A stretch of DNA of 46,346 bases. Source: Vulcanimicrobiota bacterium (GTDB lineage Bacteria; Vulcanimicrobiota; Vulcanimicrobiia; Vulcanimicrobiales; Vulcanimicrobiaceae). The position numbers and the translations under genes are program-made. The stretch lies in assembly GCA_027452165.1 (NCBI GenBank), contig DAIDGX010000020.1, positions 1-46,346 of the forward strand, in the 5' to 3' direction. The notes beneath the pieces are model-generated. The model ran no database searches and was not told the origin of the DNA. It worked only from the letters and a program-made list of their open reading frames with translations. This document shows, piece after piece, positions 1-46,346 of this stretch (position 1 is its first letter; every line of letters begins with the position of its first letter).

Positions 1-1783
1 GCTGCTGCGCCTCCTCGGCGGCACTGACCGGACCCTTGCGCTTGCCGCCGCGTCTGCGGCCCTTCTTCTTCGCCGCAGCGGCAGCGCCGCCGGCTACGAG
101 TTCTGCAAGCACGTAGTCGTCTGCGTCGTCGATATCGAGAATGCGAACCTTCGCGGAGTTGCCCGCATTGTTCGCCGCGTTTTCCACCTCGACGATGTGG
201 CCGCCGATGACGGCCGCCGCGGACGTGGGATTGGGCAGACGTCCGCCCAAGAGTTCCACGTCGTGTTCGTCGCCGACGCGCAGCGCGACGCCGTCGCGGC
301 TGACGTGGGCGACGCGATCGACGCGCGCGCGCTCCGGATGGAGCATGGGATCGACGCGAACGTGAATCTTTTCTTTGAGCTCGCCGCTGAGTTGCTCGAT
401 TTCGTCTTCGTACCAGAACTCGAGTTGCGCGGCGACGCTCGGCGCGACTTCGACGTAGAGTCCGTCGTGCGCGTGGGTGAGCGCCTTCGCTGCGTGTTCG
501 CGCACTTCGCGCATCGTTTCGATCGCGACCGACTGCGGCGAGAGCACGCTGCCGAGACCGCTGCACGTCGGGCACGAACCGCGCAGTTGACCGGAAAGAT
601 CTTTACCGACGCGCTTGCGCGTGAACTCGAGCAGACCGAGATTCGAGAAGGACTGAATGGTTGCGCGCGTGCGATCGCGGCGCAGCCCGTCTTCGAGCGC
701 GGTGATGACCTTGTTGCGCGCCGACTCCGACGACATGTCGATGAAGTCGACGACGATGATCCCGCCGATGTCGCGCAGGCGCACTTGGCGCGCGATCTCG
801 GTCGCCGCCTCGATGTTCGTCTTGACGATCGTATCTTCGAGATTGCGTCCGCCGGTGAATTTGCCGGAGTTCACGTCGATGACGGTGAGCGCTTCGGTCG
901 TCTCGATGACGATCGAACCGCCCGACGGCAGATTGACCTTCGGCTTCATCAAACGCGCGATCTCTTCGTCGATCTTGTAGTCGGCGAAGAGGTCGCGGCC
1001 GTGATTGTAATGCTGCACGCGCTCGAGGTGCTGCGGTCCGAGCAGCTGCAGGAACTCGCGAACCTTGCGGTATTCCGCTTCGTCGTCGATCAGCACGCGA
1101 TCGACGTCGGCGGTCACGAAATCGCGCGCCGCTTTGTAGACCAGGTTCATGTCGCGATGCAGCAGCGACGGCGAGGGCGCGCGCTTGAACGTCTCGAGGA
1201 TGCCGTGCCACATGCGGATCAGCACGCCGAGATCGGCGATCAGTTCGGCTTCGCTCACGCCCGCCGCGGCGGTGCGCACGACGGTCGCCATGCCTTCGGG
1301 GCGGATGCGCTTCATCACGCCTTTGAGGCGGTTGCGCTCGTCGGCCGAATCGATCTTGCGCGAGACGCCCGAATACTTGCCGGTCGGCATCAGGATCAGG
1401 TAGCGTCCGGGCAGCGAGATGTTGGTCGAGATGCGCGCGCCTTTGAGGCCGCGCGGCTCTTTGACGATCTGCACCAGCACATCGTCGCCCTTCTTGACCT
1501 TCTCGCTGATCGTGAAGCCGGAGTGACCGTGCGTGATCTCGACGTCGCCGATGTTCAGGGGCTGCTTGTTGATGTCGTCGACGTAGAGAAAGGCATTGCG
1601 CCCCAGGCCGATGTCGACGAACGCGGCACCCATCCCGGGCAGCACGTTCTGCACCCTGCCTTTATAGATCGACCCGATGACGCGCTCTTCGCGCTCGATG
1701 TAGAGTTCGGCAAGCGTGCCGTTCTCAAGGATGGCGACCCGATTTTCCAACGGGTCGCTCGAGATTAGAATCTCGCTCGACAA
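1..1783 (-). CDS. rng: Ribonuclease E/G (5' part; C-terminus off the window)
   Basis: Single-strand-specific endoribonuclease of rRNA maturation and mRNA decay. The 594 visible codons show an N-terminal S1 domain (about residues 35-125, with the GxVxNVLPGMGAAFVDIG core), then the 5'-sensor/DNase I-like catalytic region. Reading from the TTG start, the two predicted Mg ligands fall at D303 (VIDVNSGK) and D346 (VVDFIDM), and the Zn-link cysteines CPTC at C404 and C407. These are the same numbers as in E. coli RNase E, which strongly supports this start. A GAGG sits 4 nt upstream of the TTG. The last visible residues are a poly-Ala, then Lys/Arg/Gly-rich basic tail, as in RNA-binding scaffolds. 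The stop lies beyond position 1, so the total length is unknown. RNase E versus RNase G naming is open because the C-terminal scaffold is cut off. Confidence 0.95.
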   Translation of the reverse strand, partial: MSSEILISSDPLENRVAILENGTLAELYIEREERVIGSIYKGRVQNVLPGMGAAFVDIGLGRNAFLYVDDINKQPLNIGDVEITHGHSGFTISEKVKKGDDVLVQIVKEPRGLKGARISTNISLPGRYLILMPTGKYSGVSRKIDSADERNRLKGVMKRIRPEGMATVVRTAAAGVSEAELIADLGVLIRMWHGILETFKRAPSPSLLHRDMNLVYKAARDFVTADVDRVLIDDEAEYRKVREFLQLLGPQHLERVQHYNHGRDLFADYKIDEEIARLMKPKVNLPSGGSIVIETTEALTVIDVNSGKFTGGRNLEDTIVKTNIEAATEIARQVRLRDIGGIIVVDFIDMSSESARNKVITALEDGLRRDRTRATIQSFSNLGLLEFTRKRVGKDLSGQLRGSCPTCSGLGSVLSPQSVAIETMREVREHAAKALTHAHDGLYVEVAPSVAAQLEFWYEDEIEQLSGELKEKIHVRVDPMLHPERARVDRVAHVSRDGVALRVGDEHDVELLGGRLPNPTSAAAVIGGHIVEVENAANNAGNSAKVRILDIDDADDYVLAELVAGGAAAAAKKKGRRRGGKRKGPVSAAEEAQQ

Positions 1784-2108
1784 ATTGTCCTCAATTATGT
1801 TGAGGGGCGGCGGCGCGGATTCCGGCCTTCGAACGCACTTCGCGACGACGACCCTGCGAGGCTACGCCTCGGGATCGCACGAGTCTGCGGGCGACGCGCG
1901 GGCTGCTACGACCGCTCCCTACGGAAAATCTTAAAACGTCGGTTCGATTCCGGCCTCCGGCACAGCGGACCTGCACGAGACGTCCGTGGTCACGATTTGC
2001 ATAAACTTGAACGCTCGTGGGCCGAAGGTCCCTCGACACGGCGCCGGGCCCTCGGGCATGCTTCAGATACGGGTAGTCTCAGTGATGATCGGTGCAGGAG
2101 GATCATCC
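1784..2108. other. Divergent intergenic region between RNase E/G and PilZ gene
   Basis: A 325-bp spacer holding the leader of the RNase E/G gene on the minus strand and of the PilZ gene on the plus strand. I see a short strong hairpin (GAGGC-TAC-GCCTC, 1858-1870), a tRNA 3'-end-like segment (1938-1964) and another inverted repeat (CGGAC/GTCCG, about 1966-1986). Long structured leaders are known for RNase E genes, which often autoregulate through them; whether this leader does so is inference. I see no convincing complete gene here. Confidence 0.5.
1938..1964 (+). other. tRNA 3'-end-like fragment (T-arm plus acceptor strand)
   Basis: GTCGG-TTCGATT-CCGGC forms a 5-bp T-stem with a canonical 7-nt T-loop. 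It is followed by CTCCGGC-A, which looks like the 3' acceptor strand and discriminator of a Leu-type tRNA. No matching 5' acceptor strand (GCCGGAG), D-arm or anticodon arm is found at tRNA distance upstream, and the terminal triplet is CAC rather than CCA. It is best read as a fragment left by recombination at a tRNA gene, or as a chance likeness. Confidence 0.35.
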
Positions 2109-2864
2109 TTGTCGCTCCCATCCCAGAATCGCCGCCTCTTCTATCGGCAGCCGCTTTTCGTGCGGGTCGACCTGCGCGTCGCGGGCCTGCGCGTCCCGAT
2201 TCCGGCGACCGTCACCGACATCTCGGGCGGCGGCTGCGCGCTCCAGGCGCGCACGATGCTCAAGCCGCGCACGGGGGTCGAGTTCTATCTGCCGCGTTCG
2301 GACGCCGCGGCACTGCGGCTCGCGGGCAAGCTCGTGAAAGTGAATTACGTACCGGCCGACCGCACCTTCCGCTACGCGATGGCCTTCGAGGCGATGGCCG
2401 ACGACGTCCACGACGCATTGATTCGTTTCATCAGTCACGAGCAGCGCCGCTCGATCAGCGCCGCTCGCGGCCGCGATCCCGAAGCGACGGTCGTTTCGGC
2501 ACAGCCGCGCCTGCAAGAGATGCGCGCCGATCGACGCATCGAGGTGAACATTCCCGTGCGCTACTCGGTTCCCGACGCGAGCGGCATCTTCGTCGGAACC
2601 GCGATCGATTTGAGCACGGGCGGTGCGCGCATCATCACCGAGCGTATCTTGCGCCAAGAGTGGAACGTTACCGTACGCTTCGATCTGCCGAACGGCGGAT
2701 CCAACGGCGAAGTCCGACTGCACGCGCGCCCGCTTCCGGGGGTGAAATCCACGCGCGGCCGCTACTTGCAGAGCCTTGCCTGGCGCGATCCCGATCCGCG
2801 CGTGACCGAGGCGATCGAACGCTACGTGCAGAGCATGCGTCTGGCTGCGATGGGCCGCGCTTAG
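2109..2864 (+). CDS. Tandem PilZ-domain protein (putative c-di-GMP receptor)
   Basis: A 251-aa protein with two PilZ-type modules. The first opens almost at the N-terminus with RLFYR and has DISGGG about 50 residues later. The second begins near residue 140 with RADRR and has DLSTGG. RxxxR and (D/N)xSxxG are the two known c-di-GMP-contacting motifs, and both modules keep them, so both may bind ligand. The start chosen is the TTG at 2109 because AGGAGG (2096-2101) lies 7 nt upstream; the reading frame is open further 5' but without a ribosome site. There is no membrane segment or output domain, so the partner is unknown. Its stop overlaps the convergent LRR-like gene by 4 nt. Confidence 0.85.
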   Translation: MSLPSQNRRLFYRQPLFVRVDLRVAGLRVPIPATVTDISGGGCALQARTMLKPRTGVEFYLPRSDAAALRLAGKLVKVNYVPADRTFRYAMAFEAMADDVHDALIRFISHEQRRSISAARGRDPEATVVSAQPRLQEMRADRRIEVNIPVRYSVPDASGIFVGTAIDLSTGGARIITERILRQEWNVTVRFDLPNGGSNGEVRLHARPLPGVKSTRGRYLQSLAWRDPDPRVTEAIERYVQSMRLAAMGRA

Positions 2865-3940
2865 CGGCTGTAGGCAAAGGGCCACGGATAGGCCCACGAG
2901 GCGCGCCGGTAGAGTTCGACGTTTTTACGCCGCCCGCCGATGTCGATCTCCACGCGCTGCAGCGCGCGCATCTCGTGTACGAAGGTCACGTCTTCGATCG
3001 CGAACTGCCAAAGCTCGCGCAGTTCCAACTCTTGCAACGCCGCGCAGCGCGCGAGCGCGCGCAGGTCGCCGAGCGTCCCCTGCGCTTCGATCGCGAGGGC
3101 GTGCAGCGGCAGCGCGGCGATCGCCTCCGGCGACGGCGGTTGCTCGACGCTCGCGACGCGCAGCGCTCGCAGCGCGCGCAGCCGCGGCAGCGCGTCGGCG
3201 CCGCGCAGACGCACGTGCGAACAGTCGAGCGCGCGCAGCGCATGCAGGCGCGCGAGCGCCGCGACGTCGAGCTCGGCGCGCAGCGCGCTTGCGCGCAGTG
3301 AGGTGAGCTCGGGAAACGCATCGACGACGGCGGCCGTCGCGAGCGGCACGAGCAGATCGAGCCATCGCACGCGCGGCGCCGTGATACCGGCAAGCGAGAC
3401 CTCACCCGCGAGGACCACGCGCGAGACCGGCCACGACGCGACGTCCGCAAGCTGCGTCGCGCCTTCGCCGTCGAGGCGGATCGTCGCGCTCGGATGCGCT
3501 TCGCACCACGCCCGCAGCAGCGCGAGCGCGGCGGGCGCGAGCGGCTCGCTCAGAACGAGCATCGCGTCGCCGGAGAGCGCGCCGAGGAGCGGGCCGAGAT
3601 CCGTGTGCCGATGCAGCATCCGCACCGCAAGCGGCCGCTCGTCCGGAATTGCAGCGCCGAGCGCGCGCGCGGCGAGCCGCTCCGCGTGCGCGGGTCCGAC
3701 GATCCGCGGATGACGCGGCACGGCGGTATCGACCTGCGCGTTCGCTCGCGCGATGCGCTGCCAGCGCTGCAGCACGAGCGCGCGATCGGTCGTGCGCACG
3801 ACGAGCACGTCGCGCCCGCTCGCATCTTCGATCGCGAGATCGACGAGGTGATGCACGTGTCCCACGATGCGCGCGCGCGTCCGGCGCCCGTCGCCGAGCG
3901 GCAGCGCGCAAGAGTCACCGACGCGATAGGGAAGCTTCAC
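2861..3940 (-). CDS. Leucine-rich-repeat-like protein of unknown function
   Basis: A 359-aa Ala/Leu/Arg-rich protein starting at GTG. Roughly the first 80 residues resemble a small beta-rich domain (VGDSCALPLGDGRRTRARIVG). From about residue 190 to 340 there are irregular leucine-rich repeats (LRALRALRVASVE, LQELELRELWQ) of the kind used for protein binding. No signal peptide or catalytic motif is visible. Its start codon lies 2 bp from the divergent methyltransferase start, so each gene's ribosome site lies inside the other gene (GGAG about 10 nt before this GTG). It converges with the PilZ gene with a 4-nt overlap. The function is not recognised. Confidence 0.7.
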   Translation of the reverse strand: MKLPYRVGDSCALPLGDGRRTRARIVGHVHHLVDLAIEDASGRDVLVVRTTDRALVLQRWQRIARANAQVDTAVPRHPRIVGPAHAERLAARALGAAIPDERPLAVRMLHRHTDLGPLLGALSGDAMLVLSEPLAPAALALLRAWCEAHPSATIRLDGEGATQLADVASWPVSRVVLAGEVSLAGITAPRVRWLDLLVPLATAAVVDAFPELTSLRASALRAELDVAALARLHALRALDCSHVRLRGADALPRLRALRALRVASVEQPPSPEAIAALPLHALAIEAQGTLGDLRALARCAALQELELRELWQFAIEDVTFVHEMRALQRVEIDIGGRRKNVELYRRASWAYPWPFAYSR

Positions 3941-3942
3941 CC

Positions 3943-4545
3943 GTGCCCAACTCCGAACGTGCGAGCGGTCGACGATTCGATCACGACTACGGTGTTACCA
4001 CACACGCCGTGCTCTTCCTCACCGATCTCGAGCCCGAGGCGGTCGGCGACGCGGGCGCTCACGCGACGCACTACGAGGCCGTCCCCGTCGCGGATTTTCG
4101 CGCTCTGCTCGCGCACGTGCCGCACGAGGCGATCGAACGCTCGACGTTCGTCGACGTCGGGGCGGGCATGGGGCGCGCGATGCTGCTCGCGAGCACCTAT
4201 GCGTTCCGCCAGGTCTACGGCATCGAAGTCTCGCCGAGCCTGTATGAAGTCGCAAAGGAGAACCTCGCGCAGGCGCGGGTTCCGACGCGGCGCTGCAACG
4301 ATCTGCGCTTGGTTCGCGACGATGCGCGCATCGCGCAGTACCCGCCGGGCGACCTCGTCGTCTTTCTTTTCAATCCGTTCGACGCCGAGGCGCTGCGCGC
4401 GACGCTCGCGAGCATCGCCGGGCGGCGTCACGCGGGCGAGACCTGGATCCTCTACCACACGCCGGTCGAGCGCGCCGAGCTCGACGGCATCGCGAACCTC
4501 ACGATCGTCGCCGAGGAGACGTACGGCATCGTGGCTCGCACGTAG
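3943..4545 (+). CDS. Class I SAM-dependent methyltransferase
   Basis: A 200-aa protein with a Rossmann-type methyltransferase core: motif I FVDVGAGMGRA near residue 68, an acidic motif II (YGIEVSPSLYEVA) and LVVFLFNPFDAE at the motif IV position. The start is the GTG at 3943, with AGGGAAG (3928-3934) about 8 nt upstream; the frame is open further upstream but antisense to the LRR-like gene. The substrate is unknown. The asparagine-proline motif (FNPF) resembles the NPPF/NPF motif of nitrogen methyltransferases but is not diagnostic. The next gene (proton ATPase) starts 5 nt after its stop, so they are probably cotranscribed. Confidence 0.8.
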   Translation: MPNSERASGRRFDHDYGVTTHAVLFLTDLEPEAVGDAGAHATHYEAVPVADFRALLAHVPHEAIERSTFVDVGAGMGRAMLLASTYAFRQVYGIEVSPSLYEVAKENLAQARVPTRRCNDLRLVRDDARIAQYPPGDLVVFLFNPFDAEALRATLASIAGRRHAGETWILYHTPVERAELDGIANLTIVAEETYGIVART

Positions 4546-4550
4546 GCATC

Positions 4551-6809
4551 ATGAGCGACGCGCGCGGATTGAGCAGCCGGCAAGCGCAGGAACGTCGCGC
4601 GCAGTACGGCGCCAACGCCGTTCCCGCCGAGAAGCGGCATCCGCTGCGCGATCTTGCGGCGCGCGTCTGGGGCCCGGTTCCGTGGCTGCTCGAGTTCACG
4701 CTCGTCCTCACGCTCTTCACCGCGCGCTACGCCGACAGCATCGCCGTCGCATTTCTGCTCCTCTTCAACGCGGCGATCGCGACGATCCAAGAGGGACGCG
4801 CGCGCGACGCGATCGAGCTGCTGCGCGCGAAGATTACGGTAAGCGCGCGCGTGCTGCGCGACGGCACCTGGCAAACCGCGCCCGCCGAAGAGCTCGTGCC
4901 CGGAGATCTCGTGCATCTCGCGGTCGGTGCGATCGTTCCGGCGGATGTCAGCACGACGCGCGGCAACATCGCCGTCGATCAATCGCTGCTCACCGGCGAG
5001 TCGGCGCCGCGAACGGTCGCACCCGGCGAGACGGCCTATGCGGGCAGCACGGTCGTGCGCGGCGACGCCGACGCCGTCGTCAGCGCAATCGGCACGGCGA
5101 CCGCATTCGGAAAGACCGTCGAACTCTTTCGCTCCGCGCGCACACCGGGACAGTTGGAGCGCTTCGTCGTGCACCTCGTCACGATCCTCACGGCGATCAG
5201 CCTCGCGATCGTCGTGGTCGTCGCGAGCGTCGCGCTGCACCTTGCTTACGGGATCGCCGACGTCGCGATCTTCTCGATCGTGATCCTCCTTGCGTCGGTT
5301 CCGATCGCGCTCCCGGCAGCGTTTACGCTCGCGACGACGCTCGGCTCGCTCGAACTCGCACGTCGCGGCGCGCTCGTCACGCGCCTCTCCGCGCTCGAAG
5401 ACGCAGCGTCGATGGACATCCTCTGCACCGACAAGACCGGCACGATCACGGAGAATCGCATGGCGGTCGTCGCTTGCACGCCGTTTGCACCGTTCTCCGA
5501 ACGGGACGTCGTGACGCTCGCGGCAGCGACTGCCGACGAGGCGGGGCGCGACCCGATCGACGTCGCGATCCAGCAGGCCGCGACCGATGCGAAGATCCCG
5601 CCGCTCGCGCGAAGCGCCCTCGTGCCGTTCGATCCGACCGCGAAACGCAGCTCCGCCGAGGTGTCGTGGCGCGGCGCACCGGCTACCGCCTACAAAGGAT
5701 CGCCGGACGTGCTGCGCGCCGCGAGCGCATCGGTCCCCGCGACCTTCGACGAGACGCTGCGCGCGCTCGCGTCCCAGGGCGGACGCGTCATCGCGGTCGC
5801 GGTGCGCAGCGGCGCGACGACGGCGCTCGCCGGATTGATCGCGATCGCCGATCCGCCGCGCGCGGACGCGAAGGACCTGATCGCGCGCGTGCGCGCAATG
5901 GACGTCGAGGTTCGCCTGCTCAGCGGCGACACGGCGTCGACGGCGCTGCACGTCGCGCGCGCCGTCGGCATTCCCGACGCGGCCGTTCACGCCTCGATCT
6001 ATCCGAACGACAAAGTCGCGATCATCACGGGGCTGCAGCACGAGGGGCACATCGTCGGCATGACCGGCGACGGCATCAACGACGCGCCGGCGCTGCGCGT
6101 CGCGAGCATCGGCATCGCGGTCGCGAACGCGACCGACGTGGCCAAGTCCGCGGCGGGCATCATCCTCACCGAGTCCGGCCTCGCGAACATCGTGACGGCA
6201 ATCGAAAGCAGCCGCGCGATCTTCGCCCGCATGACCACCTACACGATCATGAAGCTCGTGAAATACTTGGAGATCGTCGGCATCTTGAGCGTCGCCTTCG
6301 TCATCACCCATGAGTTTCTGCTCACGCCCGAGCTCATGGTCGCGCTGCTCGTCTTCAACGACGGCGTGACGCTCGCGATCGCAACCGACAACGTTCCGCG
6401 CGCCCGGGGACGCTCGACGTGGAACGCTGCGGCACTCTTGCGTCGCGCCCTGCTTCCCGCGGTCGCGACCACACTCTCCATCGCGCTCACGATCGCCGCC
6501 GCGTGGCGCTTCTTCCATCTCGACATCGCGCAGGTGCGCAGCGTCGCCTTCCTCGCGATCGTCGCGATGGGGCAGTTCTCGGTCTACATCGTGCGCGCGC
6601 GCCCGGGAACGCCGTTCGTGCGCCCGTCGCGGATGCTCGTTGCGGCGACCGCGATCGCCGTCGCTGCCGCATGCGCGATGGTGCTGCTCGGCATCCTCGC
6701 GAGCCCCCTGCTCCCCGCGGTCGTGGCGAGCGTCACGGGCACGCTCGCGGCGCTCGGCGCGCTCATCTTCCTCGCATTTTCGGCACGGACGGCTATGGTG
6801 AACGCATGA
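4551..6809 (+). CDS. Plasma-membrane proton-efflux P-type ATPase (P3A type)
   Basis: A 752-aa P-type ATPase predicted to pump H+ out of the cytoplasm using ATP. Visible motifs in order: actuator loop LLTGES (148-151), M4 SVPIALPA (about 249-256), phosphorylation site CTDKTGT (Asp294), hinge TGDGINDAP (505-513), and an M6 helix with NDGVTLAIATDN. PIALP and the M6 Asp fit the type IIIA H+-ATPases rather than heavy-metal or Ca pumps; there is no CPC motif and no N-terminal metal domain. Hydrophobic segments at about 45-80, 205-260 and 570-745 give the usual ten-helix plan. The length is shorter than fungal and plant pumps, which carry C-terminal regulatory tails absent here. Its stop overlaps the OsmC start (ATGA). 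Confidence 0.92.
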   Translation: MSDARGLSSRQAQERRAQYGANAVPAEKRHPLRDLAARVWGPVPWLLEFTLVLTLFTARYADSIAVAFLLLFNAAIATIQEGRARDAIELLRAKITVSARVLRDGTWQTAPAEELVPGDLVHLAVGAIVPADVSTTRGNIAVDQSLLTGESAPRTVAPGETAYAGSTVVRGDADAVVSAIGTATAFGKTVELFRSARTPGQLERFVVHLVTILTAISLAIVVVVASVALHLAYGIADVAIFSIVILLASVPIALPAAFTLATTLGSLELARRGALVTRLSALEDAASMDILCTDKTGTITENRMAVVACTPFAPFSERDVVTLAAATADEAGRDPIDVAIQQAATDAKIPPLARSALVPFDPTAKRSSAEVSWRGAPATAYKGSPDVLRAASASVPATFDETLRALASQGGRVIAVAVRSGATTALAGLIAIADPPRADAKDLIARVRAMDVEVRLLSGDTASTALHVARAVGIPDAAVHASIYPNDKVAIITGLQHEGHIVGMTGDGINDAPALRVASIGIAVANATDVAKSAAGIILTESGLANIVTAIESSRAIFARMTTYTIMKLVKYLEIVGILSVAFVITHEFLLTPELMVALLVFNDGVTLAIATDNVPRARGRSTWNAAALLRRALLPAVATTLSIALTIAAAWRFFHLDIAQVRSVAFLAIVAMGQFSVYIVRARPGTPFVRPSRMLVAATAIAVAAACAMVLLGILASPLLPAVVASVTGTLAALGALIFLAFSARTAMVNA

Positions 6810-7252
6810 CCGGTACGAACGACCTCTCCTCGACGATCCATCTGACGATGGAGCTCACCGGTGCGTACGAATTTCGCGTGCGCGTCGACGGCGAGAACGC
6901 GCACGAGTTCGTCAGCGGCGAAGGGCCGCCGCTCGGCGCACCCGGCACGACGAGCGCGGGTGAGATGCTGGGCGCCTCGGTCGCGACGTGCCTCGCCTCG
7001 AGCTTCCTCTTTTGCGCGCAGAAGGCGCACGTACGCATCGAGAAGCTCGGCGCCGACGTGCACGTCGCGATGGCGCGCAACGCGCAGGGGCGCGTACGCA
7101 TCCGCTCGGTCTCGGTCGCGCTCGACGCGAACGCGCCCGCCGAGCAGCACGAACGGATCGCGCGCTGCCGCGAGATCTTCGAAGAGTACTGCGTGGTGAC
7201 CGAGAGCGTGCGCGCCGGTATCCCGGTCGACGTCGCGCTACGCGTTACCTAA
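6806..7252 (+). CDS. OsmC-family thiol peroxidase
   Basis: A 148-aa OsmC/Ohr-type protein; the family reduces hydroperoxides with a catalytic cysteine pair. The first conserved Cys is C62 in GASVATCLAS and the second is C129 in EEYCVVTESV, with two further cysteines (C70, C121). The Ala/Gly-rich helix after EM and the C-terminal IPVDVALRVT strand are typical. The start ATG overlaps the ATPase stop by 4 nt, indicating translational coupling. The 3' end overlaps the convergent rodA end by 15 nt. The generic OsmC family is safer than Ohr, since the N-terminus lacks clear Ohr-specific features. Confidence 0.88.
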   Translation: MTGTNDLSSTIHLTMELTGAYEFRVRVDGENAHEFVSGEGPPLGAPGTTSAGEMLGASVATCLASSFLFCAQKAHVRIEKLGADVHVAMARNAQGRVRIRSVSVALDANAPAEQHERIARCREIFEEYCVVTESVRAGIPVDVALRVT

Positions 7253-8371
7253 AACGTCGCGGTCTTTTTGCGAGTAGATGTTGAGCAAGACGCCGACGGC
7301 GGCAAAGTTCGTCAAAATGGCCGATCCGCCGTAGGACATGAAGGGAAGCGGAATGCCGGTGATCGGCATGATGCCGATCGTCATGCCGATGTTGACGAGC
7401 AGGTGAAAGAAGAGCATCGCGACGATGCCGCTCGCAAGCAGAAACGCGAAGCGATCGCGGGCCGCGAGCATCGTTTGTATGCCGCCGAAGAGCACGAGGC
7501 CGTAGAGCGCGACGAGCGCGACCGAACCGAAGAAACCGAACTCCTCGGCGAGCACCGTAAAGATGAAGTCGCGCGAATGCTCCGGCACGAAATTCAGCTG
7601 CGTTTGCGTACCGTGATGCAGCCCGCGCCCGAGCCACTCACCGTTGCCGACCGCGATCTTCGACTGGTTCAAATTGTAGCCGGCGCCCTGCGGATCGGCC
7701 TTCGGATTCAAGAAGACGAGCAGGCGCGCTTTCTGGAAGGGCTTCAAGATCGCGTTCGTGCCGACGGCGAGCGCGCCCGCGGTCAGTACGCCCATCGCGT
7801 AGATCGCGAAATCACCGAGCTTCGGCAGCCCGAAGAACAACTGCGCGCTCAGGATCGCGAGCACCACGAGCGAGGTGCCGAGGTCGGGCTGTTTCAAAAT
7901 CAGGAGTGCCGGAATCGCGACGGCAACGAGCGGCTTCCATAAGTCTTGAATGCGGTCGTAGGTGCTGCGGCAGAGCACCCATGCAATCGAGATCGCGAGC
8001 ACCAGCTTCGCGGGTTCCGAGGGTTGGAACGTGCCGAGCGGTCCGAGCGAGATCCAACGCTGCGCGCCGAGCGCCGAATGCCCGCCGCGCAAGATGAAGA
8101 GCAGCAGCAGCAGATTGATGACGTACAACCCGGGCGCCCACCGCCGGTAATTCTGGTAATCGATGAACGAGACGCCCACCATCAGCGGCACGCCGAGGAA
8201 CACGTAGAGCAGTTGCTTGCGCGCTTCACCGCTCGCGTCGGGGCTGTGCAGGTCGGCGGATTGGATGCAGACGATGCCGATGAGCGAAATCAGGACGCAC
8301 GACACCGCGAGCGTCCAGTTGAAGTTGCGCACGTATCGGCGCGCTTCGATCCCGAGAGTCAATACCGCCAT
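7238..8371 (-). CDS. rodA: RodA, SEDS peptidoglycan glycosyltransferase
   Basis: A 377-aa polytopic membrane protein of the shape, elongation, division and sporulation family, which polymerises lipid II in the elongation machinery. About ten hydrophobic segments are visible, with the family signatures GAQRWISLGPLGTFQPSEPAK, LKQPDLGTSLV (with the conserved Asp), HSRDFIFTVLAEEFGF and the C-terminal PLPFMSYGGSA. Length and order match RodA rather than FtsW. It is the last gene of the min operon, 53 nt after minE, linking division-site placement with cell elongation. Confidence 0.95.
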   Translation of the reverse strand: MAVLTLGIEARRYVRNFNWTLAVSCVLISLIGIVCIQSADLHSPDASGEARKQLLYVFLGVPLMVGVSFIDYQNYRRWAPGLYVINLLLLLFILRGGHSALGAQRWISLGPLGTFQPSEPAKLVLAISIAWVLCRSTYDRIQDLWKPLVAVAIPALLILKQPDLGTSLVVLAILSAQLFFGLPKLGDFAIYAMGVLTAGALAVGTNAILKPFQKARLLVFLNPKADPQGAGYNLNQSKIAVGNGEWLGRGLHHGTQTQLNFVPEHSRDFIFTVLAEEFGFFGSVALVALYGLVLFGGIQTMLAARDRFAFLLASGIVAMLFFHLLVNIGMTIGIMPITGIPLPFMSYGGSAILTNFAAVGVLLNIYSQKDRDVLGNA

Positions 8372-8424
8372 CGTTTCTGCTTACGACCCGCGCACGGCAA
8401 CCGTACAGTTGAAGGGCAGCTGCC

Positions 8425-8865
8425 TCAGTGGGCCGTTGCGGGCTTGCCCGACGGCTGCTTCCTGCGGCGCCGCCGTTTCGGCGGCTCGGCGCTCGCGTTC
8501 GCGCTTGCCGATACACCGCTCGGCGACGCCGTGCTCGGCGATGCGGTCGCCTCGGCCTGCGCGCGTTCGTTCGTCACCGGCGGCTTCTCGCCGTCGTCGC
8601 CGCCGCCGGTCGGGCGGTTCACCGCGATGATCGGAATGCTCGCCATCATCGCGAGCGCGCGATCCTCGCGTTCGAAGTCGATCTCGACTTTTTCGCGATC
8701 GACTTCGACGTAGCGCGAGATCACGTCGACGAGATCGCGCTTCATGTTCTCGATGATCTCGGGCGCGAGCGCGAGATGGTCGGTCATGAGGACGAGACGC
8801 AGACGCTCCTTCGCCGTCGAGCTCGAGTTCTGCGTGCCGAGCATCTTTTTGAGCCACTCGATCAT
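8425..8865 (-). CDS. minE: MinE, topological specificity factor, with long C-terminal extension
   Basis: A 146-aa MinE. The first 85-90 residues show the family layout: an N-terminal amphipathic membrane-targeting helix (MIEWLKKMLG), a MinD-contacting segment (AKERLRLVLMTDHLAL) and a dimerisation region (VDVISRYVEVDREKVEIDFERE). After VNRP there is a non-conserved tail of about 55 residues: Gly/Asp, then Ala/Ser/Thr-rich, ending in a PPKRRRRRK basic patch. Typical MinE is about 85-90 residues, so the tail is extra and probably disordered. Its start overlaps the minD stop (ATGA). Confidence 0.93.
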   Translation of the reverse strand: MIEWLKKMLGTQNSSSTAKERLRLVLMTDHLALAPEIIENMKRDLVDVISRYVEVDREKVEIDFEREDRALAMMASIPIIAVNRPTGGGDDGEKPPVTNERAQAEATASPSTASPSGVSASANASAEPPKRRRRRKQPSGKPATAH

Positions 8866-9710
8866 GCGCGGCGCCCTCCAAAGAACGAGCCGAGCTTATC
8901 GAGGAACGAGTCCTTGGTTTCGACCGTCGGCGCCGGCACGTCTTCGCCCGCGATGCGCGCGGCGATCGCGTGGTAGGCGCTCGCGGTCGCGCCTTCGTCG
9001 CGCAGCGCGAGCGGCTCGCCCTTGTTCGTCGTCACGATGATCTCGGGTTCGTCCGCGATCACGCCGAGCAGCGGCAACCGCAGGATCGCGTTCACGTCCT
9101 CGACCGAGAGCATCTTGCCTTTCTTCACGAGCGCGGGGCGCAGACGATTGATGATGAGCTGCGGTTTGAACTTGTTGCCGAGCAGGCCGACGACGCGATC
9201 GACGTCGCGCACCGCGGAGACTTCGGGCGTGCAGACGACGATCGCCTCGTCGGCGCCGACCACCGCGTTCTTGAAGCCCATCTCGATACCGGCCGGGCAA
9301 TCGATCAGCACGTAGTCGAACTTCTCGCGCAGGCGCTGCACGAGCTCGCGCATCTTCTCGGTGTCGACCTCGTCTTTTTCACGCGTCTGCGCCGCGGCGA
9401 GCAGCATGAGCGTTCCGGTATGCTTGTCGGGCACGAGCGCTTCGTCAAGCGTGACGCTCTCGTCGAGGACGTCGAGCACGTGGTACTTCACGCGGCTCTC
9501 GAGTCCGAGCACGATGTCGAGGTTGCGCAAGCCGACGTCGGCGTCGACGAGCGCAACCCGGGCGCCGCGCTTCGCGAGCGCCGTGCCGAGATTCGCCGTC
9601 GTCGTCGTTTTGCCGACGCCGCCCTTGCCCGAGGTGACGACGATCGCGCGGCCGAGCTTCACCGGCGCCGCGGCCGGTGCTTCGTCGTGCATCGGTTGGA
9701 GTTCGTGCAT
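8862..9710 (-). CDS. minD: MinD (copy B, adjacent to minE)
   Basis: A 282-aa deviant-Walker ParA/MinD ATPase: SGKGGVGKTT near residues 27-36, VDADVGLRNLD, and DCPAGIEMGF in the switch region. The C-terminus ends in a short amphipathic helix (FLDKLGSFFGG), the membrane-targeting sequence of MinD. An N-terminal extension of about 20 residues (MHELQPMHDEAPAAAP) precedes the ATPase core; an internal ATG at residue 7 is an alternative start. It lies 4 nt downstream of a second minD and overlaps minE, so it is probably the copy coupled to MinE. Confidence 0.93.
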   Translation of the reverse strand: MHELQPMHDEAPAAAPVKLGRAIVVTSGKGGVGKTTTTANLGTALAKRGARVALVDADVGLRNLDIVLGLESRVKYHVLDVLDESVTLDEALVPDKHTGTLMLLAAAQTREKDEVDTEKMRELVQRLREKFDYVLIDCPAGIEMGFKNAVVGADEAIVVCTPEVSAVRDVDRVVGLLGNKFKPQLIINRLRPALVKKGKMLSVEDVNAILRLPLLGVIADEPEIIVTTNKGEPLALRDEGATASAYHAIAARIAGEDVPAPTVETKDSFLDKLGSFFGGRRA

Positions 9711-9714
9711 GGAG

Positions 9715-10506
9715 TTACCCCGCTTTCAGAGCGCCGAAGAGACGCCCGAACAAGCCTTGCGAATCGAAATTAGTGAACGGAACGACCTCGCCTTCCAAGC
9801 GGCGCGCGATCTTGTCGTAGATCACGCGCAGCTTCGCCGACTCGTCGAGCACGACCGGTTCGCCGCGGTTGGTCGTATCGATGATCTCTTCGTCGTCGGG
9901 CACGATGCCGAGCAGCTCGACCGCGAGGATCTCGCAGACGTCGTCGACCGAGAGCATGTCGCCGGACTTCACCATCGCCGGGCGCAGACGGTTGACGATC
10001 AGACGGATCGGAATCTGCTTGTCGTTGAGCTTGCCGACCACGCGATCGGCGTCGCGGATCGCGCTGACCTCGGGGGTCGTCACCACGATGGCCTCTTTCG
10101 CGCCCGCGATCGCGTTGCGGAAGCCCGCTTCGATGCCCGCCGGGCAATCGATCAGCACGTAGTCCGCGAGCTCCGCCGCCTGCTCGACGATCGCCGCGAA
10201 CTGCTCCTGCGTGATCGCGTCTTTGTCGCGCGTCTGCGCGGCCGGCAGAATCGAGAGCGATTCGAAGCGTTTGTCCTTGATCAGCGCTTGGCGCAGCTGG
10301 CAGCGGCCCTCGGCGACTTCGACCACGTCGAAGACGATGCGCTTCTCGAGCCCGAGCACGAGATCGAGGTTGCGCAGGCCGATATCGGCGTCGACGAGGA
10401 TCACGCGCGCGCCGCGTTTTGCGAGCGCCGCACCGAGATTCGCGGTCGTCGTCGTCTTGCCGACCCCGCCTTTGCCCGACGTGATGACGATGCGTCGTCC
10501 GCTCAC
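9715..10506 (-). CDS. minD: MinD (copy A, adjacent to minC)
   Basis: A 263-aa MinD paralogue with the same motifs as copy B: SGKGGVGKTT at the N-terminus, VDADIGLRNLD, DCPAGIEAGF, TTPEVSAIRDADRV, and a C-terminal membrane helix (QGLFGRLFGALKAG). It has no N-terminal extension. The two copies differ clearly in the middle (IVFDVVEVAEGRC against VKYHVLDVLDESV), so this is a diverged duplication rather than an assembly repeat. Its start overlaps the minC stop by 4 nt. Copy A next to MinC and copy B next to MinE suggests either heterodimers or partner-specific roles; that is inference. Confidence 0.93.
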   Translation of the reverse strand: MSGRRIVITSGKGGVGKTTTTANLGAALAKRGARVILVDADIGLRNLDLVLGLEKRIVFDVVEVAEGRCQLRQALIKDKRFESLSILPAAQTRDKDAITQEQFAAIVEQAAELADYVLIDCPAGIEAGFRNAIAGAKEAIVVTTPEVSAIRDADRVVGKLNDKQIPIRLIVNRLRPAMVKSGDMLSVDDVCEILAVELLGIVPDDEEIIDTTNRGEPVVLDESAKLRVIYDKIARRLEGEVVPFTNFDSQGLFGRLFGALKAG

Positions 10507-11312
10507 TCTGCGCGTACCTCCCCTAGTTTGGAAAACGGCGCGATGACGATTCTCCCATCGCGCACGAATGCACCCTCCGGTTCCGAGGAACGCGTGCGCG
10601 TTTCCTCGTCCATCGCGATCGAGGTCGCGATGCGCAGTTGCGTTGCTTGCAGCTGCAGCGCGTACACGCGCGCGCGATCGTCGCCCTGCGCGCCCGCGTG
10701 CGCGACGCCGAGCAAGCGCCCGAAGACCAGCACGTCGCCCGTCGCGACCAGCTCCGTTCCCGGATTGACGTCGCCGACGACGACGATGTTGCCCACGTGA
10801 TGCAGCGCTTGCCCGCCCCGCAGCGTGCCGACGTGATAGAGCACACCCGGCGGCTGCGGCGCCACGTGAAGCGGCACGTTCGCCTGCACCGGCGCGACCG
10901 CCGCCGCGGGCGCCGTTTGCGGCGCCGAGCGGCGCACGCTCGGCTGCCCGCTGCGGCGACGCTGCGCGATGTCGGCGCGCGCACCGGCGAAGTCGGCGAC
11001 GAGCGAGCGCGCGGAATCCGAGAGTTTGAGTTCGCCCTTGGGCTTGAGCGCGCGACGGCGTGCGAGCTCCTCCGCAGCGTGCCCCTGCTCGACGCCGCCG
11101 AGCTCGATCCCGTGCGTCTCGAGGAGCGCGCGCAGCGCCGCCAGTTCGGCCGCGCTCGGCGGTTCGGCGCCGACGACCGCCGTCGCCGCCGTGCCACGGT
11201 AGAAGTCGGGTCGCTCGGTAAGCCGAGCTTCCAACTCGGCGAGCGCCCCTTCGAACTCGCGATCGGCCAACATCAATTCGAGGCCCCGGCCCCGACCACG
11301 GATCAACGCCAT
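10503..11312 (-). CDS. minC: MinC, septum-site inhibitor of FtsZ
   Basis: A 269-aa MinC. The N-terminal domain (IRGRGRGLELMLADREFEG onward, about 1-110) would bind FtsZ. After an Ala/Pro/Arg-rich linker (about 110-150), the C-terminal beta-helix domain carries the diagnostic TLRGGQALHHVGNIVVVGDV, NPGTELVATGDVLVFGRL and AHAG. The final 35 residues (SEPEGAFVRDGRIVIAPFSK) match the usual MinC end. It is the first gene of minC-minD-minD-minE-rodA. A 6-bp hairpin lies immediately upstream of the ATG and no good Shine-Dalgarno is visible. Confidence 0.92.
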   Translation of the reverse strand: MALIRGRGRGLELMLADREFEGALAELEARLTERPDFYRGTAATAVVGAEPPSAAELAALRALLETHGIELGGVEQGHAAEELARRRALKPKGELKLSDSARSLVADFAGARADIAQRRRSGQPSVRRSAPQTAPAAAVAPVQANVPLHVAPQPPGVLYHVGTLRGGQALHHVGNIVVVGDVNPGTELVATGDVLVFGRLLGVAHAGAQGDDRARVYALQLQATQLRIATSIAMDEETRTRSSEPEGAFVRDGRIVIAPFSKLGEVRAE

Positions 11313-11318
11313 TGGGGA

Positions 11319-11334
11319 GCGATCTTCTGATCGC
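11319..11334 (-). promoter_or_regulatory. Hairpin just 5' of minC start
   Basis: GCGATC-AGAA-GATCGC (read on the minus strand) is a perfect 6-bp stem with a GNRA-unlike AGAA tetraloop, ending 7 nt before the minC ATG where a ribosome-binding site would normally sit. It could modulate initiation or mark the 5' end of the transcript. The evidence is structural only. Confidence 0.3.
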
Positions 11335-11500
11335 CGGGGAACCCGCCTTCAGGCATCCACAGCGACTCGCAAGTTCTTGCCATTATCCACATCCAATACA
11401 CAGAGAGCCGATGTAACGTCCGAGGCCGGCCGAGCGTTGGATTCTTTCAGACTCGGGCCGTAACATAAGGACGAGCTCCCAAGTAAAGGTAGGCGAACCC

Positions 11501-13513
11501 ATGTTCCGTCGCATCCTCCCCCTGGCCGTGATTCTCTCGATCGTTGGTGCCATATGCCCGGCACCTGCGCGCGCGGTCTCGACCCAATCCGAGATCGAGA
11601 TGGGGCGCATGAGCGACGAGCAAATCGTCGAGACCAACGTCATCGAGACCGATCCGCTGCTCAACGCCTACGTGCAGAAGATCGCGAACAACGTCTGGCG
11701 CGAAGTCGCGCGCAAGGACGTTCCGTACAACATCAAGATCATCAAGGACACCGAGGTCAACTCGTTCGCGACGCTCGGCGGCTACGTCTACATCAACGAA
11801 GGCCTGATCGACTTCGTGCAGTCCGACGACGAACTCGCGGGCGTCATCGGCCACGAAACGGGGCACATCGAGCGCCGCCACGTGCTCACCATGCAGTCGA
11901 AGGCGCAAGCGCTCAACCTGCTCTTCGGCGTCGCCGCGCTCTTCTCGCCGATCATCTACCAGTTCGGCAATTTGATGGAGGCCGGCGCCGTCGCGAAGAT
12001 CTCGCGCGCCGACGAACTCCAAGCCGATCGCACCGGTCTGCAGCTCATGTCGCGCGCCGGATACGATCCCGACGCGATGGAGACGATGCTCGCGCACTTG
12101 AACGCGCTCGGCAACGCGCACAGCGATCTCGTCACGAAATATCTCGAGGATCACCCCGATCCGGGCGCGCGCGTCAATCACCTGCTCGGGTATCCCGAAC
12201 TCAATCCGAAAGACGTCACCGAGCAGCAGCTTCTCGTGCAGGCGCTCAACGACCGCGAGCGCGCGCGGTACGAATACTCGGCCGTGAAATTCCAGAATAT
12301 CCTCAAGACGGATCCGGGCAACGCCGAAGCGCTGCTCGGCCTCGGCCAAGACCAGCTCGCCCTCGGTTTCCCGAACAAGAGCGAACAGACGCTCGCGGAA
12401 GCCGCGCAGAAGGGCGGCACGCAGGAGCGCGATCTCGCGAACGCGCGTATCGCCGCACTGCAGCAGATGGAAGTCCAGCACGTCAACCTCACGCAGCCGA
12501 ACCTCGGCCAACTGCGCGGGCTGCTCGCCGACGCGCAGGCCTCGCAGGCGCAAGCCAACACCGAGATCGGCGCACGGCGCGACGAGGGCCGCGATCAGCT
12601 CAAGCAGATCAACGCGCGCTTCGACGCGCTGCAATACGAAGTTCCCGACTTCAGTGCGATCAATCCGCCGCACGGCTCACGCCTGGAAGCGATCCTCAAG
12701 AACATCAACGTGATGTCGCGTTCGATCAATAGCGCGCTCGCCGATTCGAGCGAGTCGATCAACGGCGTGGGTTCGCTCGAGAAGAACAAAGAATCCGGGC
12801 TGCTGCGCGACAGCCGCGACATCCTCAACGAGATGCAGGCGCCGCTCGACACCACCCCGATTCCCACCGACTCGCTCGCCGTGCTGCCGTCGTATCCGAG
12901 CATGTTCACCGAGATGCGCGCGGCCGACAGCGACATGATCCGCTCCGTGGACGCGGCGCGCGCCGGCCTCACGATCATGGATCAAGGGCTCGGCGATCTC
13001 GACGCGTTCTTCAAAGACCTCAACAACGTGCACCTGAATTTCCAGGGCGACATCTCGCAGTATCAGTACAACCAGCTCGCGCCGCAGGTGCAGCAGCTCG
13101 CGACGACGTTCAACAACGCCGCGACCGCCGCGTCGCAAGCCGATCAGCTCTTCAACATGGCACGCACGCGCCAGCTCTCGACGCGCATCACGCTGCTCGG
13201 CCTCGGGACCTCGCCGCAGCGCTACGCAACGCTGCAATACGCGCTCATGAAGCGCTTCGGGATGGACGGCGTGCCGTACGAAGAGATGCTCCACGACGGG
13301 CTGACGCCCGGTGACGTGACGGTCGCGACGATTCTTGCCGCCGACATCAAGTCCGATCCGACCGAGATTCTCGACGAAGCGGTGCGCACGAAGAAGTCGC
13401 CCGTCGACGTCGCGAACGAGCACGGCATGCACGCCTGGCCGCTCGAGATCTTCACCGGGTTGATCTATCTCGACTACACCGACGATCCGACCAAGGAACT
13501 CTCGACGACCTAG
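11501..13513 (+). CDS. Secreted M48-family metalloprotease with TPR-like region
   Basis: A 670-aa protein. The signal peptide spans about residues 1-25 (hydrophobic core, then APARA). The M48 zinc protease domain has HETGH at 118-122 and a downstream ligand Glu172 in DELQAD. This matches BepA/LoiP-type periplasmic proteases that act in outer-membrane protein quality control. Residues about 240-310 look like tetratricopeptide repeats (a repeat with AEALLGLGQDQLALGFP). The C-terminal half (about 330-670) is long, Gln/Asn-rich and helical, and I do not recognise it. AAAGGTAGG precedes the ATG. Its stop abuts the next ATG with no gap, so the two genes are cotranslated. Confidence 0.88.
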   Translation: MFRRILPLAVILSIVGAICPAPARAVSTQSEIEMGRMSDEQIVETNVIETDPLLNAYVQKIANNVWREVARKDVPYNIKIIKDTEVNSFATLGGYVYINEGLIDFVQSDDELAGVIGHETGHIERRHVLTMQSKAQALNLLFGVAALFSPIIYQFGNLMEAGAVAKISRADELQADRTGLQLMSRAGYDPDAMETMLAHLNALGNAHSDLVTKYLEDHPDPGARVNHLLGYPELNPKDVTEQQLLVQALNDRERARYEYSAVKFQNILKTDPGNAEALLGLGQDQLALGFPNKSEQTLAEAAQKGGTQERDLANARIAALQQMEVQHVNLTQPNLGQLRGLLADAQASQAQANTEIGARRDEGRDQLKQINARFDALQYEVPDFSAINPPHGSRLEAILKNINVMSRSINSALADSSESINGVGSLEKNKESGLLRDSRDILNEMQAPLDTTPIPTDSLAVLPSYPSMFTEMRAADSDMIRSVDAARAGLTIMDQGLGDLDAFFKDLNNVHLNFQGDISQYQYNQLAPQVQQLATTFNNAATAASQADQLFNMARTRQLSTRITLLGLGTSPQRYATLQYALMKRFGMDGVPYEEMLHDGLTPGDVTVATILAADIKSDPTEILDEAVRTKKSPVDVANEHGMHAWPLEIFTGLIYLDYTDDPTKELSTT

Positions 13514-14506
13514 ATGGCTTCAGCACTCGGCGCGAGCGACATCTTCCGGCTCGTTCGCAAAGGCATCGACGTCAACACGGTGCACGCGAACGTGCGCAAG
13601 CCGTTTCGCTTTCTGTTGTGCGGCGATCCGGCGCTCGTTTCCGAACTGCGCACGCTCTTGCTCTCCGGGCACGACGACGGCTCGATTCCGCTCGACGCCG
13701 CCGCCTGTCTCGAAACGATCGACCCGAGCCGGCCGCTGCCCACGGCGACGAGCGAAGTGCGCGTCGTCATCTTCCTCGGCCGCCGCGGCGACGCCGAGGC
13801 TGCCTATCTCGAACCGCTCAAGACGCTGCGCGTGCCGATCCTCGCGGTCACGGTCGATCCCGCCGGCACGCCGAGCAGCCCCTCGACGCTCCCCGCCGCA
13901 TCGAGCACCGGCGAGTACGTCGTCCACGCGCTATCGCGCGACGCGCTGCGCGGCCGGGTCTTCGCGCACGTGGTCGATGCCTCGAAGGGCGTCGAGATCG
14001 CGGTCGGGCGCCGCTTGCCGGCGCTGCGCGAAACCGTCGCCGCGAAGCTCACGCGCGACGCCGCGAACAACGCGCTGAAGGTCGCGCTCGCGAGCGCCGT
14101 CGTCGATCACATTCCGGTCGTCGGCATCGTTCTCGGCGCGTTTGCCTCGGCGGGCGACATGGTCGCGATCACCGGCATCCAGATGATGCTGCTGCTGCAC
14201 ATTCAAGCGGCCTACGGGCGCGATCCCGACGTGCAGCGCATGTGGCAGCTGCTCCCGGTCATCGGCGGCGGCTTCGGCTGGCGCACGCTCGCGCGCGAAC
14301 TCGTCGGCTTCGTTCCGGTTGCCGGCATCGCGATCAAGGGCGCGATCGCCTATGCGGGCACGATCCTCGTCGGTGAAGGCGTTACGTTCTACCTCGAACA
14401 CGGCCAGCACATGAACAAGGGCCAAGCAAAGCAGGTCTACGATCGCACGAAAGAAGACGCGCTGCGCTTCGCCCGCGATCTGACCACGCGCTTCAAGCGC
14501 CCCTAG
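13514..14506 (+). CDS. DUF697-like membrane-associated protein
   Basis: A 330-aa protein. The N-terminal 150 residues contain a Rossmann-like fold pattern (FRFLLCGDPALVSEL, VRVVIFLGRRGDAEA) without a canonical Walker A. The C-terminal half has hydrophobic helices typical of DUF697/YcjF-type proteins (AVVDHIPVVGIVLGAFASAGDMVAITGIQ and GFVPVAGIAIKGAIAYAGT, each given here in part of its length). DUF697 domains commonly follow dynamin-like or Ras-like GTPase domains; here the nucleotide-binding loop appears lost. It begins immediately after the M48 protease stop. The role is unknown. Confidence 0.65.
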   Translation: MASALGASDIFRLVRKGIDVNTVHANVRKPFRFLLCGDPALVSELRTLLLSGHDDGSIPLDAAACLETIDPSRPLPTATSEVRVVIFLGRRGDAEAAYLEPLKTLRVPILAVTVDPAGTPSSPSTLPAASSTGEYVVHALSRDALRGRVFAHVVDASKGVEIAVGRRLPALRETVAAKLTRDAANNALKVALASAVVDHIPVVGIVLGAFASAGDMVAITGIQMMLLLHIQAAYGRDPDVQRMWQLLPVIGGGFGWRTLARELVGFVPVAGIAIKGAIAYAGTILVGEGVTFYLEHGQHMNKGQAKQVYDRTKEDALRFARDLTTRFKRP

Positions 14507-14507
14507 C

Positions 14508-15236
14508 CTAGAGGCGTTCGAGCAAGTCTTCGTCGTTGAGGCGCTGCAAGTCGGCCGGAAGGCGCGCGCGCACGCGTTCGGCGATCGAGGCGGCGAGCAC
14601 CGCGCGGCGCTCGGGGAGCAGCGTGTCGCGACGCTCCAGAAACCGTTTGATCAGGGCGCGCTCGTCGCCCGACACGTAGGCGGTCGCCGCATATACCGGC
14701 TCGTTCGCGAGATCGCGCAGCGCGGCGAGCTCGACCTCCATGCGCGCGTCACGCACCACGATCGTGCCCGCGGCAAGGTCCCCGACGCGCTTATTCTCGT
14801 GCGAGAGCAGCGCCGCGAACATCGAAACCAGATAGAAGCCGAGCGCGAACTCGCCGACGCGGATGAGGTTGCGCACGAGCGCGGCGGTGAAGTCGATCGG
14901 ATAGCCGCCGTCGCGCACGACGCGAATGCCGAGCATGCGTTTTCCGGGCGTCTGGCCGTTCCAGAGCGCTTCGAAGACGATGAAATACCCGAAGAACACG
15001 AGGAAGAGCGTGACGACGACGAACGCGATCGCGATATTGGTCGCCAGATCGTCCTTCACGTTCGCCGATTTCGGCGCGTGCGAGCCGATCTCGGCGATGC
15101 CGAAGGCGATCGCGAACGCGATCGCGATCTGGATGCCGAGATCGATCGTCACGGCGAGAAAGCGCGTGCCGAGCCCCGCGAGCTCGTAGGAGAACGCGAT
15201 CGATTCGGGCGTGCGCACCTCTAGGGTTCGGTCCAT
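14508..15236 (-). CDS. RDD-family membrane protein
   Basis: A 242-aa protein with an RDD domain: four hydrophobic segments at about 25-160 and the family features GTRFLAVTIDLG and GQTPGKRMLGIRVVRDGG, ending with HENKRVGDLAAGTIVVR. A soluble helical C-terminal part (about 175-242) ends in LNDEDLLERL. The start used is the ATG at 15236 (MDRTLEVRTPE). The open frame runs about 500 nt further upstream, but only antisense to the SpoIIM-like gene, so that extension is rejected. Only 21 bp separate the two divergent starts. It probably works with the SpoIIM-like/MoxR/DUF58 cluster. Confidence 0.85.
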   Translation of the reverse strand: MDRTLEVRTPESIAFSYELAGLGTRFLAVTIDLGIQIAIAFAIAFGIAEIGSHAPKSANVKDDLATNIAIAFVVVTLFLVFFGYFIVFEALWNGQTPGKRMLGIRVVRDGGYPIDFTAALVRNLIRVGEFALGFYLVSMFAALLSHENKRVGDLAAGTIVVRDARMEVELAALRDLANEPVYAATAYVSGDERALIKRFLERRDTLLPERRAVLAASIAERVRARLPADLQRLNDEDLLERL

Positions 15237-15257
15237 CGGTTCTGTAAGTGGGACGCG

Positions 15258-16244
15258 GTGACGCAGGCTACCTTCGTCGAACGCCGATCCGAGGCGTGGG
15301 AAACGCTCGATGCGCTCCTCGTGCGCGCCGCGAAACGCGGCGTGCGGCGACTCGCTCCCGAGGAGATCGAAGCGATCGGGCGCCTCTATCGCGCCGCAAC
15401 GAGCGACCTCGCCTACGCGACGGGCCGCGGATACGACGCGCGCGTGCTCGAGTACCTGAACCGCCTCGTCGCGCGCGCGCACGCCTACGTGTACGGCGCC
15501 GCCGCGACGACGGGCTGGGAGCGCGTCGCGCACTTCTACACGCATACGTTTCCGGCGGAATTTCGCCGCTCGTTCGCGCTCTTCGCGCTCTGCACGGCGC
15601 TCACGATCGTGACGGCGATCGTGGCCTACGTCGCGATTCGCACCCGTCCGGGCGATGCATACGCGCTGCTGCCGCAGCAACTGATCCCCTCGGTCATCAA
15701 GAAAAGTCTGCACGACTCGAACTTCGCCTTCGATCCCACCCAATCGCCGCTGATGTCAAGCGAGATCATCACAAACAACGTACGCGTCGCGATCATGGCG
15801 TTTGCAGGGTGCGTCACGCTCGGAATTTTCACCGTATCGATCATCGCGCAGAACGGGCTCATGCTCGGAGGTGTTGGCGCGCTCTTCACCAATGCCGGGT
15901 TCGGCCCGGATTTTTGGGTGACCGTGGCGCCACACGGTGTGATCGAACTCACCGCAATTCAGATCGCCGGCGCCGCCGGATTGCTGATAAGCCTGGGCAT
16001 CATCGCGCCCGGTCGCATGCGCCGTCGCGACGCGATTCGCACGAGCGCCGCGCGCGCAGGCGTGCTGATCGCTGGCGTGGCCTCGATGCTGGTCATCGCG
16101 GGAACGATCGAGGGCTTCTACTCCCCGCTACGATTGCCGGCCGCACCCCGGGTAGCCGTGGGCGTGATTACCGGCATCCTGCTCGTGCTCTACTTCGCCT
16201 TTGCGGGACGCGAGCGCCGCATCACAACAACGCACGACCCTTAA
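15258..16244 (+). CDS. SpoIIM-like (stage II sporulation protein M family) membrane protein
   Basis: A 328-aa membrane protein with a soluble helical N-terminus (about 1-100) and five to six hydrophobic segments. The family core is visible as NNVRVAIMAFAGCVTLGIFT, then NGLMLGGVGALF and the PHGVIELTAIQIAGAAG signature. In non-sporulating bacteria this DUF95 family sits next to RDD, MoxR and DUF58 genes, exactly as here, and sporulation is not implied. The start is GTG. Its 3' end overlaps the convergent DUF58 gene by 23 nt. Confidence 0.88.
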   Translation: MTQATFVERRSEAWETLDALLVRAAKRGVRRLAPEEIEAIGRLYRAATSDLAYATGRGYDARVLEYLNRLVARAHAYVYGAAATTGWERVAHFYTHTFPAEFRRSFALFALCTALTIVTAIVAYVAIRTRPGDAYALLPQQLIPSVIKKSLHDSNFAFDPTQSPLMSSEIITNNVRVAIMAFAGCVTLGIFTVSIIAQNGLMLGGVGALFTNAGFGPDFWVTVAPHGVIELTAIQIAGAAGLLISLGIIAPGRMRRRDAIRTSAARAGVLIAGVASMLVIAGTIEGFYSPLRLPAAPRVAVGVITGILLVLYFAFAGRERRITTTHDP

Positions 16245-17577
16245 TGCGTAGATATTCGTCGATCGTCGCGACGCTGAGCTTAGCCGCAGGCGCGTCGAGC
16301 ACGATTGCGCCCGCGCGCTCGAGCGTACGCGCGGCCACCCCGCGCTCCTGCATGAGGCCGAGCGCGACGTCGAGCCGATAGGCATCGTCGACGCTCCGCG
16401 GCACGATCGCAAGCGCGTCGCTCACGGCCGCATCGTTCATACACACGCAAAGGACCACGTGGCGCCGCGTGAGCGTGCGCAACTCGGCTAGGATCGTGCT
16501 CTGCGCCACCGGATCGATTACGTCGGTGAAGAGCACGATCAAACTGCGCCGGTGAAGGTGCGAGCCCACATACCGGAAGGCTCGCGCATAGTCCGACTCC
16601 TCGAATCGTGGCTCCACGTCGCAGAGCACGTCGGCTAATGCACGCACCGATGCGGCAGTCGAGCGCGGCGCGCGCGCGACCAAAATTCTCTGCGCGAATG
16701 CGACCACGCCCACGCGGTCGCTCGCGAGCGATCCGATCGATGCGACCGAAAGTGCCGCTGTGACAGCGTAATCAAGCTTACGCTGTTCGCCGATCCGCGG
16801 GTTCATCAAGCGCCCGCAATCGACGAGCAGCATCACGTCTTGGCTGCGCTCAACCTCGCGCTGCATCACCATCAACTTGCCACGCCGCGCCGTAGCTTTC
16901 CAATCGACCGTGCGAAACGCATCGCCATCAGCGTAGTCGCGCAGGCTCTCGAACTCCGTCCCCTCTCCGCGCATGCGCATGCGCCGCAACCCGGCTTCGA
17001 TCAGGCGATTGCGTGCGTGCAGCGTGCCGTAGCGTTCGACCGCGGAGAGGTCGGGATAGACACGAAACGCAGCGGGCCTATCGACGATCGCGCGCCGCCG
17101 CACGAGCCCAAGCGCCGCACTCTCGTACCAGAGATAGAGCCGTTCGAAGGCATCGCTTCCCCGCTCGGTCGGCAGGGCACGCATAACGGCAGTCGTTCGA
17201 GCGCGCGGGGGCGCGATTACCACGCAGTCGCCATGCGGGAAGGCAAGCGTTCGCCGCGGTGCCTCGGCGATGCCCACGCGCAGCGTACGCCGTGCGCCGT
17301 TTGCAATCACATAGCGAAGTTCGGCGTGAGTGCGTAACGCAAAGTGTTCGGGAAGTACGCGTTCGACGCGCAACGCTCGGGGCGAGGGTCCGAGGGCGCA
17401 GTCGGCGATGATGCCGAGCCCAAGCGCGATGGCCGCGAGTTCAGCCAGCAAAAGGAACACGTGCACGCCGGGCGATGCGGCGAGCAGAAACGCGATCGCG
17501 CCGAGCGCCCAGAACAGGCGCGCTGCCGGTGCGAACGGCAGGTAGATCTTACGCACGCGGTACGGGTACGCTCGCAA
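16222..17577 (-). CDS. DUF58 protein (VWA-like, MoxR partner)
   Basis: A 451-aa protein with two N-terminal hydrophobic segments (about 15-65), then the DUF58 signature TEFESLRDYADGDAFRTVDWKATAR in part, followed by a von Willebrand A-like fold with VMLLVDCGRLM (a degenerate MIDAS: DCGR instead of DxSxS) and SLIVLFTDVIDP. DUF58 proteins act with MoxR AAA+ ATPases. The start is ambiguous: a TTG at 17577 with GAGG 3 nt upstream (used), or a GTG at 17556 that overlaps the MoxR stop by 8 nt. Confidence 0.88.
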   Translation of the reverse strand: MRAYPYRVRKIYLPFAPAARLFWALGAIAFLLAASPGVHVFLLLAELAAIALGLGIIADCALGPSPRALRVERVLPEHFALRTHAELRYVIANGARRTLRVGIAEAPRRTLAFPHGDCVVIAPPRARTTAVMRALPTERGSDAFERLYLWYESAALGLVRRRAIVDRPAAFRVYPDLSAVERYGTLHARNRLIEAGLRRMRMRGEGTEFESLRDYADGDAFRTVDWKATARRGKLMVMQREVERSQDVMLLVDCGRLMNPRIGEQRKLDYAVTAALSVASIGSLASDRVGVVAFAQRILVARAPRSTAASVRALADVLCDVEPRFEESDYARAFRYVGSHLHRRSLIVLFTDVIDPVAQSTILAELRTLTRRHVVLCVCMNDAAVSDALAIVPRSVDDAYRLDVALGLMQERGVAARTLERAGAIVLDAPAAKLSVATIDEYLRIKGRALL

Positions 17578-18511
17578 GCACCTCGGCCACTATCGATGCG
17601 CCGGTCGCGCCCTCGATCTCGGCGTCGGGCTGCACGATCACGCGATGCGCGACCACGAGCGGCGCGACGTCCTTGACGTCGTCGGGCGTAACGTAGTTGC
17701 GCCCGTCGATCGCGGCCGCAGCCTGCGCCGCGAGCAGCATCGCCACGCCTGCGCGCGGCGATGCGCCGAGGGTAAGGCGCGCATGCGAGCGCGTTGCCGC
17801 GACGATCGCATAGATGTACGCGCGCACCTCATCGGCAAGGTGTACCGCGCGCACGGCGCGCTGCGCGTCGAGCAGCGCGCGCACGTCGGTAACGGGCGTA
17901 ATTCCACCCACGTCGAGCGCACGGGCGTCAAAGCCCGAGGCGACCCGCGCCAGCAAATCGAGTTCACGTTCGGCTGCGGGATAGCCGGTCTCGACCTTCA
18001 CCATGAATCGATCGAGTTGTGCCTCGGGCAGCGGATAGGTGCCTTCGTATTCGATCGGGTTCTGCGTGGCGCAGACGATAAAGGGCTGCGGCAGAGCGAG
18101 CGGCTCGCCGTCGATCGTCACGCGCGCCTCTTCCATCGCCTCGAGCAAAGCGGCTTGCGTCTTGGGCGGCGTGCGATTGATCTCGTCGGCCAGCACCACA
18201 TGCGCGTGCAACGGCCCCGGACGCACGCTGAAGCTCGCCGTCTGCGGGTTGAACACCGTCGTACCGATCACGTCGGCGGGCATCAGATCGGGCGTAAATT
18301 GAATGCGGCGGAAATCGAGGCCGAGCGCGGCCGCGAACGCACGAACCGCAAGCGTCTTGCCCGTCCCGGGCACACCTTCGATCAACACATGACCGCGCGC
18401 GAGCACTGCAACGAGCAGCCCGAACGCGACGCGATCGCCATCGACGATCGCACGCCCGAGCGCCTCGCGCAGTCGCGCCGCCAAATCGTGTACGGAGGGA
18501 GAGTCGTTCAC
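17549..18511 (-). CDS. MoxR-family AAA+ ATPase
   Basis: A 320-aa AAA+ ATPase. Walker A is EGVPGTGKT (about residues 45-53), Walker B is VVLADEINRTPPKTQ, sensor 1 is ATQNPIEYEGTYPLPEAQLD in part, and the sensor 2 region is LGASPRAGVAML. This is a textbook MoxR protein, predicted to act as a chaperone for metal insertion or complex assembly with the VWA-like partner encoded next. The start ATG overlaps the upstream gene stop (ATGA) and the stop overlaps the DUF58 gene, so the whole set is one polycistron. Confidence 0.95.
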   Translation of the reverse strand: MNDSPSVHDLAARLREALGRAIVDGDRVAFGLLVAVLARGHVLIEGVPGTGKTLAVRAFAAALGLDFRRIQFTPDLMPADVIGTTVFNPQTASFSVRPGPLHAHVVLADEINRTPPKTQAALLEAMEEARVTIDGEPLALPQPFIVCATQNPIEYEGTYPLPEAQLDRFMVKVETGYPAAERELDLLARVASGFDARALDVGGITPVTDVRALLDAQRAVRAVHLADEVRAYIYAIVAATRSHARLTLGASPRAGVAMLLAAQAAAAIDGRNYVTPDDVKDVAPLVVAHRVIVQPDAEIEGATGASIVAEVLASVPVPRA

Positions 18512-19362
18512 GGATGATCCTTTCGCCGTGCGGCGGCAATTTGCGCTGCGCGTATTAAAACGGCGTCGCTGGGGTTGGAAAGCTGAGCAAAGCGTGCAAG
18601 CTCCTCGTCGCGCGGATAGGTGCGCGCGAAACGCGCGATAGCCGCGCGCGCCGCATGACCGCGTCGCAAGAGCGCAGCCATCGAGGCGATGTAGGCCGAC
18701 GAGTCACGGTCGCTCGGCGGCTCGAGCGCGACGGGCGGAACGAACGGAGCGTTCGCGTCGATCAACAAGAGCAGCAGCATGGCGAGCGCGAGAAAGCATG
18801 CATCGTGCACGGCGGGCGGCAGCACCGACCAAAACGAGCGCGTGTCGTCGTAGCCCTGCACGTGTTCGTCGAAGTACACCGGGCCACGTCCGGCGAGCGC
18901 CGAGTAGATCGTCGCCGCGTCGCGCGGGTGCTTTGCAAGCATCGCGTTGTCGTATCGCATGACGTCGTACCGCAACACCCGGCCCTTCGGCAATGCCGCG
19001 AAGGCTTTGGGCATCTTGTCGGTACTCGGAAGAAACGCGACGAACGTGCCGCCACGCTTTACCAAAGTTTCGATGCGCTTGAGATCGTTTGGGTCGTATG
19101 CGCTCGCGATACCGCCATCGAGCGGTCCGCGCGTCATCACCAACACGCCGATATCGCGCGGCGCTAGCCCGAGCGGAAGCCGCAAACGCGACACCGCGAC
19201 CTGCTCGCGAGCTAGGACGTTGTAGAGCAGTTCGTAACCGAAGGGGCCGCCGTCGTAGGTGGATGGCGTTGAGGTGGGGCGCGCACCTCCCGCGATCGCG
19301 AAGCTCACGATCACAAGCATGCCAACGGCCAGGACGATAAACTCGGTCGCGCGGCGCTTCAT
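18508..19362 (-). CDS. DUF4350-like membrane protein
   Basis: A 284-aa protein anchored by an N-terminal helix (about 6-25, FIVLAVGMLVIVSFAIAGG) and a second helix near 195-210 (FLALAMLLLLLID). In between lies an alpha/beta domain with DGGPFGYELLYNVL and RGGTFVAFLPSTD, the DUF4350 pattern found in MoxR/DUF58 clusters. The ATG at 19362 is chosen because it overlaps the preceding stop (ATGA) and directly precedes the transmembrane helix; the frame is open 17 codons further upstream. The biochemical role is unknown. Confidence 0.72.
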   Translation of the reverse strand: MKRRATEFIVLAVGMLVIVSFAIAGGARPTSTPSTYDGGPFGYELLYNVLAREQVAVSRLRLPLGLAPRDIGVLVMTRGPLDGGIASAYDPNDLKRIETLVKRGGTFVAFLPSTDKMPKAFAALPKGRVLRYDVMRYDNAMLAKHPRDAATIYSALAGRGPVYFDEHVQGYDDTRSFWSVLPPAVHDACFLALAMLLLLLIDANAPFVPPVALEPPSDRDSSAYIASMAALLRRGHAARAAIARFARTYPRDEELARFAQLSNPSDAVLIRAAQIAAARRKDHP

Positions 19363-19997
19363 GCGCGCACGCTTTGCGTTAACTCGCCGTAGGCGCGCTG
19401 CGCGAGTTCCCACGCGTCCGCATCGGTCGGTTTTTCGGCGTACGCGGCGCTCGTGTATGCGCGCGCGATCTCGATGAACGGCATCTCGACCGTACCATCG
19501 CGTTCGTGAAGCGCGCGACGCAGTTCGTTCACCGTCGCACTCTCCTCGTCACGCACCACGCCGCGCAGGTCGAGCAGCGTCACCGCGGCGGCAAAAATCG
19601 TGCGGACCGCAAGCGCATACTCACCATCGGCGGCATAGCTGGCGGCGCGTAGGTTCAACGCATGCGCGCTACGCGAAATGGCGAGCGTATGGGTCTCGCC
19701 GTGCTGAGCGCGCTCGATTTGCGCCTCCAGCAGAAGCCGCGCAGCGATGAACGCCACCGTTAGAAGCGCCACAGCGACGATCAGGTCGCCGATGGCACTC
19801 TTCGTTGCGGGTGCTACGTGAACGTGCGATGCGATCGCATGCTCCAAGTCGTGCAGTCGATCCACGATCCACCGAACCGCCCATTGGAGCGGATTGTACG
19901 CGCGCTGCCGGATATGCGGATTGAGGTCGTATCGTCCGGGGACGCGCAGTTCTGCGCGCACCGCGCGCACGATATCGTGCGGCGGAAGAGGCTTCAC
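19359..19997 (-). CDS. DUF4129-like membrane protein
   Basis: A 212-aa protein with one central transmembrane helix (about 68-90, AIGDLIVAVALLTVAFIAAR). It has a soluble N-terminus (PGRYDLNPHIRQRAYNPLQW) and a helical C-terminal domain (about 110-210) with AYTSAAYAEKPTDADAWELA. This matches DUF4129 proteins, which often sit beside MoxR and DUF58 genes. Four-nt overlaps on both sides (ATGA) point to strict translational coupling. Confidence 0.7.
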   Translation of the reverse strand: MKPLPPHDIVRAVRAELRVPGRYDLNPHIRQRAYNPLQWAVRWIVDRLHDLEHAIASHVHVAPATKSAIGDLIVAVALLTVAFIAARLLLEAQIERAQHGETHTLAISRSAHALNLRAASYAADGEYALAVRTIFAAAVTLLDLRGVVRDEESATVNELRRALHERDGTVEMPFIEIARAYTSAAYAEKPTDADAWELAQRAYGELTQSVRA

Positions 19998-20923
19998 GGG
20001 TTCGAGACGAGCTGTCCGAGATCGACCTCGAGGTCGAGCCCTTCGGTACGCGTGCGAACGTCGAAGTAATAGACGGCCAAGAGCACCGTGATGAATGCGG
20101 TCAAAACGGCATTAAGGATCGTCGAGAAGACGAGTTGCAGGCCGAGGTTGTGCATGAACATCAGGACCGCGAACGCCAGGCTACCCGCCAAAACCATAAC
20201 GCCGAACTCGATTGCGAGATAGGCGAGTGCCATCAAGAACGCTTTGGTAAATTCGGGACGGCTGAAGATGCGGCGAAATGCGGACTGGATCGCCTGCCCC
20301 ACGTCGGCATTTTCCAACACGGTAGCATAGGTTGCGAAGGTGGACATCATTACGAGCATGATCAGCGCAACGATCAAGGCAAGAAAGCACGCTACGGCAA
20401 TCGCGAAGATGAGCACGGCTAGCGGCAGGAACGGCTTGACGAATGCCACCCCGATCATGGCAACGATCACGACGACGATGCCCAGACCCATATAGGTTCC
20501 AAGAAGAATCAAGCCGGAGGTAATGAGCGTGAGCAGCAGGGGGAACGCCCGGCGCAGGACGCGCTTGTAGGCGGCTGCGTACCCCGATGCGCGACCGCTA
20601 TAGGCCTCCGCCACGCCGACCGCGACGGCGTTGCTTGCAAACGGCGCCAAAAGCACTGCCAAGAACGCGAGGCTGACGATCCCGACGAGAGCGCCCGGCG
20701 GCAGGGTTGGGACCGGGACGTTCGGGTGCTGCGCTTGCGTAAAGATCTGCTCGAAGCCGCCCTGACCGGAGAACAGGGCATACTGGGCTACCGCATATGG
20801 CGCAAGTACCGTCAGCACGATTGCGGTGAAGAGCACGAAGTTCTTGACATAGATCGTAACGGCGCGATCGAAAATCTCTCCGATCGACAACGCTCGCAGC
20901 GGATAGGCCGGCATCTCGTTCAT
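19994..20923 (-). CDS. Multi-spanning membrane protein, first gene of the MoxR cluster
   Basis: A 309-aa protein with about six hydrophobic segments (near 28-48, 78-105, 130-165, 168-200, 225-255 and 262-290) and a characteristic N-terminus (RALSIGEIFDRAVTIYVKN). That opening is common in membrane proteins related to the glycerophosphodiester phosphodiesterase membrane domain (DUF7544-like). There is no enzymatic motif. It starts the operon that continues through DUF4129, DUF4350, MoxR and DUF58 genes, all with short overlaps. A function in this complex is inferred only from context. Confidence 0.7.
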   Translation of the reverse strand: MNEMPAYPLRALSIGEIFDRAVTIYVKNFVLFTAIVLTVLAPYAVAQYALFSGQGGFEQIFTQAQHPNVPVPTLPPGALVGIVSLAFLAVLLAPFASNAVAVGVAEAYSGRASGYAAAYKRVLRRAFPLLLTLITSGLILLGTYMGLGIVVVIVAMIGVAFVKPFLPLAVLIFAIAVACFLALIVALIMLVMMSTFATYATVLENADVGQAIQSAFRRIFSRPEFTKAFLMALAYLAIEFGVMVLAGSLAFAVLMFMHNLGLQLVFSTILNAVLTAFITVLLAVYYFDVRTRTEGLDLEVDLGQLVSNP

Positions 20924-20973
20924 GGCGGCGCGGTTCTTGAGGATTTCGGGCGCTTCCTCGGTAAGAATGACCT

Positions 20974-21609
20974 ATGGAGATCGGAACCCTCGAACGCATC
21001 TGGCGCTATCCGGTAAAGAGCCTGCGCGGCGAAGCGCTCGACGAGGTGACGGTGGAGTCCGACGGGCTCGCCGGCGACCGCACGCGAGCACTCGTGGTAC
21101 GCGAGGGGCATCCTCGACGCGGAAAGACCTATCGCGGCAAAGAGGACGAGCGGCTTCACCTGGGCGCCGATCCGCTGCATGCGACCGGGGCTGCGCGCGA
21201 ACGCGGCGTGGAGCTCGTACTGCGCGACGACGCGGGGCGGTACTTCGACGACGCGCCGGTCTCGCTGATCGTCGATCGTTGGCTCGCGGGCGTGAGCGCG
21301 CACGTCGGCTTTGCGCTGGAGCCGGAACGCTTTCGTCCGAACCTCTTCGTGCACGCTGCGCCGACGATGCATCTCGTTGAAGATGATCTCACCGGACGCG
21401 CGTTATGCTGCGGCGAGGTTCGCCTGAGGGTGCGCTATCCAATCGAACGCTGCGTCACCACGACGTACGATCAGACGACGGGCGCAAGCACGCCCGAGGT
21501 GCTGCGCTATCTTGCGCAGCAGCGTAGCACGTGGATGGGCGTTTACTGTGACGTGCTGCGCGCCGGAACCGTTCGCATCGGCGACTCGCTCGGCTTCGCG
21601 GAGCGTTGA
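20974..21609 (+). CDS. MOSC-domain protein (molybdenum cofactor sulfurase-like)
   Basis: A 211-aa protein with the MOSC beta-barrel N-terminal motif (IWRYPVKSLRGEALDEVTV), the GLAGDRTRALV step, FRPNLFV, and the conserved cysteine region YPIERCVTTTYDQ. MOSC proteins use the cysteine to carry sulfur or handle Mo-cofactor-linked reductions (YiiM/MARC relatives). The length suits a stand-alone bacterial MOSC protein. It is divergent from the MoxR cluster and its 3' end overlaps the convergent regulator gene by 67 nt. Confidence 0.85.
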   Translation: MEIGTLERIWRYPVKSLRGEALDEVTVESDGLAGDRTRALVVREGHPRRGKTYRGKEDERLHLGADPLHATGAARERGVELVLRDDAGRYFDDAPVSLIVDRWLAGVSAHVGFALEPERFRPNLFVHAAPTMHLVEDDLTGRALCCGEVRLRVRYPIERCVTTTYDQTTGASTPEVLRYLAQQRSTWMGVYCDVLRAGTVRIGDSLGFAER

Positions 21610-21899
21610 ACCTCGCGCACGATCGCTTCGAGCGCATCGATATAGCCGAGGAAGCGCTCGCGCCCGGCGGGTGTGATGCGTACGATCGTTTGCGGCCGGC
21701 CGCGCCCGGTGACGCGCTCGGTCGCGACGATGCCCTCCTCCGCGAGCGCGTGCAGGTGGCGGTTGAGGTTGCCGTCGGTCAATTCGCACGCATCCTGAAG
21801 CTGCGTAAACGACGAACCGTCAGGGTGGGCGAGGAGCGTCGAGCAGATGGCCAGGCGTCCGCGCTCATGAAAGACGCGATCGAGATTGGTCGCGCTCAT
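21543..21899 (-). CDS. Winged-helix transcriptional regulator (HTH_34/MarR-like)
   Basis: A 118-aa DNA-binding protein. A winged helix-turn-helix is visible at about 8-85: RLAICSTLLAHPDGSSFTQL, then the recognition helix in TDGNLNRHLHALAEEGIV and the wing RVTGRGRPQTIVRIT. This is the small single-domain PF13601-type regulator that usually lies next to a membrane protein it controls, as here. The start ATG overlaps the stop of the upstream membrane protein gene (ATGA). The palindrome at 22510-22526 in front of this two-gene operon is a likely autoregulatory operator. The C-terminal 20 residues run antisense through the MOSC gene end. Confidence 0.85.
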   Translation of the reverse strand: MSATNLDRVFHERGRLAICSTLLAHPDGSSFTQLQDACELTDGNLNRHLHALAEEGIVATERVTGRGRPQTIVRITPAGRERFLGYIDALEAIVREVQRSAKPSESPMRTVPARSTSQ

Positions 21900-22501
21900 G
21901 CGTCCACCGCGCGATCGCGCACCACGAGCGCGCCGATCGCAATCTGCCCAAGACCGAAGCCGAGCGGCAACATCCACCACGACAACGCGATCGCGGGCGG
22001 CGTGAAGATGAGTGCGATTCCGCCGAGCAAGAAGAGCGCCGCAATCACGACGACGCCGCGCGGCACGAGCGTGCGCGACGCAAAAAGGCCGACACCATAA
22101 CAGCCATACCAGATACCGGGAAGGTCGCTCACGTGGTCGCGTTGCAGCAGCGCGAACGAGAGCGCCGCCCCGAGCACGAGCGCGGGTAAGATCGCAAGCC
22201 CGACGGTACGGGTCTGCCAACGGTCGCGCGCGCTCGCATCGCTCACGAACCAGTGCGCGATCGCACCGTAGTTGACGATCGCGGCTGCGGCGCAACACGT
22301 GAACCAAATCGCAAAGTACAGCCGATCCTCGCGCGCGCTCTGCGGCAGCGGAACGAGCACGGCCTGCACCGCGCCCGCGACGAGCGCAAAGACGCCCGAC
22401 GCAGCCGCCGCCACGCCGGAATAGCCTTTGAATCGCTGTGTCTCGGCGAGGCGTTCGCGCACCTCGGCGATATCGAGCAGCGCTCGCTCCAAATCGGTCA
22501 T
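21896..22501 (-). CDS. Integral membrane protein cotranscribed with winged-helix regulator
   Basis: A 201-aa protein. A short cytoplasmic helix (MTDLERALLDIAEVRERLAE, about 1-25) is followed by six hydrophobic segments (about 30-52, 62-82, 98-118, 128-142, 148-166 and 172-190). No enzymatic motif is visible. Orthologous modules of this kind pair a small winged-helix regulator with a membrane protein of unknown role. The ATG at 22501 is favoured over the longer open frame because it lies just downstream of the palindromic operator. The first gene is followed by the regulator with an ATGA overlap. Confidence 0.72.
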   Translation of the reverse strand: MTDLERALLDIAEVRERLAETQRFKGYSGVAAAASGVFALVAGAVQAVLVPLPQSAREDRLYFAIWFTCCAAAAIVNYGAIAHWFVSDASARDRWQTRTVGLAILPALVLGAALSFALLQRDHVSDLPGIWYGCYGVGLFASRTLVPRGVVVIAALFLLGGIALIFTPPAIALSWWMLPLGFGLGQIAIGALVVRDRAVDA

Positions 22502-22509
22502 CGCTAGAT

Positions 22510-22526
22510 ACTTTGTAACACAAAGT
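22510..22526. promoter_or_regulatory. Palindromic operator in front of the membrane protein/regulator operon
   Basis: ACTTTGT-AAC-ACAAAGT is a perfect 7-bp inverted repeat with a 3-bp spacer, 9 bp upstream of the minus-strand ATG (22501) and 37 bp upstream of the divergent prepilin-like start. A symmetric site of this size fits a dimeric winged-helix regulator, and the gene for one is in the operon. Its position right at the start codon suggests autorepression; it may also affect the divergent gene. Confidence 0.6.
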
Positions 22527-22562
22527 GTCCGCTTGAAGCAATCGTGCGGCACTTGCACGCAT

Positions 22563-23276
22563 ATGCGCCATGCGGAACGTGGTTTCACGCTTGTGGAGAC
22601 CCTCATCGCGACGGCGATCGCCGCGGTCACGATCGGCGGCCTCGTCCTGCTCGCGGCACACCTCACGTCGCTCGCGGCGCGTCTGCACGCGCGCGCGGAC
22701 GCGCAGATGCGTGCGGATCGCTTGAACGAACGCCTCGCAAGCGAAGCGGCCGGCGCATGGGCCGTCTTCGTCCCGCCGGCCGACGTGCTCGGGATAGCCA
22801 ACGGAGATGGCCACGAGCTCGACTTTTTTGCCGAGGACGCACTGCATCGGCCATACGCATGGGCCTATCGCTACGACACCACGCGCGGCACGCTAGCTCG
22901 CTACGCGTATGCCCCTGGCGAACCGCCGATACAGACCGAAGCGCTCGGCGCCTTCGATGCGTTCGTGGCACGCGGACCCTTTGCGCCAAGTGCTCTTGGC
23001 GATCCCACGAGCGGCGCGTACGATCCACTTTTTGCCGGCGCGTCGGTCCCGTTCGTAGCGCATGCGTTCGCGCAGATGCCGAACGCAACGGGCGGCAATG
23101 CGTTCGTCGTGGTCCGCGTACGCGCAGCGGGCGTCGATCGCAACGAAACGCTTGCAAGCGCAACCGCGCCAACGACATTCACGGTCCTCGTGAGCTACAC
23201 GCCGTCGCCCGCACCGGCGCAAACCGCCGCACAGCCGCTGCCGACGCTTACCGCGGCGCCGGCTTCTACGCCGTAG
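22563..23276 (+). CDS. Type IV prepilin-like/pseudopilin protein
   Basis: A 237-aa protein beginning with a class III prepilin leader: MRHAERG then FTLVETLIATAIAA. The Gly before Phe is the prepilin peptidase site and Glu at +5 of the mature protein is the conserved assembly residue. One hydrophobic N-terminal helix is followed by a Pro/Ala-rich, Cys-free globular domain of about 180 residues with a TPAPAQTAAQPLPT-like low-complexity end. The size and the VETLIA form fit a minor pilin (PilV/PilW or GspJ type). No other pilus genes are in the window. Confidence 0.8.
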   Translation: MRHAERGFTLVETLIATAIAAVTIGGLVLLAAHLTSLAARLHARADAQMRADRLNERLASEAAGAWAVFVPPADVLGIANGDGHELDFFAEDALHRPYAWAYRYDTTRGTLARYAYAPGEPPIQTEALGAFDAFVARGPFAPSALGDPTSGAYDPLFAGASVPFVAHAFAQMPNATGGNAFVVVRVRAAGVDRNETLASATAPTTFTVLVSYTPSPAPAQTAAQPLPTLTAAPASTP

Positions 23277-23350
23277 TGCTTCGTTGACCACGCGGGAAAC
23301 GGCGACGCTGCACGCGCACAACGGAGAGTAGCTTTGTTGCGGAGGTGTGA

Positions 23351-24094
23351 ATGTTCTCTGGTCGGGTAGCTATCGTCACCGGTGGAACGCGCGGCATCGG
23401 TGCCGCGATCACCGCCGCGCTCGCGGCGGCGGGCGCGCATGTAGCGGCGGGATATAGCAAAGGCAAAGACGCGGCCGAAACGTGCGCCGGGAAGCTGCGC
23501 GCGAGCGGCGCGTCTATCTCGTTGCATCAAGGGCGCGTGGACGATTTCCATGACTGCGCGCGGGTCGTTGGCGAAGTGCTCGCCACGCACGGACGCGTCG
23601 ATTTCCTGATCAACAACGCGGGCATCACGCTCGATAAGACGCTGCGCAAGATGACGAGCGACGATTGGTGCAACGTGATCAACGTCAACCTCTCCGGCGC
23701 GTTCAACATGACCAAAGCGGTGCTCGAGCATATGATCGAACGTGGGTCGGGCCGCATCGTGAACATCAGCTCGGTGATTGGCGAGACCGGCAACATCGGG
23801 CAAGCGAACTACGCCGCGTCGAAGGCCGGCCTCGTCGGCTTCACCAAGAGCGTGGCGCTCGAGATGGCCAACAAGGGCATCACCGCGAACGTCGTCGCGC
23901 CCGGCTTCATCGGCACCGAGATGGTGGCCGCGATGCCCGAGGCAGCGCTTGCCAAGGTGGTCGAAAAGATCCCGACCCGGCGCCTGGGCAAACCCGAAGA
24001 GGTCGCCCGGGTCGTCAAGTTTCTCTGCGAAGACGACAGCGCGTACATCACCGGCGCCGCCTTCCACGTCAACGGCGGCCTGGATATGGCCTGA
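23351..24094 (+). CDS. phaB: Acetoacetyl-CoA reductase-type SDR (PhaB-like), copy 1
   Basis: A 247-aa classical short-chain dehydrogenase: cofactor motif TGGTRGIGAA (about 10-19), NNAG at about 87, catalytic Ser in NISSVIG, and YAASK (Tyr/Lys). The stretch NNAGITLDKTLRKMT is the PhaB pattern, as opposed to general FabG. Substrate assignment (NADPH-dependent acetoacetyl-CoA to 3-hydroxybutyryl-CoA) rests on that motif and on the PHA synthase two genes downstream. GGAGG lies 6 nt before the ATG. Confidence 0.85.
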   Translation: MFSGRVAIVTGGTRGIGAAITAALAAAGAHVAAGYSKGKDAAETCAGKLRASGASISLHQGRVDDFHDCARVVGEVLATHGRVDFLINNAGITLDKTLRKMTSDDWCNVINVNLSGAFNMTKAVLEHMIERGSGRIVNISSVIGETGNIGQANYAASKAGLVGFTKSVALEMANKGITANVVAPGFIGTEMVAAMPEAALAKVVEKIPTRRLGKPEEVARVVKFLCEDDSAYITGAAFHVNGGLDMA

Positions 24095-24175
24095 GCAGCG
24101 GCGCAGGGCGACGGGCGCTAGGTTTTTACTATCGGGGGCTAGGTCTAGATAGCGTAGGCGACCAATCTACCCGGT

Positions 24176-24961
24176 ATGACTTTTACCTCAACTGAAGCCG
24201 CCTCGGGTGCCTTAAAGAGCCTCGAGGGGCGCGTCGCCATCGTGACCGGCGGGTCACGCGGAATCGGCGGCGCCATCTCCACCGCCCTCGCGGCCGACGG
24301 CGCAATCGTTGCCGTGGTCGGCATGCCGGCCGATCGCGAACGCACCGATACCCTGCGCGCATCGCTCAACGGCTCGGCGAAGCTCGTACACTTCTTCGAA
24401 GGCAACGTTGCCGAGTACGACGCCTGCGTCGCGGCGACGAACGCGGTGATCGAGCGGTTCGGGCGGATCGATATTCTCGTCAACAACGCCGGGATCACCA
24501 AAGATCACACGGCACGCAAGATGACGATCGACGAATGGAACGCGGTTCTGGGGGTCAATCTCTCAGGACCGTTTTTTATGATCAAGTCGGTGCTCGATCA
24601 CATGCTCGAGCGCGGCTACGGACGCATCGTGAACATCAGCTCGGTGGTTGGCCACATGGGGAACTTCGGACAGGCGAACTATGCTGCCGCAAAAGCGGGC
24701 CTGCTGGGCCTCACCAAGACGCTTGCGCTCGAAACCGCGCGTAGCGGCATCACCGTAAACGCGGTGGCACCCGGATTCACCGCGACCGAGATGGTGAAGC
24801 TGATGCCGCAAGCCGCAATCGACGGGGCGAAGAGCCGCACGCCGGTCGATCGTTTGGGCGAACCGAGCGAGATCGCGCGGGTGGTGCGCTTCCTCGTCGA
24901 TGAAAACTCCGGATTCATCACCGGCTCTACCTACGACGTCAACGGCGGGATGTACATGTAA
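24176..24961 (+). CDS. phaB: Acetoacetyl-CoA reductase-type SDR (PhaB-like), copy 2
   Basis: A 261-aa SDR with TGGSRGIGGA (about 23-32), NNAGITKDHTARKMT, NISSVVG and YAAAK. It is a clear paralogue of the preceding gene, with an N-terminal extension of about 12 residues before the fold (SLEGRVAIVTGG). Its stop shares one base with the synthase start (TAATG), so it is translationally coupled to phaC, unlike copy 1, which is separated by an 81-bp spacer. The two reductases may differ in cofactor or chain-length preference; that cannot be judged from sequence. Confidence 0.85.
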   Translation: MTFTSTEAASGALKSLEGRVAIVTGGSRGIGGAISTALAADGAIVAVVGMPADRERTDTLRASLNGSAKLVHFFEGNVAEYDACVAATNAVIERFGRIDILVNNAGITKDHTARKMTIDEWNAVLGVNLSGPFFMIKSVLDHMLERGYGRIVNISSVVGHMGNFGQANYAAAKAGLLGLTKTLALETARSGITVNAVAPGFTATEMVKLMPQAAIDGAKSRTPVDRLGEPSEIARVVRFLVDENSGFITGSTYDVNGGMYM

Positions 24962-26664
24962 TGATTGGATCGGTACCGTTAGAAGAGTTCAGCTATGGCT
25001 TGGATATGAGCGGTGCCGATCCGGCAGCGCTCAACGATGCGCTGCGCGCCGTCACGATGGACGTGATGACCGATCCGCTGCGCATGGGCACCATCATGAG
25101 CGGGTGGATGCTCGCGCAGCAGACCGTTGCAATGAATGCACTGCGTCGCATGCAGGGCGAGAATCCGCCGCCGGTGCTAGCCGCAAACGGCGATAAGCGC
25201 TTTAGCGATCAGGCGTGGCAGTCGAATCCGTTCCTGCTCTCGATGCTTGAAGAGTATCTGGTGCGCCGTCAACATGCGCAGCAAATCGTCGAGCAATCGC
25301 GTTTGCCCGAAGCGACCAAACGCAAAGCGCGTTTCGCGATGAACATGCTGATGGATTCGCTTGCGCCGTCGAACCTGCCGTGGCTGAATCCCACGGTCGT
25401 AAAAGAAGCCGTCGATACGGGCGGCACGAGCTTGATGAAGGGCCTGGCCGAGTTTCTCGACGATCTGCAAAACAACGGCGGCTATCCGAAGCAGGTCGAT
25501 ACGTCGCCGTTTAAGCTTGGCGAGAATATGGCGGCGACGCCGGGCGAAGTGGTGTTCAGCAACGAGTTAATCGAGCTGATCGCGTACTATCCGCAGACGG
25601 AAACCGTGCACGAGCGGCCGCTCTTGATGTCGCCGCCGTGGATCAACAAGTTCTACATCATGGATCTCGCGCCGGGCCGCTCGTACGTGGAGTGGGCGGT
25701 GAAACACGGGCACCAGACGTTCATGATTAGCTATCGCAACCCCGATGCGTCGATGCGTGACTACACGATGGACACGTATCTCGAGAAGGGTATTCTGGCC
25801 GCGCTCGATGCGGTGCAACGCATCACCGGCGCACCCCAGGTGAACATCGCGGCGCTCTGTTTGGGCGGCACGATGGCGGTGCTCGCGCTTGCGTGGCTTG
25901 CGGCCAAGGGCGAAGCGCATCGTATCGGCGCCTGCACCACCACCAACACGATCGTGGACTTCACCGAGCCGGGCGATCTGGGTGTCTTCACCGACGAGGC
26001 CTCGATCGCGAAGCTCGAAAAGAAGATGAGCGAGCGCGGCTATCTCGAGTCGAGCGAGATGGCGGGCACCTTCAATTGGATGCGCGCCAACGACCTGATC
26101 TGGAGCTACGTCGTGAGCAACTGGTATATGGGCAAGAAGCCGCCCGCATTCGATATCTTGGCGTGGAACGGCGATTCGACGCGCATGCCCGCCGCGATGC
26201 ACTCGCAGTATCTGCGCAGTTGCTACTTGCACAATCTGCTGATCGTGCCGAAAGCCTTCGTGCTCGCGGGCGTACCGATCGACCTCGGCGCGATCGAGAC
26301 GCCCATGTACGTGCTCGGCGCCGAAGCCGATCACATCGCCCCATGGCGCACGACGTACATGACCTCGCAATATGTCAGCGGCGAGGTGCACTACACGCGC
26401 ACCAACTCCGGTCACGTGGCCGGCATCTGCAATCCACCCGGCAACGCGAAAGCGTGCTACTGGACGGCCGACCACACCGAACCCGGCGAGAGCCCCGACG
26501 CATGGCTCGTACGCGCGACCAAGCACCAGGGCAGCTGGTGGGAAGACTGGGCAGTCTGGGCCGAAGCGCACGGCGGACCGATGCGCGCCCCCTACGAGTT
26601 GCCGGCGGGCGGCCCACCCGCACCCGGCCGCTACGTGCGCAACGAAGGACCGGTACCGGCATGA
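24961..26664 (+). CDS. phaC: Poly(3-hydroxyalkanoate) synthase
   Basis: A 567-aa PHA synthase, which polymerises 3-hydroxyacyl-CoA monomers at the granule surface. The helical N-terminal third (about 1-190) is followed by an alpha/beta-hydrolase core: the lipase-box-like nucleophile Cys300 (AALCLGG), Asp457 in GAEADHIAPW and His485 in NSGHVAGI, plus the conserved PPWINKFYIMDL and GRSYVEWA. The length fits class I synthases (about 560-600 aa), with no sign of a PhaE or PhaR subunit gene. The usual G-x-C-x-G box is LCLGG here. Its stop overlaps the XRE regulator start (ATGA). Confidence 0.93.
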   Translation: MIGSVPLEEFSYGLDMSGADPAALNDALRAVTMDVMTDPLRMGTIMSGWMLAQQTVAMNALRRMQGENPPPVLAANGDKRFSDQAWQSNPFLLSMLEEYLVRRQHAQQIVEQSRLPEATKRKARFAMNMLMDSLAPSNLPWLNPTVVKEAVDTGGTSLMKGLAEFLDDLQNNGGYPKQVDTSPFKLGENMAATPGEVVFSNELIELIAYYPQTETVHERPLLMSPPWINKFYIMDLAPGRSYVEWAVKHGHQTFMISYRNPDASMRDYTMDTYLEKGILAALDAVQRITGAPQVNIAALCLGGTMAVLALAWLAAKGEAHRIGACTTTNTIVDFTEPGDLGVFTDEASIAKLEKKMSERGYLESSEMAGTFNWMRANDLIWSYVVSNWYMGKKPPAFDILAWNGDSTRMPAAMHSQYLRSCYLHNLLIVPKAFVLAGVPIDLGAIETPMYVLGAEADHIAPWRTTYMTSQYVSGEVHYTRTNSGHVAGICNPPGNAKACYWTADHTEPGESPDAWLVRATKHQGSWWEDWAVWAEAHGGPMRAPYELPAGGPPAPGRYVRNEGPVPA

Positions 26665-27014
26665 ACGACCGCGACCATCTCAAGGGGCTGGGCGAGTTCA
26701 TCCGCACCCAGCGCGAGCTCGCCAACCTCTCGTTGCGCCAGCTGGCGGACCTGGCCAAGGTCTCCAACCCGTACCTGAGCCAGGTCGAACGTGGCCTCTA
26801 TAAGCCCTCGGCCGAGGTCCTCAAGCAGATCGCCAAGGCCCTGCACCTCTCGGCCGAGACCTTTTACCACCAGGCGGGCTTGCTGGACGAAGACGTGCGC
26901 AACGAGGCGGCTGACGCCGTCGAATCGTCGATCAAACTCGACCCGCGCTTAACCCCGGAGCAGAAAGAGACCCTCATCCGCGTCTATCGCGGCTTCGTAG
27001 GGGTGGACCGCTAA
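26661..27014 (+). CDS. XRE-family transcriptional regulator of the PHA cluster
   Basis: A 117-aa protein with a helix-turn-helix at about 10-65 (IRTQRELANLSLRQLADLAK, then NPYLSQVERG and PSAEVLKQIAKAL). A helical C-terminus (about 70-117) ends RVYRGFVGVDR. It is encoded with a 4-nt overlap after the PHA synthase and directly upstream of the phasin-like gene with its own promoter, an arrangement expected for a regulator of granule proteins. It is not related to the known PhaR regulator family. Binding to the phasin promoter is inference. Confidence 0.85.
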   Translation: MNDRDHLKGLGEFIRTQRELANLSLRQLADLAKVSNPYLSQVERGLYKPSAEVLKQIAKALHLSAETFYHQAGLLDEDVRNEAADAVESSIKLDPRLTPEQKETLIRVYRGFVGVDR

Positions 27015-27046
27015 AGGAGGCCTCACCAACAAAGACGAGGCGAGGG

Positions 27047-27076
27047 TTGACACACCTCCCATTTGCTTGGTAAACT
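27047..27076 (+). promoter_or_regulatory. Sigma-70-type promoter of the phasin-like gene
   Basis: TTGACA (27047-27052), an 18-bp spacer, then TAAACT (27071-27076) as -10. The start would be near 27083, giving a leader of about 25 nt that contains TAGGAG at 27094-27099, 8 nt before the ATG at 27108. A TGCTTG/CAAGCA inverted repeat (27064-27069 and 27087-27092) brackets the -10 and start site and could be a regulator site. Confidence 0.6.
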
Positions 27077-27107
27077 TAGCATGCAGCAAGCAGTAGGAGT
27101 GAGTTAC

Positions 27108-27425
27108 ATGAACAGCTACAACGAATTTTTCGAGCGCCTTCAGGGCGAGTTCCTGAACAGCCTCAAGCAGGCCCAAGAGTTCAACGTCAAGTCGATCGCG
27201 GCGATGACCGATCTCGCGGCCAAGATGCCGGCCGTCGACGCCAAGGAAGCCGCCTCGATGCAGCTCCCGACCGCGACCGAACTCGTCGAGCGTACCTTCG
27301 CGTTCACGAACCAACTAATCGAAACGCGCAAAGAGTACATGGTCAAGCTCGCCGAGCTCGCGACCGAAGCGCAGCAGACGTTCACCGAGACCGCCAAGCG
27401 CGTCGCGGAGTCCGCGAAGAACTAA
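27108..27425 (+). CDS. phaP: Phasin-like PHA granule-associated protein
   Basis: A 105-aa, highly helical, cysteine-free protein: NSYNEFFERLQGEFLNSLKQ at the N-terminus, then a heptad-like amphipathic middle and a FTETAKRVAESAKN end. This is the phasin layout of small amphipathic coiled-coil proteins coating PHA granules. The start is the ATG at 27108 with TAGGAG 8 nt upstream; an in-frame start further upstream at 27063 would place the -10 element inside the coding region. The strong separate promoter and terminator fit a highly expressed granule protein. Confidence 0.75.
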   Translation: MNSYNEFFERLQGEFLNSLKQAQEFNVKSIAAMTDLAAKMPAVDAKEAASMQLPTATELVERTFAFTNQLIETRKEYMVKLAELATEAQQTFTETAKRVAESAKN

Positions 27426-27446
27426 CCTCCCGCGATTCGGATCGGG

Positions 27447-27497
27447 AACCACAAGCGCCCCAGCTGTTCAAACAACCGGGGCGCTTGTGGTTTCTTC
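27447..27497 (+). terminator. Strong intrinsic terminator after the phasin-like gene
   Basis: A perfect 15-bp stem (AACCACAAGCGCCCC at 27447-27461, with its complement at 27478-27492) and a 16-nt loop, followed by TCTTCC. It lies between two convergent genes (phasin stop 27425, MmyB-like stop 27500). The AA/TT base ends make it usable from both strands. Confidence 0.85.
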
Positions 27498-27499
27498 CG

Positions 27500-28306
27500 T
27501 CAGGAGAGTTTTTTCGAGCTAAAGACGACGAGATAGCAGCCCGGCGCGATGCCGAGGCTGGCTTGGACGGTCGTGAGTTCAACGTGGCCAAGCGACGGGT
27601 GCTTGATGCGGAAGGGCGCAAGGCCGGGCGTGCGGATCTCCCACAGGGCCCACATCTTTGCGAAATCCGGATGACACTTCAGCGTAGCAATCAAGCGATC
27701 GAAGTACGGGTCGCCGTGGTACTGCGCGTAGTTGTGGCGCAGCGACGCGACGGCCGCGCGCGCGGTTCCGTCCCAGTCAACGTAGAGATCGCGTCGCGAC
27801 GGATCGTAGAACAGACGCCACAGAATATTGCGCGAGAGTTCGTCGCCGTCTTGGTCGTAGCCGAAAATCTTGGCGACGTAGTCATTCCACACCAAGATAT
27901 CGAGGCGCGGCGTTGCGATGTATGCGGGGGCCGCGGTGTGGGACTCCACGAGGGCACGCAGCGCGTCGGGAACGTCGGGTTCGAGCGTGCACTCGAGCGG
28001 CGCGATGTCGCTTGCGAGCAGTTTCATGTACTCGATCTCGTCGGGGCGCAAGCGCAGCGCCTCGCCGATCTGTTCGAGCACTTCGGCGGACATGTTGATC
28101 TCGCGGCCTTGTTCGATCCAGGTGTACCACGTGGTCGAGATACCGGCCAATGCTGCAACCTCTTCGCGCCGGAGACCCGGTACGTGCCGCCGCAGATTCT
28201 CCGCTAAACCCACATCGGTGGGACGCAGCGCAGCGCGGCGCACCCGTAAAAATGCGCCGAGGTCAACGCGCCGCGAAACACCCGTCGTGGCGGCTTCGAT
28301 TATCAA
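27500..28306 (-). CDS. MmyB-like HTH transcriptional regulator
   Basis: A 268-aa protein with an N-terminal XRE-type helix-turn-helix (LGAFLRVRRAALRP, RREEVAALAGISTTWYTWIEQGR) and the MmyB ligand-binding-like C-terminal domain (about 115-268: LDILVWNDYVAKIFG, NILWRLFYDPSRRDLYVDW, HPSLGHVELTTVQASL). The family is widespread in actinobacteria and others and binds fatty-acid-like ligands in structural studies. The start is the TTG at 28306, because GGAGGA (28313-28318) lies 6 nt upstream; a GTG 18 nt further upstream lacks a site. It lies downstream of the two-component operon terminator, so it is probably separately transcribed. Confidence 0.88.
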   Translation of the reverse strand: MIIEAATTGVSRRVDLGAFLRVRRAALRPTDVGLAENLRRHVPGLRREEVAALAGISTTWYTWIEQGREINMSAEVLEQIGEALRLRPDEIEYMKLLASDIAPLECTLEPDVPDALRALVESHTAAPAYIATPRLDILVWNDYVAKIFGYDQDGDELSRNILWRLFYDPSRRDLYVDWDGTARAAVASLRHNYAQYHGDPYFDRLIATLKCHPDFAKMWALWEIRTPGLAPFRIKHPSLGHVELTTVQASLGIAPGCYLVVFSSKKLS

Positions 28307-28326
28307 GGCAGTTCCTCCGAACACAG

Positions 28327-28353
28327 AAAAACCCGGCGGCGCCGAGCGCCGCC
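28327..28353 (-). terminator. Intrinsic terminator of the two-component operon
   Basis: On the minus strand GGCGGCGC-TCG-GCGCCGCC forms a perfect 8-bp GC stem with a 3-nt loop, followed by GGG and five T. It begins 14 bp after the histidine kinase stop (28368). Confidence 0.85.
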
Positions 28354-28367
28354 TCCGCTTCGTGCGG

Positions 28368-29732
28368 TTACTTCGGACTCACCCCGGGATTGCCTGGTAC
28401 TGGGAACGACAAAGAGACTTTCGTGCCCGCACCGGGCGTCGATTCGAGCGAAATCGTGCCGCCCACCCGCTCCACCGCCCGCTTGGCGATGGCAAGGCCC
28501 AGCCCCGAGCCCTCGATCTCCCCGTGTGAGGCGCCCCGGTAGAAGCGGTCGAACGCATGCTGGGCGTCGGCCACCGCCATGCCGGGGCCACGATCGCTCA
28601 CCTCGATAATGGCGGCGCCGTTCGCGCGCGCCAGGCTCACCGTAACGGGCGACTCGGGCGCGTAGCGCACCGCGTTTTCGATGACGTTCTTTACCGCTTC
28701 GTAGAGCTCGCCGTCGTCGCCGAGCAGCGCCGCTTCATCGGCGTGCGTGAGCTGAACGCGATCCCCCGCAAGGGGACGCAGCGCATCGACCGCGCGCGCG
28801 GCGACCGACTGCAGATCGACGCGTTCGCGCACGGGCTCAACCTCGCGCTCCATGCGCGCAAGCAAGATGAGCTTCTCGATGATGTTGCGCATCTTGCGGC
28901 TCTCATCGAGCATCGTTTCGTGCACGCGGGCGGTTGCTATTTCGCCGGTGACGATGCCCGAGCGAAGCGCGTCGAGATATCCCATGAAGATGGTGAGCGG
29001 CGTGCGAAGCTCGTGTCCGGCGTCGGCGATGAATTGACGTAACTCGGCTTCTTGACGATGGCGCTCGAGCGTGGCCTCGTTCAAACGCTGCGCAACGTTG
29101 TTGTAGGCGACGGTAAGCTCGTGCAACGACGCGTCGCTCTGCAAAAGCATCTTCGGCGTAAGGTCACCGGCTGCGATTGCGTGCAACGCCTGCGTGACGT
29201 CTTCGAGCGGTCGCGTGGCGCGGCGCGAGATCGTGCGCCCGCTAAGCCACGCGAGCAGGACCGCGATCAACCCTACCGGCAGCAACACGCTCCAATAGCG
29301 GCCCATTAGTCGCGTAAAGCCGTCGAAATCCGGAACGAGAATGACCTCACCGCCGGTGACGTGCAGGTGGCGCGGATGCATGTTGAGCGCCACGGCAAGG
29401 ACGATCGCGAGGCGACTCGCATGCCCCCATGCGCCCGCGAGACGATGATGGTGGGTATCGAAAACGACGATATGCGAGCGCGAATGCTCTTCATCGACGA
29501 TGATCTTGGGCGCCATCGCCGCGAGCGGGACATGCTGCGATTCGTAGTACTGCACGCGTTGCATCACGCGTGCCTGTTGCGAATCGAGCGCTTGATTGTA
29601 GTTCACGGCATAGAGGACGAACGCTAAAATTGACGACGTGAGGCCGACGAGCGCAATGAGCGCGAGCGCGAGCAGCACGTACCCGCGCGTGAGGCGCTGC
29701 GAAAAGCGCGCGAAGGCTCGATCAGTCCGCAC
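28368..29732 (-). CDS. Sensor histidine kinase, EnvZ/BaeS type
   Basis: A 454-aa membrane kinase: transmembrane segments at about 17-42 and 147-165 enclosing a roughly 100-residue extracytoplasmic sensor. A HAMP domain (about 165-220, ending NVAQRLNEA) is followed by a dimerisation helix with the phosphorylated His240 in GHELRTPLT, and a HATPase domain with N-box NVIENAVRYAP and G-boxes DRGPGM and GSGLGLAIAK. The sensor is His-rich around residues 83-124 (HSRSH, THHHR, MHPRHLH), which may suggest metal sensing; that is inference. The GTG start overlaps the regulator stop by 11 nt. Confidence 0.93.
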   Translation of the reverse strand: MRTDRAFARFSQRLTRGYVLLALALIALVGLTSSILAFVLYAVNYNQALDSQQARVMQRVQYYESQHVPLAAMAPKIIVDEEHSRSHIVVFDTHHHRLAGAWGHASRLAIVLAVALNMHPRHLHVTGGEVILVPDFDGFTRLMGRYWSVLLPVGLIAVLLAWLSGRTISRRATRPLEDVTQALHAIAAGDLTPKMLLQSDASLHELTVAYNNVAQRLNEATLERHRQEAELRQFIADAGHELRTPLTIFMGYLDALRSGIVTGEIATARVHETMLDESRKMRNIIEKLILLARMEREVEPVRERVDLQSVAARAVDALRPLAGDRVQLTHADEAALLGDDGELYEAVKNVIENAVRYAPESPVTVSLARANGAAIIEVSDRGPGMAVADAQHAFDRFYRGASHGEIEGSGLGLAIAKRAVERVGGTISLESTPGAGTKVSLSFPVPGNPGVSPK

Positions 29733-30405
29733 GCAACGTGTATCCAGCGCCGCGCACGGTGTGAATCAGCGGGCGCGCGCGACCCTCGTCGATCTTTGCG
29801 CGCAAATATGAAATGTAACGCTCGACGGCGTTGGTTCCCACCTCTTTGTCTTCGCCCCACACGAGATCGAGCAACTCGTCTCGGCTAAAGACACGGCGCG
29901 GGCGGCGCAGCAAGGTGACGAGCAGATCGTACTCGAGCGGCGAGAGATCGATACGCGTTTCTGCACGCATGACTTCGTGTTTGTCGAGGTCGATTGTGAG
30001 ATCGTCGTAGCCGAGCACGCGACGCCCTTCGAGATGCGGGCGACGCAATTTCGCTTGCAGGTGCGCGAGCAGCTCGGCCATTTCGAACGGCTTGCTAAGA
30101 TAGTCGTCGGCGCCGTGCGCCAGGCCTTCGACCTTCGAATCGATCTCGCCGCGCGCGGAGAGCATGACGATCGGCGCGTCGGTCTGTCGCCGCAGCATGG
30201 GCAGCAGTTCGATACCGCTGACCTTCGGCATCATCACGTCGAGGATGATGATATCGGGTTCCCATTCGCGCACCAAATCGAGTCCGCTCGGCCCATCGGG
30301 CGCGGATTGCACGGTATAGCCGTGATGCGCGAGCGTGAGCTCCAACAGTTCGCGAATCCGTCGCTCGTCGTCGATCACCGCCACACGCGGTTTGGGTTCG
30401 GTCAT
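29722..30405 (-). CDS. OmpR/PhoB-family response regulator
   Basis: A receiver domain with VIDDE (acidic pocket), the phosphoacceptor Asp in IIILDVMMP (residue 56 from the chosen ATG), and the conserved Thr/Ser and Lys in MLSARGE and YLSKPF. A winged-helix output domain follows (DLSPLEYDLLVTLLRRPRRV, and VWGEDKEVGTNAVERYISYLR). The ATG at 30405 is preferred because AGGG lies 5 nt upstream; a GTG two codons earlier is possible. It is the first gene of the pair with the histidine kinase. Confidence 0.93.
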   Translation of the reverse strand: MTEPKPRVAVIDDERRIRELLELTLAHHGYTVQSAPDGPSGLDLVREWEPDIIILDVMMPKVSGIELLPMLRRQTDAPIVMLSARGEIDSKVEGLAHGADDYLSKPFEMAELLAHLQAKLRRPHLEGRRVLGYDDLTIDLDKHEVMRAETRIDLSPLEYDLLVTLLRRPRRVFSRDELLDLVWGEDKEVGTNAVERYISYLRAKIDEGRARPLIHTVRGAGYTLRAD

Positions 30406-30453
30406 GGCCACCCTTACTTATCCCCCGCCGGGCTGACAGTCCCTGGAGAGCCG

Positions 30454-31662
30454 CTACACGGCGCGCAGCGGCGAGCAGCAGCGCTTATACTTTTTGCCAC
30501 TGCCGCACGGGCAGGGATCGTTGGCGGAGGTCTTCGGCTCGGTGCGGCGGATGGTTTCGCCGGTTCCCATGCTCTCGTTCGGGTGCGCGCGCCACCACGA
30601 GATCATCGGCGCGATCGATTGACGGATTGCATCGGGCACGGGCACTGCGGCGGCGTTCGGTCCGCCGCTCAACACGATCGGCGCAGCGAGCAGTTTGAAC
30701 TCGTCGTGGCGCAGCGCGCGCTTCCAGCGATCGCCGCCGGCCGCGACCGCCGCCATGAACCCGCGCGCCCAATCGCGATCGAACGTCATGCCGTCGTAGG
30801 TGGCGTCGTACACCGATTGCCCCACGTCGTTATAGGCGTCGATCGCGACGCCGAATGCGAGTTGCGTCTGTGCATTACCCCACACGAGCACGTCGGGATC
30901 GCCAAAGAGGGAGGGCAGCCACGCCGACGGCATGACGACCGGCCCGGCAAAGAGTCCGGTAAAGAAACCGAGCACCGCCTGGCGGGTGGGCGGAATGGCG
31001 GCCGGCATATGCTGCAACAGCTCGACGAGCGTATCGAGCGCGCAGGGCGCCGCCTGGGCCGCCGCGGGCTTGCGAGCGCGCGGCTTCGCGCGCTTCGCCG
31101 GCTTCGCGCGCTTCGCCGGCTTCGCATCCTGCACGAAGGCCTGGGCGCGCCACGTAGCGCGCTGCGGATCGAAGGCTTCGAGCGCGCGCGGATCGGCCGC
31201 CCGCGCATAGTGCGCGTAGCCGGGCGGACCGCCGACATCTTCGGGCGGACCGTTACGCGCGCCGTCGAGCACCTTCGGGTGGTGACGGCGCGTGGCGACT
31301 TCGTACATGCGAACGACGTCGATATCGTGCTCCCAATCATCGCCCATATCGTAGCGGTAGAGCGCGCGCTCGCCCACGTGCAGCAGCTTGCGCAGCGCCG
31401 TGCGCGAGCCTTTGCCCTCTTCGTAGCGCTTGCCGCCGATCACGAACTCGTGCAGATGGCAATCATCCCAGCGGAAGGCGCCTTGGATGGCTTGATGCAG
31501 ATCGCCGAGCGTAGCGTCGGCGCTGATGCTGACAAGGCGCCAAATCTCGGGCGCGATGCCCCGTAGGCTCACGCGAAGGTCAAAGACGTGCTTGCCCAGC
31601 TTTTTACTTTCCACCACAAGGTGGACTTTAGGCTCGCACCACGGCGGATCATGCCCGCCCAT
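30454..31662 (-). CDS. pRiA4b ORF-3-like / UPF0149 / SEC-C fusion protein
   Basis: A 402-aa protein. The N-terminal part (about 15-180) matches plasmid pRiA4b ORF-3-like proteins (VFDLRVSLRGIAPEIWR, LHEFVIGGKRYEEG, YRYDMGDDWEHDI). A Lys/Ala/Pro/Arg linker with repeated KPAKRA units lies near 185-200. A YecA/UPF0149-like helical domain occupies about 205-360. The C-terminus is a SEC-C zinc motif (DPCPCGSGKKYKRCC), the nucleic-acid or ribosome-associated metal knuckle also seen in SecA. The function of the combination is unknown. Starts considered: ATG 31662 (used) or TTG 31665, neither with a good ribosome site. Confidence 0.82.
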   Translation of the reverse strand: MGGHDPPWCEPKVHLVVESKKLGKHVFDLRVSLRGIAPEIWRLVSISADATLGDLHQAIQGAFRWDDCHLHEFVIGGKRYEEGKGSRTALRKLLHVGERALYRYDMGDDWEHDIDVVRMYEVATRRHHPKVLDGARNGPPEDVGGPPGYAHYARAADPRALEAFDPQRATWRAQAFVQDAKPAKRAKPAKRAKPRARKPAAAQAAPCALDTLVELLQHMPAAIPPTRQAVLGFFTGLFAGPVVMPSAWLPSLFGDPDVLVWGNAQTQLAFGVAIDAYNDVGQSVYDATYDGMTFDRDWARGFMAAVAAGGDRWKRALRHDEFKLLAAPIVLSGGPNAAAVPVPDAIRQSIAPMISWWRAHPNESMGTGETIRRTEPKTSANDPCPCGSGKKYKRCCSPLRAV

Positions 31663-31700
31663 CAAGGGAACTTTCGAGCGCCCGTCAACATTTCATAGGT

Positions 31701-32066
31701 ATGAAAAAAATCGCACTTCTCGCCTTTGCGCTCTTCATCGTGCCGTGCGCTGCGCGGGCCAGCGAACACACGGTGATCAAGCTGGTCAACGATACGGGCC
31801 ACTGGATACGCGTCTATTCGCGCGTAAATGGAATCGGGAGCGAGAGCCACGTCTTTGTGGTCAAACCCATGGACCTGGTGACTATTCGCGAGACGGAACC
31901 CTTCGGAAAATTCTCGACGTCCGTTAGCGTCGCAGTGTTGCGCAACCGGACCGACGTGCAGCACATCTGTACCACGCTCAAGACGTTCCACAACACGACC
32001 GGCGGCTCACCGATCCGCCAGGACGTTCACTACAGCAACGGCACCTGCTCCATCGACTCCCCCTGA
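31701..32066 (+). CDS. Small secreted protein
   Basis: A 121-aa protein with a clear signal peptide (MKKIALLAFALFIVPCAARA, cleavage after about residue 20). The mature part of about 100 residues is beta-rich with two cysteines (in HICTTL and GTCSI), and resembles in general pattern the other secreted protein at 32247-32723 (an ISNKSN/VNDTGH-type opening, then short strands). The function is not recognised. The gene's 3' end lies 3 nt from a transposase remnant. Confidence 0.65.
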   Translation: MKKIALLAFALFIVPCAARASEHTVIKLVNDTGHWIRVYSRVNGIGSESHVFVVKPMDLVTIRETEPFGKFSTSVSVAVLRNRTDVQHICTTLKTFHNTTGGSPIRQDVHYSNGTCSIDSP

Positions 32067-32069
32067 TCG

Positions 32070-32240
32070 TTAAACGCCTGGTCTCGGTCCCGTCATGAGG
32101 CCAGCGAAAACTGTGGGAGTTTGGTAGCCGAGCGCGGAGTTCGCGTGCGTCGTGTTGTAGCTGTGCATCCACGTGATTCCGTGGGCCTGCGCCTCGGCGA
32201 GCGAGTGAAACCAGTCGACGGCCAAGCCGGTTCGGCTGAA
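32070..32240 (-). pseudogene. C-terminal remnant of an IS3-type transposase (rve integrase)
   Basis: 56 sense codons before the stop read, on the minus strand, FSRTGLAVDWFHSLAEAQ, then HGITWMHSYNT, then HANSALGYQTPTVFAGLM. The pattern WF-SLAEAQ...W...YN...(H/N)S(S/A)LGY-TP-FA is the conserved end of IS3-family DDE integrases. There is no upstream coding sequence in frame (the next gene begins at 32247), so only the tail remains. It marks past IS activity at the edge of the accessory region. Confidence 0.8.
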
Positions 32241-32246
32241 CCTATC

Positions 32247-32723
32247 TTATGGACATCCCTGGTCGACGCGAACGACCTTCATTAACCCGTTACGGCTGCC
32301 GCCATAGGGGACGAGGACCGTTTCGACCTGCGCAAATCCAAACGGCTTTGCGCCATGGGTGCAGTGCCGAAGGGTGATGCGAATGGGAGAAATCGTTCCG
32401 TGCCCAGCGAATATCCGAGTTCCGGAAACCTTCTTATCGTCGACCCAGTGTGGGGTAATCATGTACTCGGAATTTGCCGCGTAACAACACCCATTCGCGT
32501 TAACGCTGGTATGCGGCTGGATGACGACTCTTCCGATTTGGGAGCCTTTGCCACCAAGGAAAACGTGGTCGATGGTTACTTCGACCTCAAAGTTCGACTT
32601 GTTGGAAATTGAGATAAACCCATTGGTATAATTGATGGCCGCCGCGGAAATCGGCAGCGCGAGCAAGGTCGCTAAAATCAAGAGCGTCGTCAGGGCTCGC
32701 ATCATCTTTGGTCGCCTCCGCAA
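32247..32723 (-). CDS. Small secreted protein with signal peptide
   Basis: A 158-aa protein. The signal peptide is about residues 8-30 (MRALTTLLILATLLALPISAAA). The mature part is beta-rich (GFISISNKSNFEVEVTI, RVVIQPHTSVNANG) with four cysteines (CC in the middle, C in RHCTHG, and GCP at the end). The pattern suggests a small extracellular beta-sandwich stabilised by disulfides. An in-frame start 21 nt earlier exists; the second Met (MMRALTT) may be the true start. No family is recognised. Confidence 0.65.
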   Translation of the reverse strand: MRRRPKMMRALTTLLILATLLALPISAAAINYTNGFISISNKSNFEVEVTIDHVFLGGKGSQIGRVVIQPHTSVNANGCCYAANSEYMITPHWVDDKKVSGTRIFAGHGTISPIRITLRHCTHGAKPFGFAQVETVLVPYGGSRNGLMKVVRVDQGCP

Positions 32724-33302
32724 GCAGCGTCGTCGAGGTCCACCCGTTCAAGCAAGGGTTTGCCTATTTCCCTGTAACCCCTTGCTCTACGTGCCGGTCG
32801 AGCATTCGATGGGGAAGCCGGGCGCTTACAGCGCTTTGACTCGCGCGAAGGCTTTGCGAAGATACTCCCGCGGTAGCGCCAACGGGAATCGAATTCTCGA
32901 AGTGGGGTCCCGGCAGGTCCCGGCCGTTACCAAAAACCTCGATTTTCAGGGGATTCCGCACTTTTCACTCCCGGCCGATCCCGCGCGATTCCGGCCATTT
33001 CCGGCCAGTCTGTTAGACGATTGTTAGACGAGATCGTCCCTGGTCGCGCAGTTCTCTGCGTCCCTACGTACATCCGGGCCTTCGGTCTGGGCTATCCGCT
33101 CGAGGGTCTCGATCTAGTTCTGCAACAGCAAAGCTCTCTGGCGCCAAGCACAGCGAAGCGAGCGTAGCATAGGTGGCGGTAACCCATCACGCCGCGAGGA
33201 CAGGCTGAGTGTTTCGTTCGTTTTGGCAGTCGAGAACTGGCGAATGCGGCCAGGGGTCGGAGCCAAGAATTTCACAATTCGTCTACCGAGAGCGGCGATA
33301 GG
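32724..33302. other. Non-coding transition zone at the accessory-island edge
   Basis: 579 bp without a supportable gene. It contains short degenerate repeats of TTCCGGCCA (about 32989-33008), a tandem 11-bp repeat (33011-33032), and on the minus strand a tRNA T-loop-like ATTCGATTCCCG (about 32887-32905). There is also a short open minus-strand stretch of 29 codons (about 33035-33121, ETLERIAQTEGPDVRRDAEN) preceded by in-frame codons with one stop, suggestive of a decayed recombinase or other coding tail. The base composition changes across this stretch. Confidence 0.45.
33011..33032. repeat. Tandem 11-bp direct repeat
   Basis: TGTTAGACGAT followed directly by TGTTAGACGAG. Ten of eleven bases are identical. 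It sits just before the sequence turns into the defence-gene region, and may be a recombinase or regulator site. Confidence 0.6.
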
Positions 33303-35477
33303 TCACTCAGAGGCTTTCTCAGCAAATACTGCGATCGTTGCGTCACTCGGCACCACAACGACCGGCCACCAAAATGGAAGACCGCTCCAGCCCTTCTCTT
33401 TCTCGCCCCGCTGTTTCAGCAGCATCAGAGTTGGAACTTCCGAAGTACTCTTGGCCGCGTCAGTTTGCTGCTTCGTATCAGGAGAGTCGTTTAATCGACC
33501 ACCTTCGCGTTCGCGGCTGACGTTCCGCGCCTCGGACTGGCCTGCCAAAAGAATCCACACCTTGCCCCTGACAGCTTCATTTGGCGTCGCCGTCGACAGG
33601 TGCTGAAGTATGGCTACGAAGCTTTCGCGATCATCATCTCCCTCTTCATATTTGAAATTTCGCTGTGCGAGTCGGAGGAGCTCACATGCAATCGGCAAGT
33701 CGACGAGAGTTGGAGTATTATCGGTAATCCTTAGATTGGCGATTTTCTTATCGAGAGTTTCCAGATCTTTCCGGCCCGCAGTCGGCGATACGATCCGAAA
33801 CCCAGTGGGAACAATGCGATGCCCAGGGCGCACTGATTTTATGTCTGAAAAAAGAATCTTATTCGGGTTGCAAGCGATGATATTTCGTTTCGAGTCTTGC
33901 ATGATGAAATAGACGTCCGGAGAAGCGCCGTCAGCAGCCTCCAGCGCGTATCGAAGAGCAGCGTCAAATTCATGAATCGTCTTCATGAGTTTGTAAATTC
34001 GATCAGGCGCATAGAGGCGCGTTACTGGGAGATCGGCAAGATCGCGAGCGCCGTACATGCGGGAATGCTGCAAGACGGTATCTTGCTGGGCTTTTTGCGG
34101 ATTTCGGCCATAATAAAATCCGATGAGATTACTAATCGTAATGCCGCGATCGAGGATCTGTCCCCCGATAAATATATTGAAGGGGTTTTGCAATTCCAAC
34201 TGACCATTTTCATCGAGAATCGACTCGATCTCGGCGTCCGAATTTACCACTGTCACCATAAGGTGTTCGTTTATGAGAGCGAGCTTCACCGCAGCACAAA
34301 CCTCGTCCAGGCCAGGATAAGCGGCCCGAGATAGCTTTATCGATCGCTCCAGGTCTAAATACGAAACCGCGATCAACTCGTCAAGCTGCTTCGCGTCGCT
34401 TTTTGCCAGGCCGGTCAGCTGATTTCTGATCTCGATGACAACGCGTTCCTGCCAATTGTGCGAGGCTCGTGCTTGCTCTGTGTGAAATAGAAACGCATAT
34501 TTTCTCGGAATAGAGTCCTTGGTGCTGTCTTGAAGTCTACGGATGCAACCTCCAACAATGAGGTTCATGATGGCTAACGTTACGACGCGCGAATTCGGGG
34601 ACGTTAGTACGTCCGAGAGCTTTAGGCGGCGTCCGTCTTCCTTTTTTAACGCGTCGCGCTCGGAAACTGGAACGTCATGATAGAAATAGTACGCCGCCGA
34701 GGTTTCATCATCTGATTTTTCGAAATAGTAATCACCACCAACATATGCGTCGTGTGACTTCAAAATTTCCGTGAACGCCGGCCGACGCGGACGAAAGAGC
34801 AGCTCGCCAGCCCGGTAAACGTCCTCTTCCGGCTGCAGATACAATGAATAGGGAGTCGCAGTAACCTGTAGGTATGCCGCCTTAGCAAGCCCCGAGCGGA
34901 AGGCGTCAATCTTCTTCGAGATTTTGCCAACTTCTTTTCCGCCACCGGGTATGCGACGAAAGCTAACAGAGGCCAAATCTGCTTCGTCGTCTACAAGCAG
35001 CCACTTCCGATCCGAAAGCATGGTATACGTCTCGGAAAATGCAAGTTGAAGGCGTTTAAGGTTGTCATCTTCCTTCTTTACTACAAAGATCAGTTTCTGA
35101 TCCAGCACGTAGCTTGTGAGATTTGCTCGGAGCTCCATTATATCGAAGAATTGGACGATGTCCCGATGCTTGAGGTCGCCATAGTCATTCGCCATTCTGC
35201 GCATCGTCTGGCGCACAAGCGACTTTGTCCCTTTGGTAAAGATAATTGCACCGTCGAAGCCGTGATCAAATGCCTCCGCGATGATGCCAAGGAAAGCCCG
35301 CGTCTTTCCCGATTGAATACGCCCGAACAACACACCCGGCCGATCCGTAGTCGTGTCACGCTCGACGAGCTGGGCCGCAGTTCGGCGAACAACATGCTGT
35401 AATTCGTCTGAGTCGCCACCGCGTGCGAGGGAAACGCGCTCGTAAAGCCCGGCGTGGGGAGCTGCTGCGGTATCCAT
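33303..35477 (-). CDS. Z1-domain ATPase (superfamily II-like, defence-associated)
   Basis: A 724-aa protein matching the Z1 family. Walker A is GRIQSGKT (residues 52-59), the DEAD-like Walker B is LLVDDEAD (161-167), motif III is TATPY (206-210), and helicase-like C-terminal motifs follow (GGQILDRGITISNL and QHSRMYGARD). Z1 proteins are known from restriction-like loci with MORC/GHKL ATPases, PD-(D/E)XK nucleases, Vsr and 5mC methyltransferases. Here the neighbours upstream on the same strand are Vsr and a 5mC methyltransferase, but no GHKL ATPase or separate nuclease gene is present. The ATG start has no clear ribosome site. A 170-bp leader with competing inverted repeats separates it from Vsr. 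Confidence 0.85.
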   Translation of the reverse strand: MDTAAAPHAGLYERVSLARGGDSDELQHVVRRTAAQLVERDTTTDRPGVLFGRIQSGKTRAFLGIIAEAFDHGFDGAIIFTKGTKSLVRQTMRRMANDYGDLKHRDIVQFFDIMELRANLTSYVLDQKLIFVVKKEDDNLKRLQLAFSETYTMLSDRKWLLVDDEADLASVSFRRIPGGGKEVGKISKKIDAFRSGLAKAAYLQVTATPYSLYLQPEEDVYRAGELLFRPRRPAFTEILKSHDAYVGGDYYFEKSDDETSAAYYFYHDVPVSERDALKKEDGRRLKLSDVLTSPNSRVVTLAIMNLIVGGCIRRLQDSTKDSIPRKYAFLFHTEQARASHNWQERVVIEIRNQLTGLAKSDAKQLDELIAVSYLDLERSIKLSRAAYPGLDEVCAAVKLALINEHLMVTVVNSDAEIESILDENGQLELQNPFNIFIGGQILDRGITISNLIGFYYGRNPQKAQQDTVLQHSRMYGARDLADLPVTRLYAPDRIYKLMKTIHEFDAALRYALEAADGASPDVYFIMQDSKRNIIACNPNKILFSDIKSVRPGHRIVPTGFRIVSPTAGRKDLETLDKKIANLRITDNTPTLVDLPIACELLRLAQRNFKYEEGDDDRESFVAILQHLSTATPNEAVRGKVWILLAGQSEARNVSREREGGRLNDSPDTKQQTDAAKSTSEVPTLMLLKQRGEKEKGWSGLPFWWPVVVVPSDATIAVFAEKASE

Positions 35478-35500
35478 GGTGTTGTCTGATTGCGTCGAGG

Positions 35501-35553
35501 CGATTCATTCCTGCCGACGCGACGGAGATGCGCTAAAGAATGAATCGCGTCGG
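35501..35553. promoter_or_regulatory. Overlapping inverted repeats in the leader of the Z1 gene
   Basis: Arms CGATTCATTC (35501-35510) and GAATGAATCG (35538-35547) are a perfect 10-bp inverted repeat. Arms CCGACGCGA (35514-35522) and TCGCGTCGG (35545-35553) are a perfect 9-bp inverted repeat that shares three bases with the first. The two stems are interleaved, so in RNA they would compete or form a pseudoknot-like fold. The element lies 24 bp upstream of the Z1 ATG, inside the vsr-Z1 gap. Confidence 0.6.
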
Positions 35554-35647
35554 CGCTCCGGTTGGGTCCAACGGACTACGTGCTCTCGCGAAGCGCTGAT
35601 CCCCGTGACCAGCGGGCAACATTTCGATCAGAGGTCGAGGTTAGTCC

Positions 35648-36103
35648 TCACGCATCGTTGAGGCTACGGTTAGCATAAAGAGGCTTGGGTGCCACGCTTG
35701 TAACGGCACGGAACAAGGCCTCTAGGCGATTCTTGTTGGCGACCTCGCACTCCCATATGGAGAAAACCGTCCAGCCGAGTTGTTCGAGTTGAGCCCTGTT
35801 CCTGGCATCACGCTCTTTATTTGCGGCTACCTTAGCGGACCAATATCCTTGGTTAGATTTAACTTCGCGCGTTCCATCGACACACATCGTGCAGCCGTGC
35901 CAAAAGCAGCCGTGGACGAAAACGCAAGCGCGTCGCTTAACAAAAACCAGATCGGGTTTTCCAGGGAGAGTTGTAAGATGGAGTCGATATCGCAGCCCTT
36001 TCTGATGCAAGTAACGGCGCACCGAAATCTCCGGCTCCGTGTCCGCTGCGCGAATACGCGACATGTTCCAACTGCGCCTAGATGCCGTGGGTTTATCAGC
36101 CAT
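35648..36103 (-). CDS. vsr: Vsr-type DNA mismatch endonuclease
   Basis: A 151-aa very-short-patch-repair nickase, which cuts next to T:G mismatches left by 5mC deamination. The family signatures are all present: RSWNMSRIRAADTEPE at the N-terminus, the catalytic Asp in LPGKPDLVF, FVHGCFWHGC with the active-site histidines, KERDARN, and LGWTVFSIWEC. Relative to E. coli Vsr, one zinc-site His is replaced by Cys (FWHGCTMC), which could give an all-cysteine site. It lies 40 nt downstream of the 5mC methyltransferase, the classical Dcm/Vsr pairing. Here it is part of a defence unit and may act as repair factor or as the nuclease. Confidence 0.93.
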   Translation of the reverse strand: MADKPTASRRSWNMSRIRAADTEPEISVRRYLHQKGLRYRLHLTTLPGKPDLVFVKRRACVFVHGCFWHGCTMCVDGTREVKSNQGYWSAKVAANKERDARNRAQLEQLGWTVFSIWECEVANKNRLEALFRAVTSVAPKPLYANRSLNDA

Positions 36104-36143
36104 TGGAATACAGAGTCTGCTATTCTCTGCCCGAATCAGTCCG

Positions 36144-37175
36144 TTATGAGCCCACCTTCAAGGCTAGGCTCGCTGGTGCTTTCGTTTGCGCAAGCTGCCG
36201 CCTTAGGGACTCAGCTACTACCCGTGCGAGTGGCGGAGGTACGGCTTCGCTTATCTGAGTTATTTGCGATGAGAGTGTACCTTGCAGCGCGTAGCTATCG
36301 GGAAAGCCCTGCAGGCGCATAGCCTCAAAGACGCTAAGCCGCCGATGGCAATCTGGATGAATGTGGACCTCTCTGTTACCGTATGATACCGTGAGGCTCG
36401 GCTTCTCCCAGCTAAGCACCTTAAAACTTCTATTGCTTGATCTGCCAGAAACAAGCGCGCCTTTTCTTGCGAACTTCTGCGATTTCGGTGTCATACACCA
36501 GTGATTCGGATGAAACGGGATGACGTCGCCGGGCGAGTAATCGCTGAAGTACGTCGGTTCTGGAAGACCTCCGATAGCGAAGCGAACAGACAGCGCCTTC
36601 GCGTTCCTCCTCGGGTTCGGCGGCCGCCATGACAGGTTAGGGTACAATAGTCTGTTTATGCCCACGATAAATAGGCGTTGCCGGGTTTGCGGAACACCAA
36701 AGTCCTTCGCATCGAGGACGCAACAGGTGATATTGAACCCGGCGCGCGTTAGGGCTGCCTTCAAAAGCGCAAAACGGTGCGAGTATTTCTTGCTCAGGAG
36801 CCCAGGGACGTTTTCAAAGACGAAAAACGCGACTCGATTTGAACGATTCAAGTCTGCGATCAAGCGAGCATACCGAAACGGTAAACGGTGTCTTGGATCC
36901 TTTCCATACTGCGAAGAATTAGCGATCGAGAAGCTTTGGCACGGGGGGCCTCCTATAATTCCGAAGGGCGTGCCCATCGCGTTCTCAACATCAGCGGCCT
37001 TCAGGTTTCGAATGTCAGATATCCGCGCAACCGAGGATGCGAGGTTGCAGTTATAGCTCGCCACGGCATCTGGCCGAATATCGAATGCCGCGCCGATGTC
37101 GAAGCCGGCCTGTTCGAACCCGAGGTCCATTCCTCCAGCGCCGCAAAACAGGCTGAGCAGCCTTGTCAAGATCAA
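36144..37175 (-). CDS. DNA (cytosine-5)-methyltransferase
   Basis: A 343-aa C5-cytosine methyltransferase. Motif I is LLSLFCGAGGMDLGF, motif IV GGPPCQSFS with the catalytic Cys, motif VI FENVPG, motif VIII QTRQRLF, and motif X ISEAVPPPLA (usually GNAVPP). The target recognition region between motifs VIII and IX is about 90-100 residues and does not reveal the sequence recognised. The TTG start at 37175 has GGAGAG upstream; a second TTG two codons on is possible. In Druantia type II a cytosine methylase (DruM) accompanies DruF, DruG and DruE, and this one is divergent from such a set. Confidence 0.93.
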   Translation of the reverse strand: MILTRLLSLFCGAGGMDLGFEQAGFDIGAAFDIRPDAVASYNCNLASSVARISDIRNLKAADVENAMGTPFGIIGGPPCQSFSIANSSQYGKDPRHRLPFRYARLIADLNRSNRVAFFVFENVPGLLSKKYSHRFALLKAALTRAGFNITCCVLDAKDFGVPQTRQRLFIVGINRLLYPNLSWRPPNPRRNAKALSVRFAIGGLPEPTYFSDYSPGDVIPFHPNHWCMTPKSQKFARKGALVSGRSSNRSFKVLSWEKPSLTVSYGNREVHIHPDCHRRLSVFEAMRLQGFPDSYALQGTLSSQITQISEAVPPPLARVVAESLRRQLAQTKAPASLALKVGS

Positions 37176-37200
37176 CTCTCTCCGCCACGTAATAGGTCGT

Positions 37201-37231
37201 TACCGCCTGCGTTTCCGCGAAGACGGCGGTA
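37201..37231. promoter_or_regulatory. Hairpin in the shared divergent promoter region of the defence island
   Basis: TACCGCC (37201-37207) pairs with GGCGGTA (37225-37231), with four more inner pairs possible across a small bulge. The 180-bp region between the methyltransferase start (37175) and the 689-aa gene start (37356) must hold promoters for both directions. A second hairpin GGGCC-CAAA-GGCCC lies at about 37308-37321. It may be an operator or an RNA leader; the regulator is unknown. Confidence 0.4.
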
Positions 37232-37355
37232 GCTCCGGCCTGCGCTCGGATTAACGCGCCGATTTCTGACGCCCAATGGAGCCTCTTGCCGGCGCGGCCT
37301 AACGAATGGGCCCAAAGGCCCGGCGGGGCGCAAGGGGCGGTAGCCGAACAGAAGA

Positions 37356-39425
37356 ATGGTGCCGCCGGACGGACCGCCTGAATCCTATCTTCAGTGGAAT
37401 GATGCAATCGGATCGAAGATTTTTCGGCCCGAAATGGCAGGGCGCGCCACCTTCCTCTACGTGGACGAACGCCTAATTGAATCGATTGGTGGCTCCGGAT
37501 GCATTCCCACGTTTGTCCAGGCAACACTAGAGGGACCACCGTGGGCAAAACCCGGCGCAGGGCTATGTCAGAAAGCTCTTCAAACGCTGGCTGGCTGGCG
37601 GGGTCGGGGTCTTGCACTTCCTCCCTACCTGGCATTCCTGGCGCTATTCGTGTTGGCTGTTGGAGTGGCCGGTGACTTCCCTGCACACGCTTACTATAAG
37701 AGGCTCTGGAAACTTCTTGGTCGCGAAGACGCGGAAGGCACCCCGCCATCCTTCGATCGGATGCTGACTTTATGGGACGACCTTGAAGTCTGGTCCAACC
37801 GCGATAGAGGTGGTGACCTGGGAGTCTTTAGCGTGAGATTCGCCGGCAATTGGATTCACGTAGGGTTGCCGAAGGCACAGGCCATTCTCACCGAGCATGA
37901 ACGGCGAGATCTAACAAAAATCTTTGTAGCAGCTACGCTCGACCCGACTGATACGCCGAACGATCTGGAGCTCGCTGCATCAATTCGACGACACGGGGCT
38001 GGCATTCTACGTCATTCGACTCTTGAGCTACTCAAAGACCCCGACGCCGATCCCGACTTTTATTCAATTCTTCTGGATATCATTAACACTGAACTTGAGG
38101 AGTGGGACGGTGAGTGGTTCGATGCGGGTGATGAAAAGACCCAATCGGTCGCTCGCCTTTGCATGCGTGTTGACAATGTCTCAAAGCGCGCGATCGTTCG
38201 CCTGCGTGTAGCATCGAGCGCGGACTTCCCGCAGGATGGTCTGACGCTGACAGACGACGATGATAATCACACGGGAACCACTTATGAATGCGAGGAGCAT
38301 CTGCCCGGTTGGTCATCGCCACTTCGATCTCGCGAATCCGAGGAACTTAACGGCGCAGCTCTAGATTGGCGCCGCACACGAGGCTTTGTAGATTTGCGAA
38401 CTCACTGGCGTGTTCGTTTCCCTGCGCGCAGAGTAAGAATTTTTGTAAGTGGCCTTCCTTTACAGCTCCCTGGCCTCGTTGAAGTCTGGCGACTTCCTCG
38501 CGATGTACCGTTTACGGTCGCGGCACATGATGATGTGGTTCCGCATCTACGCGCCTGGAACGATAGCGGCGAAGTAGCGTTGGCCGAGGTTCCAATCATT
38601 GAAGGGTTGCCTAGCCGCTGGAGGTTGTATGCGTCCCCCGGAGCCGCGAGCGATCTTCACATACGCGATCACGTCCCCGAGCTTGCGCTCCCATCTGCTG
38701 CGCGCATTAAGCTAGTTGGCGGCATCAAGAGTTCCGAGGGGAATTCGTATTTCGATTTTGCGCGTCCGATGGTGAATGTGGTTGGCGCCGGATCGAACGA
38801 CCAGGTTTGGATCGGGTCCGCCAAGCTTGAGCGCGGCATTGATACCGATACACTACTCCTACCAAAGCGTCTCCCGCTAGGTGAGCCGATAACGGCTGAA
38901 GTGCGTTCCGAAGCGAGTGTTAGACGCCGCTTAACTTTTTTTCTCGAAGATGACCCCGATTGGCGCCAGGCGCAGCCGAGTTGCTTTATGAATGGACTCG
39001 GAACCCAACTATTAACAAGCATCGCTGAGCCTGACGCCGGTGAAGGCCCGTGGATTGCCGGCGCGTTATTGACAGGCGCAGTTTGCGCGGATACGTTTCC
39101 TGTCTTCCCGCAGATCCCCGAACATGGTCACTATTTTATCGTGGGTCGCCGGGTAGGTGAGGTAGTGGCAAATCCGCATTTGCCGATTGACCTCGACTGG
39201 CCCGCGATTTGGATTCTCGATGCGAAGGAAGGCATCGTGCATTTCTGCGGCCCTGGGATATCCGCGTCTGAACCGGTCGCCGAAGCAACCGGTGATCGAC
39301 AGGCCGTTAGGCTGTGGCGAGAGGTAGTGTGGAACCGGCGGAAACGCTTTGCTCCGCTGCAGAATCTGAAGTTGAGCGCGCTGTGGAAGCGCTACCTAAA
39401 GGTGGCCAGCGTTGCGCGCGGCTGA
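37356..39425 (+). CDS. Unrecognised defence protein, DruF-position (689 aa)
   Basis: A 689-aa soluble protein, moderately acidic, with no nucleotide-binding or nuclease motif that I recognise. The N-terminal 150 residues contain FLYVDERLIESIGGS, then a mainly hydrophobic helical segment (LAFLALFVLAVGVAGDF, near residue 90-105), which may be buried rather than membrane. The centre (about 255-560) is beta-rich with repeated strand patterns. The C-terminus is helical with basic patches (WNRRKRFAPLQNLKL, ALWKRYLK). By size and order before a 326-aa and a 1919-aa DUF1998 helicase, it occupies the place of DruF in Druantia type II. Assignment is by synteny only. Confidence 0.6.
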   Translation: MVPPDGPPESYLQWNDAIGSKIFRPEMAGRATFLYVDERLIESIGGSGCIPTFVQATLEGPPWAKPGAGLCQKALQTLAGWRGRGLALPPYLAFLALFVLAVGVAGDFPAHAYYKRLWKLLGREDAEGTPPSFDRMLTLWDDLEVWSNRDRGGDLGVFSVRFAGNWIHVGLPKAQAILTEHERRDLTKIFVAATLDPTDTPNDLELAASIRRHGAGILRHSTLELLKDPDADPDFYSILLDIINTELEEWDGEWFDAGDEKTQSVARLCMRVDNVSKRAIVRLRVASSADFPQDGLTLTDDDDNHTGTTYECEEHLPGWSSPLRSRESEELNGAALDWRRTRGFVDLRTHWRVRFPARRVRIFVSGLPLQLPGLVEVWRLPRDVPFTVAAHDDVVPHLRAWNDSGEVALAEVPIIEGLPSRWRLYASPGAASDLHIRDHVPELALPSAARIKLVGGIKSSEGNSYFDFARPMVNVVGAGSNDQVWIGSAKLERGIDTDTLLLPKRLPLGEPITAEVRSEASVRRRLTFFLEDDPDWRQAQPSCFMNGLGTQLLTSIAEPDAGEGPWIAGALLTGAVCADTFPVFPQIPEHGHYFIVGRRVGEVVANPHLPIDLDWPAIWILDAKEGIVHFCGPGISASEPVAEATGDRQAVRLWREVVWNRRKRFAPLQNLKLSALWKRYLKVASVARG

Positions 39426-40392
39426 CGAGCTACTGGCAGTGCTGTCTGCGAGGCGCAAGCTCTCATGGCATGCCTGGCGGCGCGCCTTTGACGTGTTGCA
39501 TACGAACGCGGAAAAAGATGGTACAGCCATCGATGAGCCGATAACGTTCCTGCGCTACCGAACGCTTCGTATTTTTCAGGAATTGGCGCATTGCGATTTT
39601 AGCGAAGAACTTTCATCAAGGGTTTGCTATGCTGCGCCAAGTTTGGTTGTCTCGATTCCCACCGCTGGAATGCCTCGTGCACTGCTATGCGGTTCCCGGA
39701 ATACTCGCGCGGCTAGCATCCTGAGAGAAGCACGTATGCATTTCCGGGCTGATGCCTGGCCGATTGCGCAAAAACAACCATACTGTGGCGGCTACGCGCC
39801 ATCCGCGCTGCTTTTTGAGGCTACCGAAATAAGTGTGCTATCGCGGATTGCGGAGCGATGCGCTGTTCCGTTTATCCCACAGCCGCCAGCGTGGTCGCTG
39901 CTATCCTGTGCAAAAGGGTTAGAAGATTACGAAGCGGCCCTATCCTGGAAAAAAGATCAGGATCCGGCATGGCCCAGGAAAGATTTCTCCGAGACGTCGC
40001 TCGTGTATGGCCAAGTGCCAGGAAGCAGCGAGCAATTCAGGCTTAGTACCTACTCCGATCCACGAACGACCCGCACTATTTATCTTATGCGGCGCCCTGA
40101 AGGACTTGCGGCAGTCGATCGTCATTGGGGACGATGGCTCTACCTCGCCGACGTCGGCAGGAACGTTTTGCGCTATGATGGCAAGCGTCAACTTCTTGCC
40201 GTTCCTACAAGTGTTCCATTGCCCGCCACTCTTGCCCGCAGCCTAACGCTGCTTTCAGGCCTCGCTCCTTCCCGTGTAACGCAAGGCGACGCTGAACGCA
40301 ATCTCGATATTTACTGTAGCGTGCCTCGCAAATGTGCAGAAGTTCTAGCGGGAAAACTTCGGCAAGTATTGGTCGATTCTGAACTCGTGTGA
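39412..40392 (+). CDS. Unrecognised defence protein, DruG-position (326 aa)
   Basis: A 326-aa protein starting at TTG 39412 with AAAGGTGG 6 nt upstream, overlapping the previous stop by 14 nt. No catalytic motif is recognised. A helical N-terminus (LLAVLSARRKLSWHAWRRAF) leads into an alpha/beta body with YLMRRPEGLAAVDRHWGRWL, which ends in a helical tail. The context, between an approximately 690-aa unknown and a DUF1998 helicase, fits the DruG slot of Druantia type II. The next gene begins 12 nt downstream. Its pattern does not suggest a nuclease. Confidence 0.6.
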   Translation: MRAADELLAVLSARRKLSWHAWRRAFDVLHTNAEKDGTAIDEPITFLRYRTLRIFQELAHCDFSEELSSRVCYAAPSLVVSIPTAGMPRALLCGSRNTRAASILREARMHFRADAWPIAQKQPYCGGYAPSALLFEATEISVLSRIAERCAVPFIPQPPAWSLLSCAKGLEDYEAALSWKKDQDPAWPRKDFSETSLVYGQVPGSSEQFRLSTYSDPRTTRTIYLMRRPEGLAAVDRHWGRWLYLADVGRNVLRYDGKRQLLAVPTSVPLPATLARSLTLLSGLAPSRVTQGDAERNLDIYCSVPRKCAEVLAGKLRQVLVDSELV

Positions 40393-40404
40393 TGGAGGGT
40401 GGTC

Positions 40405-43400
40405 GTGAACGATCCTATCGGTGCGTTCGAAACTATTCGCAGGAACTTTCTCCTATACATTAGGACCGCCTTCGGTACACAATACCCTGGCGTCGAAAAT
40501 GAGCGCCTGCGCTTGCTGGAAGCACCTGGCGTCGTAGCGCAAGAGCCTTGGATAGAATTGCTTGCGCGATATCAGTCTTCCGGAAAGACGATCAATACGA
40601 TCACAGTGGAAGACGTTCCGGGACTTACTGCTCGCATATTATCGGACTTTCAACAAATGTGTGCGTGCGGGCTGATAGGCGATTTCAAGCTTCATCGCCA
40701 CCAGCTAGAGATGCTCGCGCGTTCCCTATCCGGCCACAATGCAGTCGTAACTGCCGGTACCGGATCCGGGAAGACAGAATCGTTCTTACTCCCGATCTTC
40801 GCGCAGCTTGCAAAGGAGTCGCAGGGATGGTCCGCGCCCAACGCTATGCTACCGCACGCGGACGACTGGTGGCGAAGCGATTCATGGCGGGCTCAATGTG
40901 TCGGATCGAACGGGCGGCTCACTAGGTCCTTACGCGTACCGCAGCGTGGGCACGAAACGCGTCCGGCGGCGGTCCGGGCACTAATCTTGTATCCCATGAA
41001 CGCCCTAGTAGAAGATCAAATGAGCCGTTTGAGGCGAGCTTTGGATTCGGATGATGGTCGGGGATGGATGGATGAACGCCGCAGCGGCAACAAAATCTAT
41101 ATCGGGAGGTACAACGGCGCCACACCGGTGCCCGGACACGAGCTCCGAGCTACTGGCGCGCCAGACCGGGGTCGTATCGACGACTTAGCTCAAAAGCTCG
41201 CGGAGATGGAGATTGCGGCCAATGAGGCCCGCGAGCACGGACGGCAGACCGGTGACGAGGACGTCCAATACTTCTTTCCACGTCTGGACGGCGCGGAAAT
41301 GCGGTGCCGGTGGGACATGCAAGACGCCCCACCCGACATCCTTATAACAAACTATAGCATGCTGAGTATCATGCTCATGCGCGATTCTGACAGTGCAATC
41401 TTCGACAAGACGCGAGAGTGGCTCCGCGAAGACTCCAGCATCTTCCATCTGGTAATAGATGAGTTGCATCTTTATCGCGGCACGGCCGGAACCGAGGTCT
41501 CTTATCTCCTTCGGCTATTACTGGATCGCCTGGGCCTCTCCCCGACAAGTCCAAAGCTTAGGATATTAGCGTCGAGTGCCTCACTTGAGAGGGACGACGA
41601 GAGCGTTCGTTACCTCTCTGAATTCTTTGGCGTCCCGTGGTCGACCGACGACATTATCCCCGGGTACAACGAAGCCGTACCGCGGACGCCCAGCGAACCC
41701 CTCAAGCCGTATAAGTCGCTACAAACCCTCGCGCGCATCGGCGACGATCGTGCCAGCGACCTCGTGGAGAATCTCGACTCTGTGGCCGACGATCTCGCTC
41801 TGCAGCCGGTGCAGGGAACCGGAGTCGACCGGCTGCGCGCCGCGATTCGCAATCGTGCTTCTGACCTTACGGCACGCTTTGTATCAGCTTGCAGCGACGG
41901 CGGCGAAACAAGAGCAGTCCCCCTGACAGCCGTTAGCGACGCACTCTTCGGCGCGGCTGTACCGAGCGAAGAGAAGAGGCTCGCGACGCGAGGTCTGTTG
42001 ATAGCGCGCAGCCTTTATGAGTCTGGCGATAACCCAGCCGAGCAGCTACCTTCGTTTCGATTTCATATGTTCTTCCGGAATGTCGAAGGCCTTTGGGCGT
42101 GCGCGGCGCCGAATTGTTGCGTTGATCCACAAGACGCCGACACCGACCGCCCTTGCGGGCGCCTGAGCATCGACCCGTCGATCATGTGTTCTCAATATCA
42201 TCGGATTCTTGAGCTCTTGTATTGCGAGCAATGCGGCACTCTCTTGTTCGGCGGGAGCCGCCTCGATTTACCCGACGGAACCTGGGAACTCCTGAGAACG
42301 GACGCAGACATCGAGGGGATACCTGACAAACAAGCTGCCCGCTTTGTCGAGCGACGTACGTACGATCAGTATGCGGTGTTCTGGCCGCGCGGCAGTGCGC
42401 CACTCAACTCTGAGGCACGCACGTGGCGCCAACCGTCGTACGCTGCGCAAGGGCCCATATCTGCGAACTGGACGCCCGCGGCACTTAATGTCGTCACCGC
42501 CAAAGTGGAACTTGGCGATGGAGGCGCCCTATTCCCCAATGGCCCGTGGATTCGCGGATACTTGTTCCTATTGCCGACAGCCTCTGTTGACGATGCTCGG
42601 GTTACGCGAGCGTTGCCGTCCGTCTGCCCACGCTGCGCGTCGGACTATACCCGGCGGAGGCATAAGCTTTCACCGATACGCGGATTTCGTACGGGCTTCT
42701 CAAAAGTGACGCAGTTACTCTCAAAGGAGCTGTTTTATTTTTTGGGTCGCGATAATCGGAAATTGGTCCTCTTCTCCGATAGCCGCGAGGAGGCGGCCAA
42801 ACTATCTAACGGCATAGAGCGATCTCACTATAGCGATCTGGTGCGCGAGACCCTTTATGATGAGCTAGAGCACGAATGCACGGCTCGCCTGGATCTGCTG
42901 GAGGATCTGTCAAACACGGGCCATGCTGTTCGCGCGTCGTCGATCCGTTTGGCGCAACGAAGCCCCGAGCTTGTAGCGGAGCTATCCGCACTTGCCAAAG
43001 ATGCGGCAAGGTTGATAAGGGACGACTACGACACAGACGTGCGTGAGATGCTTCAAGCCAAAAAGGAGAAGGCTGACGCCGCTATTGCGACGTTGCGCGA
43101 AACGGCAAGATCACGCACGGTGCCTGTGCGGTTGCTCTTCGAAGGTCGCTATGATGCGCGCGAACCGGGACTGCTAATCGAACGGCTAAAACGACTTGGC
43201 CTCAATCCGGCCGGCAATGATCTGCTATATCAAGAAATGCGGTTCGATGGTCAGTACCGGCGGTGGACCGAACTTTTTGATTTTAGCCGCGAGGACGCAG
43301 GGTGGCGTGAGAATCTGTCCGCTGAAGGGATCGAAGCTCGTGAATTGCTTCGGCGAAAGGTTGCCGGAGAGATTGCGCAAGTATTCTTCAGCCGTTTGTA

Positions 43401-46164
43401 TTTTGGTTTTGAATCGGCTGGACTAGGATACGCACGGTGCGGCGTTCCTGAGGCGCGCGTAGCCGAAATCGCTGCTGCGATCGGCGTTACGGCAGAACGA
43501 CTCGAAAGCGTGTGTGACGCGCTCATTCGAATTCTCGGGGACCTGTATCGCTATCCCAGTGAGCAACAGGACTTTCCGCCTCCGGTAGAGTGGCCTGATT
43601 GGCAGGCTGCTCGCGCAAAAGTTCGTGATTTCATCCGCACGTGTGCTGATTGGCTAGGAATATCCGAGAGAGATCTGAGGGAGGCTGTCTGGGACGTTGT
43701 TGTTCGGGAGGGCGGCCACTCCGGGCTGATCATCCAGACGCGCAAACTTGCGGTGCGGATCGCCGAGCCGTTGGACCCTGTTTGGACTTGCGGTAATTGT
43801 CGGCGAGACCATTTGCATTATCTCGGTGTATGCACAAATTGTCTTTCGGGTTTGAACGAATTCCCTAGCTCCAATTGCGCCGCCCTTCACGATAGAAACT
43901 ATTACGCAAAGGAAGCCGTAGAGCTTCGCGAGCCTTTGCGGTTGCATTGCGAGGAGATGACCGCTCAAACAAGCGACCAAGCTGAAAGGCAACGCCTCTT
44001 TCGCGATATTGTTGTGAATCTCGATGGGCAACGAGATCGTCTAGTCCCCGAGGTTGACGAGATCGATGTACTCAGCGTTACTACCACAATGGAAGTCGGC
44101 GTAGACATAGGAAACCTGGAGGCGGTTGTGCTGGCGAATATGCCGCCAATGCGCTTCAACTACCAGCAGCGTGCTGGGCGAGCTGGTAGGCGCGGACAGC
44201 CTTTCGCTAACGTTCTTACACTTTGCCGCGGCCGAAGCCATGACGACTTTTATTACCGCAATCCACGCAGAATCACCGGTGACAAGCCGCCTGTGCCCTT
44301 TCTATCTCTTGCCCGACAAGAAATAGCGCAGCGTTTGATGGCGAAAGAGGTGCTTCGGCGAGCGTTTCGCGCAGCGGGTGTGACCTGGAGCGAAGCACTG
44401 CAGCCCCCCGATTCCCACGGGGAGCTTGGCCTTTCGTCTAATTGGATCGCAGATGCATCGCGTCGTGATGCGGTTAAGAACTGGCTCGCTACAAGTGACG
44501 ACGTGCGACACGTGGCCAACGTACTAACAAGCGGTAATACGCAAATCCAGCGAGAGTCGCTCGAAGATTACGCCAGGACTCGGCTCTATGATGCCATCGA
44601 GCGCGCGGCAAGCAACAGCGAAATCGCAGCCGATGGGCTAGCCGAGAGGCTCGCGGAAGCTGCAGTTCTTCCGATGTTCGGCATGCCATCTCGAGTCCGA
44701 TTGTTATATCACGGCTTGCGCGGTGAACAGGCCTTTACTGTGGATCGCGATCTCGACCTAGCAATAACCGAATTCGCGCCGGGCTCTCAAAAAACGAAAG
44801 ATAAGCGAACATACCGCGCGATCGGCTTTACGGCTCCGCTACTTTATCGCGGAGCGACGGGATTCGTTCCATCTGCACCCAATCCACTTGGAGGGAGCCG
44901 CTGGATGGCCCGGTGCGAGAGATGCCATGAAACCAGGACCAGCGATGCTCAACCCCAGGATCTAATGTGCCCGAACTGCGGTGCGCTGCTGGATGAGCCT
45001 CATGGTTTCCGTGTATTTCGAATCGTCGTTCCTTTGGGTTTTCGAACCAACCTCGGTAGAGGCTTCGATGCGCCTGATGAGGACGAGATATTGATTGCCG
45101 GAGCCAGCGCAATCGCCGAGTCTGATGCATCGCAAGCACAACATGTTGGTTCGACCAACTCTGCAATCGCGCTATCTAGGGCCGGCCGCGTCTACCGCAT
45201 TAACGATCGTCATGGTTTATTATTCACCGGACAGTTAGGTTCCGCACGGCGCCCAAACGGTCGCGCACTCGACAATCAATGGATCGACGTGCGGTATCAA
45301 AATCAACCTGACGAAGTGCAATTCTCGCCGCTTGCTGGAACCGTTCCCGAGGCGGTTGCGCTGGCCTCCCCCAAGACGACTGATGTCCTTAGGATCAGGC
45401 CTTGGTCAGTTCCGAATGGAATCGTGCTTGATCCATCGTTGCCCCACGTTGGCGTGAAAGCCGCGTTCTATTCCGCGGCGTTCATTGTGCGCTCGATTGC
45501 AGCAGAGAGACTTGATGTCGATCCCGACGAAATTGAAATAAGCAACGTCAGACAAGTCCGCGACGATAGCGGAGTTCGTATGGGCGAGGTGTTGCTCGGC
45601 GACTACTTGCCGAACGGAGCAGGATTCATGAACTGGTGCTTCGACCACTGGCTGGGCGTGCTTGATTCCGCAACTGACGTGAACCCGCGGTCAGATTCCT
45701 TCATTGGGTCGCTGCTCTCAGATCACCATAGGCGTACCTGCGATTCGGCTGGGTATGATTGTTTGCGGCAGTACCGCAACATGGCGTATCACAGCCTCCT
45801 TGATTGGCGCCTCGGATTGGCATTACTACGTCTTCTAAAGGACAGCAGCTACAGGTGTGGACTCGACGGCACCTTTAGCACTCCCGAACTGGAGGATTGG
45901 ATCGAGACGGCGATGAGGCTCCGCGACTCTTTTTGCGGATCATTCGGCTGTACCCCGCAGCAATACGGTGCTCTCCCTGGTTTCCGCGCCGGAGGCAACG
46001 ATGTCTTGATCGCGCATCCGCTTTGGGATACTCGCGCACCGGATGGCATCCTCGCTGAAGCTGCGGCATACTGCGAGGCCGATCCCTACTATGTCGATAC
46101 CTTTAACCTGCTAAGGCGAGAGAGTTGGACGTATCAGGACCTCGGTCGCGCCTTCGTTTCGTAG
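40405..46164 (+). CDS. Large DEAD/DEAH-like helicase with zinc clusters and DUF1998-like C-terminus (DruE-like)
   Basis: A 1919-aa protein. A helicase N-domain shows Walker [12 protein letters not shown] (Lys123), [12 protein letters not shown] (motif Ia-like) and DELH (352-355). A long insertion holds a zinc-knuckle region (about 560-620, WACAAPNC...CEQCG). The helicase C-domain carries [17 protein letters not shown] and [11 protein letters not shown] (about 1253-1263). Further zinc ribbons are near 1127 (WTCGNC...CTNC) and 1505 (CERC...CPNC). The last 250 residues show the DUF1998 pattern ([12 protein letters not shown] at about 1730, then [21 protein letters not shown]). The size and layout match DruE, the hallmark of Druantia. 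The start is the GTG at 40405, 5 nt after GGAGGG; an earlier GTG (40399) overlaps that site. Confidence 0.85.
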
Positions 46165-46346
46165 ATCCTCTGGCGCTTCCCTCGCGTTTCGGACCAATTG
46201 GGCCGACGCTTGTACCGTCGCTTTCCTCCTGTAGCCTTCGCGCTGTTTGGGGAAGTCAGAGAGCTGACGCCCTAATACCATCGAGCCCAAAGCACTTCGT
46301 CGGGACCGTCGCCCATCGACTTCTAGAGCGTGCGCTAACGTCGCAT
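46165..46346. other. Right-end intergenic sequence
   Basis: 182 bp after the large helicase stop with no supportable gene. A 14-codon minus-strand open stretch (46272-46316, ending VLWARWY) has a stop just upstream and is probably a remnant or chance. No terminator with a T-tract is evident. The island may continue beyond the window. Confidence 0.4.

Follow-up and report, generated by a model that had tools for sequence, protein, structure and literature searches.

We interpret the locus at 33303-46164 of the window (the whole 46,346-nucleotide stretch of DNA that was analysed) as an anti-phage defence locus of the Druantia family, with an F-L-E set closest to type IV, that possesses its own C5-cytosine methyltransferase (MTase) and Vsr endonuclease, and to which the gene for a Z1 ATPase has been added; we put the probability of this reading at about 0.6. 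The locus consists of six intact open reading frames in a divergent pair of operons, with the positions and arrangement that an earlier note on this DNA had given:

33303..35477, minus strand: Z1-domain DEAD-type ATPase, 724 aa (PF10593, E=6e-18; PADLOC Helicase_II, E=1e-56)
35648..36103, minus strand: Vsr mismatch endonuclease, 151 aa (TIGR00632, 136 bits; cut-off 97.85)
36144..37175, minus strand: C5-cytosine DNA methyltransferase, DruM-like, 343 aa, TTG start (PF00145, 192 bits)
37176..37355, no strand: divergent intergenic region between the two operons, from the sequence
37356..39425, plus strand: DruF, 689 aa (DruF4, 472 bits; DruF2, 430 bits)
39412..40392, plus strand: DruL, 326 aa, overlapping the end of druF (DruL4, 205 bits)
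40399..46164, plus strand: DruE, YprA-family helicase, 1921 aa, GTG start (DruE2, 1836 bits; DruE4, 1797 bits)

Both arms probably lie within one acquired island that reaches the end of the contig, since the drop in G+C content (53-57% from approximately 32 kb onwards, 32000-46346, versus 62-70% elsewhere in the contig) spans the two of them. The intergenic region contains no repeat or promoter matches above chance; tRNA and Rfam scans of the window returned no matches, nor did scans of viral contigs with DruF and Z1.

The Druantia arm

PADLOC profiles identify the products of the plus-strand arm as DruF, DruL and DruE. The earlier note had read a methyltransferase followed by genes in F-G-E order, which resembles Druantia type II, and this assignment is ruled out at the middle gene: the 326-aa protein matches DruL4, and none of the locus proteins matches DruG in a set of profiles that gives 415 bits for DruG2 in our positive control, the true type II locus L051 of Agrobacterium pusense. 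Because of the DruL4 match and the lack of a DruG match we assign the arm, as judged by profiles, to the F-L-E set that PADLOC terms type IV, apart from the presence of a DruM-like MTase, type IV being defined as without DruM (PMC8565338).

Recognition of the large helicase as DruE was borne out, the protein being 1921 aa long from its GTG start rather than the 1919 aa first given. It retains the motifs GTGSGKT, DELH and QRAGR, and a relative with a solved structure (9wae) is matched with 789 bits. The earlier note had called it DUF1998-like; in the Pfam scan the DUF1998 model itself was not reached. In the DruE tree the window falls within the F-L-E clade, adjoining G604 (an F-L-E-MTase locus), with type II as the sister clade. 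Homology of the DruE C-terminus to Vsr has been proposed for Druantia I and II from structure predictions (PMC12458937); a profile comparison carried out here gave no signal. The structure of DruL, predicted without an alignment, reached a pLDDT of 34, too low to be of use.

Residue 1785 of DruE is Gly (codon GGG, 45751-45753, within CDSAGYDC), at a position of the C-terminal CDSxCYxC cluster where all 27 relatives having that position possess Cys. Among 140 otherwise invariant columns the window deviates at two, of which this is one, and GGG is at least two changes away from a Cys codon. By position and pattern the cluster is probably the DUF1998 zinc cluster, and this copy of DruE may be impaired or may tolerate Gly1785. 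Loss of protection has been reported for the C1516A mutant of DruE in Druantia III (PMC13316683), at a residue that may or may not correspond to Gly1785. The substitution and the mutant phenotype would both fit a decayed, inactive remnant; the six frames are intact, however, and the ATPase, MTase and Vsr motifs have been kept, and we regard decay as very improbable.

Methyltransferase and Vsr in Druantia loci

The MTase retains the C5 motifs PCQ, ENV and QxRxR, and scores 257 bits against the DruM2 model, equal to its score against the general MTase_II model. The Vsr protein can be aligned with its E. coli counterpart (1cw0, E=2e-22) and retains PGKPD and HGCFWH. The MTases most similar to that of the window (46% identity) are those of G604 and of G1074, in which the MTase lies next to DruE; these are also the MTase-bearing loci with the DruE nearest to that of the window (51% and 48%). 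The distances of DruE and MTase correlate across 23 loci (Mantel r=0.49, p=0.0001), as do those of MTase and Vsr across 17 (Mantel r=0.62, p=0.0001), with the shared ancestry of the loci contributing to both correlations. Since the nearest MTases flank the nearest DruE relatives and the distances correlate, the enzyme is best read, from these comparisons, as a DruM-like component of the Druantia arm, and not, as had been suggested, as one MTase simply shared by two systems.

Other Druantia II/IV-like loci were gathered in three collections: tblastn searches of plasmids with DruF and DruE; a DruF search in the phylum of the window and in that of the Acidobacteria genome G150; and a DruE2 profile search that covered 395 genomes from the phylum of the Bacteroidales and 299 from that of Pullulanibacillus. 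The 31 loci thus surveyed besides the window, from several phyla, were scanned with profiles made from the window proteins and their relatives. Of these loci, 22 have a C5-MTase close by, 16 a standalone Vsr, three a GHKL gene and one a Z1; all eight Vsr proteins that were re-checked lay above the TIGR00632 cut-off. As a control, 20 evenly placed 20-kb stretches taken from four of these genomes were scanned, and gave no hit to MTase, Vsr or Z1. The background of Vsr in plasmids is 208 places in 7.3 Gb by tblastn, or approximately 0.07% per 26 kb, versus 10 of the 18 plasmid Druantia loci by profile; profiles are the more sensitive of the two methods. MTase and Vsr accompany Druantia far more often than expected by chance, and in the DruE tree this applies to the whole type II clade, with its nine members, and to most of the window's F-L-E clade.

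Two kinds of neighbouring gene in the survey deserve mention. In L031 (G026), an MTase-Vsr pair and, after it, a frameshifted gene related to an NgoMIV-type restriction nuclease (7263-9996) lie upstream of a divergent DruF-DruL-DruE set; this pair may belong to a restriction-modification (RM) cassette next door, and the locus is counted among the MTase-Vsr loci with that caveat. GHKL (HATPase_c_3) genes adjoin type II-clade Druantia sets at L045:16461-19925 and L052:3280-5220, one having a weak Shedu-type C-terminus and the other following a PD-(D/E)XK gene.

Vsr is present in 17 of the 23 loci with an MTase, the window included, and in none of the nine without (Fisher p = 0.0004; this was calculated with eight MTase-less loci and is thus slightly conservative, there being nine). 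Among the loci lacking an MTase, L042 and G769 are truncated at contig or record ends, as are, in part, L011 and G698; with five MTase-less loci, allowing for such cuts, p = 0.006. F-L-E sets with neither MTase nor Vsr occur in L010, L047, L050 and L053. Because Vsr never occurs in the absence of the MTase, and some F-L-E sets lack both, we infer that it most likely serves the MTase sites through very-short-patch repair of T:G mismatches rather than acting as the nuclease of the defence complex; it is probably a partner of the Druantia arm too. The same observations led us to reject, as the main reading, the idea that Vsr is the nicking, and only, nuclease of the system.

The Z1 ATPase and its relatives

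The Z1 protein retains the motifs GRIQSGKT (Walker A), DDEAD and DTVLQHSRMYG. Its predicted structure (pLDDT 62) resembles SF2 helicases, among them RIG-I and HsdR, with whole-chain TM-scores of only 0.2-0.3, and its 50 bits against MzaC (MZA) lie below the cut-off of 1500. The nearest relatives (42-53% identity) are mostly solitary genes, some of them with an N-terminal extension resembling a helix-turn-helix; they come from Acidobacteria, Nitrospiraceae and Pullulanibacillus, and also from the genus and family to which the window belongs.

Others have RM genes as neighbours. At L123:8776-17409 a Z1 of the same clade (43% identity) precedes a type III RM mod-res pair, with a gap of 10 bp between them. 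Two loci of the Nitrospirota group hold compact operons that are probably complete Z1-type RM modules: L124:9077-13786 has the order MTase, 286-aa protein, Z1 and Vsr, with a same-clade Z1, and L125:8446-13391 has MTase, a 285-aa protein, Vsr, a 158-aa protein and a more distant Z1. The 285/286-aa proteins possess a D...ELKG stretch that resembles, by eye, a PD-(D/E)XK site, and gave no convincing Pfam family match; a profile search found no counterparts of them in the window or in any surveyed Druantia locus. A hidden restriction endonuclease (RE) remnant among MTase, Vsr and Z1 was likewise sought, and none was found. Since the kin of Z1 sit with type III RM genes and with L124-type and L125-type operons, Z1 ATPases associate with a variety of RM-like modules, and the window's clade may serve as a plug-in to more than one type of RM system. 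A family of about 158 aa without a Pfam match lies directly upstream of Z1 at L012:8310-8789, L015:8298-8759 and L125:10449-10925, its hosts being Nostoc, Calothrix and a Nitrospirota-group genome.

The sole other Z1 among the 31 Druantia loci is that of the Hymenobacter cellulosilyticus plasmid NZ_CP095048 (L044), where Vsr, MTase, a GHKL ATPase and Z1 face DruF, DruL and DruE. Recurrence of Z1, Vsr and MTase beside DruE in unrelated genomes, as the earlier note had looked for, is seen in this repeated divergent layout but amounts to a single case; Z1 is thus present in two of 32 loci, the window included. With nearest kin that are solitary or sit in RM operons, it is the loose part of the locus. 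Because the two Z1s fall in different clades, they derive from independent acquisitions. The Druantia arm of the plasmid locus (L044:8856-18071) is split over several frames, and may be decaying or may contain sequencing errors.

Might Z1 be a passenger, that is, a solitary gene, perhaps a defence gene of its own, which shares the island and has no role in Druantia? The solitary state of its nearest relatives, its occurrence near just one of the other Druantia loci, and the gap of 170 bp with an inverted repeat that separates it from Vsr would all agree with this. The strand and the order MTase-Vsr-Z1, on the other hand, match those of RM operons (L125), and the Hymenobacter layout suggests that Z1 could be a true component; we consider a passenger unlikely. 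The inverted repeat in the gap, at 35492-35556 just upstream of the Z1 start, has 19-nt arms (89%) with an 11-bp perfect core, and the same segment holds an interleaved 10-bp perfect inverted repeat; an equal perfect arm arose in none of 500 shuffles. These repeats could form an operator or an RNA structure.

A composite machine, in which Z1 and Vsr would constitute an ATP-driven nicking arm working with the MTase and the Druantia complex, would have parallels in the MTase-RE-Z1-Vsr and MTase-RE-Vsr-Z1 operons that exist without Druantia and in the CglI N-protein (PMC4267653), and would be in keeping with two independent acquisitions of Z1 beside MTase-Vsr-Druantia. The nuclease partner of the Druantia-free operons is absent from the window, however, Vsr is nested in MTase-bearing loci and dispensable for F-L-E sets, and there are two cases only, so that we hold such an arm to be quite improbable. 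A fused Druantia-Z1 machine is no more than a possibility. That the Z1 ATPases, taken up on at least two occasions and from separate clades by a divergent MTase-Vsr operon opposite F-L-E, serve as a second DNA motor working with the Druantia complex in a combined machine appears doubtful to us.

Proposed mode of action and comparison with known systems

Druantia types II and IV are, to our knowledge, mechanistically unexplained. For an F-L-E system with its own MTase and Vsr and an added Z1 gene, the reading that we prefer, the following scheme may be proposed. The MTase, whose motifs are observed and suggest its activity, would mark host DNA at a fixed site. DruF and DruL, together with ATP-driven DruE, would form the attacking complex, moving along invading DNA that is probably unmarked or replicating, and by analogy with the YprA family and Druantia III would stop its replication. 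Vsr, in line with its co-occurrence with the MTase, would repair the T:G mismatches resulting from deamination of 5-methylcytosine at MTase sites. Z1 would most likely be an accessory motor or a newly arrived neighbour, resembling the ATPase subunit of CglI-like restriction with the usual nuclease partner absent. The YprA-family helicases provide the model for DruE as a translocating helicase (PMC12458937); in Druantia III, DruE has been described as a helicase-nuclease that targets replication intermediates, and phages are prevented from replicating their DNA (PMC13192584, PMC13316683).

Among known systems, Druantia type IV shares DruF, DruL and DruE in the same order and the absence of DruG; the window differs in its divergent C5-MTase, Vsr and Z1, and thus departs from the definition of type IV by absence of DruM. 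Type II (DruM-DruF-DruG-DruE) has a C5-MTase, DruF and DruE in common with the window and, in all nine sampled members, Vsr, and is its sister clade in the DruE tree, whereas the window has no DruG, a divergent MTase and an additional Z1. In the CglI and NgoAVII RM systems a DEAD-Z1 ATPase drives restriction with a nuclease partner (PMC4267653). The window resembles them in combining a C5-MTase with a DEAD-Z1 ATPase, but has Druantia genes, and its Z1 is only about 24% identical to that group; the PLD/B3 R-protein, present in L013 and L014, was not found in the locus beside Z1.

The MORC-type operons combine helicases having Z1-type motifs with Dcm, Vsr and an RE-fold nuclease (PMC2292703). 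With these and the paraMORC operons the window shares Dcm, Vsr and a Z1 with the DThhQXuRhFG-type motif, and differs in having neither GHKL nor RE-fold genes. The absence of a GHKL ATPase and of a PD-(D/E)XK partner, which the earlier note had remarked upon, was confirmed for the locus by profiles and Pfam: no GHKL gene was found with the profile that finds those of L044, L045 and L052, and no RE-fold nuclease with the profile of the L124/L125 proteins, other RE families being covered by the Pfam scan only. In L044, which repeats the divergent layout, one strand carries Vsr, MTase and Z1 and the opposite strand DruF, DruL and DruE; this locus is distinguished from the window by its GHKL ATPase, its broken Druantia arm and a Z1 of another clade.

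The suggestion of a composite Druantia and Z1-Vsr locus thus stands in that the locus is composite and a new Druantia variant, with the amendment that the MTase, and probably Vsr, partner the Druantia arm. Druantia, Z1 ATPases and MTase-Vsr pairs are each already known. New, as far as open papers show, are the regular pairing of MTase and Vsr across Druantia II/IV-like loci and the occurrence, in two instances, of F-L-E together with MTase, Vsr and Z1 in a divergent arm; the open literature searched, which did not include the original Druantia paper, contained no statement on an association of Vsr with Druantia. The regular companionship of an MTase and a standalone Vsr with Druantia II/IV in several phyla points to a modification-guarded, restriction-like mode of these systems. 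The link to Z1, if functional, would join the MORC/CglI world of restriction with that of defence by YprA helicases.
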